From positions 248,001-312,000 of the forward strand of contig NZ_CP036246.2 of the NCBI RefSeq assembly GCF_004299785.2: 64,000 nucleotides of DNA, in the 5' to 3' direction. Source of the stretch: Arcobacter porcinus. GTDB taxonomy: Bacteria; Campylobacterota; Campylobacteria; Campylobacterales; Arcobacteraceae. How positions within the stretch are numbered: the stretch's first letter is position 1; each line of letters starts with the position of its first letter. Made by a program: the position numbers and the translations under genes. The notes below the pieces were generated by a model. That model saw only the letters and a list, made by a program, of their open reading frames with translations, did no database searches and was not told where the DNA came from. Shown here in pieces: positions 1 through 64,000 of this stretch.

Positions 1-390
1 TCAATAGAAGAGTACAAAGATAGTATTAGCAAAGCTAGAACTTTTGGATTTTTACATGAAGTTCAATATTTAAGAAGTATTGGTTTAGCACTTGGTGGAT
101 CAATGGAAAATGCTATTGTATTAGATGAAACAAAGATTTTAAATCCTGAAGGTTTAAGATATGATGATGAATTTGTAAGACATAAAATTCTTGATGCAAT
201 TGGAGATATGGCTCTTCTAGAATATACAATGATTGGTGAATATGAAGCTGTTGCTGGAAGTCATCATTTAAATCATCTTTTGACAAAAAAACTTTATGAA
301 GATCCAGAAAATTATGAAATAATTGATTTGGAAGAGGCAAAAGAAGAAGCAAATACATTTGAACTTGCATATTCAAAACAGATGAGCTAA
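1..390 (+). CDS. lpxC: UDP-3-O-acyl-N-acetylglucosamine deacetylase LpxC, 3' part
   Basis: C-terminal 129 residues of the zinc deacetylase that commits lipid A synthesis in the cytoplasm. The frame is open from base 1, so the start lies outside the window. Seen: ARTFGFL, GGSMENAIVLD, the FVRHKILDAIGD block that holds the His and Asp zinc ligands in this family, and GSHHLNHLL where the family usually has SGHxxNxxL. The match is colinear to the C-terminus and nothing looks broken. It begins a plus-strand run of closely packed genes (TsaB-like, thrB, ylxR, infB) that probably forms one operon; the next start is 5 bases after this stop. Confidence 0.95.
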   Translation, partial: SIEEYKDSISKARTFGFLHEVQYLRSIGLALGGSMENAIVLDETKILNPEGLRYDDEFVRHKILDAIGDMALLEYTMIGEYEAVAGSHHLNHLLTKKLYEDPENYEIIDLEEAKEEANTFELAYSKQMS

Positions 391-395
391 ATATT

Positions 396-848
396 TTGAT
401 TGAAGTTTTAGTAATAACAATATCTAATCCTCTTTTAATTGGAATTTATAAGGATAAAGAACTTTTAAAAGAGTATAAACTAGATGGATTGACTTCTGAA
501 GTTTTACCTATATTTTTCCAAAATATTTTAGAAGAGTATGATATAAAAAGAGTAAGTTATGTCAATACTCCAGGTTCTTTTATGTCAATTAAAATAGCTT
601 ATATATTTTTAAAAACAATTTGTATGATTAAAAATATTGAATTTTTAGCTATTGATGGATTTAAGTTTAATGAGAATTCTCCAATAAAAGCACTTGGTAA
701 AAAATATTTTATAAATACAAAAGATGGACTTAAAGTAGATTTTTTAGAAAAAGGTTGTAGAATCTCGGATTTTAAATTATTAAAGAATCTTAAAGATATA
801 GAGTTTTCAAAAGATACTTTACCAATATATAATTTACCAGCAGTATAA
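396..848 (+). CDS. TsaB-like protein, short form
   Basis: 150-residue protein beginning at TTG 396, because ATG 382 lies in the lpxC frame and stops at once. The N-terminus ([20 protein letters not shown]) and the later [20 protein letters not shown] resemble the ASKHA start and GPGSFTGLRI segment of TsaB, the partner of TsaD in making t6A on tRNA. At 150 residues it is shorter than typical TsaB (about 220-230) and lacks the C-terminal part. The identification is inferred from the motif and from the position between lpxC and thrB, where I recall Campylobacter relatives carrying a similar short protein. No strong SD is visible, so translation may be coupled to lpxC. Confidence 0.6.
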
Positions 849-859
849 AAGGAGAATAT

Positions 860-1741
860 TTGAGAGTAAGCGTTCCAGCAACTAGCGCAAATTTAGGGCC
901 AGGATTTGATTGTTTAGGTTTAGCTTTAAACTTAAAGAATCAAGTAATTATAAAACCATCAAAATTTCATAGTGTTTCATTAAAAGGAGAGGGTTCAAAC
1001 AATCCTGTATTAAAAGATAATAATATGTTTGTATCAATTTTTAATGATTTTTACAACAATTTAACACAAAAAAGAAGATTTTTTAGATTTGAATTCTTTA
1101 ATGAAATACCATTATCAAGAGGATTAGGTAGTTCATCAGCTGTTATTGTTTCAGCAATTGCAAGTGCTTATGCAATAGAAGGGATTAAATTAGAAAAAGA
1201 GAAAATTTTAAATTTGGCTTTGGCATATGAAAATCATCCAGATAATATAACACCAGCTGTTATGGGTGGATTCAATGTAGCAACAGTTCAAGAAAATGAA
1301 GTTAAGTTTATAAATAAAACAATGCCAAGAGGCTTAAAAGCTGTTGTTGTTATACCAAATAGATCAATTTCAACTCAATTATCAAGAAAAGCATTGCCTT
1401 TTAAATATTCAAAAGAAGATGCTGTATTTAATCTATCTTATTCCTCTTTATTAACAGCTGCATTTATGAGTGAAAATTGGGATATGCTAAAACATGCTTC
1501 TCAAGATATGTTTCATCAAAAATATAGAATGAAATTAATGCCAGAGCTTTTTGAAGTTCAAAAAATTGCTCTACAAAAAGGTGCATTAATGAGTACATTA
1601 TCTGGATCTGGTTCAACAATGTTAAACATATGTTCAAATGAAGATAGTGTTGCTTTAGCAGAAAAATTGAAAGAAAAGTTCCCACATTTTAGAGTATTAT
1701 GTTTAGATTTTGATAATTTTGGTGTAAAAGTTGAATTATAA
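860..1741 (+). CDS. thrB: Homoserine kinase ThrB
   Basis: 293-residue GHMP-family kinase that phosphorylates homoserine in threonine synthesis; thrC, the next enzyme, is at 30390-31871. Seen: N-terminal [21 protein letters not shown], the ATP-binding [11 protein letters not shown] loop at about residues 84-94, [14 protein letters not shown], and a C-terminal TLSGSGSTM loop. The length is normal for the family. Start TTG 860 is chosen because GGAG (851-854) precedes it at good spacing and because [13 protein letters not shown] is the usual N-terminus. It follows the TsaB-like gene by 11 bases. Confidence 0.96.
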
Positions 1742-1775
1742 AAAATTAAATTTTAAGAAAAACTGGATATAATAT

Positions 1776-2051
1776 TTGGCTAATTCAAAAAAAATCTTAA
1801 GAACTTGTGTCTTTTGTAGAGAAAAACTTGAGCAAAAAGAGCTCTTGAGATTTGTATATCAAAATGAAAGATTGTCTTTTTATAACAATCTTGGCAGAAG
1901 CTTTTATCTATGCAGAGTATGTATTTTAAAGCTAAAAGAAGAGCTTACTGTAAAAGATAGTAAGAGAATAGAAAAAGTACTTAATAAAGAGTGCAAAAGT
2001 AAACAAAACCATGTTAATCAACTTAAGGAGATTTTATTAGATGTCAGATAA
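1776..2051 (+). CDS. ylxR: YlxR/RnpM family RNA-binding protein
   Basis: 91-residue basic protein of the DUF448 family, which usually sits directly before infB in bacteria; a Bacillus member has been reported to bind RNase P RNA. Seen: the LRTCVFCREK motif (family RxCxxCR), ELLRFV, and GRSFYLCRVC near residue 45, giving two CxxC pairs that may bind a metal. TTG 1776 is used because the RTC motif begins at residue 9 and no other start is available. Its last codons overlap infB by 11 bases. A TATAAT lies only two bases before the start, see findings. Confidence 0.88.
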   Translation: MANSKKILRTCVFCREKLEQKELLRFVYQNERLSFYNNLGRSFYLCRVCILKLKEELTVKDSKRIEKVLNKECKSKQNHVNQLKEILLDVR

Positions 2052-4632
2052 AGTAAAAGTGTTTGAGATTGCAGAAGAGGCAGGTTCAAATAGTGCTGAA
2101 ATAATGCAAAAAGCAAAAGAGTTAGGAATAGAACTAAAAACAGCACAAGCGAGTGTATCATTTGAAGATGCAGAAGAGATTATGCAATATATTCTTACTG
2201 GAAAAAGTAAAAGAATAAAAGAAGAGGTAGTTACGCCTAAAAAAGTAAAAAAAGAAGAGCCAAAAACTGAAACTAAAGTTGAAGCTAAACAAGAAGAGAT
2301 AGTAAAATCTGAAATCAAGAAAGATATAAAAGAAGAAAAAGCTAATATCAATGATGAACAGGATAATAGTGTTAAAGTTATGCCGAAAAGAAAAGGTTTA
2401 GTTATTATCAAAAAAAGAAGAGATAGTGAATTAGATAATAAAACAGTTGAAAAAGATATAACAGTTAATAAAAAAATTCAAAAACCTTTAAGTGAAATTT
2501 TTAATGATGATAAAATCAGCCAAGATAAAATAACAAAAGTTGATAGAAAAGTAGAAGCACAACAAGTAAAAGTAAAAAAAGAGAAGAAGAGAACTCCGCT
2601 TAAAGCTCAAGAACATGGTAAAAAAATTGAAGTATTAAAAGAAGATAATGAGTTTAGAAGTAGTGATGACTCTTTACTTGGTGAAGAAGTTGTACTTCTT
2701 GATATGGATCTATCTGATACATATAAAGTTTTTGATGAGCCAAAACCTGTAAATACTACTAATCACTCAAGAAGTTCAAAACCAGCAGCATTTGGAAATG
2801 CACCAACTGGTCTTCAAAGAGGAAAAAGAAAGAAAAGAGTTGTAAGAACTCAAGAAAAAGCAGAAGTTACATCAGTTGTAATACCAGAAGATATTAGAGT
2901 TTATGAGTTTGCTGAAGCTTGTCAAAAAACACCAGCAGAAGTTATTAAAGTACTATTTAGTTTAGGAATGATGGTTACAAAAAATGATTTTCTAAAACAA
3001 GATGAATTAGAAATTCTTGGTGAAGAGTTTGGGATAGAAGTAACTGTTAAAGATGCTTTAGAAGATGTAAATTATGAAGAGAGCTATGATGAAGAGATTG
3101 ATACGAGTTCATTTGTAACAAGACCTCCAGTTGTAACAATAATGGGACACGTTGATCATGGTAAAACTTCGTTATTAGACAAAATAAGAAGCTCAAAAAT
3201 TGCATCAGGTGAAGCAGGTGGAATTACACAGCACATTGCATCTTATACAATTACAAAAAATGAACAAAAAATTACATTTGTAGATACTCCAGGTCACGAA
3301 GCATTTTCATCTATGAGAACAAGAGGAGCAAATGTAACAGATATTATAATAATAGTTGTTGCAGCTGATGATGGAGTAAAAGCACAAACTGAAGAGGTTA
3401 TCTCTCATGCAAAAGCTAGTGGTTGTCCAATAATAGTTGCTATGAATAAAATGGATAAAGAGACAGCAAATCCTGATATGGTAAAAGCTCAAATGGCTGA
3501 AAAAGGTATGACACCTGTTGATTGGGGTGGAGATATTGAATTTATTGGAGTTTCTGCTAGAACAGGAGACGGAATAGATGATTTATTAGAAAACATACTT
3601 CTTCAAGCAGAGATTTTAGAACTTAAAGCTGATCCTAATGCAAAAGCAAAAGCTACAGTTATTGAATCTTCTTTAGAAAAAGGAAGAGGTCCTGTTGCTA
3701 ATATTATTGTTCAAAATGGTATTTTAAGAATAGGTGATAATATAGTTTGTGATACAACATTTGGAAGAGTAAAAGCTATTACAAATGATATTGGAGAGAG
3801 CGTAAAAGAGTTAGGACTTAGTGAAACAGGTACTATTTTAGGATTACATGAAGTTCCAAGCACTGGATCAAGTATGGTAGCTATGGATAGTGAAAAAGAG
3901 GTTCGTGATATTGCTACAACAAGAGCTGAACACTCAAGATTAAAAGAGTTATCTAAATCTACAAAAGTTTCACTTGAAGAGATGAGTGGATTAATAGCAG
4001 AAGGTAAAATAAAACAACTTCCAGTAATTATAAAAGCTGATGTTGGTGGAACTCTTGAAGCTATTAAAGGTTCTTTAGAAAAAATTGCAAATGATGAAGT
4101 AAAAGTAAAAGTAGTTCATTCAGCAGTTGGTGGAATTACAGAATCAGATATCGTTTTAGCAAGTGCTAGTGAAGGTTGTATAATCTTAGGATTTAATGTA
4201 AGACCAACTGGAGCTGTTAAAGCTAAAGCAAAAACAGATGGTGTTGAGATTAAAACTTATTCAATAATCTATGATTTACTTGATGATGTAAAAGATGCAT
4301 TATCAGGAATGATGACAGCTGTTATCAGAGAAGAAAACACAGGTCAAGCTGAAGTAAGAGATACTTTTGTTGTACCAAAAGTTGGAACAGTTGCTGGATG
4401 TTTAGTTACAGATGGAAAAGTAATTAGAGGTGGACATGCAAGAATTATTAGAGATGGTGTTGTAACTTATACTGGAAAAATATCATCATTAAAAAGATTT
4501 AAAGATGATGCTAAAGAAGTTGCAAATGGATATGAATGTGGAATTATGTTTGAAAAATTCAACGATATAAAAGTTGGAGATTTCATTGAAACATTTATTC
4601 AAATAGAAGAAAAAGTTTCAATAGAGGATTAA
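2041..4632 (+). CDS. infB: Translation initiation factor IF-2
   Basis: 863-residue GTPase that brings initiator tRNA to the 30S subunit. Layout: IF2_N-like N-terminus (VKVFEIAEEAGSNSAEIMQKAKEL split below family length), a long Lys/Glu-rich linker to about residue 280, a second N-domain, then the G domain with GHVDHGKT starting near residue 369, DTPGHEAF, NKMDKE and SARTGDG, followed by domains II-IV. The length and order are normal. ATG 2041 overlaps the end of ylxR, and the stop overlaps the ATG of rbfA at 4632, so translation of the three is likely coupled. Confidence 0.97.
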   Translation: MSDKVKVFEIAEEAGSNSAEIMQKAKELGIELKTAQASVSFEDAEEIMQYILTGKSKRIKEEVVTPKKVKKEEPKTETKVEAKQEEIVKSEIKKDIKEEKANINDEQDNSVKVMPKRKGLVIIKKRRDSELDNKTVEKDITVNKKIQKPLSEIFNDDKISQDKITKVDRKVEAQQVKVKKEKKRTPLKAQEHGKKIEVLKEDNEFRSSDDSLLGEEVVLLDMDLSDTYKVFDEPKPVNTTNHSRSSKPAAFGNAPTGLQRGKRKKRVVRTQEKAEVTSVVIPEDIRVYEFAEACQKTPAEVIKVLFSLGMMVTKNDFLKQDELEILGEEFGIEVTVKDALEDVNYEESYDEEIDTSSFVTRPPVVTIMGHVDHGKTSLLDKIRSSKIASGEAGGITQHIASYTITKNEQKITFVDTPGHEAFSSMRTRGANVTDIIIIVVAADDGVKAQTEEVISHAKASGCPIIVAMNKMDKETANPDMVKAQMAEKGMTPVDWGGDIEFIGVSARTGDGIDDLLENILLQAEILELKADPNAKAKATVIESSLEKGRGPVANIIVQNGILRIGDNIVCDTTFGRVKAITNDIGESVKELGLSETGTILGLHEVPSTGSSMVAMDSEKEVRDIATTRAEHSRLKELSKSTKVSLEEMSGLIAEGKIKQLPVIIKADVGGTLEAIKGSLEKIANDEVKVKVVHSAVGGITESDIVLASASEGCIILGFNVRPTGAVKAKAKTDGVEIKTYSIIYDLLDDVKDALSGMMTAVIREENTGQAEVRDTFVVPKVGTVAGCLVTDGKVIRGGHARIIRDGVVTYTGKISSLKRFKDDAKEVANGYECGIMFEKFNDIKVGDFIETFIQIEEKVSIED

Positions 4633-5009
4633 TGAAAAGTATAAATCTTCAAAGAACTGAATCGCTTTTGATGGAGCTAATACCACAAGCTCTATCTTCT
4701 TTAAATAATTCAAATATAAACTCTTTGGCAATTACAGGAGTTAATTGTAAAAAAGGTAAGTATGATGCTGTTGTTTATTTTGATGGAAGCGATTTTGATA
4801 ACAAAGAGACAAAAGAGATTATAAACTCCTTAAACAAAGCAAATGGAAGAATAAAGAGTGAAGTTTTATCAGCTACTGGTTGGTATAAGTGTCCAAACTT
4901 TAAATTTGAAGTAGATACATCACTTGAAAAATCTAAGCATATTGAAGATCTATTTGCAAAAATAAAAAACAATAAAAAAGATATTACAGTTGAAAGTGAT
5001 GAAGAATGA
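4632..5009 (+). CDS. rbfA: Ribosome-binding factor A
   Basis: 125-residue KH-fold protein that helps mature the 5' end of 16S rRNA in the 30S subunit. Evidence is the size, the N-terminal LQRTESLLMELIPQALSSL helix, the AITGVNCKKGKYDAVVYFDG strand region, and its fixed place after infB and before rimP. The ATG shares one base with the infB stop, and its own stop overlaps the rimP start by 4 bases. The final residues are Lys/Asp/Glu-rich. Sequence similarity to RbfA is low in this phylum, so context carries much of the assignment. Confidence 0.88.
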   Translation: MKSINLQRTESLLMELIPQALSSLNNSNINSLAITGVNCKKGKYDAVVYFDGSDFDNKETKEIINSLNKANGRIKSEVLSATGWYKCPNFKFEVDTSLEKSKHIEDLFAKIKNNKKDITVESDEE

Positions 5010-5437
5010 ATTTAGAAGAACAAATTAAAGTAATAGTTGAAAATAGTGGTTTAAAACTTTACGATATTGTAAAATTAAAAGAGAATAACAAAGACATTTT
5101 TAGAGTAGTTGTAAGTTCAAAAGATGGTGTAAATTTAGATAAATGTGCAGATATTTCAAGACTTATATCACCTTTACTTGATGTTGAAGATCCAATATAT
5201 GGAAAATACTTTTTAGAAGTTAGTTCTCCTGGAATTGAAAGAAAGTTAAGAAAAACTGAGCATTTTATAGCAAGTGTTGGTGAACTTGTAAGAGTAAAAA
5301 CAAATGGACTTGCAGTTTATGAAGGTGAATTAGTAGAAGCAAATGAGGATAAAATTTCTATAAAATTTGAAGACAATGAAATAGAGATTTTTGAATATAG
5401 TGATATCTTAAGCGCTTCAACTTACTATAAGTGGTAA
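5006..5437 (+). CDS. rimP: Ribosome maturation factor RimP
   Basis: 143-residue cytoplasmic factor for 30S subunit assembly. Seen: N-terminal domain ending DPIYGKYFLEVSSPGIERKLRKTEHF, the RimP hallmark (YxLEVSSPGxxRxL), then a C-terminal SH3-like domain with VRVKTNG and GELVEANEDKISIKFED. The length is usual for the family. The ATG overlaps the rbfA stop by 4 bases. The infB-rbfA-rimP group is a common translation cluster. Confidence 0.93.
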   Translation: MNLEEQIKVIVENSGLKLYDIVKLKENNKDIFRVVVSSKDGVNLDKCADISRLISPLLDVEDPIYGKYFLEVSSPGIERKLRKTEHFIASVGELVRVKTNGLAVYEGELVEANEDKISIKFEDNEIEIFEYSDILSASTYYKW

Positions 5438-5446
5438 AAAAACAAG

Positions 5447-6454
5447 ATGAAAATTGATGATAATTTCTTTATGAAATTAGCCATTGATGAGGCTTGGAAA
5501 TATCAACTTTTAACTTATCCAAATCCAGCTGTTGGCTGTGTTATTGTAAAAGATGGAAAACTTTTAGCAATAGAAGCTCACAAAGAAGCTGGAACACCAC
5601 ACGCTGAAGTAAATGCACTTAAAACTGCTTTTCTTACACAAGATAAAAACTCTTTATTAAAAACTTTGACAAATAGTAGTGAAATACATGATTTTTTGAT
5701 TAAAAATCATAATGGATTTTTTAGTGATTGTGAAATCTATACTACATTGGAACCTTGTAATCATGTAGGTAAAACACCATCTTGTGCAAATTTATTATCT
5801 ATATTAAAACCAAAAAGAGTAATTATTGGTTCTATTGATACAAATAAAATTGCAAGTGGTGGAATTAAAACTTTGGAAGAGTCTAATATTAAAGTTACAA
5901 CAAAAGTTTTAAAAAAAGAGTGTGAGAATCTTCTACTTCCTTTTAAATCATGGCAAAACAAAAGCTGTATCTTCTTTAAAATGGCACAAACACTAAATGG
6001 TATGATTGATGGTAAAGTTAGCTCTCAAAGAGCTAAATTGTATGTTCATATGCTTAGAGATAAGATAGATTTACTTTTAATTGGTGGAAATAGCGTAAGA
6101 GTTGATAAACCTACACTTGACACTAGGTATGTAAAGGGTAAAAATCCAGATATATTTATTTATAGTAAAAACAAAGCTTTTAATCAAAATATACCACTAT
6201 TTAGTGTACCAAATAGAAAAGTAATAATAAGTGATGATTTGTTTAAAATACTTGATTATAAGTTTATTATGGTTGAAGGTGTTTATAATCTACTTGATAT
6301 TTTAAAAGATAAGTTAGATTTTGTAGTTTTAATTGTAAGTCCAAAGATAAGAGATGGAGTAAATGCTATAAACTCTTTAAATATTGATTTTGAGATACTT
6401 CATGAAAACTATTTAGGTGATGAGAAGATTGTTTTTTTAAAGAGGAAAATATAA
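5447..6454 (+). CDS. ribD: Bifunctional riboflavin deaminase/reductase RibD
   Basis: 335-residue enzyme carrying the pyrimidine deaminase and reductase steps of riboflavin synthesis. The deaminase half shows PNPAVGCVIV, HAEVNAL (zinc His52 and catalytic Glu54) and EPCNHVGKTPSCANLL (two zinc Cys). The reductase half begins near residue 175 with KMAQTLNGMIDGKVSSQRAK and includes DLLLIGGNSVRVDKPTLDTR. The spacer between HAE and the Cys pair carries roughly 20 residues more than in enterobacterial RibD. ATG 5447 follows rimP by 9 bases. It converges on the minus-strand gene ending at 6458 with only a few bases between. Confidence 0.93.
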   Translation: MKIDDNFFMKLAIDEAWKYQLLTYPNPAVGCVIVKDGKLLAIEAHKEAGTPHAEVNALKTAFLTQDKNSLLKTLTNSSEIHDFLIKNHNGFFSDCEIYTTLEPCNHVGKTPSCANLLSILKPKRVIIGSIDTNKIASGGIKTLEESNIKVTTKVLKKECENLLLPFKSWQNKSCIFFKMAQTLNGMIDGKVSSQRAKLYVHMLRDKIDLLLIGGNSVRVDKPTLDTRYVKGKNPDIFIYSKNKAFNQNIPLFSVPNRKVIISDDLFKILDYKFIMVEGVYNLLDILKDKLDFVVLIVSPKIRDGVNAINSLNIDFEILHENYLGDEKIVFLKRKI

Positions 6455-6457
6455 GTA

Positions 6458-7459
6458 TTATTTTTTAGCTCTTATATCAACTCTTTTTGTTGTAAATGTT
6501 CTATTGTTTATATACTCTATTAATCTATTAAATTTTTTACTATGTTCATTATTATTTAAGCTATAAGATATCTCTACAAAATTATCAATATAGTCATCAA
6601 CTTGTTCATTTATTACAACAATAAAAATAGAAAAAGTATCTTTATCTTCATCTAAAGTTGAAGCAACTAAATCAAAATCATCACTTTTTTTTGGGAAGTT
6701 AAAAGCCTTGTTTTTAGATATGTTTTCATTTTTCAATATTAAAGTTACACTACCTTTTTCGTCTACTTCAAAAATTGATATAAAGCCCTCTTTTTTTGAG
6801 TTTATTTTAAAGCTAAATGAATCATCATGGTACAGAATTGGATTTTTTGAAAATATCTCTATAGATAAAATATCTGAGTAAATAGTGACAAAAAGCTCCT
6901 CAAAAGCTCTACTATCCAAAGATTGAATAATATTATTATATGAGATATACCAAAGTCCATCTTTTCTTAAAAGCTTATAATTTAATTTATAGTTTAAAGC
7001 TTTATTTAAATCTTTTACAAATGGAGTTTTTTCTAAATATATATTTTGACTCTCATTTTTTAAAATTTTATTTTCAAGTTTATTTATAAATTTTTTATAT
7101 ATAGGGATATTTTCATAAGCAAGTGCAACATAAAATTTATCTTGAAACTTCTCTTGTTTTAAATGAAAAACATCAACAATTTCAGCTTTTACAGATACTT
7201 CACTTATACTTAAAGCCAATCTTGATTGTTTTTGATTATTATCTATCTCATTTGTCGCTGATATTGAGCTAACTGTTGCATTAATTTGGGAAGCTATATC
7301 TATTTTTGCATTTGAAATTGCCTGATTTAAATTAATATCCTCTCCATAACCTATAATTTGATTATTTACTAAGGGTAAATCTCTATTTGCAAACCAAGAA
7401 GGAGCTGCAAATAGATTTAAAGTAAATATAGCAACTATAACGATAAAAACTTTTATCAT
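6458..7459 (-). CDS. Secreted LPP20/DUF4384-type protein
   Basis: 333-residue exported protein. Residues 1-18 form a signal peptide ending LFA before APSWF, with no lipobox Cys. Residues about 20-125 look like the LPP20 domain (IIGYGEDINLNQAISNAKIDIASQI then VEIVDVFHL-type strands and FYVALAY). The C-terminal half (about 200-310) looks like DUF4384 (DDSFSFKINSKKEGFISIFEVDEKG). DUF4384 often accompanies caspase-like peptidases, and the gene overlaps the caspase lipoprotein gene by 4 bases, so the two are probably translated together and act together in the envelope. The function is unknown. Confidence 0.75.
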   Translation of the reverse strand: MIKVFIVIVAIFTLNLFAAPSWFANRDLPLVNNQIIGYGEDINLNQAISNAKIDIASQINATVSSISATNEIDNNQKQSRLALSISEVSVKAEIVDVFHLKQEKFQDKFYVALAYENIPIYKKFINKLENKILKNESQNIYLEKTPFVKDLNKALNYKLNYKLLRKDGLWYISYNNIIQSLDSRAFEELFVTIYSDILSIEIFSKNPILYHDDSFSFKINSKKEGFISIFEVDEKGSVTLILKNENISKNKAFNFPKKSDDFDLVASTLDEDKDTFSIFIVVINEQVDDYIDNFVEISYSLNNNEHSKKFNRLIEYINNRTFTTKRVDIRAKK

Positions 7460-9597
7460 AGTTCTAACTTTCTGTTACCTTTTATAGTTGGTTCCTGTTT
7501 TTTTAGAGGACCTAGCTCATTAGATGCTTTGCTAGTATTATGGTTTGTATTTATATATATTTTCTCTATATCTTTATTTCCAGAAATTAAACTATCAATT
7601 AAAAAGTAGCTAAACATTCTATGCCCTTTTTCCATATAGGCATTTGAAAATTGAGTACCTGTTCCAGCACTTAAAACTACCATTTTACTCTCATCAAAAC
7701 TTATATCTTTAGGTCTAAGTCTTGTAGCAGCAACACCTTTGATTTGTGATTTTCCATCTGTTGCACCGCTAAAACAGCTATCTGTAAATGCAAATATTTT
7801 AGATGCATTTGAATTTGAAAGTTTTTGGTAGATGTTATTTATACTAAACTCAAAATCACTTGTAATAAAATCTGGAATTTTATCACTTGGTAAGATATAA
7901 GGTTCGCCTTTATTATTTGGATCTGGAATACCATGTCCGTTGTAGTAAAAATAGATTGTATCACCAGCTTTAACATCATTTAAAAGGAGTTTTAACTTAT
8001 CTTTTATTGCTCCACTAGTAGCTTCTTCATTTATTAATGCATAAGTATTTCTATTGGAAATTCCTTGAGTTTTTTGAATAGTTTTTACAAATAAATCAGC
8101 ACTTCTTTTTGCAAAAATTATATCATCACTCTCTTTGTACTTTTCCACTCCGACAACAAAAAGCCATTTTTTATTGTCAATTGGTGATGGCTTGATTTTT
8201 GCAAGTTTTTTTTCTAATTCGTCATCAAATTTCTCATTTTTATCAACAAATGTAATAGTACTTATCTCATATCTATCAATTAAATTAGGGTTTTGAAGAT
8301 CAAAATTTGAGAATTGATTCTCTTCTTTAATAATTGCTTTTTTTGTATCAATAGCTACTTCTATATTTTCTGTTTTAAAAATCTTATCAGTAAAATTAGC
8401 TTTATAACCATCAATATAGATATCTTTTAGAGAAAAATTATTTTCATTTACTTCAAACTCTTTATTAATATTTACTTTATGCATAGTTTCTTTTAGTTTT
8501 TTAGCATTATTTGAGCTTATATTTTTTATAGATACTTTTTCTAAATTATTGTTTGTTTGTAAATCTAAATACATAGTTCTTGTTTCAGCATCATAACTAG
8601 CATTTCTTACATAAGAACTAGGTGTTTTAAACAGAAGTGCTAATTTTGTATAGTGCATTTTTACTTTTGGAAGATTTTCTACTTTTTCTATTTGCTCTTT
8701 ATTTATTTTATCTATCTCAGCTTTGTGTTTTTTTTCTAAGTTTTTAATAGTTTTATTTCTTTTTTCTACATCATTTCTATATTTTTCTTGTAAAGAAAAA
8801 ATCTCTTTTTCTCTTTTTTTCATTGCCTCATTGACTCTATCTTCAAACTCTTTTTTAGTTTCAAATTCACTTTTTACAAGTATTGGTGTATCAGGAAGAG
8901 TAGGCATTAGAATCTCTTTTGGTAAAACTATTTTTTTTGCTTCTCTTGGAGTTAAATAACTGTCAATAAAACTTTGAATTAAATTTGTATGACTTAAATT
9001 TAAATCAATAAAAAGTGTTGTATTAGTCTTTTTATCAAAAAATAGTGCTTTATCATAAAAATACGGAAATCTTTTATCTGTTGAAAATCCATTTTTATTT
9101 AAACTATGATATACATCAAAATCATCCAGTATAAGTAACTCTTGAATATTATAATTAAAATAGTTATAAAACTTACTAATATCACTATTTTTTAAATAAG
9201 AATTAAACTTTTCATTATCAAAATTAACTATTCTAGCAGTTCCCATAAATGGAATTAGTGGCCATAATATCCTAGATAAAATAACACTATTCCAATCGGT
9301 TGTATATAATGAACTATAACATAAGCCCTTGCCTTTACTATGATTACCCAAAATACTTATTCCACAACCGTCCTCTAGCTTAATAAATGTATGTGTACAA
9401 TTACTGTCATAACAAGCTAAGATAGTATCATACTCAATTTTATTTGTATGAGTTTGAGAAATTAGTTTAACTTTTTCATTTTTTAAATATACATATTTCT
9501 GAAGGGGTGATTTGTTTGTTGGAGTATAACTTTTATTTGCACAAGATACGAAAAAAAGTGAAATTAAAAGTAAAGTAATAAAATTTAATATTTTCAT
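7456..9597 (-). CDS. Caspase-family (C14) lipoprotein
   Basis: 713-residue lipoprotein. The signal peptide ends FFVSC, so Cys19 is the likely lipidated residue. Residues 20-225 are an unrecognised Cys-containing domain; about 240-310 is a charged Lys/Glu coiled coil; about 475-690 is a caspase/peptidase C14 fold starting KKWLFVVGVEKYKES, with the catalytic pair His555 (YYNGHG) and Cys608 (DSCFSG). Both catalytic residues are present. It is co-directional with and overlaps the LPP20/DUF4384 gene downstream. An envelope-anchored protease is inferred; the substrate is unknown. Upstream, the efp terminator separates it from efp. Confidence 0.85.
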   Translation of the reverse strand: MKILNFITLLLISLFFVSCANKSYTPTNKSPLQKYVYLKNEKVKLISQTHTNKIEYDTILACYDSNCTHTFIKLEDGCGISILGNHSKGKGLCYSSLYTTDWNSVILSRILWPLIPFMGTARIVNFDNEKFNSYLKNSDISKFYNYFNYNIQELLILDDFDVYHSLNKNGFSTDKRFPYFYDKALFFDKKTNTTLFIDLNLSHTNLIQSFIDSYLTPREAKKIVLPKEILMPTLPDTPILVKSEFETKKEFEDRVNEAMKKREKEIFSLQEKYRNDVEKRNKTIKNLEKKHKAEIDKINKEQIEKVENLPKVKMHYTKLALLFKTPSSYVRNASYDAETRTMYLDLQTNNNLEKVSIKNISSNNAKKLKETMHKVNINKEFEVNENNFSLKDIYIDGYKANFTDKIFKTENIEVAIDTKKAIIKEENQFSNFDLQNPNLIDRYEISTITFVDKNEKFDDELEKKLAKIKPSPIDNKKWLFVVGVEKYKESDDIIFAKRSADLFVKTIQKTQGISNRNTYALINEEATSGAIKDKLKLLLNDVKAGDTIYFYYNGHGIPDPNNKGEPYILPSDKIPDFITSDFEFSINNIYQKLSNSNASKIFAFTDSCFSGATDGKSQIKGVAATRLRPKDISFDESKMVVLSAGTGTQFSNAYMEKGHRMFSYFLIDSLISGNKDIEKIYINTNHNTSKASNELGPLKKQEPTIKGNRKLEL

Positions 9598-9632
9598 GAT
9601 TTTCCTTCTAATTAAAATAATGATAAGATTAA

Positions 9633-9659
9633 AAAAAGCTAGAAAAAGACTAGCTTTTT
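9633..9659 (-). terminator. efp terminator
   Basis: Inverted repeat AAAAAGCTAG (9633-9642) and CTAGCTTTTT (9650-9659) with a 7-base loop, flanked by A/T runs, placed 2 bases after the efp stop on the minus strand. Read leftward it ends in a T run, as a Rho-independent terminator. Confidence 0.8.
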
Positions 9660-9661
9660 AT

Positions 9662-10225
9662 TTATTTTACTTTTTCTAAGTATTCACCTGTTCTAGTATC
9701 TACTCTTATTACTTCACCTTCTAATATATGAAAAGGTATTTGTACAACAGCACCTGATTCTAAAGTAGCTGGTTTTCTTCCACCTTGAGAATCACCTTTA
9801 AAGTTTGGTGGAGTATCTACAATTTTAAGTTCAACAACCATTGGTGGCTCAACTGTGATTGCTTTTCCATTGAAATACATCATATCAACTTGCATTCCAT
9901 CAATAATCCAATCTTTAGCTTCGCCAACTTGATCATAAGTTAAACCTTCTTGTTCATAAGTTGCAACATCCATAAATTGTAAAAGTTCACCATCATCATA
10001 TAAAAACTGCATCTGTTTTTGTTGTAAATCAGGAGTTTCACATTTATCACCAGCATGGAAAGTTTTCTCAATTGTCTTTCCATTTAAAAAAGATTTGATT
10101 TTTGCTCTAACAAAAGCTGCACCTTTTCCTGGTTTTACATGTTGGTATTCAACAATTTTATATGGGATACCTTCAACCTGAATTTTAAGACCCTTTTTTA
10201 ATTCGCTCATTCCTATACTTGCCAT
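9662..10225 (-). CDS. efp: Elongation factor P
   Basis: 187-residue translation factor that relieves stalling at consecutive prolines. Seen: N-terminal KOW-like domain with [14 protein letters not shown], where Lys34 is at the position modified by EpmA-type enzymes in other bacteria, then two OB-like domains ending [14 protein letters not shown]. The length is normal. The SD AGGAGA lies just upstream of ATG 10225. It lies 9 bases after serA and probably shares its transcript. Confidence 0.97.
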
Positions 10226-10234
10226 TTTCTCTCC

Positions 10235-11821
10235 TTAAATTTCTGCATAAGCAACAGCTAAACTAGCTTCAAGATTATCTAAATCTTCGATAACTTTTGA
10301 ACTTGCTTTCTCATCAATTAAAATAACTGCTAATGCATTATCATTTTTACCTCTACTTAATCTAAAGTCAGAGATATTAATATTATTTTTAGCTAAGATA
10401 GAACCAACTTGTCCTACAACACCTGGTATATCTTTATTCTTCATAATAATCATTTTACCTTTTGGTTCAACATCTAAAACAAAATCATCAAGTTTTACAA
10501 TCCTTTGAATATTATCTTCAAAAACTGTACCAGAGATAGATTTTACACCATTTGCTGTTGTAATTTTTATTGTAACTCTATTCTTATAACCACTATTATT
10601 TGTCATAGTTTTTGTACTTAATTCAATACCTTTTTCATTTGCAATGAAATTTGCATTTACATAGTTTACACTAAGACCTGAACTAACACTCAAAACTCCA
10701 ACACTAGCAAAAGTTTGTAAAGAATCAATAAATTCTCCTAATTCACCTTCTGCACTAACTTCAATAGCTCTTATTTGGCTTTTACTTATTTGAGCAAGTA
10801 AAAACGCCATTTTTTGTGTAAGTTCAATATATGGTTTTACAAATGCAGGTATTTTACTCTCATCAATTGGAAGATTTAAAGCATTTGGATAAGAGATACC
10901 TCTTGCACTTTCAATTGCATTATTTGCACTTTGAATAGATATTTCTCTTTGAGACTCTTTTGTATTAGCTCCAAGGTGTGCTGTTACTGTAACATTTGGT
11001 AAGTCTAAAATAGGATGATCTGTTGCAGGTTCTTTTTTGAATACATCAATTCCAGCCATTGCAATTTTACCTGACTTTAGGTTTTCTACAAGAGCTTCTT
11101 CATTGTATAGTCCACCTCTTGCACAGTTGATTAATACAACTCCATCTTTCATTTTTTTAATTTCATCGAAACTAATCATATCAATAGTCTCTTTATTTTT
11201 TGGTGTGTGAATTGTAATAATATCACAAGCTAAAATATCTTCGAAATTTGTTGTATATTTAATACCTAAATCAGTTGCTTTTGTACTTGAAATATAAGGG
11301 TCATATGTAATTACATCCATTTCAAAAGCTTTAGCTCTTAATGCAACTCTATGTCCGATATTTCCAAAACCAATTACACCTAATTTTTTACCATAAAGTT
11401 CATTACCATACCAATCTTCTCTTTTCCAAACTCTATCTTGTTTTAGTTGATTATGTGCATATGGAAATTTTCTAAGACAAGATAACATATGAGCCATAGT
11501 AAGTTCAACAGCAGCAATAGTATTTGCTGTTGGAACGTTCATTGCTATGATTCCTCTTTTGCTACAACCATCTATATCAACATTATCATAACCAACACCA
11601 GCTCTGATAATTGCTTTAAGATTTGTTGCTGCATTTAAAAATTTTTCATCAACATCAGTTGAAGATCTAGTTATTGCTACATCAGCATCTTTTATAATAT
11701 CTAATAATTTTACTTTATCAATATCTGCAGCATAAACATAGTTTATGTCTTCAGTGTTTTGTAAAATATTTAATCCTGCATCGTGGATATGGTCACAAAC
11801 TACAATTGTATATTTACTCAT
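10235..11821 (-). CDS. serA: D-3-phosphoglycerate dehydrogenase
   Basis: 528-residue long-form SerA, first enzyme of serine synthesis. Domains: NAD-dependent 2-hydroxyacid dehydrogenase with GVIGFGNIGHRVALRAKAF (nucleotide fold, about residues 145-165), NCARGG (catalytic Arg), KEPATDHP (Glu) and TAHLGANT (His); then an intervening domain and a C-terminal ACT domain (MIIMKNKDIPGVVGQVGSIL) that gives serine feedback in related enzymes. It ends 9 bases before efp. It begins 12 bases after rpsA, consistent with one minus-strand operon. Confidence 0.96.
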   Translation of the reverse strand: MSKYTIVVCDHIHDAGLNILQNTEDINYVYAADIDKVKLLDIIKDADVAITRSSTDVDEKFLNAATNLKAIIRAGVGYDNVDIDGCSKRGIIAMNVPTANTIAAVELTMAHMLSCLRKFPYAHNQLKQDRVWKREDWYGNELYGKKLGVIGFGNIGHRVALRAKAFEMDVITYDPYISSTKATDLGIKYTTNFEDILACDIITIHTPKNKETIDMISFDEIKKMKDGVVLINCARGGLYNEEALVENLKSGKIAMAGIDVFKKEPATDHPILDLPNVTVTAHLGANTKESQREISIQSANNAIESARGISYPNALNLPIDESKIPAFVKPYIELTQKMAFLLAQISKSQIRAIEVSAEGELGEFIDSLQTFASVGVLSVSSGLSVNYVNANFIANEKGIELSTKTMTNNSGYKNRVTIKITTANGVKSISGTVFEDNIQRIVKLDDFVLDVEPKGKMIIMKNKDIPGVVGQVGSILAKNNINISDFRLSRGKNDNALAVILIDEKASSKVIEDLDNLEASLAVAYAEI

Positions 11822-11833
11822 TTTAAAAAATTC

Positions 11834-13489
11834 CTACTTTTTGAATTGATCTTTTATAGCATCGCCTAAAGTCATAGATATATCATCATTAACAGATTTT
11901 AACATCTCTCTTTCTTGTTGTTGTTCTAATCTTTTAATAGATAATCTAACTCTATTTCTTTTTGTATCTATATTAATAACAACAGCTTCAAGTTCATCAC
12001 CAATTTTTACTTCTTCAGCATTTAATGGACCGAAATCTTCTGTTCTAATTAGACCATCAAGATTGTTTTCAAGTTTGATAAATAGACCGAAATCTTTTTT
12101 ATCTTTTACATTTCCTTTAACTATATCACCTAGTTTGTAGTTGTCTTGAAATTTTTTTGCAGGAGATTCAGCTATTTCTTTTATTGAAAGCGAAATATTC
12201 TCTTTCTCTTTATCAATTTTAATAACTTTAACTTCTACTTCATCACCTTTTTTGAAGATGTTTTTACATTTTGTATTTGTTTCCCAAGAAGCTTCTTCAT
12301 TGTGTAAAAGACCATCAACATCACCTAAAGTAATAAATGCACCAAATTCAGTTAATGTAGAGATTTTACCTTTTAAAATATCTCCAACTTTATTAGTTTT
12401 TAGAAATTTATTAAATGGTTTTTCTTGTAGATTTTTTAAACTTACTCTTAATCTTTTTTTAGCAATATCAAGTTCGATAACTTCAACATTTATTTCATCA
12501 CCAATTGTTAAGCTCTCTTTTGGATTTTTAATGTTTTTATTCCATGAAAGTTCAGAAATATGTAAAAGACCTTCAATATCATTTCCTAAATCAACAAAAG
12601 CTCCATAAGATTCAAAATTAGAAACAGTTACTGTAATTGTATCTCCAACTTCTAATTTATCCTTAATCTCTTCCCAAGGATTAGATAAAGCAGCTTTAAT
12701 AGATAAGCTTAAGTGTTGTTTTGCTTTATCATAAGATAAAACTACAACAGAAACAGTGTCTCCTTCATTGTAGTAGTTTGCAGGATTTACAGGACCTTTA
12801 TAAGAGATTTCATTGTAATTTACAAGACCATCAACTCCACCTAAATCAACAAACATACCATAAGAAGTGATTTTTTTAACAACACCATTTACAGGCTCTT
12901 TGTTCTCTAAAATTTTAGCAACTTTTTCATCTTTTAATGATTTATTCTCTTCAATTAGTTTTTTTCTAGAAACTATAATTGAACCTTGATTTTTATTTAC
13001 TTTTATTACTTTAGCTTTTACACTTTTACCAAGTGCACCTATTGTTTTCATAAAAGATTGAGCTAATGGCATAAAATATTCACAACCATTTTCATCTTCA
13101 ACTGTAAATCCACCTCTTGGTTTTACAGCTACAACTTTTCCTTCAATTATTACATCTTCGAAATTATCACCATGAGTTGCTACAAAATCATTAAATTTTG
13201 CTCTTTGTAAAACTTTTTTATGAGATATATTAGGTCTTTCACCTCTATTTCCCATAAGCATAACAGAGATTGTATCTCCTACTTTATATTTAGCTTCACC
13301 ATTCTCTTTAATCTCATCTAAAGACAGAAGTCCTTCTATCTTTTGACCAACATCTACTAAAACTCTTTCATCATTTATTTCAACAATTACACCATCAACT
13401 ACAGAGTTATTCTCTGATTGTTCAAAAGACTCGTTTAATAATTGTTCAAAATTAAAGTCTTCACCTAAATCTATATCTTCCATATGCAT
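11834..13489 (-). CDS. rpsA: 30S ribosomal protein S1
   Basis: 551-residue protein built of about six tandem S1 OB-fold repeats that recruits mRNA to the 30S subunit. Repeats are visible from phrases such as GMFVDLGGVDGLVNYNEISY, GAFVDLGNDIEGLLHISELS, GAFITLGDVDGLLHNEEASW and GLFIKLENNLDGLIRTEDF, each followed by GDxxxVxVxxxD. Of two nearby ATGs the first (13489) is chosen because AAGG sits 6 bases upstream of it. Genes ispH and aroA lie upstream and serA downstream on the same strand. Confidence 0.97.
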   Translation of the reverse strand: MHMEDIDLGEDFNFEQLLNESFEQSENNSVVDGVIVEINDERVLVDVGQKIEGLLSLDEIKENGEAKYKVGDTISVMLMGNRGERPNISHKKVLQRAKFNDFVATHGDNFEDVIIEGKVVAVKPRGGFTVEDENGCEYFMPLAQSFMKTIGALGKSVKAKVIKVNKNQGSIIVSRKKLIEENKSLKDEKVAKILENKEPVNGVVKKITSYGMFVDLGGVDGLVNYNEISYKGPVNPANYYNEGDTVSVVVLSYDKAKQHLSLSIKAALSNPWEEIKDKLEVGDTITVTVSNFESYGAFVDLGNDIEGLLHISELSWNKNIKNPKESLTIGDEINVEVIELDIAKKRLRVSLKNLQEKPFNKFLKTNKVGDILKGKISTLTEFGAFITLGDVDGLLHNEEASWETNTKCKNIFKKGDEVEVKVIKIDKEKENISLSIKEIAESPAKKFQDNYKLGDIVKGNVKDKKDFGLFIKLENNLDGLIRTEDFGPLNAEEVKIGDELEAVVINIDTKRNRVRLSIKRLEQQQEREMLKSVNDDISMTLGDAIKDQFKK

Positions 13490-13558
13490 ATTGTACCTTC
13501 TTGTTTACCAGTTTTTTTAAAATAGGAAGATTATACAGAAAAATGACTTAATTTATAA

Positions 13559-14392
13559 CTATAAACTTTTAATTTTATCTATAACTTTTTGAATAACCCA
13601 GTCAGGAGTGCTTGCACCAGCTGTTATACCACAAGATTTTTTTTCTTTAAACCACTCTTTTTGCAATTCATTTTCGTTTTCTATTAAATAAGAATCTTTG
13701 CAGTTTTCTAAACAAATAGAGTGAAGTTGTTTTGTGTTTGAAGAGTTTTTTCCACCAATTACAATCATTACATCAGATTTTATTGATATTTCTCTAGCTG
13801 CATCTTGATTTTCAAAAGTTGCATCACAAATAGTATTAAAAACTCTTACTTCTTTGTTATTTAATATTAAAGCATTTACAATTTCAAGATAAGTCTCTTT
13901 TTTCTTTGTAGTTTGAGCAACAGTTGCAATTTTTTTATTTTTGAAATTTATTTTTTCTAAGTCTTCTATAGAAAGCACCACATTTACATCATCTAAATCT
14001 TCAGCATAAGACATAACACCTTTTACTTCAGGATGTTCAGTATCTCCAAAAATAAGTATTGAATAACCCTCTTTTGACATATTTTTTACAATATTTTGAG
14101 GTGTTGTTACAAAAGGGCAAGTAGCATTTATTACTTTTTTAGTATTTTTTCTAAGATCTTTTAAATCATTTTTTGGAATACCATGAGTTCTTATTATTAC
14201 TGTATCATCAGGCTTTACATCACTTAATTTTGAGTAAAGTCCTACTTTAAAATCTTTTTTTAATCTATTTATTTCATCATCATTATGAATTAATGGACCC
14301 ATTGTTGCACTATTTTCATATTTTTCTGCAATTTCAATTGCTCTTTTAACACCAAAACAAAAACCATAACTACTAGCTAACTCTATTTTCAA
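13559..14392 (-). CDS. ispH: 4-hydroxy-3-methylbut-2-enyl diphosphate reductase
   Basis: 277-residue iron-sulfur enzyme for the last step of the MEP isoprenoid pathway. The three cluster cysteines are in SYGFCFGVKRAIE near the N-terminus, NATCPFVTTPQ, and NTICDATFENQ. HTHG-type residues are in IIRTHGIPK, and substrate-loop Ser/Asn residues are in IGGKNSSNTKQL and AGASTPDW. The length is slightly short of the enterobacterial form, as is usual in this phylum. It lies between aroA and rpsA on the same strand. Confidence 0.96.
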   Translation of the reverse strand: MKIELASSYGFCFGVKRAIEIAEKYENSATMGPLIHNDDEINRLKKDFKVGLYSKLSDVKPDDTVIIRTHGIPKNDLKDLRKNTKKVINATCPFVTTPQNIVKNMSKEGYSILIFGDTEHPEVKGVMSYAEDLDDVNVVLSIEDLEKINFKNKKIATVAQTTKKKETYLEIVNALILNNKEVRVFNTICDATFENQDAAREISIKSDVMIVIGGKNSSNTKQLHSICLENCKDSYLIENENELQKEWFKEKKSCGITAGASTPDWVIQKVIDKIKSL

Positions 14393-14401
14393 AATTTATC
14401 C

Positions 14402-15682
14402 TTAGTTATATAAAGAGTTTAAAATCTCTTTAAAGTTTGGAAAAGATGCATTTATGCAATCAACATCTTCAATCTCCATACCAGAAACAAGACCAGCAAT
14501 TGCAAAACTCATAGCAATTCTATGATCACCAAAAGAGTCTATTTTGGCACTTTTTAAGTTTCCACCAATAATCTCATATCCATCTTCAAACTCTGTATAA
14601 TTAACACCACAAAGCTTTAAATTATCAACAACAGCTTTTATTCTATCACTCTCTTTTACCCTTAGCTCTTTTGCATTTTTTACAAGAGATTTTCCTTTTG
14701 CTAAGCTCATAGCAATTGCTAAAGCAGGAAGTTCATCTATAAGCCAAGAGATATTTTTACTAACTTCAACTCCATTTAATTCATTTCCAATAATCTCAAT
14801 ATCACCTATTGGTTCATAAATATTCTCTTTTTCAATAAAATTAACAATAGCACCCATTTTTTGTAAAATAATATATGCTTCAATTCTTGTAGGATTTAAA
14901 GATGCATTTCTTATTACAACTCTTGACCCTTTATTAATAGCAGCAGCTAAAGCAAAGAAAAATCCACTTGATGGATCAGCTGGAACAGTCATATTTAAAG
15001 CTTTTAAATGAGAAGTTAAAGGTTTTATATTTATAAAACCTTCATTATCAGTAAATATTTCAGCTCCCATACCTTTTAGCATTCTTTCTGTGTGATCACG
15101 AGTTAGTTCACTCTCTTTATATCGACTTACATTTGTAGCTCTTAAAGCAGCTAAAATCATAGCTGATTTAACTTGTGCTGAATCAACAGGAGATATATAT
15201 GTAAAAGCTTCTAGATTTTTTTCTCCTCTTATAAAAAGAGGTGCTTTATTTCCATTTTCTCTACCATCAATTTGTGCTTTAATTGCTCTTAAAGGATCTG
15301 CAACCCTTTTCATTGGTCTGCTTCTTAAATATTTATCTCCACTTAAAACAAAAGCACCATCAACACTTGCTAAAAGTCCACAAAAAAGTCTCATAGCAGT
15401 TCCAGAGTTTCCACAATCAAGAACATCTTCTGGTTCAATTAACTTTGAGTTTGGAGTTATTTCAACACTACTCCCATCTCTTTTTATTTTTGCTCCAAGT
15501 TGTTCAACAATATTTAGAGTATTTAAAGTATCTTCAGCTGTAAGATAGTTCTTTATATAAGATGTTTTATCTGAAAAAAGTGCAAACATAGCACATCTAT
15601 GAGAAATTGATTTATCACTTGCAATATTTTCAATAGTTATATCAAATTTTTTTGATATTTTTTTAATACTAAAATTTGCCAC
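14402..15682 (-). CDS. aroA: 3-phosphoshikimate 1-carboxyvinyltransferase (EPSP synthase)
   Basis: 426-residue enzyme of the shikimate pathway joining shikimate-3-phosphate and PEP. Seen: [15 protein letters not shown] (substrate Lys, Ser and Arg), [18 protein letters not shown] (PEP site), [32 protein letters not shown] and [15 protein letters not shown] near the C-terminus. The length is normal. Its stop is 9 bases before the ispH ATG, and pheT lies 9 bases upstream, all one strand. Confidence 0.97.
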
Positions 15683-15691
15683 TTTATTTCC

Positions 15692-18016
15692 TTATCTTAA
15701 TGTAATATTTAAATCTTTCTTCAAAATATCTAAAATAGAAGATATAACTAAATTTATATCTTCATCTTCTAAAGTTTTTTCATCACTTTGTAGAGTAAAT
15801 CTAATAGTTAAACTCTCAAACTCTCTAAGTTTATCATCGCTATAAATATCTATTAAATTGTACTGTTTTATTAAAGGATTTTTAATAGAATCAATTACTT
15901 TTTTAATATCTCTAAACTCCATATTTTTTGGAGCAATAATACTTAAATCTTTTATAGATGTTTGGAATTTTGAGTATGATTTTGCAAAAACTTTATCATC
16001 TTTAATCATTTCAAAATCAATTTGAGCAATGAAAGTATCGTTTAAATCATAATCTTCACAAACACTTGGATGAAGTTTTGAAATAAATCCAGCTACTTTT
16101 CCATCAATAATAATATTTGCATTTTGGAATGGATGAATGAAACTATTATCAATCTTATCCATTGGTACTAAATCAAATTTTCCAATACTATTTAAAACTT
16201 TTTTTGAGAATTCAAAAAAGTCAATATTTTTTGGTTTTCCTGCATTACATACATCTTCTAAAGCATTTGCACCTGAGTGAATAAAAGCAATTTTTTTACT
16301 TTCAACTCTATTTTCATCAAAAATTGTTCCAATTTCAAAAAATGCACTTGATCTTATTCCATGACTAAAGTTATTTGAACAAGCTTCTACAAGATTTAAT
16401 AAAAGAGTTGTTCTAAATGTATTTAACTCTTTTACTATTGGATTTATTAAATCTAAACTCTCTTTAACTGTTTTAAAACCATATTTTTCTAATTTCTCTT
16501 TAGAAGTAAAAACATATGTTAAAGTTTCAAAGAAATTATTTTCAATAGCTTTAAATCTAACTTTATTTCTTTTTAATATATCTTTTGAAGTTTTATTAAC
16601 TCTATTTATTTCATCAACTGCTAAAGGTTTTGATTTAATATTATCAATTCCAATCATTCTAATAATCTCTTCAGAAATATCAGCAATATTTTTAATATCA
16701 TGTCTATATAAAGGAGCTTTTACTACAAGTAAATTATCAACAGAATCTTTAATCTCAAAAGATAAAGATGATAAAATTCTCTCTATTTCATGTTTCTCAA
16801 TTTTTTGACCAATTATAGAGTTTATTTTATCTACACTTAAATTTATTGCATCTCTTTCTATATCATCTAAAAACTCTTTTGAACCAGAATATACAACAAC
16901 TCCAAACTTCGATAAGTAGTTGCAATAGTAATCAATAGCAATAGTTATGTTTGGATTACTTCCTCTAGATGTTTTATAGAATATTTCGCTTGTTTTTGGT
17001 TTCTTATCAAAAACTAGTTTTGAGATAGTTTCAGGATCTTTATATGAAGCTTCAATTAAAAAATCACCATTTACATCTTCTATTATATTCTTATGATTTA
17101 CTCCAATATTACTAAGCTCTTCATTGTTTGCATAAAAGCTATCAATTCCATCTTTGTTTTTCTTAACTTCAAAGCTATAAAAATCATTTTTCATTAAAGA
17201 TTGATTGCTATTATAGATATTTAAAATTGCTCCAATAGAGTGCATAACATACTCTAAAGAGTTTTTAATCTCAAAATGCTCTTTAAATTTACCAATAGTT
17301 GCAAGTCTAATATTTGATAAAAGGTCAATTTTAAAATTTTTAATTTCAACAGCTTTATAAGCTAGATTAGAATCAAAATTAGAAACATCTACTATGAATT
17401 TTTGACCTATGCTTAGTCTTTCATAATTTATATGTTTTTCAAACATAATTAAAGATAAATTATAATAAGCAGCTAATTCTCTAGCAACTCCTAAAATACT
17501 AAGACAATCTCCTCTATTTGGAGTAAGACCAATCTCTATAATATCATCGTTTAATAAAGGATATTCACTTAGCTCTTTTCCTAAAATTAATTCACCAATA
17601 GAGTTATCTAAAACCATAATTCCATCATTTAATTTTGGAAGACCAAGTTCTGTTGAAGAGCAAATCATACCATTTGATTCAACTCCTCTTAGTTTTGCAG
17701 CTTTTATCTTGAAATCATCTCCTAAAACTGCTCCAATTTTTGCAACAGGAACAAATTGTCCCTCTTCAACATTCGAAGCTCCACAAACTATCTGTTCAAC
17801 ATTTGAACCAAGATCAACTAAACAAATATTTAATTTATCAGCTTCTGGGTGTTTTTGTTTTTTTAAAACTTTACCAACAACAACATTTGAAGCTATTTTC
17901 TTACTATCTAAACTATCAACTTCTAATCCAATACTATTTAAAGTTTTACAAAGTTCGCTTGTAGAAATTTTTGAGATATTTATAAACTCTTCTAACCATT
18001 TTCTTGTAACTATCAT
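15692..18016 (-). CDS. pheT: Phenylalanyl-tRNA synthetase beta chain
   Basis: 774-residue beta subunit of the alpha2-beta2 enzyme charging tRNA-Phe. Domain order: an N-terminal tRNA-binding OB domain (about 40-150, [20 protein letters not shown] and QIVCGASNV), the B3/B4 editing region, B5 (about 400-470), a catalytic-like core, and a C-terminal FDX-ACB anticodon domain ([19 protein letters not shown]). The length is normal. The first codons overlap pheS by 4 bases, so the two chains are translationally coupled. Confidence 0.96.
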
Positions 18017-19005
18017 TTAAATTGTCCTAATAATCTTATATCACTTTCAAATAGAGATCTTAAATCTCCAATACTATGAATTAACATTGCAAATCTTTCA
18101 ACTCCAAGACCAAAAGCATATCCTGATTTATCTTCATAACCAACTGCATTAAAAACATTTTGATCAACTACACCACAACCAAGAACTTCTAGCCAACCTG
18201 TTTGCGAACAAACTCTACAACCTTCACCTTTACAAAATACACATGAAATATCCACTTCGGCTGATGGTTCTGTAAAAGGGAAAAATGATGGTCTAAATCT
18301 TACTTCAACATCACCAAACATATGTTGTAAAAACTCTACTAAAAGATGTTTTAAATTTGCAAAAGATACTTTATCTGCTTTATCAACAACTAATCCCTCA
18401 ATTTGATGGAACATTGGAGTATGCGTGATATCAAAATCTCTTCTAAAAACTGTTCCTGGAGCTATCATTCTAATAGGTGCTTTTTGTGTAAGCATTGTTC
18501 TTATTTGAACAGGAGAAGTGTGAGTTCTTAAAAGTGTGTAATCTTTATTGTAAAAAGTATCAGCCATATCTCTTGCTGGATGATATTGTGGAAGGTTTAA
18601 AGCTTGGAAGTTATGAAAATCATCTTCTACAAGTGGACCCTCTTCTACTGCAAAATTCAAATTTTGAAAATAGTTTATTATTTTATTCATTGTTTCAGCA
18701 ACAGGATGTGTTGCACCTGAACTTATAGTATTATTAAATTTTGTTACATCTATTTTTTCTGATTCTAGTTTTTTATTTAAAATCTCTTTATTTAAAATCT
18801 CTTTTTTTTCATCTAATTTTGATGTAAGTCTCTCTTTTTGAAGATTTAGGTTTTGAGCAAACTTTTTTTTCTCCTCATTTGGAATCTCTTTCATTCTTGC
18901 AAATTCTAAAGTTAAAAAACCTTTTTTCCCAAAAATATCAATTCTTACATTTTCAAGCTCTTCAAATGTAGATGAAGAGTCTATTTTTTCTATCCAATTT
19001 TCCAA
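18013..19005 (-). CDS. pheS: Phenylalanyl-tRNA synthetase alpha chain
   Basis: 330-residue catalytic subunit. An N-terminal coiled coil (about 40-95) binds tRNA; the class II core follows with [13 protein letters not shown], the motif 2 stretch [43 protein letters not shown] and the motif 3 [10 protein letters not shown]. The ATG at 19005 is preceded by AGGAAAAAA. It is the first gene of the minus-strand run down to efp; the 161 bases to the divergent HIT gene should hold both promoters. Confidence 0.97.
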
Positions 19006-19166
19006 TTTTTTTCCTATAATTAAAATTAATCTATACTCATTAGAACTTGCGAGTCTATCTAAAATTTTATTAGAGTTTGGTTATAATGAAGTTTTAAAAT
19101 AGCTCTCAATATCTAAGAGATATAAAGAGTTTTTATTTATAATATATTAAAACAAGGAGAGATAAA

Positions 19167-19511
19167 TTGTGTATATTTTGTAAAATTGTAAATAAAGAAC
19201 TTCCAAGTAGTTTAATTTTGGAAGATGATAATTTCTTAGCATTTCATGATATAAATCCAACAAGAAAAGTTCATGCTTTGGTGATTCCAAAAGAGCATTA
19301 TGAATCTTTTGAGGATGCACCTTCAAATATTATGGGTGAATTAAGTGAATTTATAAAAAAAGTTACAAAAGAGTTAAATGTTTCAAAAAGTGGATATAGA
19401 ATGATAACAAATATTGGAACAGATGGTGGACAAGAGGTTTCACACTTACATTTTCATATAATTGGTGGAGAGAAAGTAGGGCGATTAGTGAGAGATAAAG
19501 AGGATTTATAA
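19167..19511 (+). CDS. Histidine-triad (HIT) nucleotide-binding protein
   Basis: 114-residue HIT-family hydrolase, probably acting on nucleoside phosphoramidates or dinucleotides. Seen: CIFCKIVNKELPSSLI at the start, AFHDINPTRKVHALVIPK, and the HLHFHIIGG triad motif near residues 98-106. TTG 19167 is supported by AAGGAGA 8 bases upstream and because the CIFC motif must be included. IS110 copy 1 begins only 5 bases past its stop. Before insertion the outer-membrane gene now at 21361 would have followed within about 20 bases, so they were probably co-transcribed. Confidence 0.92.
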   Translation: MCIFCKIVNKELPSSLILEDDNFLAFHDINPTRKVHALVIPKEHYESFEDAPSNIMGELSEFIKKVTKELNVSKSGYRMITNIGTDGGQEVSHLHFHIIGGEKVGRLVRDKEDL

Positions 19512-19623
19512 AAATAAGCCTTTTTATAAAGAATAACTTAAAATGAAGAGAAAATTAAAAAAGGCAATATTTTATTAACAATATATTTTTAAAGAACATT
19601 TGCAAGTAAATATTTCTTGCTGA

Positions 19624-19696
19624 TGTTTGATTTTTGAAGTACTATTTTTAATGCAATTATCTAGAATTTTGCAAATAGTATTTTGATAATCAAACA
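19624..19696. repeat. Extended hairpin in the transposase 3' non-coding end (copy 1)
   Basis: TGTTTGAT (19624-19631) pairs with ATCAAACA (19689-19696), then ACTATTT (19641-19647) with AAATAGT (19673-19679), with symmetric 9-base internal loops between and a further GCAA/TTGC pairing inside. Further hairpins follow: TGTTT-GGTT-AAACA just after, and GATAGC/GCTATC at 19727-19747. The loops do not match target or donor, so this is not the guide RNA; it may be the 3' end structure of the transposase mRNA. It is repeated at 47431-47503 in copy 2. Confidence 0.7.
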
Positions 19697-19752
19697 GTAA
19701 TGTTTGGTTAAACAATTTAGTAAAGTGATAGCTTTTTTTAATGCTATCTTTT

Positions 19753-19803
19753 AGATTTAAGTACTAACTTGTGATCTTTTTACAATTTACTGTTTATGAC
19801 TTA
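19753..19803 (+). repeat. Internal inverted repeat arm A of the IS110 element
   Basis: About 50 bases including AAGTACTAACTT, ATCTTTT and TATGACTT. They recur in reverse orientation at 21243-21292, at roughly 80 percent identity with a one-base gap; weaker similarity continues outward through TAGCTTTT. This arm overlaps the end of the transposase gene (stop at 19794). Present also in copy 2 at 47560-47610 and 49050-49099. Confidence 0.75.
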
Positions 19804-21023
19804 GAAAATACACGAGATGGATCATATGGAGTGTTGTATCTAAATATAGAGTAAATTATGGTTGCAAGTTTTCTAGCAACAGCAATAATTCCCTCCTGTT
19901 TGGATTTACCTTGAGACTTTTTTGTATCATAATATTGTTTTAGTTCTTTGTTGTGTAATAAACAACTAACACTTGCCATATATAAAGCATGTTTAGCTAA
20001 AGAAGAACCTCTTTTGCTTAAATGACCTGTAGATTTGGAATTACCTGAGCTATTTTCTGTTGGAAATAATCCAAGATAACCAATAAATTTAATAGGTGTT
20101 TTAAATCTTGATAGATCTCCACATTCACTAATAACTGCAGCAATAGTTTTAGATGAAACTCCAGGAATAGTTTTTAAGTTCTCAATCAATGAATTAGTTG
20201 GAACATCTTTTTCCTCTTTAATACCATTTTTTTCAAGAAGTGCTAATATCTCTTCTTCTAATATAGATAGTTCTTCTTGATATATTTTAAGAAGTCTAAT
20301 AGAACTTTTAATAGCAATAGCTCTTGCATCTTTGGCTTTACCTGAATAAATAGAGTTTTTTGCTAACTCTAAAACCTCTATAGCCTTTTGGTTATTAAAA
20401 CTATTTCCTTGAATATGTCTAAAAATTTTAAGTATCCTGTCAACACTACTATGTTTATAGTGGTGTGCAGTTGGATATTTATCTAAAAGTGCAAGCCCTG
20501 TGATGCTAAATATATCAATAAAATTTTCAAGTTCTGGAAATGTAACTGTTACTTGAGTAAGTATTCTCTTCTTTACTTCTTTCATGTCTGATTGTATAGA
20601 AGCACGATTACGATATAAAGTTCTTAAACTCTGATATTCGTCATCAGTTACATAACCTGAACTATATTTACCATCTTTTAAAAATAAAGCTATGATCCAA
20701 GAATCTATGTTGTCGTTTTTTACTTTCTTCATTGTGTGTTGTTCTCTATATCTAGTTGTTTGAAATGGATTTAATAGTTTAACATTAAACCCATGAGAAT
20801 TTAAAAACTCCCAAAGGTTTTCACCATAAATACCAGTTGCTTCAAGACCAATTATAAAATCATTTGTATTTGATGAAATAGTTTCAAGTTTAGTAATAAA
20901 CTTTGAAAATCCATCAATACAGTTTGTAACTCTTATAGGTTTTTGTGTAACTTTTACTTCATTCTCATCAATGATAGTAACAACATGAAAGCTTTTAGCA
21001 ATATCAATTCCAACATAATACAT
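19794..21023 (-). CDS. IS110-family transposase (DEDD type), copy 1
   Basis: 409-residue recombinase. The N-terminal RuvC-like domain has the DEDD set at Asp7 (VGIDIAK), Glu61 (GLEATGIY), Asp104 and Asp107 (VKNDNIDSW). A helix-hairpin-helix lies at about 285-300 (TIPGVSSKTIAAVISE). The C-terminal Tnp domain has NSSGNSKSTGHLSKRGSSLAK, with the serine (325/326) that acts in IS110-type strand exchange. All key residues are present and the protein is identical to copy 2, so the element is probably active and recently moved. The leader carries an ACGAGG SD 9 bases before the ATG. Confidence 0.96.
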   Translation of the reverse strand: MYYVGIDIAKSFHVVTIIDENEVKVTQKPIRVTNCIDGFSKFITKLETISSNTNDFIIGLEATGIYGENLWEFLNSHGFNVKLLNPFQTTRYREQHTMKKVKNDNIDSWIIALFLKDGKYSSGYVTDDEYQSLRTLYRNRASIQSDMKEVKKRILTQVTVTFPELENFIDIFSITGLALLDKYPTAHHYKHSSVDRILKIFRHIQGNSFNNQKAIEVLELAKNSIYSGKAKDARAIAIKSSIRLLKIYQEELSILEEEILALLEKNGIKEEKDVPTNSLIENLKTIPGVSSKTIAAVISECGDLSRFKTPIKFIGYLGLFPTENSSGNSKSTGHLSKRGSSLAKHALYMASVSCLLHNKELKQYYDTKKSQGKSKQEGIIAVARKLATIIYSIFRYNTPYDPSRVFSKS

Positions 21024-21044
21024 TTTTTTATACCTCGTTTATAA

Positions 21045-21336
21045 TAATCTTTAGTTGCCTAGCCTAAGCTAGATTCACAGCCTCGTTAATCTATATGTAG
21101 TAAGTGCTATACAGCTACCTCCACAGCTTTTAATAAATGATTAACAACTAAAGATATCAACAGGCTTATATAATGTAGTTTGCTAGAATAAATATAAATT
21201 CAATTCCATCATTGCTACAAGGAAAAAAATGTTGTTATATCTAAAGTCATAGACTGTAAAAAGTAAAAGATTTGAAGTTAGTACTTCAATCTTAAAAGAA
21301 TATATTTTTTAGCTAAAAGCTAGGTTATATATTCAT
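21045..21336 (-). ncRNA. Candidate bridge RNA of IS110 copy 1
   Basis: Upstream non-coding end, read on the transposase strand. The target loop is closed by TGTTG/CAACA plus ATATC/GATAT (21153-21162 with 21230-21241) and by CTACA/TGTAG (21215-21219 with 21174-21178). Its 5' side (21220-21229) reads TTTTTTTCCT and its 3' side (21163-21173) TTATATAAGCC, matching the left half and complementing the right half of the target around CT. The donor loop follows, closed by the 11-bp ATCTTTAGTTG/CAACTAAAGAT (21047-21057 with 21145-21155). Its 5' side, ATTTATTAAAAGCT (21125-21138), resembles the left donor TTTATAAAAAGGCT; its 3' side, ATTAACGAG (21082-21090), complements the right donor CTCGTATAAT. Ends are estimates from the TATAAT at 21343-21348. 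Confidence 0.82.
21243..21292 (-). repeat. Internal inverted repeat arm B of the IS110 element
   Basis: Reverse-complement partner of 19753-19803 (see there). It lies inside the 5' part of the bridge-RNA candidate, between its first hairpin (TAGCT-TTT-AGCTA, about 21310-21322) and the target loop. Confidence 0.75.
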
Positions 21337-21342
21337 AAATTT

Positions 21343-21348
21343 ATTATA
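21343..21348 (-). promoter_or_regulatory. -10 box at the IS110 left end (junction promoter)
   Basis: TATAAT on the minus strand, one dinucleotide inside the CT core. When the excised circle joins the ends, the sequence becomes AAAAAGG-CT-CG-TATAAT with GTTATT 17 bases upstream. A poor -35 could thus be supplied by the other end, as reported for IS621, where circularisation makes the bridge-RNA promoter. The same box is at 49150-49155 in copy 2. Confidence 0.6.
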
Positions 21349-21360
21349 CGAGGAAATAGA

Positions 21361-22089
21361 ATGAATAAAAATATAAAAGTAGCAATTATTGCTTCAAGTT
21401 TACTTTTAAGTTCAGCAAATGCTGATTTTTTAAGAGCAGAATTAGGTGCTGGTGCATGGCTTGCAAAATCAAGCGGTGAGATAAAAGCAAAAAATGGAAA
21501 TGGAATTGATAGCTCAAAAGAAGATAGTCAAACAAATTTTTATGCTTGGGCATATTTTAAACATTTCTTACCTCTTGTTCCAAATCTTAAATTAGAGTAT
21601 TCAAAAGTGGAAAATGAAGGTAGAGCAGATGGTAATTTCTCATCTTATAACACAACGGGTCAAAATTCAGATTTTACTATGAAGCAAATAGATATTATCC
21701 CTTATTATAATATTTTAGATAATACATTTTGGACAACAATTGATTTAGGAGTTGATTTCAAATTAATTGATGCAGATTATGAAGTTTCAGGAATTCCTAA
21801 TAGTAAAATTTCAAAATCTTTTGTGCTTCCAATGGGGTATGCAAGAGCAAGAGTTGAAATTCCAGCAACACCATTTGGAATTGAAGCAGATATAAAATAT
21901 ATTAAGTATAGTGATAATCAAGCTTATGATAGCAAAATAAAAATAGATTATACTTTTGATTTTCCAGTTATTCAACCAGCTTTAGAAGTTGGATATAGAG
22001 TTCAAAAAATTAAAGTTGATAAATTGTCAAATTTAGAAACAGATTTAGATTTCAGTGGAGTTTATGCAGGATTAATGCTTAGATTTTAA
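21361..22089 (+). CDS. Outer-membrane beta-barrel protein (TIGR04219-like)
   Basis: 242-residue exported protein. The signal peptide runs to ANA (about residue 20), followed by DFLRAELGAGAWLAKSSGEI. Alternating strands run to the C-terminal VYAGLMLRF, which ends in the Phe typical of barrel proteins. The pattern recalls the TIGR04219 family of Campylobacterota outer-membrane proteins; the function is unknown. IS110 copy 1 ends 8 bases before the ATG. The element end plus GAAA rebuilds the SD (CGAGGAAATAGAATG), but the original upstream transcription unit (HIT gene) is now 1.8 kb away. Confidence 0.8.
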   Translation: MNKNIKVAIIASSLLLSSANADFLRAELGAGAWLAKSSGEIKAKNGNGIDSSKEDSQTNFYAWAYFKHFLPLVPNLKLEYSKVENEGRADGNFSSYNTTGQNSDFTMKQIDIIPYYNILDNTFWTTIDLGVDFKLIDADYEVSGIPNSKISKSFVLPMGYARARVEIPATPFGIEADIKYIKYSDNQAYDSKIKIDYTFDFPVIQPALEVGYRVQKIKVDKLSNLETDLDFSGVYAGLMLRF

Positions 22090-22093
22090 ATAA

Positions 22094-22124
22094 AAAAAGG
22101 AGAAGATAAATTCTTCTCCTTTTT
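22094..22124. terminator. Bidirectional terminator
   Basis: GGAGAAGA (22099-22106) and TCTTCTCC (22112-22119) with a 5-base loop, A run before and T run after. It sits between the convergent outer-membrane gene and accA and can serve both. Confidence 0.85.
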
Positions 22125-22143
22125 CTTAAATTATTAGAAAGTT

Positions 22144-23079
22144 TTACTCTTCAAATGAACCAAGATTCATGATTTTTTGATATTTTTTAGCTTGTCTCTC
22201 TTCAGGACTTAATAATTTTAACTCTTCTAAAGAGTCTAAAAAATACTTCTTAAGAGCCATAATAGCTTCATCTTTTTTTCTATGAGCACCGATTAAAGGC
22301 TCATTTATAACATCTTCTATCAGATTTTGTTGTTTTAAGTTTTCAGCTGTAATTTTTAAAGCTTGTGCAGCTGTTTCAACTTTTGTTGGATCATTCCATA
22401 AGATTGCACTACAACCTTCAGGAGAAATAACTGCATAAACAGAATATCTCATCATAGCAAGTTTATCAGCTATACTAATTGCTAGTGCTCCACCACTTCC
22501 ACCTTCTCCAATTACAACTGAAACAGATGGAGTAGTTAGATTTGCAAATTCATAAAGATTTCTAGCAATAGCTTCACTTTGATTTCTCTCTTCTGCTCCA
22601 AGTCCTGGATATGCACCTGGAGTGTCAACTAACATAAGAATAGGAATTTGGAATTTTTCAGCCATTTGAGCAGCTCTTAAAGCTTTTCTATAACCTTCAG
22701 GATTTGGCATACCAAAGTTTCTTTTTAATTTCTCTTTAGTTCCTCTACCTTTTTGTTCACCAATTATTAATACTTGTTGTTCATTTATAAAGCCTAAATA
22801 GCAAACAATAGCATGGTCATCAATATAGTGTCTATCTCCATGAATCTCATAAGCTTGATCTAAAATACCATTTATATAATCAAGTGCATAAGGTCTATCA
22901 GGATGTCTTGCTAATTGAAGTTTTTGATAATCATTTAAATTTTTAAAAGTTTTTTCAACTTCTTTTTCAAGTTTTTTTTCTAAGATTTCTATTGCAGGCT
23001 CATCAGCTTTAATTCTAGCTAATACAATTTCATCTTCAATTTTCTTAATTTTTTCTTCGAATTCTAAATAAGTTGCCAA
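22144..23079 (-). CDS. accA: Acetyl-CoA carboxylase carboxyltransferase alpha subunit
   Basis: 311-residue crotonase-fold subunit transferring carboxyl from biotin to acetyl-CoA, the first step of fatty acid synthesis. Seen: N-terminal coiled coil (about 5-45), [59 protein letters not shown] and [13 protein letters not shown]. The length is normal. fabF follows upstream on the same strand 46 bases away, then acpP and fabG. accD and the biotin parts are not in the window. Confidence 0.97.
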
Positions 23080-23125
23080 TATTTTTCCTTAAAATAAAGA
23101 GTATTGCTACTCTTAGATTTTTAAA

Positions 23126-24385
23126 TTATTTTGTAAATTTTTTAAAAATTACAGAACCGTTAGTTCCACCAAAACCAAAATTATTTGTCATTACTGTATT
23201 TAGTTCTACACTTCTAGCAACATTTGGAATTACATCTAAATCACACTCTGGATCTTGATTTTCTACATTAATTGTTGGAGGGATTATTCCTTCATTTAAT
23301 GCTTTGATTGTCATAATAGCTTCAATAGCTCCTGCAGCACCAAGGCAGTGTCCAATTTGACCTTTTATTGATGATACTAAAGGAGAATTTTCTTTTCCTC
23401 CAAATACTTCTTTTATAGCTGAAGTTTCATTTTTATCTCCAACAGGAGTTGAAGTTCCATGCATATTTATATAATCAATTTTTACAGAAGTTCCTAAAGT
23501 TCTTTCTGCCATAGCAAGAGCAGATTTCATAGCTCTTAATGGACCATCAACAACTGGAGAAGTTATATGATTTGCATCACCACTTTCTCCAAAACCAATA
23601 ATTTCACAATAGATTTTTGCATTTCTTGCTAATGCACTATCTAAAGACTCAATAACTAAAGCTCCAGCACCTTCACCCATTACAAAACCATCTCTATCTA
23701 TATCAAAAGGTCTTGAAGATTTTTTAGGATCATCATTTCTTGTTGAAAGGGCTTTCATAGCAGCAAAACCACCTACACCAGCACCACAAACAGCACTTTC
23801 TGCACCAACAACTAATATTCTATCAGCTCCATCTAAAGCAATTGTTTTAAAAGCATCACAAATAGCATGAGTAGAAGCAGCACAAGCTGTAACATGACTT
23901 AGTGAAGGACCTTTTAAATTATGTTCAATTGAGATAAATCCACTTAACATATTTGATAATGAAGAAGGAATAAAAAATGGAGATATTTTTCTTGAACCTC
24001 TTGTATCACAAATTGTAGAGTTTTTTTGAATTGTTGATAATCCACCAATTCCTGAACCTGAAATTATTCCAAATCTAGCAGCATCTTTTTCATCTATTTT
24101 TTTATCTTCGCTAGTAACAAATCCGCTATCAATCATAGCTTCAAGAGCTGCTTTTATACCTAATTGAATAAATCTATCAGCTTTTTTTACCTCTTTTTTA
24201 TCCATTACAGTTTCAGGATCAAAGTTTTTTACTTCTCCTGCAATTTGTACTGTAAAATCACTTGCATCAAAAAGTGTGATTGTATCAATTCCACAAACAC
24301 CACTTTTAATTGCTTCAAAAGATTCTGCAACAGAGTGTCCTGTTGAATTTATAGTACCTAGACCTGTAATAACAACTCTCTTCAT
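23126..24385 (-). CDS. fabF: 3-oxoacyl-ACP synthase II
   Basis: 419-residue condensing enzyme that elongates acyl-ACP with malonyl-ACP. Seen: VVITGLGTINSTGHSVAES at the N-terminus, the catalytic Cys in HVTACAASTHAI, and the two catalytic His residues in NMHGTSTPVGD and GQIGHCLGAAGAIE. The glycine-rich NNFGFGGTNGSVIF closes the protein. The length matches FabF. It is one of accA-fabF-acpP-fabG on the minus strand. Confidence 0.97.
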   Translation of the reverse strand: MKRVVITGLGTINSTGHSVAESFEAIKSGVCGIDTITLFDASDFTVQIAGEVKNFDPETVMDKKEVKKADRFIQLGIKAALEAMIDSGFVTSEDKKIDEKDAARFGIISGSGIGGLSTIQKNSTICDTRGSRKISPFFIPSSLSNMLSGFISIEHNLKGPSLSHVTACAASTHAICDAFKTIALDGADRILVVGAESAVCGAGVGGFAAMKALSTRNDDPKKSSRPFDIDRDGFVMGEGAGALVIESLDSALARNAKIYCEIIGFGESGDANHITSPVVDGPLRAMKSALAMAERTLGTSVKIDYINMHGTSTPVGDKNETSAIKEVFGGKENSPLVSSIKGQIGHCLGAAGAIEAIMTIKALNEGIIPPTINVENQDPECDLDVIPNVARSVELNTVMTNNFGFGGTNGSVIFKKFTK

Positions 24386-24496
24386 AAAATATGCTCCATT
24401 TTCAAAATTTATTTAAATTACTCAATTTTTTTATAAAAACTCAATAATAAAAATTAAATGAAAGAAAATTCTTTCATTTAAAGTATACGCAAGTAA

Positions 24497-24727
24497 TTAT
24501 GCGTTGTTTTCAATGTATGATATAGCATCACCAACAGTTAAGATTTTTTCAGCTTCTTCATCTGGAATTTCGATATCGAATTTCTCTTCTAAAGCCATAA
24601 CTAACTCAACAACATCTAGAGAGTCAGCTCCTAAATCTTCAATAAATTTTGAATCCTCTTTTACTTCTGCTGGATCACAATCTAGTTGATCTACAACTAC
24701 TGCTTTTACATCATCAAATAATGCCAT
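24497..24727 (-). CDS. acpP: Acyl carrier protein
   Basis: 76-residue acidic four-helix carrier. Ser36 in [11 protein letters not shown] is the 4'-phosphopantetheine site. The length and the C-terminal [11 protein letters not shown] are typical. A good SD (AAGGAATT) precedes the ATG. It lies between fabF and fabG, the usual order. A short AT-rich gap of 111 bases separates it from fabF. Confidence 0.98.
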
Positions 24728-24819
24728 TTTTAATTCCTTTTTTAAAATTGTCCTAAAATTATACCAAAAAAGTTTAAAAAAACTTTTAAATTAAATAAAT
24801 ATATATTTATTTAATTAAT

Positions 24820-25563
24820 TTATACATATAAACCACCATTAACTTTTAATATTTCACCTGTAATATAGCTTGAATGGTCGCTTAAAAGAAATGCAACTGC
24901 ATCTGCAATTTCACTTGGATTTCCAAATCTTGAAAGAGGAATATTTTTTTCATATTCAGCTTTTACTTCATCTTTTAATAAATCAGTCATATCTGTTTTA
25001 ATAAATCCAGGAGTTACACTATTAAATCTAATATTTCTACTTGCACCTTCTTTTGCAAATGATTTTGTCATAGTATTTACTCCACCTTTTGAAGCAGAGT
25101 AGTTTGTTTGTCCAGGATTTCCCATCTCTCCAACAATAGAAGAAATATTTACAACTGCACCAAATCTTTTTTTACTCATTGTTTTTAAAGACTCTCTACA
25201 ACCAATAAATGTAGAAACTAAGTTTGCATTTATTACATCTGTAAAATCTTCAACACTCATTCTAAGCGCAAGTTTATCTTTTGTAATTCCTGCATTATTT
25301 ACTAGATATGATAGCTCTCCATCGCTATCAACAATAGTTTTTATTGCATTTATAAACTCTTCTTCAATAGATACATCAGCTTTAATTATTGCAGCAGTTC
25401 CACCAGCTTTTTCTATTTCTTCTTTTACAGCTTCTGCTTCTTCTATTTTACTTCTATAATTTATCCATACTTTTAAACCATAAGAAGCAAGGTTCTTAGC
25501 AATTTCTGCACCAATTCCTTTACTTGCACCCGTTACTAATACATTTTTACCTGTGAATTTCAT
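24820..25563 (-). CDS. fabG: 3-oxoacyl-ACP reductase
   Basis: 247-residue short-chain dehydrogenase reducing 3-oxoacyl-ACP with NADPH. Seen: VTGASKGIGAEIA (nucleotide loop), LVNNAGITKDKLALRM, the catalytic Ser, Tyr and Lys in NISSIVGEMGNPGQTNYSAS followed by KGG, and FNSVTPGFIKTDMT. The length and C-terminal GGLYV are typical of FabG. It is followed on the same strand by acpP after 92 bases. Confidence 0.95.
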   Translation of the reverse strand: MKFTGKNVLVTGASKGIGAEIAKNLASYGLKVWINYRSKIEEAEAVKEEIEKAGGTAAIIKADVSIEEEFINAIKTIVDSDGELSYLVNNAGITKDKLALRMSVEDFTDVINANLVSTFIGCRESLKTMSKKRFGAVVNISSIVGEMGNPGQTNYSASKGGVNTMTKSFAKEGASRNIRFNSVTPGFIKTDMTDLLKDEVKAEYEKNIPLSRFGNPSEIADAVAFLLSDHSSYITGEILKVNGGLYV

Positions 25564-25619
25564 TTTTATCCTTTATTTTGTTAATTTTATTATATCAATT
25601 TATATATTTAAATATAAGT

Positions 25620-26165
25620 TTAGGCTTTATAAAAGAATTTTTCTCTAAATTTAATAGCAATTAGATAGAATATTGGCATATCCAAAAGAGCTAAAGATAC
25701 TTTTATTAAATAATCTCCAATTATTAGTTTAATTATAGTTTCAAAAGGCATTACAAATGAAAATGCTAATATAAAGAATATTGAAGTATCAAAAAATTGT
25801 CCTATTAGCGTACTTCCATTACTTCTTAACCACCAAAGGTTTATAAATTTTCTTTTTAAGAATTTAAATATTCTTACATTTATATATTGTGAAACAACTA
25901 AACAAGTAAGTGATGCAAATGCTATTTGCCAACCTGCAATTAAAACTGTTGGAATAATTGCAATTAAAACTCCATACTTAATTACATTTAAAACCTCTTT
26001 TTTTTCAAAGTTTTCACTTAATATATCTGTTAGTAAAAATGTAAATGGAAACATAATTGCTCCATATGTAAGCCATTCATTTATAGGAAATTGAACTGTA
26101 TAGTTTGCTGTAATTACTAATGATGAAAATATTGTTACATATAAAATTAGCTGTTTTTTTGTCAT
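25620..26165 (-). CDS. Queuosine-precursor transporter, YhhQ/VUT family
   Basis: 181-residue inner-membrane protein with about five to six hydrophobic segments. DUF165 hallmarks are visible: FPFTFLLTDILSE, WWLRSNGSTLIGQFFDTSIFFILAF and the Asp-containing last segment. The family imports queuosine precursors such as preQ0/preQ1 for tRNA modification. The ATG (26165) follows AAAAAAGGTAATAA. It stands alone between fabG and the divergent gene at 26286. The substrate is inferred from the family. Confidence 0.85.
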   Translation of the reverse strand: MTKKQLILYVTIFSSLVITANYTVQFPINEWLTYGAIMFPFTFLLTDILSENFEKKEVLNVIKYGVLIAIIPTVLIAGWQIAFASLTCLVVSQYINVRIFKFLKRKFINLWWLRSNGSTLIGQFFDTSIFFILAFSFVMPFETIIKLIIGDYLIKVSLALLDMPIFYLIAIKFREKFFYKA

Positions 26166-26250
26166 TTATTACCTTTTTTTATTTTTAAGGACAATATTTT
26201 ACTATCTCTTATATAAAAATTAGCAAAATCGAATCTTATATAGTTTAGGA

Positions 26251-26256
26251 TATAAT
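26251..26256 (+). promoter_or_regulatory. -10 box for the 26286 gene
   Basis: TATAAT preceded by a T/A-rich stretch, 30 bases before the ATG, with AAAAAGGT as SD in between. It lies in the divergent gap to the YhhQ-like gene. Confidence 0.6.
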
Positions 26257-26285
26257 CTTTAAATTAAATAATAAAAAGGTATTTT

Positions 26286-26690
26286 ATGGAAATTATGCAA
26301 AATGCAATTACAGTACACATTTACTCTTTATATGTTTTTCTACTTATAATGATGTTTAATTTGTATTCAGTTATTAATAGAACTAGCTTTATATCTTTAG
26401 CAAAAAGATTAAAGTTTATGACTCCAATATATCATTTAAGCAATGCTGTAGTAATTTATACAGGAACAATTGTTTCTTTTTATTCCCATATGTTTAGCTT
26501 TAAAATTGCTATTATGATACCAGCATCAATATTTCTACTTGTTATTGAAATTAAAAGATATAAAAAACAAAGAGTTATTTTAACATCTAATGTAGAAGCT
26601 CAAGAAGAGTTTTATAAGTATGCTAAAAAAATATATATAATTGAAATTTTTGTTTTAATATCTGTTTTTATGCTTTCTAGAGTTCTTTAA
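26286..26690 (+). CDS. Conserved inner-membrane protein, four segments
   Basis: 134-residue protein with four hydrophobic segments: about 10-32 (ITVHIYSLYVFLLIMMFNLY), 48-68, 72-92 (KIAIMIPASIFLLVIEI) and 112-133 (IYIIEIFVLISVFMLS). No catalytic motif was recognised. AAAAAGG precedes the ATG, and the stop abuts the rsmE ATG directly, so the two are co-translated. A His in segment 1 (VHIYSLY) and another in YHLSNAV could be heme or metal ligands, but this is speculation. Confidence 0.75.
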   Translation: MEIMQNAITVHIYSLYVFLLIMMFNLYSVINRTSFISLAKRLKFMTPIYHLSNAVVIYTGTIVSFYSHMFSFKIAIMIPASIFLLVIEIKRYKKQRVILTSNVEAQEEFYKYAKKIYIIEIFVLISVFMLSRVL

Positions 26691-27362
26691 ATGCAATATG
26701 TTTTTGATAAAAATGCTAAGGATAATACTCTTTTTATAAAAGATGAAAATTATAATTACCTAATAAAAGCAAGAAGACATAAGATAGGAGATAAGATTAC
26801 TTTTAGAAATTTAGAAGATAATTTTATATATATTTATAATCTTTCAAGTATAGATAAAAAATCTGCAATTTTAACTTTAGAAACAGAAGAAGAGAAGATT
26901 TTAGAAAATGATAGAAAACTTCATCTTGCTTGGTGTATTGTTGATCCAAAAAAAATTTATGAAAATATAACAAGTTTGAATGAACTAGGAGTTTTTAAAA
27001 TTAGTTTTATATATAGTGATTTTTCACAAAAAAACTTTAAAATAAATTTCGAGAAACTAGAAAAAGTATTAATTAACTCATCTTCGCAATGTGGAAGAAG
27101 TAGTATTATTAAAATTGATACTTATAAAAGTATTGATGAATTTATTAAAGAGTATCCAAAATCATATATTCTTGATTTTTCTAATCAATTAATAGAAGAT
27201 AAAAAAGATTTAATAGATGTTTTAATTGTTGGTCCTGAAGGTGGATTTTCAAAAAGAGAAAGAGAACTTTTTAATAAAGAATTGCTAATTGGGTTTAAAT
27301 CAAATTTGATTTTGAGATCTGAAACTGCAATTATTTCTGCAAGTTCAAAGATAATAATCTAA
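26691..27362 (+). CDS. rsmE: 16S rRNA m3U1498 methyltransferase
   Basis: 223-residue SPOUT methyltransferase. The N-terminal PUA-like part includes IKARRHKIGDKITFRNLED; the C-terminal trefoil knot shows LIVGPEGGFSKRERELF and the closing LRSETAIISASS, both family hallmarks that bind S-adenosylmethionine. The length is at the low end of the family. It begins right after the stop of the membrane protein gene and is followed by a strong terminator. Confidence 0.93.
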   Translation: MQYVFDKNAKDNTLFIKDENYNYLIKARRHKIGDKITFRNLEDNFIYIYNLSSIDKKSAILTLETEEEKILENDRKLHLAWCIVDPKKIYENITSLNELGVFKISFIYSDFSQKNFKINFEKLEKVLINSSSQCGRSSIIKIDTYKSIDEFIKEYPKSYILDFSNQLIEDKKDLIDVLIVGPEGGFSKRERELFNKELLIGFKSNLILRSETAIISASSKIII

Positions 27363-27373
27363 AAATATATATA

Positions 27374-27404
27374 AAAAAAGCTAGAAATTTCTTTCTAGCT
27401 TTTA
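27374..27404. terminator. Bidirectional terminator
   Basis: AGCTAGAAA (27379-27387) and TTTCTAGCT (27392-27400) with a 4-base loop between A and T runs, separating the convergent rsmE and petC. Confidence 0.85.
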
Positions 27405-27419
27405 AAATAGGAGATATTC

Positions 27420-28481
27420 TTAGTGAATATCTCTCCATTTTACACCTTTCCATAAGAAAGCAACTATTGCAAAAATTATTGCATAAACAATAAATCTTGG
27501 TCCTAATTCTTCTCTCTCATCTTTTTTAGCGTCACCAATTTCTTCAAGATAAGCAATAACTTGCTCTTGAGACTCTTGATTTAAACCAACTCTTGGCATT
27601 GCAGTACCTTCAAGTAATTTTTGAGGGTCATTTACAAGTTTACCAATATAATCTGGTCCTCTACTAATAATATGTTGAGATAGATCAGGAGGAAGTTTTC
27701 CCATATATTTTGCTATATCATCATGATTTGTAAAAGATAACATAGTTTTATCTTTCATATCTGCATATTGTAAATCGTGACATCTTTGACAAGCATCAAC
27801 ATAAACTTCTTTATTTGTCATCTCTTTTGGAGCAATTGCTTGTAAATATTCAACCATATCAGCTATCTCTTGAGAACTCATCCATCCATAACCTGGCATT
27901 GGGTGAGCAACTGAACCATCTTCAAACTTATGAGATACTTTTGAAGCAAGTACAGGATCTTTTATAAATGCTACTAAAAACTCTTTAGTATAAATTTTAC
28001 CAGAACTACTTAAATCAGGAGGAGTAACACCATATGCAGAACTTAATGTAGCATTATCCATAACTTGTGCAAAACCTTTTGACTCAATACTATGACAAGC
28101 TGTACAGTTTGCGTTTACTAAAGCTTCACCATTTTCTACATTACCTTTTGCATTGATAGCTTCTTGGTTACTTGCCCAAAACTCATTAATAGTTTTTTCA
28201 AAATCTTGAGCTTTTTTTAATTCAGCTTCAGCTGCTTTTACAGCTTTTTCTAAATTTGATTTAGTTTCATCATTTGCTTTTTCTAAAGCTTTTTTTGCAT
28301 CATCTAAATTTGTAATAGCTTTTTCAACATTTTCTTTTGAAGTTTGAGCATCAGCTTCTACAAAATTGAAATTTGCATTTGATACAGATGGGTGCATTTG
28401 AGAGTGAGCAAATGGCTCAACTCCCCAATACATTACTAGTGTAAGAACTACAACTACTGCTAATATCTTTAACTCTCTCAT
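27420..28481 (-). CDS. petC: Diheme cytochrome c1 of the bc1 complex
   Basis: 353-residue c-type cytochrome of ubiquinol:cytochrome c reductase, facing the periplasm. It has an N-terminal membrane anchor (about 5-20) and an Ala/Glu/Lys-rich coiled coil (about 45-105). Two heme-binding CxxCH motifs follow, in VNANCTACHSIESKG and DACQRCHDLQY, with downstream Met-containing PMPGYGWM and MPRVGL as possible axial ligands. A C-terminal membrane helix (FIVYAIIFAIVAFLW) closes it. The two-heme form is the type known from this phylum. petB ends 3 bases upstream. Confidence 0.94.
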   Translation of the reverse strand: MRELKILAVVVVLTLVMYWGVEPFAHSQMHPSVSNANFNFVEADAQTSKENVEKAITNLDDAKKALEKANDETKSNLEKAVKAAEAELKKAQDFEKTINEFWASNQEAINAKGNVENGEALVNANCTACHSIESKGFAQVMDNATLSSAYGVTPPDLSSSGKIYTKEFLVAFIKDPVLASKVSHKFEDGSVAHPMPGYGWMSSQEIADMVEYLQAIAPKEMTNKEVYVDACQRCHDLQYADMKDKTMLSFTNHDDIAKYMGKLPPDLSQHIISRGPDYIGKLVNDPQKLLEGTAMPRVGLNQESQEQVIAYLEEIGDAKKDEREELGPRFIVYAIIFAIVAFLWKGVKWRDIH

Positions 28482-28484
28482 CTT

Positions 28485-29729
28485 TTATCCTCTTCTTTCT
28501 TGATCTTTTTTCGTAATAAATGGAAGTAGAACAAATAGTAGAATAAATGTAATTGCTGCGAAGAATCCTACCCAAGCATTTGTACCTGTTGGAGGAAGTT
28601 TTCCCCAAATTGTTAATACAATTAAATCTGCAACTAAAATCCAGAACCAAATAAAGAACAGTGGTCTTTTGTGTGCTGGTAAAACTTTACTATCTCTATC
28701 TAACCAAGGTAAAACAAAGAAAATACCATTTGCAAATGCAAATGCCATTAAACCTAAATTAAATGCTGAAATTCCAGCAATATCAAAGAAGAAACCTCTT
28801 AGAACCTCATATGACCATAAGAAATACCACTCAGGATAAATATGAGTTGGTGTAACCATTGGATTTGCTGGTTCAAAGTTAATTGGATCCATTGCAAAGC
28901 TATAATGGAAAAATACTAAATAGAAGTAGAAAATTAAGAATATTCCAAGAACTGCTAAATCTTTAGAGATAAATACAGGCCAGAAAGGAATAACTTTTGA
29001 CTCTTTTTTATTTCCTGAAAGATATTTTTGTGCTTCTGCATCATAATCAATATCTTCTGAACTTTGGTTATTAACGTGAGGAATTCTTAATGTATAGAAG
29101 TGTAATCCGATTAATACCATAATTACTATTGGTAATAAGAAAACATGAAGCATAAAGAATCTTGTAAGAGTTGCATCAGCAACGTTAAAATCTCCTCTAA
29201 TCCAAACTACAAGTGCATCACCAATAAAAGGTACTCCACCAAATAAGTTTGTAATAACCATAGCTGCCCAATAAGACATTTGCCCCCAAGGAAGCATATA
29301 CCCAGAGAAACCAGCAGCTGAGAATGTAACAAATAGTAGCATTCCTGAAATCCAAATCATCTCTCTACCTTGTTTATAAGAACCGTAATAGATTCCTGTA
29401 AGCATATGAATATAGATAATTAAGAAAACAACAGAAGCTGCAACACCATGCATATGTCTAAATAACCAACCAAATGCAACTTCTTGCATAATTGTATAGT
29501 TTACAGAGTTGAATGCTAAATTAACATCTGGCTTATAGTACATCATCAAGAATAATCCTGAAATTACTAAAATACCAAAAGTTGTAGCAAGTAGAACACC
29601 CATTGCCCATAAGAAGTTTATATCTTTTGGAATCCAGTATTCTGTCATCATTATTTTATTAAATGCTTTAACATTTAATCTTTGGTCTAACCACTCTCCT
29701 ACAGAGTTAGCTTTTTCAAATTTTGCCAT
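28485..29729 (-). CDS. petB: Cytochrome b of the bc1 complex
   Basis: 414-residue membrane subunit with about eight to nine helices. Heme His ligands are in FRHMHGVAASVVFLIIYIHM and MLHVFLLPIVIMVLIGLHFY. The Qo-site PEWY motif is present in HIYPEWYFLW. It carries electrons between the quinol oxidation and reduction sites. The SD AGGAAGAGC precedes the ATG. It lies between petA and petC, the normal order. Confidence 0.97.
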   Translation of the reverse strand: MAKFEKANSVGEWLDQRLNVKAFNKIMMTEYWIPKDINFLWAMGVLLATTFGILVISGLFLMMYYKPDVNLAFNSVNYTIMQEVAFGWLFRHMHGVAASVVFLIIYIHMLTGIYYGSYKQGREMIWISGMLLFVTFSAAGFSGYMLPWGQMSYWAAMVITNLFGGVPFIGDALVVWIRGDFNVADATLTRFFMLHVFLLPIVIMVLIGLHFYTLRIPHVNNQSSEDIDYDAEAQKYLSGNKKESKVIPFWPVFISKDLAVLGIFLIFYFYLVFFHYSFAMDPINFEPANPMVTPTHIYPEWYFLWSYEVLRGFFFDIAGISAFNLGLMAFAFANGIFFVLPWLDRDSKVLPAHKRPLFFIWFWILVADLIVLTIWGKLPPTGTNAWVGFFAAITFILLFVLLPFITKKDQERRG

Positions 29730-29739
29730 TGCTCTTCCT

Positions 29740-30240
29740 TTATGCCATCATCGCTTCAGCGATTTTTTTGTACTCAGGTCCTTCGTTTCCTAAAACCAAA
29801 GTATTTCCCTCAATTTCAAATGGTGGTAAATCTAAAGGTCTTGGTGGTGGACCAAAAGTTTGTTTACCACTTGCATCGAAAACTCCACCGTGACATGCAC
29901 ATTTCCATTCAGTTTTTTTCCAAGCTGGAATACAACCTAAATGTGTACATAGACCAATAGCAACAGTATATCTATCGTTTGCAACAACTAGATCTCTAGC
30001 ACTATTATCCATATCTTCTGTTTTTTTAAGTACAAAGATTGGTTTACCTCTCCATGTAAATGTTTCTGGTTCACCTGCTTTTAAAGCACTTAAATCAACT
30101 TTAGTAAATCCACCAGCAAGAACGCTAGGAAGTGGATCCCAAACCTGTTTCATCCCGTATAAAGATGCGGCTCCTCCAACTGCAGCAACTGCTACAAAAG
30201 AGTAACCAATAAAATCTCGTCTATTAGTGTTTTTAGACAT
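29740..30240 (-). CDS. petA: Rieske iron-sulfur subunit of the bc1 complex
   Basis: 166-residue protein with a twin-arginine signal-anchor (NTNRRDFIGYSFVAVAAVGG). The Rieske domain has CTHLGC and CACHGG cluster ligands (two Cys and two His) and the PPPRPLDLPPFE loop. It is first in petA-petB-petC. AAAAAAAGGAAG precedes the ATG. An FNR-like box and a -10 lie upstream, see 30278-30319. Confidence 0.97.
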   Translation of the reverse strand: MSKNTNRRDFIGYSFVAVAAVGGAASLYGMKQVWDPLPSVLAGGFTKVDLSALKAGEPETFTWRGKPIFVLKKTEDMDNSARDLVVANDRYTVAIGLCTHLGCIPAWKKTEWKCACHGGVFDASGKQTFGPPPRPLDLPPFEIEGNTLVLGNEGPEYKKIAEAMMA

Positions 30241-30277
30241 ATATGGCTTCCTTTTTTTAAAATTAGAATCGAGGTTG

Positions 30278-30283
30278 ATTGTA
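30278..30283 (-). promoter_or_regulatory. -10 box of petABC
   Basis: TACAAT on the minus strand (plus strand ATTGTA). It predicts a start site near 30271, about 30 bases before the petA ATG, and places the FNR-like box close to -41.5. Confidence 0.5.
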
Positions 30284-30305
30284 TTAAAATATTACTTAAA
30301 GCTTA

Positions 30306-30319
30306 TTGACATACATCAA
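30306..30319 (-). promoter_or_regulatory. FNR/Crp-type binding box before petABC
   Basis: TTGATGTATGTCAA on the minus strand, one base from the FNR consensus TTGATNNNNATCAA. It is centred at 30312.5, about 41 bases above the start predicted from TACAAT, the position of class II activators. Which Crp/Fnr-family protein binds cannot be read from the sequence. Confidence 0.55.
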
Positions 30320-30389
30320 AAAGGCTAATGATTGTGGAATAAAAGTAACACTTTTTTTGAGAATTAGAAGAAAAACTTATCAGAAAATC

Positions 30390-31871
30390 TTAAGATTTTC
30401 TAATAAAACTAATAATATTTTTTTCTATATTGTCTTTTTTTATAACTAAATCATGAATTACTTCAGAATTAAATAGTTCCTTTATTGAGTTTGGTAAAAT
30501 AGCATTGAATTTAGTAGAAATTTCTTCTAGTGCCTCTTTGTCTACGTATTTAATACTATTTTGATTTAATGCATTTAAAACAGTTGGAGAGAATTTTGTC
30601 CACTCAGCTGTTGAGTAAATTACAGTTATTAAATCTTTATCTCTTAACTCTTTATAAGCTTTGATACAAGTTGCAGTATGTGGATCCATTAGATAACCAT
30701 TATCTAAAAAATCTTTAATCGTTTGATTACCAAATGAATCATTACTAAATGTAGCAGAAAAGTATTTTTGTAACTCTTTTGTTTCATCTTGACTCATTGT
30801 AAAAATATTTTTAGAGTTTAAATCCTCCATCAGCTCTTTTGTTCTTTTTGCTCCAAAAAGATCATAAATAACTCTTTCAATATTTGATGATTTTAAAATA
30901 TCCATAGCTGGAGACTTTGTTAGTTTTAAATTTTTATCTCTTATATCATAGATACCTGTATTTATCCATTCTGTTAAAATATTATTTTCATTTGAAGCAA
31001 CTAAAAGTTTTTCAACATTTAATCCCATTTTTTTTGCATAATAAGCACCTAAAACATTTCCAAAATTTCCACTTGGTACTACAAGATATATTTTTTCACC
31101 ATTTTTAATAGCATTTTGTCTTATAAGTTCTAAGTATGACCAAAAGTGATAGATTATTTGAAAAATAATTCTTCCAAAATTTACACTATTTGCAGCACTT
31201 AGTTTGATGTTTTCTTTTTCTAACTCTTGTTTAAAACTATTTGAAGATAAAAGAGATTTGAGTGCATTTTGTGCATCATCAAAGTTTCCTTCTATTCCAA
31301 GTACTTTTAAGTTTTCACCTTTATCACAAACCATTTGAAGTCTTTGAACATCACTTGTTCCTCCATCTGGATATAAGCATACAACTTGAATATTTTTTTT
31401 ATTTCTAAAAGTGCTTAATGCAGCAGGTCCAGTATCTCCACTTGTTGCAGCTAAGATTAAATAGTTCTCATTCTTTTTTTGAGCTAGTGAACTTAAAATT
31501 GAACCAAAAGGTTGTAAAGCCATATCTTTAAAAGCTCTTGTAGGACCATGATACTGCTCATTTACATATAGATCATCTTTTACTTTAACTACTGGACTTG
31601 GATTATTTTTATCATCAAAATTATCATATAAATCTAAAGCTTTTTTTATTTCACTATCTTCAATATCAATTTTAAATGCTTTTAAAATATCAAATGCAAG
31701 TTCTTTATAACTTTTATCTATATGATTTTGTATAAAATCTTTTCCTAAATCTGGTAAATCTTTTGGTACATAAAGACCACCAAAAGATGCACTAGGACTT
31801 AAAATTGCTTCGCTAAAACTAACTTCATTTGCTTTAACTCTATCATTTCCTCTTGTTTCAATAAAACTCAT
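30390..31871 (-). CDS. thrC: Threonine synthase
   Basis: 493-residue PLP enzyme making threonine from O-phosphohomoserine, the product of ThrB at 860-1741. Seen: FIETRGNDRVKANEVSFSEAI, the PLP lysine in GPTRAFKDMALQPFG, AATSGDTGPAALS, PSGNFGNVLGAYYAKKMG and DPHTATCIKAYKEL. This is the longer, enterobacterial/fungal-like form. SD AGGAG precedes the ATG. argB lies 12 bases upstream. Confidence 0.96.
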   Translation of the reverse strand: MSFIETRGNDRVKANEVSFSEAILSPSASFGGLYVPKDLPDLGKDFIQNHIDKSYKELAFDILKAFKIDIEDSEIKKALDLYDNFDDKNNPSPVVKVKDDLYVNEQYHGPTRAFKDMALQPFGSILSSLAQKKNENYLILAATSGDTGPAALSTFRNKKNIQVVCLYPDGGTSDVQRLQMVCDKGENLKVLGIEGNFDDAQNALKSLLSSNSFKQELEKENIKLSAANSVNFGRIIFQIIYHFWSYLELIRQNAIKNGEKIYLVVPSGNFGNVLGAYYAKKMGLNVEKLLVASNENNILTEWINTGIYDIRDKNLKLTKSPAMDILKSSNIERVIYDLFGAKRTKELMEDLNSKNIFTMSQDETKELQKYFSATFSNDSFGNQTIKDFLDNGYLMDPHTATCIKAYKELRDKDLITVIYSTAEWTKFSPTVLNALNQNSIKYVDKEALEEISTKFNAILPNSIKELFNSEVIHDLVIKKDNIEKNIISFIRKS

Positions 31872-31883
31872 ATCTTCTCCTAA

Positions 31884-32783
31884 TCAATCATTTAATAATT
31901 TTTCTATATTTATTCCATTATTTGGATTGTCAACTCTTATAAATTGTGTACCAATTCCATCGCTTGTAAAAAGTTCAAGAAGTATAGAGTGCTCAACTCT
32001 TCCATCAATTATATGTGCTTTATTTACACCATTATGGATAGCTTTTATACAAGAATCAACTTTTGGAATCATTCCACCAGCTATTGTTCCATCTTTTTTA
32101 TAATCTTCAACACTTTTTTTATCTAAAGTTTGGATTAAATTTTTCTCTTTATCTAAAACACCTATTGTATCAGTTAAAAAAATTACTTTTTGAGCTTTAA
32201 CTGCACTTGCAATTTCACAAGCTGCTACATCTGCATTTATATTAAATCCTGGATGATTTGGTTCAAGTGCATCACCAATTGGTGCAATAACAGGAATAAA
32301 ACCTTCACCTAAAAGCTTATTAATCATCTCACCATTTACATAATCAATTTCACCTGTAAATCCAAATTTTCCACCATCTTTTGGACTAGCTTTAATTATT
32401 CCACTATCTTTTCCTGAAATTCCAATAGCTTTTGCTCCATGATGATTTAATAGAGAAGCTATATTTTTATTTATCTCTCCACTTAAAACCATCTCAACAA
32501 CTCTCATACTATCTTTACAAGTTACTCTATATCCATCTACAAATGAAGAAGAGATTTCAAGTTTATTTAATAGTTCAGTAATTCTTGCTCCACCACCATG
32601 AACAACAATAGGTTTAATACCAAGAAGTGTTAATAAAACAATATCTTGAGCAAATTTCTCTTTTAAATCATCACTTGTTTGAGCGCTTCCACCATATTTT
32701 ATAACAATAGTTTTTCCATAAAACTTTTTGAAATAAGGTATTGCATCTATTAAAGTTTGAACTTTTTTATTAGTTTGTGGCAT
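31884..32783 (-). CDS. argB: Acetylglutamate kinase
   Basis: 299-residue amino-acid kinase for the second step of arginine synthesis. Seen: TIVIKYGGSAQTSDDLKEKFAQ (ATP-binding Lys and Gly), VVHGGGARITELL, INADVAACEIASAVKAQK (nucleotide region), and AGGMIPKVDSCIKAIHNGV near the C-terminus. The ATG is preceded by AAGGAAAATA. It shares a strand and likely a transcript with thrC; it diverges from addA. Confidence 0.96.
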   Translation of the reverse strand: MPQTNKKVQTLIDAIPYFKKFYGKTIVIKYGGSAQTSDDLKEKFAQDIVLLTLLGIKPIVVHGGGARITELLNKLEISSSFVDGYRVTCKDSMRVVEMVLSGEINKNIASLLNHHGAKAIGISGKDSGIIKASPKDGGKFGFTGEIDYVNGEMINKLLGEGFIPVIAPIGDALEPNHPGFNINADVAACEIASAVKAQKVIFLTDTIGVLDKEKNLIQTLDKKSVEDYKKDGTIAGGMIPKVDSCIKAIHNGVNKAHIIDGRVEHSILLELFTSDGIGTQFIRVDNPNNGINIEKLLND

Positions 32784-32853
32784 TATTTTCCTTCAAAATA
32801 CTTTGTAAAAATTAAAGCTTAAATTATAACTAAAAATCTCTTTTAAAATGAAA

Positions 32854-32859
32854 TATAGT
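32854..32859 (+). promoter_or_regulatory. -10 box immediately before addA
   Basis: TATAGT ending 10 bases before the addA ATG (32870). A start 6-7 bases on would leave a leader of only a few bases and no SD; see the leaderless finding. Confidence 0.45.
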
Positions 32860-32869
32860 AAAATCTTAT

Positions 32870-35599
32870 ATGGAAAAATATTTAGCATTAAAAGCGAGTG
32901 CAGGAAGTGGTAAAACTTTTGCACTAACTGTAAGATATATTAGTTTATTGTTACTTGGTGCAAAGCCAAATGAGATTCTTACTTTAACATTTACAAATAA
33001 AGCAGCATCTCAAATGAGTGAAAGAATTTTAGATACTTTGCAAAAACTAGGAAGTGATGAGAGTTATTTAGAAGAGATTTCTAAAGTTTCTAAACTAAGT
33101 AGAACTGAAATAATAGATAAAAAAACAAAATTAATTGAACTTTTTACAAATTCAAGTTTGAGTATTTTTACAATAGATAAGTTTGTAAATAAAATTTTAA
33201 AAGAGTTTAGTGGATATATCGGAGTTAGTGATGATTTTGAGATATTAAGTGATGATGAAGAGCTTTTAGGAGATCATTTTTTATCTTCACTTGATGGAAA
33301 AAGATATAAAGATTTGATTGATTTTTCAATATATGAAAAAAAGAAATTTAACTCTATTTTCTCTTTATTTAAATATTTAATTGAGAAAAATGAGAATATA
33401 AACTCAATAGAATTAGATGAAACATTATTTGATAGTTTAAAATCAGAGATTTTAAAAGAAGCATTTAAAATAAAAGATCATTTTTTATCTTGTGAAATTG
33501 CTAGTGTAAGTGCTAAGAAAGCAGTATCTTTTGAAAACTTTGAAGAGTTATTTGCTACAACTTGGATAGAAAAAGAGAGTTTATCTGATTACTCTTATTT
33601 TAAAAAGTGTGCAGATGAGAATATAAATTTAGTTTTTCTAAGATTAAAAGAACTTCTTAAACAATATTATAAAATAAGATCAGCATATAGTCTTAGTAAA
33701 ATCTCAAATTTGTATTTGGCTTTTAAAGAGTTTAAAAGAGAATTTAACAAAAGAAAGAATTATTATGAGTTTAGTGATATTTCAAATATGGTTTATGAAC
33801 TTCTTAGTTCAAAAATAGATAAAGAATTTTTATATTTTAGGTTAGATAGTAAATATAATCATATTTTAATAGATGAATTTCAAGATACATCAATTTTACA
33901 ATATAAAATTTTATATCCATTAATTGAAGAGATAATTTCAAGTAGTAGTGATAAATTTAAAACATTTTTTTATGTTGGAGATCCAAAGCAGAGTATATAT
34001 AGATTTAGAGGTGGAAATAAGAAGTTATTTGATTATGTATTAGAACAAAACAATCAAATAGTTTTAGATAGTTTAAATACAAATTATAGATCGCATAAAG
34101 TTTTAGTAGATTTTGTAAATAGTAGTTTTTTATCTTTAGCAAATTACTCTTATCAAGAGCAAAATAGCATAAAAACAGGTGGATATATTGAGGTTTTTGA
34201 AGATGAAGAGCTTTTAAATGAAGATAAATTTGTAAACATCAAAAATAAAATTAAAGAACTTCTAAAAGAGGGAATTAGTGAAAATGATATAGCAATTTTA
34301 TGTTATACAAATAGCGATGTTTTAGAACTTTATTACTATTTAAAAGAGAATATAAAAGAGATAAAAATACGAACTGATATGAGTTCAAAACTAATAAATG
34401 CACAAAATGTAAAAGCTATAATAAATTTAATTAAATATCTTTATTTTAAAGAGGAGATTTATAAAGAGAATTACAACGCTTTAATTGGAAAAAATCTTAA
34501 TAGTTTTGTAGATATTAATTTTTGTTTTGAAGAAAAATCAGTTTATGAAATTGTACATACTTTAGCATATAAATATGACTTAATGGATGAAAATTTAGTT
34601 CAGCTTTTAGGAAATCTAAACTCTTATAAAAGTATTGTAGAGTTTGTTTATAATATTGATAAATTAGAAACAAGTATTGAAAATAGTGAAAATAGTGGTT
34701 TACAAATTCTTACAATTTTCAAATCAAAAGGTTTGGAATTTCATACAGTTATAGTTCTTGATAGAGTTAAAAGAAAGAGTTATGATAGAAGTTCACTTCT
34801 TTTTTCATATAAGAATATAGAATTAGAAAATATATATTATAAGATAAAAGGATATGAAAATTTTGATGAAGATTATAAAAAAGCTTTAGAAGATGAAAAA
34901 TATTTAGTTGAAGATGATGAAAAAAATGTTCTTTATGTAGCTCTTACAAGAGCAAAATGCAATATGATTATATTTAAAAAACCAAAATCATCAGCTTTTG
35001 ATATTTTTAATTTTAGAGATATCAAAAATGGGGAGTTGATTAAAAGTAAGCTCATAGAGAAAAAAGATGATATTTTAAAAGTTGAATATAAAGCACTTAA
35101 TTTAGGAAAACAAGAACAAAAGATAAAACAAGAACTAGATTTTAATGAGAATTATCTAAGAGCAAAATATATAGGACTTGCTACTCACTATGTTCTTGAA
35201 ATGATGAATGATTTTACTATTGATGAATTAGAATATACTTTAAAACTTGCAAAGAGTAGATATCTTAGTTTTTTAGAAAATGAAGAGTTTGATAAGATTA
35301 GAATATTAGTTTTAAATTTAATAGAAGATGATAGATTTATTGAGCTTATTAAGAATAAAGATAAATTTGGTGAGCAATCAATTATGTATAATGAAGAGCT
35401 AAAGATTATTGATTTACTTCTTTATAAAGATGGTGTTTATACGATTATTGATTATAAAACAACAAGCGAAGAGTTGAATTCGCATAAAAATCAAGTAAGT
35501 TACTATAAAAAAGCAGTTGAAGATATTTTTAATACTAAAAATGTAGAAGCATATTTAATATATTTAAAAGAAGAAAGTATAAATATAATAAAGATATAA
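32870..35599 (+). CDS. addA: AddA/RecB-like helicase-nuclease
   Basis: 909-residue UvrD-type protein for double-strand break processing. The Walker A motif is at the extreme N-terminus (ALKASAGSGKTFALTVRY), then LTFTNKAASQM, ILIDEFQDTS (Walker B), FYVGDPKQSIYRFRGG and LTIFKSKGLEFHTVIVLD-type motif V, and VLYVALTRAK (motif VI). The C-terminal nuclease shows IDLLLYKDGVYTIIDYKTT, the RecB-type D..DYK active site. It is shorter than Bacillus AddA, as usual in this phylum. The partner addB is not in the window. No SD is visible before the ATG. Confidence 0.9.
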   Translation: MEKYLALKASAGSGKTFALTVRYISLLLLGAKPNEILTLTFTNKAASQMSERILDTLQKLGSDESYLEEISKVSKLSRTEIIDKKTKLIELFTNSSLSIFTIDKFVNKILKEFSGYIGVSDDFEILSDDEELLGDHFLSSLDGKRYKDLIDFSIYEKKKFNSIFSLFKYLIEKNENINSIELDETLFDSLKSEILKEAFKIKDHFLSCEIASVSAKKAVSFENFEELFATTWIEKESLSDYSYFKKCADENINLVFLRLKELLKQYYKIRSAYSLSKISNLYLAFKEFKREFNKRKNYYEFSDISNMVYELLSSKIDKEFLYFRLDSKYNHILIDEFQDTSILQYKILYPLIEEIISSSSDKFKTFFYVGDPKQSIYRFRGGNKKLFDYVLEQNNQIVLDSLNTNYRSHKVLVDFVNSSFLSLANYSYQEQNSIKTGGYIEVFEDEELLNEDKFVNIKNKIKELLKEGISENDIAILCYTNSDVLELYYYLKENIKEIKIRTDMSSKLINAQNVKAIINLIKYLYFKEEIYKENYNALIGKNLNSFVDINFCFEEKSVYEIVHTLAYKYDLMDENLVQLLGNLNSYKSIVEFVYNIDKLETSIENSENSGLQILTIFKSKGLEFHTVIVLDRVKRKSYDRSSLLFSYKNIELENIYYKIKGYENFDEDYKKALEDEKYLVEDDEKNVLYVALTRAKCNMIIFKKPKSSAFDIFNFRDIKNGELIKSKLIEKKDDILKVEYKALNLGKQEQKIKQELDFNENYLRAKYIGLATHYVLEMMNDFTIDELEYTLKLAKSRYLSFLENEEFDKIRILVLNLIEDDRFIELIKNKDKFGEQSIMYNEELKIIDLLLYKDGVYTIIDYKTTSEELNSHKNQVSYYKKAVEDIFNTKNVEAYLIYLKEESINIIKI

Positions 35600-35600
35600 A

Positions 35601-35633
35601 AAAAGGAGAAGGCTATAAAAACCTTCTCCTTTA
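35601..35633. terminator. Bidirectional terminator
   Basis: AAAGGAGAAGG (35602-35612) and CCTTCTCCTTT (35622-35632) with a 9-base loop. It separates convergent addA and atpB. Confidence 0.85.
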
Positions 35634-35660
35634 AAAGAAAATTAGAATTAACTAAAGTTC

Positions 35661-36344
35661 TTAGTGTTCTTCTTCCATCATTATTGAACCAGCAATATAA
35701 ACATAAGTAAGAATACAAAAAATAAATGCTTGTAGAACACCCATTACAGCTAAAAGGAAAAATCCTGGTAATGGTAAAATCCAAGGTACTAGCATTAAAA
35801 GTACCATTAAGAACATATCATCTCCTCTTACTGAACCAAATAACCTAAAAGATAATGAGATTATTCTTGAGAAGTGAGAGATAATTTCTATTGGGAACAT
35901 TAAAGGAGCTAAAATTGGTAGAGGTCCCATAAAGTGTTTAAAATAGTTTATAACACCATTTGTTTTTATACCTAAGTAGTTGTAGTAAACAAATACCATA
36001 ATAGCTAAAGCTGCTGTAAAGTTAATATTACTTGTTGGAGCTTCAAAACCTGGAATAACTCCAATCATATTACTAACAAAAATAATTAAAGCTAGTGTTC
36101 CAATAAGTGGCATATATCTTCTTGCATTTTGTTCACCCATAGAGTCTCTACCCATTGCAATAATTCCACCTACAAATGCTTCCATAACATTTTGGCTTCC
36201 TGTTGGAACTAGTTGAAGCCTTCTTGTAGCTAATATTGAAACTACAAAAATAATTAGAACTACTAAAGCTAGGTGAGATAGAATAATCCACTCTTGTCCG
36301 TGCCCTCCAATAGTTCCTAAGAATGTAAACAATCTTCCTTCCAT
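35661..36344 (-). CDS. atpB: ATP synthase F0 subunit a
   Basis: 227-residue inner-membrane subunit with about five to six helices that forms the proton path against the c ring. The essential arginine region is visible in SLSFRLFGSVRGDDMFL, where the family more often has RLFGNxxGHxxL. The N-terminal LFTFLGTIGGHGQEWIILSH and EAFVGGIIAMGRDSMG are typical. It is encoded apart from the other ATP synthase genes, as I recall for this phylum. SD AAGGAAGAAA precedes the ATG. Confidence 0.95.
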   Translation of the reverse strand: MEGRLFTFLGTIGGHGQEWIILSHLALVVLIIFVVSILATRRLQLVPTGSQNVMEAFVGGIIAMGRDSMGEQNARRYMPLIGTLALIIFVSNMIGVIPGFEAPTSNINFTAALAIMVFVYYNYLGIKTNGVINYFKHFMGPLPILAPLMFPIEIISHFSRIISLSFRLFGSVRGDDMFLMVLLMLVPWILPLPGFFLLAVMGVLQAFIFCILTYVYIAGSIMMEEEH

Positions 36345-36434
36345 TTTCTTCCTTTTTTCTTTTCTACGAATACTAAATTATGTGACGATTATAATATTAA
36401 TTTTCTAAAATCTATATAAATAAATAAAATTAAT

Positions 36435-37640
36435 CTAAATTTGTTTAAATTTGTAACCGTTTTGTTTCAATTTTTCTCTAATTAGTTCTTGGTGCTCTTC
36501 GCCTTTTGTTGCTAAGGCAATTGTTACATGAGCTTCTCCAAAATCTAGTTTTAAAGAGTTTCTATCAAAATCTATTTGAACAATATTTGCAGAGCAAGAT
36601 GTGAAAATATCTGTTAGGTTTTGTAAAGCACCTGGTTTGTCCATTAAAGTTACAATTAAATTCATTTTTCTATGAGATTTGATTAAACCTTTTTCAATAA
36701 TAAGTGAAAGCATTGTTACATCAATATTACCACCACTAACAACTGCACAAACTTTTTTCCCACTAACATTTATTTTATCATGCATTATTGCAGCAACACT
36801 AACAGCACCAGCTCCTTCAACCATAAGTTTGTGTTTTTCAAGTAAAAATAAAATTGCATTTGCTGTCTCATTATCACTTACTTCAACTATCTCATCTACA
36901 TATTCTAAAATAATATCAAGAAGCTTTGGAGTTACATCACGAACAGCAATTCCATCTGCAATTGTTCTAACACTACTTGAGTCAATTGGCATTCTTGCTT
37001 CGAAGCTATCTTTCATTCCTCTTGCACCACTTGCAACAACACCTGTTATTTTAATATTTGGATTTATTGATTTTGCAGCTATTGCAACACCTGCTATTAA
37101 ACCACCACCACCAATTGGTACAACAATTTCATCAATATCTTCAATGTTTTCTAAAATTTCTAATGCAATTGTTCCTTGACCTGCTATTACTTCATCATCT
37201 GCAAAAGGGTGAACAAACTCTTTGCTTTTTTCTTTTGCAAATTTAATTGCACTTGCATATGCTTCGTCAAAATTTTCTCCAGTTAAAACAACATTTGCAC
37301 CATATGATCGAACACCGCTAACTTTTGTCAAAGGAGTTGCTTCTGGCATAAAAATTGTAGCTTCGCATCTAAAATATTGTGCAGCAAAAGCTAATCCTTG
37401 AGCATGATTTCCAGCACTTGCAGCAACAACACCTGCTTCTCTTTTTTTATCATCAAGCATTGCAACTTTATTAAAAGCACCTCTTAATTTAAAACTACCA
37501 GTTATTTGAAGATTATCCTCTTTTAAATAGACTTGAGCATTTTTCTCTTTGCTTAAAATTGGAGCTTTCATTAATGGAGTTTTTGAGATTGTATTTTCTA
37601 ATCTTTTTTTTGCATCTTTTATATCATTTAGTGTAATCAT
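36435..37640 (-). CDS. ilvA: Threonine dehydratase with ACT domain
   Basis: 401-residue PLP enzyme deaminating threonine to 2-oxobutanoate, the first step toward isoleucine. Seen: the PLP lysine in QITGSFKLRGAFNK, AASAGNHAQGLAFAA, the glycine loop VPIGGGGLIAGVA, VVSGGNIDVTMLS, and one C-terminal ACT domain (LIVTLMDKPGALQNLTDIF). With a single ACT domain it belongs to the ~400-residue group, not the two-ACT enterobacterial biosynthetic form; whether it is biosynthetic or catabolic cannot be decided from sequence. Confidence 0.92.
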   Translation of the reverse strand: MITLNDIKDAKKRLENTISKTPLMKAPILSKEKNAQVYLKEDNLQITGSFKLRGAFNKVAMLDDKKREAGVVAASAGNHAQGLAFAAQYFRCEATIFMPEATPLTKVSGVRSYGANVVLTGENFDEAYASAIKFAKEKSKEFVHPFADDEVIAGQGTIALEILENIEDIDEIVVPIGGGGLIAGVAIAAKSINPNIKITGVVASGARGMKDSFEARMPIDSSSVRTIADGIAVRDVTPKLLDIILEYVDEIVEVSDNETANAILFLLEKHKLMVEGAGAVSVAAIMHDKINVSGKKVCAVVSGGNIDVTMLSLIIEKGLIKSHRKMNLIVTLMDKPGALQNLTDIFTSCSANIVQIDFDRNSLKLDFGEAHVTIALATKGEEHQELIREKLKQNGYKFKQI

Positions 37641-37720
37641 CTTCTATCTTTTTCTCGAATTTTAGAGATAATTCTATCTAAAATCAAATTAAAGCTATTA
37701 AGAAAAGATAATTAAAAAAG

Positions 37721-37750
37721 AGATAATAAGAGAAATATCTCTTATTATCT
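37721..37750 (-). terminator. metE terminator
   Basis: Perfect 13-bp inverted repeat, AGATAATAAGAGA (37721-37733) and TCTCTTATTATCT (37738-37750), loop AATA. Read leftward it is followed by CTTTTTTAAT. It lies 5 bases past the metE stop. Confidence 0.85.
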
Positions 37751-37755
37751 ATAAA

Positions 37756-40020
37756 TTATGAGTTTTTTACTATTTTTACAGCTTCAACAAGGTTTTTTAA
37801 ACTCTGTTTAACTTCTGGCCATTTTCTTGTTTTTAATCCACAATCAGGATTTATCCATAGTTGTTCTTTTGGTAAAACTTCAATTAAAGCTTTAATCTGA
37901 TTAACCATCTCTTCTACACTTGGAACTCTTGGACTATGAATATCATAAATTCCAGGTGCAATCTCATTTTTATAGTTTGTCTCTTTAAATATTTTTAGAA
38001 GTCTATTTCCACTTCTTGCAGTTTCAATAGATATAACATCAGCATCCATTGCTTCAATAGTTTTTATAATATCATTGAAGTCACTATAACACATATGAGT
38101 GTGAATTTGAGTATCTATTTTTGCACTACTTACAGATAATCTAAAATTATCAACTGCCCATTTTTCATAGTTTTTTATATTTTCTGCTCTTAAAGGATAA
38201 CCTTCTTTAAATGCCGCTTCATCAACTTGAATCATCTTAATTCCAGCATTTTGTAAATCATCTACCTCTTTATTAATTGCAAGTGCAATTTGTTTTGTAA
38301 CTTCACTTCTAGCAATATCATCTCTTACAAATGACCAGTTAAGAATAGTAACTGGACCTGTTAGCATTCCTTTTACTATTTTTTTAGTTTTGCTTTGAGC
38401 ATATTTAATCCAATCAACAGTCATAGCTTTTGGTCTGCTTACATCACCAAAAATTACAGGTGGTTTTACACATCTACTTCCATAAGATTGAACCCAAGCA
38501 TTTTTTGTAAATACAAAACCATCAAGTAGTTCACCAAAATACTCAACCATGTCATTTCTTTCTGGTTCTCCATGAACTAAAACATCAAGTCCAATTTCAT
38601 CTTGAAATGCAATACAATCATCAATATATTTTTTTATCTCATTTTCATATTGCTCTTTTGAAATAGCATTTGCTTTAAAATTCTTTCTATTCTCTCTTAT
38701 TTCAGGAGTTTGTGGAAATGAACCAATTGTTGTAGTTGCAAGTGCATCGTAGTTGAAAAACTCTCTTTGAACTTTTATTCTATCTTCAAATTTATCAGAT
38801 CTTTCAAGTTTTTTAAGGTTTTTAATTTCATCTTGAACCTCTTTTTTATGAATTCTTGTAGATTCTTCTCTTTTTTTATTATCTTCTTTATTTTTCTTGA
38901 TACTCGCTTCATCATCTAAAGATAGTTTTTCATTAAAAAATATTTTAGAGATAAGTTTTAGTTCAGTTAATTTTTCTAATGCAAAAGCTAAAGAACTTTT
39001 TACCTCTTTATCTAAACTCTCTTCATATTTTAAACTATAAGGAACATGAAGTAATGAACAAGAAGTTCCAATAATTAATCTATCTTTTGGAACAATTTTT
39101 GAAATATCTTCTAGTAGAGCAATTTTTTTGTCAAAGTTACTTTTCCAAATGTTTCTTCCATCAATTACTCCAGCAATTAAAACTTTATCTGATTTAGCTA
39201 TTAAATCTAAAACTTCTTTATTTTTTTCTCCATAAACAAAGTCTAAAGCTAAAGCCCAAATTGGTGTATTTACTAAGATTTTACTAGCTTCATTTGAGTG
39301 CTCAAAATATGTACTTACAACAATTTTTATATTTGAAGATACATTTGCTAGTTCATCATATAATGGTTTTAATAAAGATAAAACCTTAGTCTCAACATCT
39401 TTTGCAAAAAATGGTTCAGCAAATTCAACCACAATCTCATCATCTAGCTTTGAAATCTCTTCTAATAACTCTTTATAAACAGAAGTAACTCTATTTATAT
39501 GTAAAAAATTATCACTATTATCAATACTATTTGAAAGTGCTAAATATGTAATTGCACCTATTAAATTTATTTTTGTTTTAATTCCTAGCTCTTTTGCTTC
39601 TTTGTATTCTTTAATTACTTTTTTTGAATTTAAAGAGAAATTTGTATCTTTTTCAAGCTCAGGAACAATATAATGGTAGTTTGTATTAAACCATTTAGTC
39701 ATTTGCATAGCAACTCTTGTATCATCACCTCTTGCCATAGTAAAATATAGTTCACTCTCTTTTAAACCTTGAAATCTTTTTGGAATAGCTCCTAAAAGAG
39801 TTGTTGTATCAAGCATATTGTCATAAAGTGAAAAATCATTTGATGATATAAAATCAATTTTTGCTTCTTTTTGATAAGTCCAGTGTCTTTGTCTTAAATT
39901 TTTTGAAATAAATTCTACTTCATTAAAATCAACTTTTTTTGCCCAGAACTCTTCTAAAACTCTTTTAAGTTCTCTTTTTTCTCCAATTCTTGGAAATCCT
40001 AATACATAGTTTTTTGACAT
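37756..40020 (-). CDS. metE: Cobalamin-independent methionine synthase
   Basis: About 754 residues. It transfers a methyl group from 5-methyltetrahydropteroyl-triglutamate to homocysteine. N-terminal MSKNYVLGFPRIGEKRELKR; the second barrel has TTIGSFPQTPEIRENRK, KGMLTGPVTILNWSFVRDD, QVDEAAFKEGYPLR (zinc Glu region), THMCYSDF (zinc His and Cys) and NPDCGLKTRKWPEV (zinc Cys). The start at 40020 is chosen over the in-frame one 42 bases upstream because AAGGATTAAT precedes it and MSKNYVLGFPR is the conserved N-terminus. The leader holds a hairpin, see 40040-40060. Confidence 0.95.
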   Translation of the reverse strand: MSKNYVLGFPRIGEKRELKRVLEEFWAKKVDFNEVEFISKNLRQRHWTYQKEAKIDFISSNDFSLYDNMLDTTTLLGAIPKRFQGLKESELYFTMARGDDTRVAMQMTKWFNTNYHYIVPELEKDTNFSLNSKKVIKEYKEAKELGIKTKINLIGAITYLALSNSIDNSDNFLHINRVTSVYKELLEEISKLDDEIVVEFAEPFFAKDVETKVLSLLKPLYDELANVSSNIKIVVSTYFEHSNEASKILVNTPIWALALDFVYGEKNKEVLDLIAKSDKVLIAGVIDGRNIWKSNFDKKIALLEDISKIVPKDRLIIGTSCSLLHVPYSLKYEESLDKEVKSSLAFALEKLTELKLISKIFFNEKLSLDDEASIKKNKEDNKKREESTRIHKKEVQDEIKNLKKLERSDKFEDRIKVQREFFNYDALATTTIGSFPQTPEIRENRKNFKANAISKEQYENEIKKYIDDCIAFQDEIGLDVLVHGEPERNDMVEYFGELLDGFVFTKNAWVQSYGSRCVKPPVIFGDVSRPKAMTVDWIKYAQSKTKKIVKGMLTGPVTILNWSFVRDDIARSEVTKQIALAINKEVDDLQNAGIKMIQVDEAAFKEGYPLRAENIKNYEKWAVDNFRLSVSSAKIDTQIHTHMCYSDFNDIIKTIEAMDADVISIETARSGNRLLKIFKETNYKNEIAPGIYDIHSPRVPSVEEMVNQIKALIEVLPKEQLWINPDCGLKTRKWPEVKQSLKNLVEAVKIVKNS

Positions 40021-40039
40021 TATTAATCCTTCAATTAAA

Positions 40040-40060
40040 GGTTTCATATTTTTTGAAACC
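40040..40060 (-). promoter_or_regulatory. Hairpin in the metE leader
   Basis: GGTTTCA/TGAAACC 7-bp stem (40040-40046 with 40054-40060), followed on the minus strand by TTTAATTG and then the metE SD. It could be a weak attenuator or an RNA stabiliser. No known methionine riboswitch pattern was recognised. Confidence 0.35.
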
Positions 40061-40173
40061 ACAAAATTATTTACTACTTTATTATTGAAATTACATAAGT
40101 AGTAAAAACTAAAAAGCTTTTTTTAAAGCTTTATAAAATGATAATTGGTATTTATTATAAAAATAATTTAAAA

Positions 40174-40515
40174 TTAAAGATTAATAAGTGGAGGGTGAAC
40201 GCCTGTTCTTCTAAAAGCAAAAAATGTACAATAAAATGGACATCTAGGAATATATTTAAAAAGTCTTACTGCAAGAGCAGTTTTTCTTCTAAAAAAACAG
40301 TCACAATGACAAGGTTTATTTGATTGTAACAAACAAGATTTTTGAAGTAAATCTTCTAATAAAGGTATCTCTTCATCTTTTTTGTTTACAATTTTAATAT
40401 TTGAAATAAATAAAGATTTGAAAGCAGCAGTAGTTCTGTGCAAAGTTAATGCACATGAATATGCTTGAATTGAAGCTAATGCGAAATAGTTTTTCCCAAA
40501 ACCTTTAACTTTCAA
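40174..40515 (-). CDS. Small Cys-rich protein, unknown
   Basis: 113 residues from TTG 40515, supported by ATATAAGGAAA 5 bases upstream. Seven Cys: 21, 61, then CHCDC (69, 71, 73) and CPFYC (92, 96), so the C-terminal half could bind zinc or an iron-sulfur cluster. It is rich in Arg and aromatics there (CFFRRKTALAVRLFKYIPRC). No family was recognised. It lies alone between metE and the divergent trmD. The start region is a perfect match to the IS110 guide, see findings. Confidence 0.6.
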   Translation of the reverse strand: MKVKGFGKNYFALASIQAYSCALTLHRTTAAFKSLFISNIKIVNKKDEEIPLLEDLLQKSCLLQSNKPCHCDCFFRRKTALAVRLFKYIPRCPFYCTFFAFRRTGVHPPLINL

Positions 40516-40519
40516 AGAA

Positions 40520-40532
40520 TTTCCTTATATAA
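40520..40532 (-). other. Unoccupied perfect match to the IS110 guide
   Basis: Minus strand TTATATAAGGAAA, identical over 13 bases to the target spelled by the two halves of the bridge-RNA target loop. It is the SD of the small Cys-rich gene. No element is inserted here. Confidence 0.7.
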
Positions 40533-40624
40533 TATGATTGAAACTTTAAGAAATATTAACTTAATAATAAGTAAAACGAATTAAAGATATTATATAAACT
40601 TAACATTATGAAGGAGAAAAAGAG

Positions 40625-41302
40625 TTGAAGTTTACATTTGTAACACTTTTCCCAAATTTAATTGAACCATATTTTAAAGATTCTATATTAAAAAGAGCAG
40701 TTGAATCAAATTTTATCTCTTATGAATTTTATAATCCTAGAGATTTTACAACAAATAAACACAAAAAAGTTGATGATGCGATGATTGGTGGTGGAGCTGG
40801 AATGCTTCTTTTTTGTCAGCCACTTTTTGATTGTTTAGATGAAATAAAAAGAAAAAATTCTGAAACATATATAATATTTCCATTGGCAGCCGCAAAACCT
40901 TTTAGGCAAAATGATGCAAAAAGATTAGCAAAAAAGAAAAATATAGTTTTTGTTAGTGGTAGATATGAAGGAATTGATGAAAGAGTTATTGAAAAATATG
41001 CAGATGAGGTTTTTAGTATTGGAGAGTATGTTTTAACAGGAGGTGAATTACCATCTATTGTTATGGCAGATGCAATATCTAGGAATGTAGATTGTGTTTT
41101 AGGGAATGAAGCATCATTAGAAGTTGAGAGTTATGAGAATAATCTTTTAGAAGCTCCTTCTTTTGCTAAACCAGAAAATTATGAAAATTTAATTGTAGTT
41201 AAAGAATATTTAAAGGGAAACCATAGTAGAATTTGCGACTTAAAATTTCAGATGTCCGTTTGTAGGACGAAATACTATAGACCTAATAAGGAAAGAAGAT
41301 GA
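40625..41302 (+). CDS. trmD: tRNA (guanine-N1)-methyltransferase
   Basis: 225-residue SPOUT enzyme methylating G37 of tRNAs. Seen: [48 protein letters not shown], the knot [18 protein letters not shown] and [23 protein letters not shown] 40625 follows AAGGAG at 8 bases. The stop overlaps the rplS ATG by 4 bases. The usual upstream partners rpsP and rimM are not next to it here. Confidence 0.97.
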
Positions 41303-41655
41303 AAAACAGATATATAGCAAGTTTTGAAGCAGCTCAAATAGCTTCAATTGAAGTTCCAGCATTTAGAGCAGGGGATAACCTAAGACTTGGTGTTGAAATT
41401 AAAGAGGGTGAGAAAAAGAGAGTTCAAACTTTTGAAGGTGTTGTAATTGGAAGAAGCGGAAACGGTGTTGATGCTACTTTTACTATTAGAAAATTAGGAG
41501 CAAATAATATCGGTGTTGAGAGAATTTTCCCACTATATTGTGAGTCTTTAAAATCTATTGAAGTAATAAGAAGAGGGGATGTAAGAAGAGCAAAACTTAA
41601 CTATCTTAAAACTTTAAAAGGTAAAGCTGCTAAAATTAAAGAGCTTAAAAAATAA
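41299..41655 (+). CDS. rplS: 50S ribosomal protein L19
   Basis: 118-residue protein at the subunit interface. Seen: [60 protein letters not shown] and the basic C-terminus [20 protein letters not shown]. The length is normal. It overlaps trmD by 4 bases, the usual pairing. A short hairpin and T run follow. Confidence 0.98.
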
Positions 41656-41659
41656 TAAG

Positions 41660-41679
41660 AAGAGTTTAAAACTCTTTTT
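41660..41679 (+). terminator. Terminator after rplS
   Basis: AAGAGTT/AACTCTT (41660-41666 with 41670-41676), loop TAA, then a T run. The stem is short and AU-rich, so termination may be partial before the DedA gene. Confidence 0.6.
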
Positions 41680-41713
41680 ATAAACTTACAAAACTACTAA
41701 AAATATAAAAATT

Positions 41714-42313
41714 ATGCTTTCAGAAATAATAAATTTTATTGTAGATAAAGTTCAAGATTTTGGTTATCTTGGAATTTTTATTATGATGTTTCTAGAGAGT
41801 TCTTTTTTCCCATTTCCATCAGAAGTTGTTATGATTCCAGCTGGATACTTAGCATTTAAAGGTGAGATGAATATATTTTTGGTAATTCTTTTTGGAATAC
41901 TTGGTTCTCTTGTTGGAGGACTTTTTAACTACTTTTTTGCATTAAAATTTGGGAGAGTTTTTCTTCTAAAATATGGAAAATATTTTTTTATTAGTGAAGA
42001 AACTATAATTAAGATGGAAAAATTCTTTGAAAAACATGGACATATTTCTACTTTTTTTGGAAGATTAATTCCTGTTGTAAGACAATATATTTCACTTCCT
42101 GCTGGATTATCAAAGATGAATATAGTTCTATTTTCTATATTTACAAGTTTAGGTGCAGGTATTTGGGTTATAATCTTAACTCTTTTAGGATATTTCTTAG
42201 GTGGAAATGAAGAGCTTATAAAAGAGTATTTACATCAAATTATTATCACTTTATTGATATTAATTGCAATTTTTTCTTATATTTATTATATTAAGGTAAA
42301 AAAGAAGAAATAA
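41714..42313 (+). CDS. DedA family membrane protein
   Basis: 199-residue inner-membrane protein with about five hydrophobic segments. Hallmarks: [23 protein letters not shown] (re-entrant start, with the Glu and Pro residues), [18 protein letters not shown] and [23 protein letters not shown] (FxGRxxPxxR). The family includes lipid flippases for polyprenyl phosphate and phospholipids and affects envelope integrity. The exact substrate is unknown. The next gene starts 1 base after the stop. Confidence 0.9.
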
Positions 42314-42314
42314 A

Positions 42315-42887
42315 ATGTATAAAATAATAGATATATTTAAAAAGCTATTTGAATATTTACTAACATTTTTGACTCTTATTTTCATTGTTTTTATAGAAGT
42401 AATATGGGAAAAAAGTGCTAAACCTATTTTTAAATTTTTATCAAAAATTATTGATAGAATTAATGTTTTTGATAGAATCATTGAAAAAATAGATAGATTA
42501 AATCCATATATTGTACTTATTATATTTTTAATCTTTTTTACAATAGTTGAACTTCTTGGGATTTATGCAGCTATTTTATTCTTTAGAGCTGAAATATTTC
42601 TTGCAGTTTTTGTATATCTTTTGAAGCTTCCATTTGCAGTTGTAATATTGTGGTTTTTTGATATAACAAAGCCAAAACTTCTTAGTTTTAGATGGTTTGA
42701 GATAGTTTATGGATTAACACTTGATTTAAAATTAAGAATACAAAATTCTAGGATTTATAATAAAATATATAATAAATTTTATGAAATTAAGAACTATTTA
42801 GTAAATAAATTTGATATTACAAATCACTCTATTTATAATAGAGTGATTGAATTTTACGAGAAAGTTAAAAAAAGATTTGATATTTAA
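42315..42887 (+). CDS. Conserved membrane protein of unknown function
   Basis: 190 residues with hydrophobic segments at about 13-32, 65-90 (YIVLIIFLIFFTIVELLGIYAAILF) and 93-115, and a basic Tyr/Lys/Asn-rich C-terminal tail (residues 140-190) likely in the cytoplasm. No motif was recognised. It follows the DedA gene by one base, so a shared envelope or lipid role is possible but unproven. It converges with the aminotransferase gene 2 bases later. Confidence 0.75.
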   Translation: MYKIIDIFKKLFEYLLTFLTLIFIVFIEVIWEKSAKPIFKFLSKIIDRINVFDRIIEKIDRLNPYIVLIIFLIFFTIVELLGIYAAILFFRAEIFLAVFVYLLKLPFAVVILWFFDITKPKLLSFRWFEIVYGLTLDLKLRIQNSRIYNKIYNKFYEIKNYLVNKFDITNHSIYNRVIEFYEKVKKRFDI

Positions 42888-42889
42888 GC

Positions 42890-43999
42890 TTATAAACAAG
42901 ATTTTATAAGTTTTATACCTTCTGTTATTTGCTCGAAACTTGAGTGAGTATAGTTAAATCTAATCTCAGAATTTGGTACTTTATCTATATAAAATTGATT
43001 TCCTGGAACATAAACAACTTTCTTCTTTAAGCACTCTTGAACAAGTGCAAAAGTATCAATTTTTTTATCTTCAAATCCACCATATAAAAACATTCCACCT
43101 TTTGGTTTTTGATGTTTAAATTCAGGCATTAGTTTATTTAATTGTAAAGAAAAGAAATCAGCTTTTGCTTTATAATCATCTCTTATTGATTGAAGATGTT
43201 TTTCATACTTATTTGTATCTTTTAAATATTCTGCCAAAATATATTGAGAAATACCACTTGAGTGAAGATCTATACTCTCTTTTATAATCATCAATGATCT
43301 TATTTTTTCTTCATCTGCTCTTATCCAACCAATTCTAAGACTTGGAACTAAAGTTTTTGAAAAACTTCCCAAATGAAAAGAGTTGTTCGGTAAATCTTGG
43401 CTTATATATTTACTTTTTTTATCAAAAAATAGTTCGCTATATGGGCTATCTTCTATTAAAAGAGCATTATGTTTTTTTACAATATTTACAACAGCATCTC
43501 TTTTTTCTTGGCTATAAGTTGTTGCACTTGGATTTTGAAAATCAGGTATTAAATATGATAATTTTGTATTTTTTAAACTTTTTTCAAATTCATCTATATT
43601 TACACCATCCTCTTCTAACTTTACACCTTGCATTTTTAAATTGTTTAATCTAAAAATATTCATAGCTCCCAAATATGATGGCTCTTCAATAGTAATCTCT
43701 TTGTTTTCAAAAAATTTAGCCAAAATATACATTGCTTGTTGGCTTCCTGTTGTAATTAGGATATTATCTTTTGTTGTAGGAAAACCTTCATCTGTATATC
43801 TTTTGGCTATTTGTTCTCTTAATTCGCTTATTCCATTGCTTACAGTGTATTGATAAACTTTTGGAGTATCTAATATTTTATTTGTAGCTATTTTTAAATC
43901 TTCTATTGGAAATAAATTTTCACTTGGTAATCCACCAGCAAAAGATATAGTATGTTCATCTATTGCTTCAAGAATTTCCCTTATAAACGATCGTTTCAT
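42890..43999 (-). CDS. PLP-dependent aminotransferase (2-aminoadipate/MocR-like class I)
   Basis: 369-residue fold-type I aminotransferase with no DNA-binding domain. Seen: ISFAGGLPSENLFP, LITTGSQQAMYILAKFF, YLIPDFQNPSATTYS, the PLP lysine in LGSFSKTLVPSLRIGWI, and the C-terminal IRFNYTHS substrate Arg. It resembles the 2-aminoadipate/kynurenine transaminase group; the substrate cannot be fixed from sequence. SD AGGGA precedes ATG 43999. It is divergent from the AraC-type regulator at 44100, a layout that suggests but does not prove control. Confidence 0.88.
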   Translation of the reverse strand: MKRSFIREILEAIDEHTISFAGGLPSENLFPIEDLKIATNKILDTPKVYQYTVSNGISELREQIAKRYTDEGFPTTKDNILITTGSQQAMYILAKFFENKEITIEEPSYLGAMNIFRLNNLKMQGVKLEEDGVNIDEFEKSLKNTKLSYLIPDFQNPSATTYSQEKRDAVVNIVKKHNALLIEDSPYSELFFDKKSKYISQDLPNNSFHLGSFSKTLVPSLRIGWIRADEEKIRSLMIIKESIDLHSSGISQYILAEYLKDTNKYEKHLQSIRDDYKAKADFFSLQLNKLMPEFKHQKPKGGMFLYGGFEDKKIDTFALVQECLKKKVVYVPGNQFYIDKVPNSEIRFNYTHSSFEQITEGIKLIKSCL

Positions 44000-44087
44000 C
44001 TAAAATCCCTTAAATTTTTATGAAATTTTACAGCAAAAACACTATTTATTCTTTACAATAAATGCTTATAATATTAACAAAAAATGC

Positions 44088-44093
44088 TATAAT
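44088..44093 (+). promoter_or_regulatory. -10 box for the AraC-type gene
   Basis: Perfect TATAAT ending only 6 bases before the ATG at 44100. Transcription would start at about the A of the start codon. No SD lies in between. Confidence 0.6.
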
Positions 44094-44099
44094 TGCTTT

Positions 44100-44975
44100 A
44101 TGAAAAGAGATACTTTTAAAAAAAGAACAAAAATTGTAAATAATGTTATGAACTATATTTATCAGCATATTGATACAAATATAAATATAGATGATTTAAG
44201 TTTTGAATTGGATATTAGTAAATTCCATTTACAAAGAATATTTAAAGAGGAGTTTGGAAAAAATATTTATGAAACAATAGTATCTATTAGACTTGAAAAA
44301 GCCGCAAACTTACTTATAACTAATCAATATTCAACAATAAGCAATATAGCTTCAATAACTGGATATAGCTCTCATATCTCATTTTTAAGATCATTTAAAC
44401 AAAGATTCAAAATGACTCCAAAAAAGTGGAGAAATGGTGGATATGAGAAGTATTCAAATAAAATTGTAGAGAAAATATCTTCAAATAGTGATAATATTGA
44501 TTTTACAAAAATAGAACCAATTGTTGTTCAAATGCCAGAGATGAAAGGGTATTATATTAGGCATGATGGTTATGATAAATCAATAAAACAAACTTGGACT
44601 AAACTACAAACTTGGATCTATACAAATGAGATAAAAAATTATAAACAAATTGCTTTGCATCATGATAATCCAATTATAACTCCTCTTGAAAAGTGTCAAT
44701 ATAATGCAGTAGTTGTTTTAGAAGAGAATAAAGTTTTAAATAATTTATCTCTTCCTAGTCTAAGCATACAAAAAGGAATTTATGCTAAATTCTCTTTAAA
44801 TGGTAAATATGGAGATATAATTAAATTAATTCAGTGGGTTTATCATACATGGCTTATTAAAAGTGGATATGAAACTACAACAAACCCTTCATATACTATT
44901 TACCATAAAAATCATTTTCTTAGCGAAGATGGAAACTTTATATTGGATTTTTATTTACCTATTAAATTTGTTTAA
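44100..44975 (+). CDS. AraC-family regulator with GyrI-like effector domain
   Basis: 291 residues. The N-terminal double helix-turn-helix spans about 10-115 (NINIDDLSFELDISKFHLQR and ISNIASITGYSSHISFLRSF), ending FKQRFKMTPKKWRNGG. The C-terminal GyrI-like/effector-binding domain spans about 135-290 (VVQMPEMKGYYIRHDGYDKS, then FYLPIKF at the end). Family members sense small hydrophobic compounds. It diverges from the aminotransferase gene and is followed by a RidA gene. The start sits 6 bases after a TATAAT. Confidence 0.9.
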   Translation: MKRDTFKKRTKIVNNVMNYIYQHIDTNINIDDLSFELDISKFHLQRIFKEEFGKNIYETIVSIRLEKAANLLITNQYSTISNIASITGYSSHISFLRSFKQRFKMTPKKWRNGGYEKYSNKIVEKISSNSDNIDFTKIEPIVVQMPEMKGYYIRHDGYDKSIKQTWTKLQTWIYTNEIKNYKQIALHHDNPIITPLEKCQYNAVVVLEENKVLNNLSLPSLSIQKGIYAKFSLNGKYGDIIKLIQWVYHTWLIKSGYETTTNPSYTIYHKNHFLSEDGNFILDFYLPIKFV

Positions 44976-44998
44976 TCAGGTAGAAACTAAAAACTAAA

Positions 44999-45004
44999 TA
45001 CAAT
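44999..45004 (+). promoter_or_regulatory. -10 box for the RidA gene
   Basis: TACAAT, 28 bases before the ATG at 45032, with AAAAAGGT as SD between. Confidence 0.5.
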
Positions 45005-45031
45005 ACGACTAAAATTAAAAAGGTATAAAAT

Positions 45032-45415
45032 ATGCAACAAATTATAAGTACAACAAAAGCTCCAAGTGCAATTGGACCATATAATCAAGCAGTTAGTTTT
45101 GGAGAATTGATTTTTACATCAGGTCAAATAGCACTTGATGCAAAAAAGATGGAAGTTGTAAATGGTGGAATAAAAGAGCAAACAAGACAAGTTATGGAAA
45201 ATTTAAAAGCAATCTTAGAAGAAGCTGGAAGCTCTTTTGATAATGTTATTAAAACAACTTGTTTTCTATCAGATATGGAAAACTTCAATGCTTTTAATGA
45301 AGTTTATGGAGAATATTTTCAAGTATTAATAGCTCCAGCTAGAAGTACAGTTGCTGTTAAAACATTGCCAAAAAATGTTTTGGTTGAAGTTGAAGTAATA
45401 GCTTTTAAAAACTAA
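45032..45415 (+). CDS. RidA family enamine/imine deaminase
   Basis: 127-residue trimeric YjgF/RidA/UK114 protein that hydrolyses reactive enamines such as 2-aminoacrylate formed by PLP enzymes like threonine dehydratase (ilvA is at 36435). Seen: TTKAPSAIGPYNQAV, LIFTSGQIALDAKK, FQVLIAPARSTVAVKTLPKN with the carboxylate-binding Arg, and VEVEVIAF with the conserved Glu. The length is normal. The next gene begins 2 bases after its stop. Confidence 0.94.
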   Translation: MQQIISTTKAPSAIGPYNQAVSFGELIFTSGQIALDAKKMEVVNGGIKEQTRQVMENLKAILEEAGSSFDNVIKTTCFLSDMENFNAFNEVYGEYFQVLIAPARSTVAVKTLPKNVLVEVEVIAFKN

Positions 45416-45417
45416 AT

Positions 45418-45783
45418 ATGATTTTAGGAGCTTGTCCATATTGTGATGATGGACAAATTGAAGTTAGAAAAAAAGAGGTAAGAGGAAAAAAGGTTGAGCT
45501 TTATGCTTGTTCAAATGCTTCATGGATAAGTGAAGATGGAGAATTCTTTGAATTAACTAGCTCTTCAAAATGTGGATTTAGAATTTGGCAAAATGCTTTA
45601 AGTAGATATGGACACTATTTAAAGCATAGTGAAATAAGGTCTTTACTAAATAATGAAGATGTAGAATTAAAGTTTAAAAGTCAAAAAAGATTTGGACAAA
45701 AAGAACGAAAAGATTACTACAAAAAAGTAGTTTTACACGAAGAATATGGTGTTCAAATTATATTTGATGATGATTTCTCTTAA
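45418..45783 (+). CDS. Zinc-ribbon protein, topoisomerase C-terminal-like
   Basis: 121 residues. GACPYCDDG (Cys5, Cys8), then YACSNASW and SSKCGFRIW complete a four-Cys ribbon like the toprim-associated zinc fingers at the C-termini of topoisomerases. The remainder (LSRYGHYLKHSEIRSLLNNE) resembles the same region. No catalytic domain is present, so it is a stand-alone ribbon and may bind nucleic acid. It starts 2 bases after RidA and is probably co-transcribed. Its stop lies just before the 30-bp palindrome. Confidence 0.65.
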   Translation: MILGACPYCDDGQIEVRKKEVRGKKVELYACSNASWISEDGEFFELTSSSKCGFRIWQNALSRYGHYLKHSEIRSLLNNEDVELKFKSQKRFGQKERKDYYKKVVLHEEYGVQIIFDDDFS

Positions 45784-45784
45784 A

Positions 45785-45814
45785 ATTATGACGATGATTA
45801 ATCATCGTCATAAT
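45785..45814. terminator. Perfect 30-bp palindrome between convergent genes
   Basis: ATTATGACGATGATT followed by its exact reverse complement. The right half encodes the last codons (HYDDD) of the minus-strand gene ending at 45798. It can form a 15-bp hairpin in either transcript. There is no long T run, so it is a weak intrinsic terminator or an mRNA 3'-end stabiliser. Confidence 0.6.
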
Positions 45815-46028
45815 GACCTTTACTATTTGGTGCAAAATCATCTTCTGCATAATCAAAGTTATCGTAATCATCATAATCAACTGTAAAAATTTTTGGATAA
45901 CCCAATTTTACTAACTCTTTATCAATATTTTCTTCACTCAATCTATTTTTTATTCTACTCATTATAAGCTCGATATCTTCTTCTTTTATATCATTTGCTC
46001 TTAATTCATAAATAATAGCTAAACTCAT
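45798..46028 (-). CDS. Small acidic protein, unknown
   Basis: 76 residues from ATG 46028, chosen over an in-frame TTG 12 bases upstream because GAGGGA lies at SD distance from the ATG. The N-terminal half (LAIIYELRANDIKEEDIELI) looks helical. The C-terminal third is Asp/Tyr-rich (VDYDDYDNFDYAEDDFAP). No family was recognised. It is likely co-transcribed with the peptidase, whose stop is about 16 bases downstream of its start codon side on the same strand. Confidence 0.6.
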   Translation of the reverse strand: MSLAIIYELRANDIKEEDIELIMSRIKNRLSEENIDKELVKLGYPKIFTVDYDDYDNFDYAEDDFAPNSKGHYDDD

Positions 46029-46043
46029 TTTTTCCCTCAAAAA

Positions 46044-47138
46044 TTAAAATTGTTTTGAAAAGTTTTTAATATAAAAACTACTTAAAATAAAAATAACAGA
46101 TTTCACAGACAATATATTTGCTGTTTCATCAACAGTATGGTAACCAGTTGTAGGTATTTGTAATGTAGTTCCTTGAATAGATCCATTTGATTCTAAAATA
46201 ATTCTTCCAAGTTCTGTACTTCCAATACTTAAAGGTTTTAATCCATTTTTTACTCTTAAAATATTCTTCTCTTTTAAGAAATTATCTTTACAAGAAAAAG
46301 ATATTTTATTTTTTTTACAAAAAGACTTTATCTCTTTTAATAGTGGTGATTTAAATTTTGCATTTGCATCTTTATTTCTTAGAACTATCTGCTGATTGTT
46401 TGCTTCTTCTCTAGTATCAAAAGGGCTTGTATCAAGAACAATTAATCTATTTGTAGAGAGTTTGTTTTTTTTAAACCATTCATTGATAAATCTCCAGCTT
46501 TTTCCAGCTTCTTCTTGAGCTGTAAAAAATGCTGTTCCTTGAAATCCATTTTGGTATAGATATAAAATTATGGCTGCACTAATAACATTATCAAGTTGAG
46601 CTGAAATTAAATTTTCTTCTTGTTTTAGTTTATCCACAAAAGCAATAGGAGTGCTAGGAACTAAATGATTTAAACCTTCAATTTCAAAAATTAGATTATT
46701 TATCTCTTCTTTCAAAAAAGCATCTTTTATTTTTCCCATACCTAAATATCCACCATTAAATGGATCATAAGCATGAACATCTTGATTTATATATCTTTTA
46801 GAGATTAATTGAAATGTTTGTTCAGAAAGGGAATTTCCTCTTAAATCAGAGCGATTTTTTGCTAAAAAAGCAGCGAATTGGAACTCATTTGGACCAGTAC
46901 AAATTATTCCATGTCTATCAATATGAGCGCTTAAAATACCATTTGTTGGTTCATTACCAATAGCAACCAAAAGTCCATCATAGTGTTCAGTTTTTATACC
47001 CAATTCATCTAACTCTCTTTTTAAATAGAGTAAAAATGAGTGTTCAGCACCTGTTACAGAAGGAACTCTTATTAACTGTTTTAGTAAGTCAAGAAAGATA
47101 CTAAAATTCTTTTGCTCATTTAAAAATGAAGCATCCAA
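46044..47138 (-). CDS. M42/M28-type metallo-aminopeptidase
   Basis: 364 residues. Zinc-site motifs in order: LSAHIDRHG (His, Asp), an Asp in AQLDNVISAAI, QEEAG (catalytic Glu plus ligand Glu), VLDTSP (Asp), and TGYHTVDETA near the C-terminus (His). IRVPSVTGAEH at the N-terminus is typical of the family. Cytoplasmic, no signal peptide. All expected metal ligands appear present. Substrate preference cannot be stated. It is followed by the small acidic protein gene, and upstream lies IS110 copy 2. Confidence 0.82.
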   Translation of the reverse strand: MDASFLNEQKNFSIFLDLLKQLIRVPSVTGAEHSFLLYLKRELDELGIKTEHYDGLLVAIGNEPTNGILSAHIDRHGIICTGPNEFQFAAFLAKNRSDLRGNSLSEQTFQLISKRYINQDVHAYDPFNGGYLGMGKIKDAFLKEEINNLIFEIEGLNHLVPSTPIAFVDKLKQEENLISAQLDNVISAAIILYLYQNGFQGTAFFTAQEEAGKSWRFINEWFKKNKLSTNRLIVLDTSPFDTREEANNQQIVLRNKDANAKFKSPLLKEIKSFCKKNKISFSCKDNFLKEKNILRVKNGLKPLSIGSTELGRIILESNGSIQGTTLQIPTTGYHTVDETANILSVKSVIFILSSFYIKNFSKQF

Positions 47139-47310
47139 GATAACTCCTAGAGAAATTATAAAAATAGAATAATATTCTACGCAAGGAATTATAAACTAAA
47201 TTTCTGGAAATAAGCTAAATTATAGCTTAATATAAAACTAATAGTATATAGTAAATTAATCAAGTTTATTTTAATATATATTTAAAAATTTAAGGATATA
47301 CTTTTAAAGT

Positions 47311-47316
47311 TATAAT
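47311..47316 (+). promoter_or_regulatory. Displaced -10 box of the nitrite reductase gene
   Basis: TATAAT, followed in the reconstructed empty site by AATTATAAGGAAAGAATATG, which would be a short leader with SD and ATG of the gene now at 49168. IS110 copy 2 is inserted about 8 bases past the box, near the predicted transcription start, so promoter and gene are now 1.8 kb apart. The rest of 47139-47323 is AT-rich with no other feature seen. Confidence 0.5.
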
Positions 47317-47600
47317 AATTATAAGCCTTTTTATAAAGAATAACTTAAAATGAAGAGAAAATTAAAAAAGGCAATATTTTATTAACAATATATTTTTAAA
47401 GAACATTTGCAAGTAAATATTTCTTGCTGATGTTTGATTTTTGAAGTACTATTTTTAATGCAATTATCTAGAATTTTGCAAATAGTATTTTGATAATCAA
47501 ACAGTAATGTTTGGTTAAACAATTTAGTAAAGTGATAGCTTTTTTTAATGCTATCTTTTAGATTTAAGTACTAACTTGTGATCTTTTTACAATTTACTGT

Positions 47601-48830
47601 TTATGACTTAGAAAATACACGAGATGGATCATATGGAGTGTTGTATCTAAATATAGAGTAAATTATGGTTGCAAGTTTTCTAGCAACAGCAATAATTCCC
47701 TCCTGTTTGGATTTACCTTGAGACTTTTTTGTATCATAATATTGTTTTAGTTCTTTGTTGTGTAATAAACAACTAACACTTGCCATATATAAAGCATGTT
47801 TAGCTAAAGAAGAACCTCTTTTGCTTAAATGACCTGTAGATTTGGAATTACCTGAGCTATTTTCTGTTGGAAATAATCCAAGATAACCAATAAATTTAAT
47901 AGGTGTTTTAAATCTTGATAGATCTCCACATTCACTAATAACTGCAGCAATAGTTTTAGATGAAACTCCAGGAATAGTTTTTAAGTTCTCAATCAATGAA
48001 TTAGTTGGAACATCTTTTTCCTCTTTAATACCATTTTTTTCAAGAAGTGCTAATATCTCTTCTTCTAATATAGATAGTTCTTCTTGATATATTTTAAGAA
48101 GTCTAATAGAACTTTTAATAGCAATAGCTCTTGCATCTTTGGCTTTACCTGAATAAATAGAGTTTTTTGCTAACTCTAAAACCTCTATAGCCTTTTGGTT
48201 ATTAAAACTATTTCCTTGAATATGTCTAAAAATTTTAAGTATCCTGTCAACACTACTATGTTTATAGTGGTGTGCAGTTGGATATTTATCTAAAAGTGCA
48301 AGCCCTGTGATGCTAAATATATCAATAAAATTTTCAAGTTCTGGAAATGTAACTGTTACTTGAGTAAGTATTCTCTTCTTTACTTCTTTCATGTCTGATT
48401 GTATAGAAGCACGATTACGATATAAAGTTCTTAAACTCTGATATTCGTCATCAGTTACATAACCTGAACTATATTTACCATCTTTTAAAAATAAAGCTAT
48501 GATCCAAGAATCTATGTTGTCGTTTTTTACTTTCTTCATTGTGTGTTGTTCTCTATATCTAGTTGTTTGAAATGGATTTAATAGTTTAACATTAAACCCA
48601 TGAGAATTTAAAAACTCCCAAAGGTTTTCACCATAAATACCAGTTGCTTCAAGACCAATTATAAAATCATTTGTATTTGATGAAATAGTTTCAAGTTTAG
48701 TAATAAACTTTGAAAATCCATCAATACAGTTTGTAACTCTTATAGGTTTTTGTGTAACTTTTACTTCATTCTCATCAATGATAGTAACAACATGAAAGCT
48801 TTTAGCAATATCAATTCCAACATAATACAT
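47601..48830 (-). CDS. IS110-family transposase (DEDD type), copy 2
   Basis: 409 residues, identical in sequence to the copy at 19794-21023, with Asp7, Glu61, Asp104, Asp107 and the NSSGNS serine intact. The identity points to recent transposition or gene conversion. See copy 1 for domain detail. Confidence 0.96.
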   Translation of the reverse strand: MYYVGIDIAKSFHVVTIIDENEVKVTQKPIRVTNCIDGFSKFITKLETISSNTNDFIIGLEATGIYGENLWEFLNSHGFNVKLLNPFQTTRYREQHTMKKVKNDNIDSWIIALFLKDGKYSSGYVTDDEYQSLRTLYRNRASIQSDMKEVKKRILTQVTVTFPELENFIDIFSITGLALLDKYPTAHHYKHSSVDRILKIFRHIQGNSFNNQKAIEVLELAKNSIYSGKAKDARAIAIKSSIRLLKIYQEELSILEEEILALLEKNGIKEEKDVPTNSLIENLKTIPGVSSKTIAAVISECGDLSRFKTPIKFIGYLGLFPTENSSGNSKSTGHLSKRGSSLAKHALYMASVSCLLHNKELKQYYDTKKSQGKSKQEGIIAVARKLATIIYSIFRYNTPYDPSRVFSKS

Positions 48831-48851
48831 TTTTTTATACCTCGTTTATAA

Positions 48852-49143
48852 TAATCTTTAGTTGCCTAGCCTAAGCTAGATTCACAGCCTCGTTAATCTA
48901 TATGTAGTAAGTGCTATACAGCTACCTCCACAGCTTTTAATAAATGATTAACAACTAAAGATATCAACAGGCTTATATAATGTAGTTTGCTAGAATAAAT
49001 ATAAATTCAATTCCATCATTGCTACAAGGAAAAAAATGTTGTTATATCTAAAGTCATAGACTGTAAAAAGTAAAAGATTTGAAGTTAGTACTTCAATCTT
49101 AAAAGAATATATTTTTTAGCTAAAAGCTAGGTTATATATTCAT
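48852..49143 (-). ncRNA. Candidate bridge RNA of IS110 copy 2
   Basis: Same as 21045-21336. The target loop is at 48960-49048, with guide strands TTTTTTTCCT (49027-49036) and TTATATAAGCC (48970-48980). The donor loop is at 48854-48962. This copy's target, TATAAGGAAA, matches the guide pair over ten consecutive bases, better than copy 1. Confidence 0.82.
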
Positions 49144-49167
49144 AAATTTATTATACGAGGAAAGAAT

Positions 49168-50748
49168 ATGGCAGAATTATCAGCACTTGAGCAATTAAAA
49201 GCTTCAAGAAATCCTTTAAGAGTAATAGATGATATCTATAAAGAGGCTTTAGAAGGCATTCCTTTGAGTGATGAATATATTGGACTTTTGAAATGGTATG
49301 GAATGTATCCACATGTAAATAAAGATAATTTAGAAGATAAAAAATACTTTATGAAAAGAATCAAGATTGTTGATGCAAAAATGAACTTAGAACAATTAAA
49401 TATAATTGCACAAATTGGAGTTAAATTTGCTCAAAATTATATTGATTTTACAACTAGACAAAATGTACAGTACCATTTTATACAAATCAAAGATATGCCA
49501 GAGATATTTAAACTTTTAAATAGTGTTAATCTTACTTCAAGAATGGCTTCTGGAGATGGACCAAGACCAATTATGACATGTCCAGTTAGTGGAATAGCAG
49601 AAGATGAGATTATAGATGTAAAAGAGATTTTAAAAGATGTTGATAGCTATTTTGATAAACACGATGATGAGTTTTGTAATTTTCCAAGAAAATATAAGAT
49701 GGGAATAAGTGGATGTTCTCATCATTGTGCAAATCATGAAATTCAAGATTTAGCATTTACAGCTTTTAAAAATAGCGAAGGAGAAGTTTTATTTGATTTA
49801 AGTTTGGGTGGAGGATTATCAAAATCACAACAAATAGCAAGAAGATTAAATAAATATGTAACAAAAGAGCAAGTACGAGATGTTGCAGTTGTTGTTGCAA
49901 AGATATTTAGAGAACATGGAAACAGAGAGAGTAGAAATAAAGCAAGAATTAGACATCTTTTAAATGATTGGGGAGCTGAAAAGTTTGTAAATGAGATAGA
50001 AAAAGCTTTAGGATATAAACTTCAAAACGGAGATATTGAGCCAAAAATAACTCCAAGTGAAAAAAGAAATCACTTTGGAATACATAAACAAAAACAAAAA
50101 GGACTTTATTATATAGGTTTTGCCACAAATGCAGGGCGAATTGAAGCAATTAGTTTAGTAAAAATATATGAAGTTTGTAAAAAATATGAAGTTGGTGGTT
50201 TAGCATTAACTGCAACACAAAATTTTGTAATTTATGATGTAAAAGAAGATATTGTAGAAGAGTTTGCAAAAAAGATTGAAGATTTAGGTTTCCCATATAA
50301 AAATAGTGCTTTAAGAGCTAGATTACAATCATGTACAGGAAGAGAGTTTTGTAAGTTTGGAGTAACTGAAACAAAAGAGTATGTAAGAAATATTGTTGAT
50401 ATTTTAGAAGATAAAATTAAAGATTTTGATGAAGAGATTACAATAGCATTTGCAGGATGTACAAATGGATGTTCTCAACCACAAATATCAGATATTGGGC
50501 TTGTTGGTTGTATGATAAGAGATGAAAATAAAAATAGAGTTGAAGCTTATGAAATTTTATTTGGTGGAAATCTTCAAGGAAGTTCTAGTAGTTTATCTAA
50601 AAAAATAGGAGTGAAAGTTCCTGCTACAAAGGTTGTTGATTATATTGTAGGATTAGTTGAAGATTATAAAACAAAAGATGAGTTTGATACTTTTAAAGAG
50701 TATCTTTTTTCATATATTCCTTTAGAAGAAGATAAAACGGAAGACTAA
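49168..50748 (+). CDS. nirA: Ferredoxin-dependent nitrite (or sulfite) reductase
   Basis: 526-residue siroheme/4Fe-4S enzyme, cytoplasmic, reducing nitrite to ammonium with ferredoxin (or sulfite to sulfide). Both halves of the NirA/SiR repeat are present: FTTRQNVQYHFIQIKDMPEI near residue 95; the cluster and heme ligands are SCTGREFCKFGVTETK (CX5C) and FAGCTNGCSQPQISDIGLVG (CX3C). TCPVSGIAEDEIIDV and HHCANHEIQDLAF are also typical. Nitrite is favoured by FGVTETK. IS110 copy 2 ends 8 bases before the ATG, leaving a CGAGGAAAGAATATG SD; an IS256 element begins right after the stop. The native C-terminus may therefore be altered, though the length is normal. Confidence 0.85.
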   Translation: MAELSALEQLKASRNPLRVIDDIYKEALEGIPLSDEYIGLLKWYGMYPHVNKDNLEDKKYFMKRIKIVDAKMNLEQLNIIAQIGVKFAQNYIDFTTRQNVQYHFIQIKDMPEIFKLLNSVNLTSRMASGDGPRPIMTCPVSGIAEDEIIDVKEILKDVDSYFDKHDDEFCNFPRKYKMGISGCSHHCANHEIQDLAFTAFKNSEGEVLFDLSLGGGLSKSQQIARRLNKYVTKEQVRDVAVVVAKIFREHGNRESRNKARIRHLLNDWGAEKFVNEIEKALGYKLQNGDIEPKITPSEKRNHFGIHKQKQKGLYYIGFATNAGRIEAISLVKIYEVCKKYEVGGLALTATQNFVIYDVKEDIVEEFAKKIEDLGFPYKNSALRARLQSCTGREFCKFGVTETKEYVRNIVDILEDKIKDFDEEITIAFAGCTNGCSQPQISDIGLVGCMIRDENKNRVEAYEILFGGNLQGSSSSLSKKIGVKVPATKVVDYIVGLVEDYKTKDEFDTFKEYLFSYIPLEEDKTED

Positions 50749-52060
50749 GGGGACCGTTCATAATTTTGTGTCAATTAGGTAAAATAAAAAATACCAAAGG
50801 ACACAAAGATGAAAATAGAAATAGATGTAGAGCAATTTGCTAAAGATATAAAAGCTGGTAAAAGTATCGGTGGAGCAAATGGTGCTCTAGGCTCTTTAAT
50901 CAAACAATTAACAGAAGCTGCACTTGCAGCTGAGATAGATTCACATCTTGCTCAAGATTTGAGTAATAATAGAAAAAATGGATATAGCTCAAAGACTATG
51001 AAAAGTGATCATGGAACATTCGAACTAGATGTTCCAAGAGATAGAAATGGTAACTTTGAACCAGAAATTGTAAAGAAAAATCAAACAACCATGACAAGTG
51101 AAATTGAAGATAAAATATTATCTTTGTTTGCACTAGGTAATAGCTATTCACAAATAGCAAAACATATAGAGGATTTTTATTGTGTAGGCTTCTCAAAAGC
51201 TACAATAAGTGCTGTAACAGATAAAATAATACCAATGCTTAATGATTGGAAAACAAGACCTCTAGAATCAGTATATCCATTTGTGTTTCTTGATGCAATT
51301 CATTATAAAGTAAAAGAAGATGGGAAATATATCGCTAAAGCTTTTTATACAGTTTTAGGAGTTAGAGTTGATGGTAAAAAAGAGGTATTAGGACTTTACT
51401 TGAATGAAAGTGAAGGAGCAAAGTTCTGGTTACAAGTTTTAACTGATTTACAAAATAGAGGTGTTAAAGATATTCTTATTGCTTCTGTTGATGGTTTAAA
51501 AGGATTTCCAGAAGCTATAAATTCTGTATTTCCAAATACCGAAGTACAACTTTGTATAGTTCATCAAATTAGGAATTCAATTAAATATGTTGGATCTATA
51601 AACCAAAAACAATTTGCACAAGAGTTAAAATCTGTATATCAAGCTTTTACAAAAGATGAAGCATTATATGAACTTGATAAACTTGAAGAAAAATGGGGTA
51701 AAAAATACCCTATAGTATTTCAATCCTGGAGAAATAAATGGGAAAATTTAACAGTTTATTTCCAATATCCTGAAGATATAAGAAGAGTAATTTATACTAC
51801 AAATATTATTGAATCAGTACATAGACAATTTAGAACTTTAACTAAGACTAAGGGGGCTTTTCCAAATGATGATAGCTTACTAAAACTACTATTTATGGGT
51901 ATAAAAAATGCTCAAGAAAAATGGACAATGCCAATTAGAAATTGGAGTTTAACTTTGTCTCAACTAGCCATCCACTTTGAAGGACGGCTTGATGATAGTT
52001 TAAATTTATGATAGAATTTTAGGACTTATCTGATGATGACACAGAATATTGAACACTACC
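50749..52060 (+). mobile_element. IS256-family insertion sequence
   Basis: The left end begins GGGGACCGTTCATAATTTTG at 50749. The right end, read inward from 52060, begins GGTAGTGTTCAATATTCTG and continues into TGTCA. The two ends match at about 18 of 24 positions. The 8 bases outside each end (AAGACTAA and GATTTTAC) do not match, so no target duplication is left, which points to a deletion or rearrangement next to the element. It fills the space between nirA and a truncated histidine kinase. Confidence 0.85.
50809..52011 (+). CDS. IS256-family (mutator type) transposase
   Basis: 400 residues. N-terminal KNGYSSKTMKSDHGTFELDV and VPRDRNGNFEPEIVKK; the catalytic acidic triad is likely in FVFLDAIHYKV (Asp), SVDGLKGFPEAI (Asp) and the later TNIIESVHRQFRTLTKTKG (Glu); LCIVHQIRNSIKYV is the conserved family stretch between. 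AAAGGA precedes the ATG. The length is normal and unbroken, so it may be active. Confidence 0.95.
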   Translation: MKIEIDVEQFAKDIKAGKSIGGANGALGSLIKQLTEAALAAEIDSHLAQDLSNNRKNGYSSKTMKSDHGTFELDVPRDRNGNFEPEIVKKNQTTMTSEIEDKILSLFALGNSYSQIAKHIEDFYCVGFSKATISAVTDKIIPMLNDWKTRPLESVYPFVFLDAIHYKVKEDGKYIAKAFYTVLGVRVDGKKEVLGLYLNESEGAKFWLQVLTDLQNRGVKDILIASVDGLKGFPEAINSVFPNTEVQLCIVHQIRNSIKYVGSINQKQFAQELKSVYQAFTKDEALYELDKLEEKWGKKYPIVFQSWRNKWENLTVYFQYPEDIRRVIYTTNIIESVHRQFRTLTKTKGAFPNDDSLLKLLFMGIKNAQEKWTMPIRNWSLTLSQLAIHFEGRLDDSLNL

Positions 52061-53205
52061 GATTTTACATGTAAAAAACTCATATCTTCATAGGAATTTT
52101 TTAAAGTTCTTAAAGCACCTTCTATTTTCTTTGAATATTTATCTTCACCAAGATTCTCATTTTTTAGTTGTAAATTTAGATTAATAATTGAAATTGGAGT
52201 TTTTATTTCATGAATTGAGTGTTCTATAAATTTATCTTTATAGTTTAAAATATACTCTTTTTCTCTAACTTTATTTATAATGTATATAGTAACAACTCCT
52301 AAAATTAAGATAATAAAAAACAATAAATTTAAGATAAAGATTTGTTGATTAAAATATTTTTCATCAAAAACTATACTGTAAACTATTTTTGCTTCATCAA
52401 ATATTGGACTGTGTTCTAGTAAAAAATATGTTTTATTTTCACTATTTTGTTTAAAATACTTAAGATTCTTATCAAAGCTATCAAAAAGCTTTTTGCCTTT
52501 TTCAATTCTTTTTTCTATCTCTTCTAAGCTAGGTTTATATGATTTTATATTTTTAAAAATAAAATCTCCAATATAACCATCGTTAAAAATAATATATGCA
52601 TTTGTATTTATAATCTTTGTATTTTCATTAATACTTTGTTTTAAATCTTCTAAATCTTTATACAAATCATCATAAGTATAACTTATTTGTAAAACTCTAT
52701 TTGAATTTTGTAAATATGAGTCTGAATAACTTATCATCTTTTGAGAAAACATCTCAAAAACTGGAGGGGAAACACCTATTAGATTATTTTGCTTATGATT
52801 GTCAAAAAGATATTTTGCAAAACTTAAATCAAAATTTATATCAGATGGCACTGTTGTATTTTTTATAACTAGATTTTCATCTGTTATATAAATGTTATAA
52901 GGCTTATCTGGTAAACCTTGATTTATCTTTTTATAAATTTCATCCAAAGATGTATCATAAGAATTTTTATCTAAATATTTTAAAACTTCTTTATGTTTTT
53001 CAAGTAAAATCTCTTTTTTATTTGAAAACTTAAATAGTAGCTTTGTTAAAAATATACTAGTATCTTTTTGTATTTTGTAAAATACTATCTCTTGATTTTT
53101 TTTATGGTTATCACTTAAATTTATATACAATAAAAAGTAACTTATAAAAATAAATAATAAAAAAATAGAAATTATAATAAATAAAAATGTTGAAGATTTT
53201 GGCAT
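52006..53205 (-). pseudogene. Sensor histidine kinase, 3' end removed by IS256
   Basis: The N-terminal membrane segment (FLFIIISIFLLFIFISYFLL) starts from ATG 53205 with GAGAGG upstream. A periplasmic sensor region of about 250 residues follows, then a second membrane segment (FILNLLFFIILILGVVTIYI) and the HisKA box HSIHEIKTPISIINLNLQ with the phospho-His. Sequence typical of the family stops around SYEDMSFLHVK; the last ~18 residues are read from the IS256 end (52006-52060). The ATPase domain is absent, so it cannot autophosphorylate. No response regulator is adjacent. Confidence 0.88.
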
Positions 53206-53343
53206 ATAAATTATTGCCTCTCTATACAATAATTTCTAAGATTTATTAATTTGATTTTTTTGATGTTAGATTCCTTGTAAAATAATCTTTTTATTTTAGC
53301 AAACTTGTGCTTATTTAAAGAAAATAACACAAATTCCAAAATA

Positions 53344-53381
53344 TCACACAAAAGTCACATCAATACCACAGATATGTCACA
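53344..53381 (+). promoter_or_regulatory. Four-box TCACA operator, 11-bp period, before 53434
   Basis: TCACA at 53344, 53355 and 53377, and CCACA at 53366: four direct boxes exactly 11 bp apart. The last is followed by TCAATTTTATATATTTTC, where TATATA (53389-53394) can act as -10, so the last box overlaps -35. The layout is that of OmpR/PhoB-type activators. A near copy stands before 54231. Confidence 0.75.
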
Positions 53382-53433
53382 TCAATTTTATATATTTTCA
53401 ATTAATATAATTTTTATATAGGAGAATTAATAT

Positions 53434-53964
53434 ATGAACTCAAATAATCAAGTTCAAAAAACTCGTTTTGTTGTTAAAGATGCAAAAGGCATATTTTTAA
53501 CTTTTTTAGGAATAGTTCCTTCGATTTTCATTTATTATAATGGAGGAAAGGAGGCTATATTAGAAGATATATTTGGTCTTATTTTTACTGGTTTAGCTGT
53601 AATTTGTTTTCTAAGACTTAGAGCTATATGGAGTGGTGTTGTAGTTGACACTGCAAAAAATACTTTAATATATTATGGTGGGAAAAAAAGTGCAAATAGC
53701 TTTTTTGAATATTTTTCTCCCATATTTTGGTTTCAATATTTTTTACGATTTAAAGTTAAATTAAATGAAATTAGTCAAATGCATACAACAGAAGAATTTG
53801 AAAAAGGTTACGGAGAAAATAATTATAAATGGGTTTCTTATATTCAATTTGATGGAAACTTTGGATCATTTAAAATCAAATTTACAGATAAAGGAAAAAG
53901 AGACCAATTATACTCTTTAGTAAGAAGTGTAAATCAGATGGGTAGCCCAATGTTTATGGCTTAA
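53434..53964 (+). CDS. Membrane protein of unknown function
   Basis: 176 residues. Two hydrophobic segments, about 19-36 (GIFLTFLGIVPSIFIYY) and 45-62 (IFGLIFTGLAVICFLRL), are followed by a PH-like soluble part (VVDTAKNTLIYYGGKKSANSF, then WVSYIQFDGNFGSFKIKF). No family was firmly recognised. SD GGAG is 8 bases from the ATG. Its promoter carries the TCACA operator shared with 54231, so both are likely members of one regulon. The truncated histidine kinase is divergent from it. Confidence 0.7.
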   Translation: MNSNNQVQKTRFVVKDAKGIFLTFLGIVPSIFIYYNGGKEAILEDIFGLIFTGLAVICFLRLRAIWSGVVVDTAKNTLIYYGGKKSANSFFEYFSPIFWFQYFLRFKVKLNEISQMHTTEEFEKGYGENNYKWVSYIQFDGNFGSFKIKFTDKGKRDQLYSLVRSVNQMGSPMFMA

Positions 53965-53988
53965 TAATTAGATATTAGTATAAAGAAG

Positions 53989-54022
53989 CTCTCTAATATT
54001 ATGTTATATTTAGAGAGTTTTT
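53989..54022 (+). terminator. Terminator after the 53434 gene
   Basis: CTCTCTAA (53989-53996) and TTAGAGAG (54010-54017), 13-base loop, then TTTTT. Confidence 0.75.
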
Positions 54023-54137
54023 ATAAATTTAAAAGAATTTACCCTTTTCTTATCAATGCTATTGAGATTTTCATCTTTTGAATAAAGAATCAAATTCCTT
54101 TAATATCTTATTTCAAAAATATACAAATTTTAAAATA

Positions 54138-54175
54138 TCACACACTTGTCACACAATCATCACACCAAAGTCACA
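54138..54175 (+). promoter_or_regulatory. Four-box TCACA operator, 11-bp period, before 54231
   Basis: TCACA at 54138, 54149, 54160 and 54171, exactly 11 bp apart, followed by TCAGTTTTATACTATTTC with TATACT (54183-54188) as -10. It aligns with 53344-53381 base for base in spacing and in the box-to-promoter distance. The stretch before it (54023-54137) holds nothing else recognised. Confidence 0.75.
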
Positions 54176-54230
54176 TCAGTTTTATACTATTTCTTACTCA
54201 ATTTTGAGAAACAAAAAATAAAGGACGAAA

Positions 54231-54830
54231 ATGAAAAAAATAAGTACAGTGGTTGCTGGTTTAATCTTGACAAGTTCATCAATGATGGCTATGGATATTG
54301 AGTATTTTGTAGGAGCAGGGGCAGAAAGAACAAAATCAAATCTTGAATTAAAAGCAGATGATGGGAATGATTCAAGTAATCAATTTGATACTGCTTTAAA
54401 AATAAAAGCAGGAATTATCTTAGATAAAATACATAGAGCTTATATCTCTTATTCAAAACCTTCTGAGAATTGGTCTTATAGTGAACCAGGTTTTAGTGAA
54501 GGTGGTAAGAAATCAATAACACAAGTTTTAATTAATTATGATTATTTATTACCTATAACAGAGGATTTTAGAATTGGTGGTGGGGTACATTTAGGACTTT
54601 CAAAAGTAGAACATAAATATAGTAATAGTGATAATGAAAGTGCAAAATTTTCTGATAATGGTTTAGCTTATGGGGTACAAATAGCAGCTATTTATGATAT
54701 TACAAAAAATGTTGAGTTTGAGTTAGGTCTTGGACATACAAGATATACAGCTGAAATGAAATATGATGATGCTAAAGAAAAACTAAAATATACAACTTCT
54801 GCATATGCAGGTTTAAATTTTAAATTCTAA
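54231..54830 (+). CDS. Outer-membrane beta-barrel protein
   Basis: 199 residues. The signal peptide runs to MMAMD (about residue 20). Alternating strand pattern throughout (IEYFVGAGAERTKSNLEL, ITQVLINYDYLLPI, FRIGGGVHLGLSKVEHKY), and it ends in AYAGLNFKF with the C-terminal Phe of barrel proteins. It resembles the generic OMP_b-brl/OmpX-like group; size suggests an 8-stranded barrel. Expression is probably controlled from the TCACA operator. SD AAAGGACG precedes the ATG. A terminator follows. Confidence 0.8.
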   Translation: MKKISTVVAGLILTSSSMMAMDIEYFVGAGAERTKSNLELKADDGNDSSNQFDTALKIKAGIILDKIHRAYISYSKPSENWSYSEPGFSEGGKKSITQVLINYDYLLPITEDFRIGGGVHLGLSKVEHKYSNSDNESAKFSDNGLAYGVQIAAIYDITKNVEFELGLGHTRYTAEMKYDDAKEKLKYTTSAYAGLNFKF

Positions 54831-54860
54831 TTTCAAAAACCTCCTAATTTCGAAAATATA

Positions 54861-54886
54861 AAATAGAGTGAAATTTCACTCTATTT
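54861..54886. terminator. Bidirectional terminator
   Basis: AAATAGAGTGAAA followed immediately by its exact reverse complement, within A and T runs, between the convergent barrel gene and the iron-transporter ATPase gene. Confidence 0.8.
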
Positions 54887-54911
54887 TATAAATATTCTTT
54901 TAAATTAATTA

Positions 54912-55844
54912 TTAAAATTTAATAACTCTATTTTCAAGATGAAGTTTTATTTTTTTATTAATTTGAATATTATCATCAAAACTATGCACTAAAAACTCTT
55001 GATTGTCTACAAAAACAATAAGTTCATAGAAGTTCCCATAAAAAATTATATCTTTTACAATACCTTCAATATTTCCATCTTTAGATATTTTTATATGCTC
55101 AGGTCTTATATAAGAGTTTTTGGAAATTTGTGTTATTTTCCCTAAAAAGTTTGCACAATATAAATTTTTTGGATTAAAATATAGCTCTTGAGCAGTACCA
55201 ACTTGTAGAATTTCTCCATCATTCATAATAGCTATTCTATCAGATAGGAAAAATGCATCTTCTTTATCATGAGTTATAAAAAGAGCTGTGATATTCAAAT
55301 CTTTAATCATCTCTTTTAATTCAAGTCTTAAAATATTTCTAAGTTCTGTATCAATATTACTTAAAGGTTCATCAAGAAGTAATATTTTTGGTTTATTAAT
55401 AATTGCTCTTGCTAGAGCAACTCTTTGTTGCTGACCACCACTTAATTCATGAGGATATTTATCTTCATGACCTTTTAGTTTAGTTTTTTCTAAAATATAT
55501 TCCAAATCTTTTTTTGAAGCACTACTTCCAAATAATATATTTGATGAAACATTAAGATGAGGTAATAAAGCATAGTTCTGAAAAACAATTGCTATTTCCC
55601 TATGTTTTGGATCAAGATTTTTATTTGAAGAAAAAACAAGTTTATCATCAATCTTAATCTCACCAGAATCAGGGTTTTCTAAACCAGCAATCATTCTTAA
55701 AAATGTAGTTTTACCACTTCCGCTTGTACCTAATATTGTAAAAACTTCACCTTCATTAATATCTAAATTTAATCTATTTGCAACACAAATATTACCTTTG
55801 CAAAATGTTTTTGTTAAATTATTTATCTCTACAATCTTTTTCAT
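54912..55844 (-). CDS. fbpC: Ferric iron ABC transporter ATP-binding protein
   Basis: 310-residue ATPase. Walker A GTSGSGKTTFLRM, Q-loop VFQNYALLPHL, signature ELSGGQQQRVALARA, Walker B ILLLDEPLSNID, and switch His in FITHDKEDAF. A short C-terminal TOBE-like extension (about 240-310) is typical of the FbpC/AfuC branch. It is last of the three genes and overlaps the permease gene by one base. Energises uptake of Fe(III) from the periplasm. Confidence 0.9.
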   Translation of the reverse strand: MKKIVEINNLTKTFCKGNICVANRLNLDINEGEVFTILGTSGSGKTTFLRMIAGLENPDSGEIKIDDKLVFSSNKNLDPKHREIAIVFQNYALLPHLNVSSNILFGSSASKKDLEYILEKTKLKGHEDKYPHELSGGQQQRVALARAIINKPKILLLDEPLSNIDTELRNILRLELKEMIKDLNITALFITHDKEDAFFLSDRIAIMNDGEILQVGTAQELYFNPKNLYCANFLGKITQISKNSYIRPEHIKISKDGNIEGIVKDIIFYGNFYELIVFVDNQEFLVHSFDDNIQINKKIKLHLENRVIKF

Positions 55845-57406
55845 TATCTCTTCTTTGGTTTTTTATTTAAAAATATTACAGCAGTAGCAGTTGTAATAAC
55901 TAATATTAATGATGGAAATCCTGTTTTATAAAGCATTTCATTACTTGCAAGTTCATATATTCTTACTGCTAAAGTATCAAAATTAAATGGTCTTAGAATA
56001 AGTGTTGCTGGTAACTCTTTTGCAATATCGATATATAAAATTAAAAAACCACTTAGTAAATAAGGTTTTAAAAGTGGTAGATATATTTTAAAAATCGATT
56101 CTCTTGAGCTTTTACAAAAGATTTTAGAAACATCATCAATATTTGAAGGGATTTTACTAAAACCATTTTCAACACTTCCAATACTTGCTGCAAAATATCT
56201 TGTAGTATATGCAAAAATAAGAACTATAAATGAACCACCAAAAAACATTATTCCCAAACTTTTATCAACATAATTTGAAATAATAAGAAGTCCAACAGCA
56301 ACAACAGCACCTGGAATTGAGTAACCAAGCATTGACATTTTATGAGTTACATTTGAAATCTTTGTTGGATAAAATCTTAAAAAATATACTATAAAAAATG
56401 CTAGCATTACAATAAACGCACTCGAAAATATATTTAAAGTTAATGTATTTAAAAGATAATCAAAAGCTGTAAAATCAAGTGTAAATCTATCTAAAAAAGT
56501 CCAATAAATTAAAATAGAACTAGGAATAAATAGTGTAATTGAAGCAATAATAAATGAGATTAAAAATGCTATAAAATTTTGTTTTCCTTTTAAAACTATT
56601 TTTTCTGCTTTTTGACTACTATTTGTTGAGCTTGAAAATCTAAGTTTTTTTCTAATATTGTGTTCAACTAAAAGTATAGAAAATACAAAAATAAGTAAAA
56701 CAACTGCTACATTTATAGCCTCAAGTAAGTTTTCATATCCATACCAGCTTTTAAATATTCCAACACTAAAAGTCTCTATTCCAAAGTATAAAACTGTTCC
56801 ATAATCACTTAAAGTTTCCATTGCAGCTAAAATTGCACCAGCAAATAAACTAGGATATGCTAAAGGTAAATAAACTTTAAAAAAAGCTTTTGTATGACTT
56901 AAGTTTTGTAAAGAGACAAGTTCAAAAATAGTTTTAGAAATATTAGAAAAAGATACTCTTGCTAAAATGTAAACATAAGGAAACATTGCTATTGTAAAGA
57001 TAAATATAGCTCCTGGCATATTTAAAATATCAAGTTTTAAAGAGTTGTTTTCAAAAACCTGAGATAAAAGTCCACGAAATTCGAAAAAACCAACATAAGT
57101 ATAACCAAAAATATAAGCAGGATAAGCAAGTGGTAAAACAAAACAGATAGAGAAAAAAGTACTTCCAGTATAAGTGAATCTTGCACTTAAATAAGATGTA
57201 ATTGTACCTAAGATTAAAACACCAAACATTGTTCCAGCTACCAAAGTAATGGTATCTAAAGTGTAATCATATATATATTCATTTTTTAAAAAGCCATCTA
57301 AAAAAGAGCTATTTATAAGAAAATAAAACAGTAATATTAAAATAGGGAAAGAGATACATACTCCAAAAATTGGAGCTATGTATTTTTTAAAATTGTTTAT
57401 TTCCAT
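55844..57406 (-). CDS. fbpB: Ferric iron ABC transporter permease
   Basis: 520-residue inner-membrane protein of two fused permease units, about twelve helices. Each half has an EAA-like loop: FELVSLQNLSHTKAFFKVYL then PLAYPSLFAGA, and IFCKSSRESIFKIYLPLLKP. The architecture matches FbpB/SfuB iron permeases. Its start overlaps the end of the binding-protein gene by 10 bases, so coupled translation is likely. Confidence 0.9.
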   Translation of the reverse strand: MEINNFKKYIAPIFGVCISFPILILLFYFLINSSFLDGFLKNEYIYDYTLDTITLVAGTMFGVLILGTITSYLSARFTYTGSTFFSICFVLPLAYPAYIFGYTYVGFFEFRGLLSQVFENNSLKLDILNMPGAIFIFTIAMFPYVYILARVSFSNISKTIFELVSLQNLSHTKAFFKVYLPLAYPSLFAGAILAAMETLSDYGTVLYFGIETFSVGIFKSWYGYENLLEAINVAVVLLIFVFSILLVEHNIRKKLRFSSSTNSSQKAEKIVLKGKQNFIAFLISFIIASITLFIPSSILIYWTFLDRFTLDFTAFDYLLNTLTLNIFSSAFIVMLAFFIVYFLRFYPTKISNVTHKMSMLGYSIPGAVVAVGLLIISNYVDKSLGIMFFGGSFIVLIFAYTTRYFAASIGSVENGFSKIPSNIDDVSKIFCKSSRESIFKIYLPLLKPYLLSGFLILYIDIAKELPATLILRPFNFDTLAVRIYELASNEMLYKTGFPSLILVITTATAVIFLNKKPKKR

Positions 57407-58404
57407 CTTCCCTTTGTTGCTACTTCAACAGCTTCTTTTGTATATTTTCCAACTTCATTTAATGGGATTGTATCTTCTTTAAATTCTCCCCAAGAAGCAA
57501 CAATTCCAGCTGGTTTAACTTTTGGATTGATAGGATACTCATAATTCCCTTCTGCTAATTCACCTTGTGCTTCAACACTTGTTAAAAACTCAATCAGTTT
57601 TATAGCATTCTCTTTATTTGGAGAGAACTTTGTAATACTAGCTCCTGAAATATTTATATGAGTTCCTGTTGTGCTTTGAGCAGGGAAAAATATTTTTACA
57701 CTTTTTGCAATCTCCTCATCAACTTTATCTTTACTATTTGCCATAACACCAAGATAATATGAGTTTACAATAGCTAAATCAGCTTCTCCACTTGCAACTG
57801 CTCTTACTTGATCTTTATCTCCACCTTTTGGATTTCTTGCAAAATTATTTGCTAAACCTTTTGTGAATTCTAAAGCTTTTTCTTCTCCATAGTGAGCGAT
57901 AATTGAAGCAATTAAAGATTTATTATATGGATGAGTTGAAGTTCTTGTTATTACTTTCCCTTTAAATTTAGGATTAATTAATGAGAAATAGTCATTTAAA
58001 TCTTTTTCATCAACTTTTGCTGGATTATAAACTACAATTCTTGCTCTTTTTGTAAGAGCAAACCAAGCACCATCTTCATCTCTTAAGTGAGCTGGAATAT
58101 TTTGATTTAAAATATCTGATTTGATATTTTGAACTAAACCTCTTTGTTTTGCTAAATATAAATTTCCTATATCAGCAGTTATTAAAATATCAGCAGGAGA
58201 ATTTGCACCTTCAATAGATAATCTAGAAACTAGTTCTTCTGCTTTTGCACTTACAAGATTTACTTTTATACCTGTTTTAGCTTCAAACTCTTTAAATAGT
58301 TTTTTATCAGAATCATAATGCCTTTGTGAATAAACATTTACTTCATTTGAAGCAAAAAGTGTTGCTGATAAAAAAACTGTTAAACTCAAAAATATCTTTT
58401 TCAA
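57397..58404 (-). CDS. fbpA: Ferric iron periplasmic binding protein
   Basis: 335 residues. The signal peptide ends LFA (about residue 18), then SNEVNVYSQRHYDSDKKLFKEFEAKTGI, the FbpA N-terminus with the Tyr and His expected for Fe(III) binding; IVNSYYLGVMA has the paired Tyr ligands. It captures Fe(III) for FbpB/FbpC. First gene of the operon, with Fur-like boxes 80-105 bases upstream. The last residues overlap the permease gene. Confidence 0.92.
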   Translation of the reverse strand: MKKIFLSLTVFLSATLFASNEVNVYSQRHYDSDKKLFKEFEAKTGIKVNLVSAKAEELVSRLSIEGANSPADILITADIGNLYLAKQRGLVQNIKSDILNQNIPAHLRDEDGAWFALTKRARIVVYNPAKVDEKDLNDYFSLINPKFKGKVITRTSTHPYNKSLIASIIAHYGEEKALEFTKGLANNFARNPKGGDKDQVRAVASGEADLAIVNSYYLGVMANSKDKVDEEIAKSVKIFFPAQSTTGTHINISGASITKFSPNKENAIKLIEFLTSVEAQGELAEGNYEYPINPKVKPAGIVASWGEFKEDTIPLNEVGKYTKEAVEVATKGRWK

Positions 58405-58482
58405 ACTATTTCCTTTATTAATTTTAAATTATAAGCTTAAGTTGGAATTCTATTCTTTTAATACTTTATAATATCTTAATAT

Positions 58483-58509
58483 TAAGAATGATTATCAAGA
58501 ATATTGATA
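58483..58509 (-). promoter_or_regulatory. Fur-like boxes before the iron transporter
   Basis: TGATAATCATTCTTA on the minus strand (58483-58497) matches the first half of the 7-1-7 Fur motif (TGATAAT-N-ATTATCA) exactly and 5 of 7 in the second. An adjoining TATCAA-5-TTGATA inverted repeat spans 58493-58509. The position above fbpA fits iron repression. pabA is divergent and may be affected. Confidence 0.55.
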
Positions 58510-58609
58510 TTTTAAGTCTTATTTACTTTTTTAATTTTAATAGAATTAAAGAATAGATATAATTACTCTATATAAATTTTAAAATCTATAACTTAAGGAA
58601 AAATATAAA

Positions 58610-59179
58610 ATGATTTTAATGATTGATAATTACGATAGCTTCACATATAATATTGTTCAATACTTCTTAGAATTGGGAGCTGATTTAAAAATAATAAGAA
58701 ATGATGAACTTACTCTTGAAGAGATTATATCTCTAAACCCAAGTAAAATAATAATATCTCCAGGACCTGCAACTCCAAATGAAGCTGGTGTTTGCTTAGA
58801 AGTTATAGATTATTTCTCAGGTAAAAAACCAATTTTTGGAATATGCTTAGGGCATCAAGCAATAGCACAAAGTTTTGGAGCAAAAGTAGTTCGTGCAAAA
58901 AATCTAATGCATGGAAAAACATCAAAAATAAAAGTTTTAGAAGATACAAAGATTTTCGAAACATTACCAAAAGAGTTTACTCAAACAAGATATCATTCTT
59001 TAAGTGTTGAGAATGAAAATTTACCAGAAGAGCTTATAATTACTTCAAAAAGTTTAGATGATGATGAAATTATGTCTTTAGAGATAAAAGATAAAAATAT
59101 TTTTGGTGTACAGTTTCATCCTGAATCAATTATGAGTGAATATGGACATAAAATTTTTGAAAACTTTTTAAGGATATAA
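58610..59179 (+). CDS. pabA: Glutamine amidotransferase of aminodeoxychorismate/anthranilate synthase
   Basis: 189-residue class I amidotransferase. Seen: MIDNYDSFTYNIVQYF, SPGPATPNEAG, nucleophile Cys in FGICLGHQAIAQSFG, and the His/Glu pair in VQFHPESIMSEYG. It supplies ammonia for 4-amino-4-deoxychorismate (folate) or anthranilate (tryptophan). No synthase subunit gene lies nearby, so pabA versus trpG cannot be decided; many bacteria use one for both. SD AAGGAAAAA precedes the ATG. Confidence 0.88.
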   Translation: MILMIDNYDSFTYNIVQYFLELGADLKIIRNDELTLEEIISLNPSKIIISPGPATPNEAGVCLEVIDYFSGKKPIFGICLGHQAIAQSFGAKVVRAKNLMHGKTSKIKVLEDTKIFETLPKEFTQTRYHSLSVENENLPEELIITSKSLDDDEIMSLEIKDKNIFGVQFHPESIMSEYGHKIFENFLRI

Positions 59180-59180
59180 C

Positions 59181-60377
59181 TTGTATTCAAAAGTATTTTA
59201 TAATACTCTTTTTTATTTTGTATTAGCTTCAATTTTATATATGCTTTTTTTACAAACAAATGAAGTTTTAAGTATTTCATATAAAGAGGCTTTAAACTAC
59301 TTTGAAAATATATCTTTACTTACAATCCTAACAAGAATTTCAACTACACTTTTTGGACAAAATGATTTAGCACTTAGATTGCCATTTGTTGTTTTTTACT
59401 GTTTGAGTGTTATTTTTATGTACAAAATAATTGATGATTATTTTAAAACAGCAAAAGATAGATTTATTTCTATATTCATTTTTATGCTTTTACCAGGTCT
59501 TTTAAGTGCTGCATTACTTGTAAATAGTGCAATAGTAGTAACATTTTTAACAATATTTTATATATATTATTATAAGGTTTACAAAAAACATTTATATTAT
59601 GCTTTACCATTTTTTCTATTAGTTGATAACTCATTTACTATTTTATTTCTTGCTCTATTTTTCTACTCGTTTAAAGATAAAGATAAAAAATTACTTTATA
59701 TATCTTTAGCACTTTTTGTAATCTCTTTTTTCGTATATGAGTTTAGAGTTGATGGAAGACCACAAGGTTTTTTACTTGATACTTTTGGAATTTATGCAGC
59801 TATTTTTTCTCCTATTTTATTTTTATATTTTTTATATGCTATATATAGAACTGCGGTTATAAAAAATATTGATTTGATTTGGTATATTAGTGCAACTGCA
59901 TTACTTCTTTCTATCGTAGCTTCTTTTAGACAAAAGATTTATATTGAAGATTTTGCACCTTTTGTTGTTATTTTTGTACCAACAATGATGAAAATATTTC
60001 TTCATTCATATAGAGTAAGATTAAAAGAGTTTAGAAAAAATTACAATATTTTTGTATATATTGTATTGTTTTTCTTATTTTTAAATATTTTACTTACATT
60101 TGTGAATAAACCAATTTATCTACTTTTAGATAGAGCGAACAAACATTTCGTATATGAATATCACTTTGCAAAAGAGATAGCAGAAGAGCTTAAAAAAAGA
60201 GAAATGACAAATGTTGTTAGTCCAGATAAACACCTGCTTTTAAGACTTAGATTTTATAAAATAGAAGAGTATCCTGATTATTTTATTTCGCAAGAGGCTT
60301 TTTATAATTATGATGAAAAAATAACAATTAAATATTACAACAAAGATATAGTTAATATCTATGTTAAAAAGTTATGA
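59181..60377 (+). CDS. PMT/ArnT-like membrane glycosyltransferase
   Basis: 398 residues with about nine to ten hydrophobic segments. The region FGQNDLALRLPFVVFYCLSV resembles the PMT_2/GT83 pattern in which a loop acidic residue precedes RLPS. The C-terminal periplasmic part is short (HFAKEIAEELKKREMTNVV). It probably transfers a sugar from a polyprenyl phosphate donor in the inner membrane; the acceptor is unknown. TTG 59181 directly follows the pabA stop, without clear SD. It overlaps the next gene by 4 bases. Confidence 0.7.
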   Translation: MYSKVFYNTLFYFVLASILYMLFLQTNEVLSISYKEALNYFENISLLTILTRISTTLFGQNDLALRLPFVVFYCLSVIFMYKIIDDYFKTAKDRFISIFIFMLLPGLLSAALLVNSAIVVTFLTIFYIYYYKVYKKHLYYALPFFLLVDNSFTILFLALFFYSFKDKDKKLLYISLALFVISFFVYEFRVDGRPQGFLLDTFGIYAAIFSPILFLYFLYAIYRTAVIKNIDLIWYISATALLLSIVASFRQKIYIEDFAPFVVIFVPTMMKIFLHSYRVRLKEFRKNYNIFVYIVLFFLFLNILLTFVNKPIYLLLDRANKHFVYEYHFAKEIAEELKKREMTNVVSPDKHLLLRLRFYKIEEYPDYFISQEAFYNYDEKITIKYYNKDIVNIYVKKL

Positions 60378-61003
60378 AACGCTCATTTTTATTGATAGAG
60401 ATAGTAGTTGCACTTATAATAATTTCAATAATATATTCACAGTTCTTTGTAAAAAATAGTAATGAGAAGTTAGATCTTTTCGTAGAAAAACTTGAACTTT
60501 ATTTGAACTTTTTAAGATATAAAGCATTAATTGATGATAAAAGAGATTTTGAAAATCAGTTTTGGCATAAACAAAGATGGAGTATTAAGTTTTTAAGATG
60601 TAGAGAAAATGAAGGTGGTGGAATTTATATGTCAATTTATAGCGATAACAATGCTTTAGGACATACAAATTTTGAAGAAGCTCTGAAAGATCCTTTAACA
60701 AATAGATTAATCACAAGTTCTAATTTTTGTAGAAGTAATCCAAATAACTCTCCTTTTTCAATATTAAGAAATTATGATATACAAAATGTTGAACTATCTT
60801 GTAATAGTACAAGCTCTCTTGGTCAAATATCTTTTGGCGAAGATGGAAAGATTTATTCAAGATTATCAAATTTAGAGAATGATTATTTCTCCTATGAAAT
60901 TACAAAAGCTTGTAAAATAAAATTTACTACAAAAGAGAATTATGAAAGAGAGATAGAAATCTATCCAAAAACTGGATTTATAAATTTAATCAATAAAAAT
61001 TGA
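60374..61003 (+). CDS. Pseudopilin-like protein
   Basis: 209 residues. The N-terminus RSFLLIEIVVALIIISIIYS is a type IV prepilin-like helix with Glu9 in the place of the conserved Glu5 of the mature chain, though the usual Gly before the cut is replaced by Ser. After the helix comes a soluble domain with four Cys (about residues 76, 118, 144, 178) and QISFGEDGKIYS, resembling GspH-type ends. It overlaps the glycosyltransferase gene by 4 bases. No other pilus gene is near. Confidence 0.65.
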   Translation: MKRSFLLIEIVVALIIISIIYSQFFVKNSNEKLDLFVEKLELYLNFLRYKALIDDKRDFENQFWHKQRWSIKFLRCRENEGGGIYMSIYSDNNALGHTNFEEALKDPLTNRLITSSNFCRSNPNNSPFSILRNYDIQNVELSCNSTSSLGQISFGEDGKIYSRLSNLENDYFSYEITKACKIKFTTKENYEREIEIYPKTGFINLINKN

Positions 61004-61006
61004 TTT

Positions 61007-61032
61007 AGTAATAAAAATAATTTTTTATTACT
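61007..61032. terminator. Bidirectional terminator
   Basis: AGTAATAAAAA (61007-61017) and TTTTTATTACT (61022-61032) with a short loop, followed by TTTTG. It separates the convergent pseudopilin and hydrolase genes. Confidence 0.7.
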
Positions 61033-61043
61033 TTTTGTAAGAC

Positions 61044-61802
61044 TTATCTGCACCACTTTTCAATTGTAGAAGCAAAAAGTACAGGAGATTCTATCATTGG
61101 ATAGTGACCAGAATCTTCAAACTCTATTATCTCTACATTAAGATTATTTTCAAAATATATTAATACTTCATTCTTTGAGAAAACTTTAAAATCATGTTTT
61201 CCCGTAATTATTTTTATTGGAGTATTTGTTGAAAAATCATTTAAAGATGATTCAAAATAAATATTTAAATACATATCCATATAAGATACTCTTGCTTCAA
61301 GTTTAGATGAATTATAAGCTTGTTTTATACGATATTTTTTCCAAGTTTCATTATATCTTTGACTAGATTGTTCTACAATTTCTTCAATTTTCCCACTATT
61401 GTTTCTCATTTGAAATGTTAAATTCTCTTTAGCTTTAATTGTGCTTTTTACACCTATATAAGAGATGGGAGTTATTAAAATAAGGTTTTTTACTCTTAAG
61501 TCTTTATTTGTTATATGTTGAGCAATCATTGTTGACATAGAGTGTGCAACTAAGTTATAACTATTTAATCCTAAATTTGATACTAAATTAATAATATCAT
61601 TTACAGCTTCATCTAAAGTATAATCTCCTTCAATCTCTTTTGATAATCCATAACCTCTTAAATCAACCATAAAACAAGTAAACTCTTCATCATTAAAATA
61701 TTGTAAACAATTATCATAATTTGAACAATCACCCATTAATTCATGTAAAAATATAATATTATTTTTGCCTGAACCAAACTTTTTGTAAGATAAAAACTCC
61801 AT
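61044..61802 (-). CDS. Alpha/beta hydrolase
   Basis: 252 residues. IIFLHELMGDCSNYDNCLQYF (oxyanion region, with HE in place of the common HG), FMVDLRGYGLS, nucleophile elbow VAHSMSTMIAQ (Ser with Ala rather than Gly before the His), acid region IITGKHDFKVFS and catalytic His in DSGHYPMIESP. Cytoplasmic, substrate unknown. SD AGGAGAAATATG. It stands alone between the pabA group and the str operon. Confidence 0.85.
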   Translation of the reverse strand: MEFLSYKKFGSGKNNIIFLHELMGDCSNYDNCLQYFNDEEFTCFMVDLRGYGLSKEIEGDYTLDEAVNDIINLVSNLGLNSYNLVAHSMSTMIAQHITNKDLRVKNLILITPISYIGVKSTIKAKENLTFQMRNNSGKIEEIVEQSSQRYNETWKKYRIKQAYNSSKLEARVSYMDMYLNIYFESSLNDFSTNTPIKIITGKHDFKVFSKNEVLIYFENNLNVEIIEFEDSGHYPMIESPVLFASTIEKWCR

Positions 61803-61875
61803 ATTTCTCCTAAAAACTTTTATGAAATTCTAATAAAAGAATATTAAACTAAAGTAAGCTTTAAAGATATTTCTG

Positions 61876-61881
61876 TATAAT
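61876..61881 (+). promoter_or_regulatory. -10 box of the str operon
   Basis: TATAAT preceded directly by CTG, giving a leader of about 120 bases before rpsL. The leader contains TAGGGCTATAGCTACT and other short inverted repeats and may fold, but no specific regulator was recognised. The remainder of 61803-62008 shows nothing else. Confidence 0.7.
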
Positions 61882-62008
61882 GCAAAACTTTTTTAGAAAA
61901 CACTACAAGGTTTCCTAGAATGGTAGTATCGCTTCAAAACATTTTGGAGATTACGAGAAGCATGGGTAGGGCTATAGCTACTCAAACCAAATTTAATAAA
62001 GGAAAGAA

Positions 62009-62392
62009 ATGCCTACAATTAATCAGCTTATTAGAAAAGAGCGAAAAAAAGTGATTGAAAATTCTAAATCACCAGCACTTAAAAGTTGTCCTCAAAGAAG
62101 AGGAGTATGTACTAGAGTTTATACAACAACTCCAAAAAAACCTAACTCGGCTTTAAGAAAAGTTGCAAAAGTTAGATTAACTACTGGAATCGAAGTTATT
62201 TCATACATCGGTGGAGAAGGACATAACCTTCAAGAGCACTCAATCGTGCTAGTAAGAGGGGGAAGAGTTAAGGATTTACCTGGGGTTAAATACCACATTG
62301 TAAGAGGTGCTTTAGATAGTGCTGGAGTAAATAACAGAACAGTCTCTAGATCTAAATATGGTACAAAAAGACCAAAAGCAGCAAAAAAATAA
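62009..62392 (+). CDS. rpsL: 30S ribosomal protein S12
   Basis: 127 residues. [53 protein letters not shown] and the basic end [12 protein letters not shown]. Lys43 and the Lys in PGVKYH, both sites where streptomycin resistance changes occur, are wild type. SD AAAGGAAAG. First gene of rpsL-rpsG-fusA. Confidence 0.99.
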
Positions 62393-62404
62393 GTAGAAGG
62401 ATAG

Positions 62405-62875
<471 letters not shown>

Positions 62876-62886
62876 GAAAATAAATT

Positions 62887-64000
62887 ATGGCAAGAAAAAT
62901 ACCACTAAATAGAGTTAGAAACATAGGAATTGCTGCTCATATTGATGCAGGAAAAACAACAAGTACAGAAAGAATTCTTTTCTATACAGGAATTTCTCAT
63001 AAAATAGGTGAAACTCACGAAGGTACAGCAACAATGGACTGGATGGAGCAAGAGCAAGAAAGAGGTATCACAATTACTTCTGCTGCTACAACTTGTTTCT
63101 GGAATCACCCAAAAACTAATGAGCAATTACAAATAAATATCATTGACACTCCAGGTCACGTTGACTTTACTATTGAAGTTGAAAGATCAATGAGAGTACT
63201 TGATGGTGCTGTTGCAGTATTCTGTTCAGTTGGTGGAGTTCAGCCTCAGTCTGAAACTGTTTGGAGACAAGCAAATAAATATGGAGTTCCTAGAATTATC
63301 TATGTAAATAAAATGGATAGAACAGGTGCAAACTTTTTAAATGTTATGAACCAAGTAAGAGATAGATTAAAAGCTAATCCAGTTCCACTTCAAATTCCAA
63401 TTGGTGCAGAAGACCAATTCAGAGGAATGATCGATTTAGTAAAAATGAAAGCTTATACATACACTCTTGATGCACAAGCAGGTGAAATGTATAAAATCGA
63501 AGATATTCCAGCTGATTTAACTGATCTTGCTGCTGAATATAGAGAAAAACTTGTTGAAGCTGCTGCTGAATCAAGTGAAGATTTAATGGATAAATATCTT
63601 GGTGGTGAAGAACTAAGCGAAGAAGAGATTATATCAGGAATTAAAAAAAGATGTTTAGCTATGGAGATTACTCCAATGGTTTGTGGAACATCTTTCAAAA
63701 ATAAAGGTATTCAACCACTTCTTGATGCAGTTGCTATGTATTTACCAGCTCCAACAGAAGTTGCTGATATGAATGGTGAAACTCAAGATGGAGATGCTGT
63801 AACAGTTGCTTCAAGTGATAAAGGTGAAGTTGCGGCTTTAGCATTTAAAGTTATGACTGACCCATTTGTTGGACAATTAACATTTACAAGAGTATATAGA
63901 GGAGTTCTAGAGTCTGGAACTTATGTTATGAACTCTACAAAAATGAAAAAAGAGAGAATCGGAAGACTTCTTAAAATGCATGCAAACTCAAGAGAAGAGA
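62887..64000 (+). CDS. fusA: Elongation factor G, 5' part
   Basis: First 371 residues of the translocation GTPase; the frame is open at the window edge. ATG 62887 is preceded by AGGAAAATAAATT. Seen: [20 protein letters not shown] (G1), [20 protein letters not shown] (switch I and G2), [19 protein letters not shown] (G3) and [11 protein letters not shown] (G4), then domain II begins. The base order rpsL-rpsG-fusA is the conserved str operon; tuf, if present, lies beyond the window. Confidence 0.98.

What the first reader, a model, noticed from the sequence alone, without database searches (positions are those of the whole stretch)
53344..54175. Two promoters share four TCACA boxes at an exact 11-bp period
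Boxes at 53344/55/66/77 and 54138/49/60/71 share spacing, following TCA(A/G)TTTTATA context and distance to the -10. Tandem 11-bp direct repeats overlapping -35 are how PhoB/OmpR-family regulators bind, but TCACA repeated four times is not an operator I recognise. The controlled genes are an outer-membrane barrel and an unknown membrane protein, so this is a small envelope regulon with an unassigned regulator.
Basis: partly seen in the sequence, partly recalled or inferred. Interest (0 to 1): 0.72.

Follow-up and report, generated by a model that had tools for sequence, protein, structure and literature searches.

The report
Two-component operators beside their broken kinase
The repeated TCACA boxes are real and look like the DNA landing sites of an ordinary two-component response regulator (PhoB/OmpR type) whose sensor gene lies right next door; in this strain an insertion sequence has cut off the sensor and the regulator gene is gone, so the sites are probably orphaned.

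Summary
Two promoters 794 bp apart each carry four boxes at exactly 11 bp; 7 of 8 are TCACA, one is CCACA. They are the only such arrays in the 2.02-Mb genome. The functional unit is probably a 22-bp pair of boxes ending 9 nt before a -10 element, with no recognisable -35; the window promoters carry two such pairs in tandem.

The regulator can be assigned. Divergent from the first gene lies a histidine kinase (52061-53205, minus). In relatives this kinase is followed by an OmpR/PhoB-type response regulator. In two of them it is divergent to an autotransporter gene whose promoter has one TCACA-N6-TCACA pair in the same register; in a third, from another genus, it is divergent to the homologue of the window's 176-aa membrane protein. 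In the window genome an IS256-family element truncates the kinase and no orthologous regulator remains.

Unrelated OmpR-type regulators in the same bacterial family have the same pair beside their own operons. Changing the spacing by 1 bp abolishes the genomic signal. This is a new member of a known kind (pho-box-like tandem operators). Binding, phosphorylation and signal are inferred; nothing was measured.

The parts
53344..53381 (+). Operator 1: TCACA, TCACA, CCACA, TCACA at 11-bp period, read here as two 22-bp dimer sites in tandem
53391..53396 (+). Predicted -10 element TATATT, 9 nt after the proximal box; no TTGACA-like -35 at the proper spacing
53434..53964 (+). 176-aa membrane protein of unknown function; no Pfam or NCBIfam match; a homologue in another genus also faces a kinase-regulator pair
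54138..54175 (+). Operator 2: four exact TCACA boxes at 11-bp period
54185..54190 (+). Predicted -10 element TACTAT, 9 nt after the proximal box (TATACT, 7 nt after, is an alternative)
54231..54830 (+). 199-aa outer-membrane beta-barrel protein (OMP_b-brl)
52061..53205 (-). Truncated sensor histidine kinase, divergent from operator 1: sensor part and His box kept, ATP-binding domain lost; 71% identical to the intact orthologue over residues 1-384 of 524
50750..52060 (+). IS256-family insertion sequence (transposase 50809-52011) with four further near-identical copies seen in the genome; it cuts the kinase; no target-site duplication at the two flanks

Best explanation
The boxes are operators of an OmpR/PhoB-family response regulator that, in relatives, is encoded directly behind the divergent histidine kinase. 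A regulator dimer would bind one 22-bp pair of boxes head to tail (RTCAC-N7-RTCACA), lying over the place of the missing -35, and recruit sigma-70 RNA polymerase to the -10 nine nt downstream; the two tandem pairs here would hold two dimers. Target genes are surface or membrane proteins. In this strain an IS256 element with an adjacent deletion removed the kinase's catalytic half and the regulator gene, so the promoters are probably off or basal, or served by another regulator. Shown: boxes, period, register, conservation beside the kinase-regulator pair, truncation, absence of an orthologous regulator. Inferred: binding, activation rather than repression, phosphorylation, the signal.
For: Kinase orthologues in 5 relatives are followed by an OmpR-type regulator (Response_reg + Trans_reg_C). 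In G024 (71% kinase identity) and G030 = A. vitoriensis (63-66%) the kinase faces an autotransporter gene whose promoter has TCACA-N6-TCACA or CCACA-N6-TCACA plus TCRNTTTTR and a -10 in the same register; these two were found by looking at the orthologous position, not by motif. In G071, another genus, the kinase-regulator pair faces the homologue of the 176-aa protein, with GTCAT-N6-GACAT in the same register. Across 104 Arcobacteraceae genomes the promoter pattern gives 13 matches with N6 spacing but 2 poor matches each with N5 or N7, and 1 with the pattern reversed. G022, G023 and G029 have sites in front of, or within, a cluster led by an OmpR-type regulator; G407 has four sites within 5 kb around an OmpR-type regulator-kinase operon, one in front of the regulator itself. 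In 15 sites the spacing is 11 bp and a -10-like hexamer can be placed 9-10 nt beyond. Regulators beside the G022/G029 and G024/G030 sites are only 24-33% identical overall but have similar recognition helices (TSTxxRTL).
Against: No binding or expression data. The cognate regulator is inferred from relatives because it is absent here. Kinase orthologues in G001, G004 and G012 have no such array at the same place. Most family-wide sites were found with a pattern that already held the -10 and the T-run, so their distance to the -10 is partly conditioned; only G024, G030, three of the G407 sites and, loosely, Sulfuricurvum are free of that. Orthologues of the second target (the barrel) in other Aliarcobacter lack the boxes. 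The half-site match in G071 was read after the fact.
Confidence: 0.77

Rival explanations
1. A surviving OmpR-type regulator of this genome, most likely the paralogue at genome position 1717176-1717805 (54% identical to the G024 regulator), now works these operators, so the regulon is still live.
For: 14 OmpR-type DNA-binding domains remain; the paralogue is the nearest. Both operators look intact, seven of eight boxes perfect, although the kinase is broken.
Against: The paralogue's recognition helix differs (TIDAIRSL against SSNAIRTL/TSTAIRTL) and none of the 14 has the site-bearing type. The seven Aliarcobacter genomes that carry the paralogue type without the site-bearing type show only poor box matches or none. 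The insertion may simply be too recent for the operators to have decayed.
Confidence: 0.2
2. The operators belong to a CRP/FNR-type regulator, since TCACA is the reverse complement of the CRP half-site TGTGA.
For: The pentamer is the CRP half-site (general knowledge).
Against: CRP sites are inverted repeats TGTGA-N6-TCACA; here all boxes point the same way, and so do those in relatives. Conservation sits beside OmpR-type regulators.
Confidence: 0.03
3. The array is a chance or structural repeat (curved AT-rich DNA, satellite remnant) without a regulator.
For: AT-rich region; the two promoters look partly duplicated.
Against: Far above shuffles, only in two promoters of the genome, conserved in register in relatives, sensitive to a 1-bp spacing change.
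Confidence: 0.03

Closest known systems
PhoB / pho box (E. coli; reviewed in PMC4415409)
   Same: Two 11-nt direct repeat units per dimer, bound head to tail; the core CTGTCAT resembles (T)GTCACA. From general knowledge, the box takes the place of the -35 about 10 nt before the -10.
   Different: Different genes, no link to phosphate shown, half-site not identical; the regulator of the relatives is far below the PhoB cut-off (63.7 bits against 296.2).
PceP (TCS2 response regulator) of Sulfurospirillum multivorans, PMC7755780
   Same: Same phylum, OmpR-family regulator; CTATA repeated with 6-nt gaps, that is an 11-bp period, over the -35 region, with mapped starts and gel shifts; strains are known in which transposase genes disrupt the regulator gene.
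   Different: Half-site CTATA, not TCACA; the two outer repeats are taken as the dimer site; controls organohalide respiration; protein relationship not tested here.
DccRS of Campylobacter jejuni (review PMC9449129)
   Same: OmpR-like regulator activating a handful of genes for periplasmic and membrane proteins. I recall a reported repeat TTCAC-N6-TTCAC in front of its targets (MacKichan 2004); that paper was not held and this was not checked.
   Different: Orthology not tested; the review lists the regulator gene before the kinase gene there, kinase before regulator here.

Membership tests
OmpR/PhoB-family two-component system | Receiver domain plus winged-helix Trans_reg_C domain in the cognate regulator | tested here: met
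   Met in relatives G024 and G071 and in the paralogue; the cognate regulator itself is absent from the window genome
OmpR/PhoB-family two-component system | Tandem direct-repeat operator with about 11-bp (one-turn) period near the -35 | tested here: met
   N5 and N7 spacings lose the signal
OmpR/PhoB-family two-component system | Specific binding of the phosphorylated regulator to the operator | not testable with these tools
   needs gel shift or footprinting
Complete two-component system in this strain | Kinase with His box and ATP-binding domain, and its regulator | tested here: not met
   Kinase matches the intact orthologue only to residue 384 of 524; no regulator above 54% identity, and that one has its own kinase
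PhoB (phosphate regulon) equivalog | Score above the TIGR02154 cut-off | tested here: not met
   63.7 bits against 296.2
DccR of C. jejuni | Orthology and TTCAC-N6-TTCAC operator | not tested
   No named C. jejuni sequence was at hand; motif recalled from memory
CRP/FNR site | Inverted repeat TGTGA-N6-TCACA | tested here: not met
   All boxes in one orientation

The most novel reading that the evidence does not exclude
A surface-protein regulon whose own kinase and regulator were removed by an insertion sequence, while its doubled operators were kept because a paralogous regulator has taken them over: regulator replacement caught in progress.
Probability: 0.15. Interest if true: 0.5.

Novelty: new member of a known kind. 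Interest (0 to 1): 0.36.

Why it matters
It gives a concrete operator (RTCAC-N7-RTCACA, 9-10 nt before the -10) and a concrete regulator family for surface proteins and autotransporters in Aliarcobacter, and it shows a regulon in which regulator and targets have been uncoupled by an insertion sequence.

Tried and rejected
Named genome scan with the 176-aa protein found nothing; the protein is rare (3 other hits in 399 genomes of the order, one of them a broken frame). Structure prediction of the 176-aa protein was too poor to search (mean pLDDT 52); two N-terminal helices and a strand-rich C-terminal part are suggested only. A scan of 80 regulator loci for paired TCAC boxes with a -10 gave 3 hits, no more than its controls, so beyond G024 only the pair shared by two Sulfuricurvum-like loci is mentioned. 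Orthologues of the barrel lack the boxes. The C. jejuni DccR papers were not held. A CRP reading was rejected by box orientation.

Full report
Observation. The reported boxes are present at the reported coordinates with exact 11-bp spacing. Seven of eight are TCACA; the third box of promoter 1 is CCACA. Shuffles give 0.13 matches on average where 5 are seen, and no other three-box array with up to two mismatches exists in the 2.02-Mb genome. In promoter 1 the 22-bp period is stronger than the 11-bp one: boxes 1 and 3, and boxes 2 and 4, resemble each other, which suggests two tandem 22-bp dimer sites.

Setting. The window is from an Aliarcobacter-like genome (named relatives). It is cut by an IS256-family element of 1311 bp (50750-52060), of which four other 99-100% identical copies were seen in the regions checked; the flanks show no target-site duplication, so a deletion next to the element, or recombination between copies, is likely. 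The kinase keeps its sensor part and His box; the match to the intact orthologue stops at residue 384 of 524. No orthologous regulator is left: the best is a 54% paralogue with its own kinase.

Assignment of the regulator. In five relatives the kinase is followed by a 211-220 aa OmpR-type regulator. Two of these, G024 (uncultured Aliarcobacter bin) and G030 (A. vitoriensis), are arranged as in the window, with the kinase divergent to another gene, here an autotransporter. Their intergenic regions contain GTCACACATATGTCACATCGCTTTTGTATAAT and GCCACACCAAAATCACATCAGTTTTGTATTAT: one box pair each, in the same register to the -10 as in the window. In G071, another genus of the family, the same kind of pair faces the homologue of the window's 176-aa protein, and GTCAT-N6-GACAT stands in the same register. 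A kinase tree groups the window kinase with G024 (97% support).

Generality. The pattern TCACA-N6-TCACATCNNTTTTRTAWWAT gives 13 matches in 10 of 104 Arcobacteraceae genomes; N5 and N7 versions give 2 each, of poor quality. G022 and G023 have a site in front of an OmpR-type regulator gene and another further down the same cluster; G029 has one inside the cluster. G407 has four pairs in 5 kb around an OmpR-type regulator-kinase operon, one of them in front of the regulator. Across 15 sites a -10-like hexamer can be placed 9-10 nt after the proximal box; in three of them the scoring rule preferred an overlapping hexamer at 7 nt. Regulators of the G022/G029 and G024/G030 groups are distant (24-33% identity) but have similar recognition helices; none of the 14 regulators left in the window genome does. 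This last point rests on few sequences.

Mechanism. Neither window promoter has a TTGACA-like hexamer 16-18 nt before its -10 (what the sequence shows; the scan lists only a weak ATCACA/TATACT pair at 54159). A pair of boxes over the -35 region at fixed distance to the -10 is the class of promoter activated by PhoB (pho box, PMC4415409) and by the Sulfurospirillum regulator PceP, whose CTATA repeats with 6-nt gaps overlap the -35 of mapped promoters (PMC7755780). Activation by a dimer on each 22-bp pair is therefore the best reading, with two dimers at the window promoters. With kinase and regulator gone, expression in this strain should be basal unless the paralogue or another regulator binds.

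Verdict. Real, conserved and explained: operators of an OmpR/PhoB-type two-component system that has been dismantled in this strain. New member of a known kind.

Noticed in passing
window 19794-21023 and 47601-48830: Two copies of the same 409-aa transposase (IS110-like by my reading), identical over the listed translation.
   Followed up: no
L040:4500-6156: The A. vitoriensis kinase orthologue has one in-frame TAA, and a C9 tract lies just upstream of its start, reminiscent of phase-variable genes of Campylobacter.
   Followed up: partly
L200:4984-9920: Four TCAC-N7-TCACA promoters (SDR enzyme, a 366-aa protein, regulator-kinase operon, lectin-like protein) around one OmpR-type system: a likely complete small regulon.
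   Followed up: partly
L041:2840-2940: Inverted repeat AATGTCAGCCACATGTCAAT...ATTGACATGTGGCTGACATT just upstream of a flagellin-like gene; possibly an invertible promoter or a transposon end.
   Followed up: no
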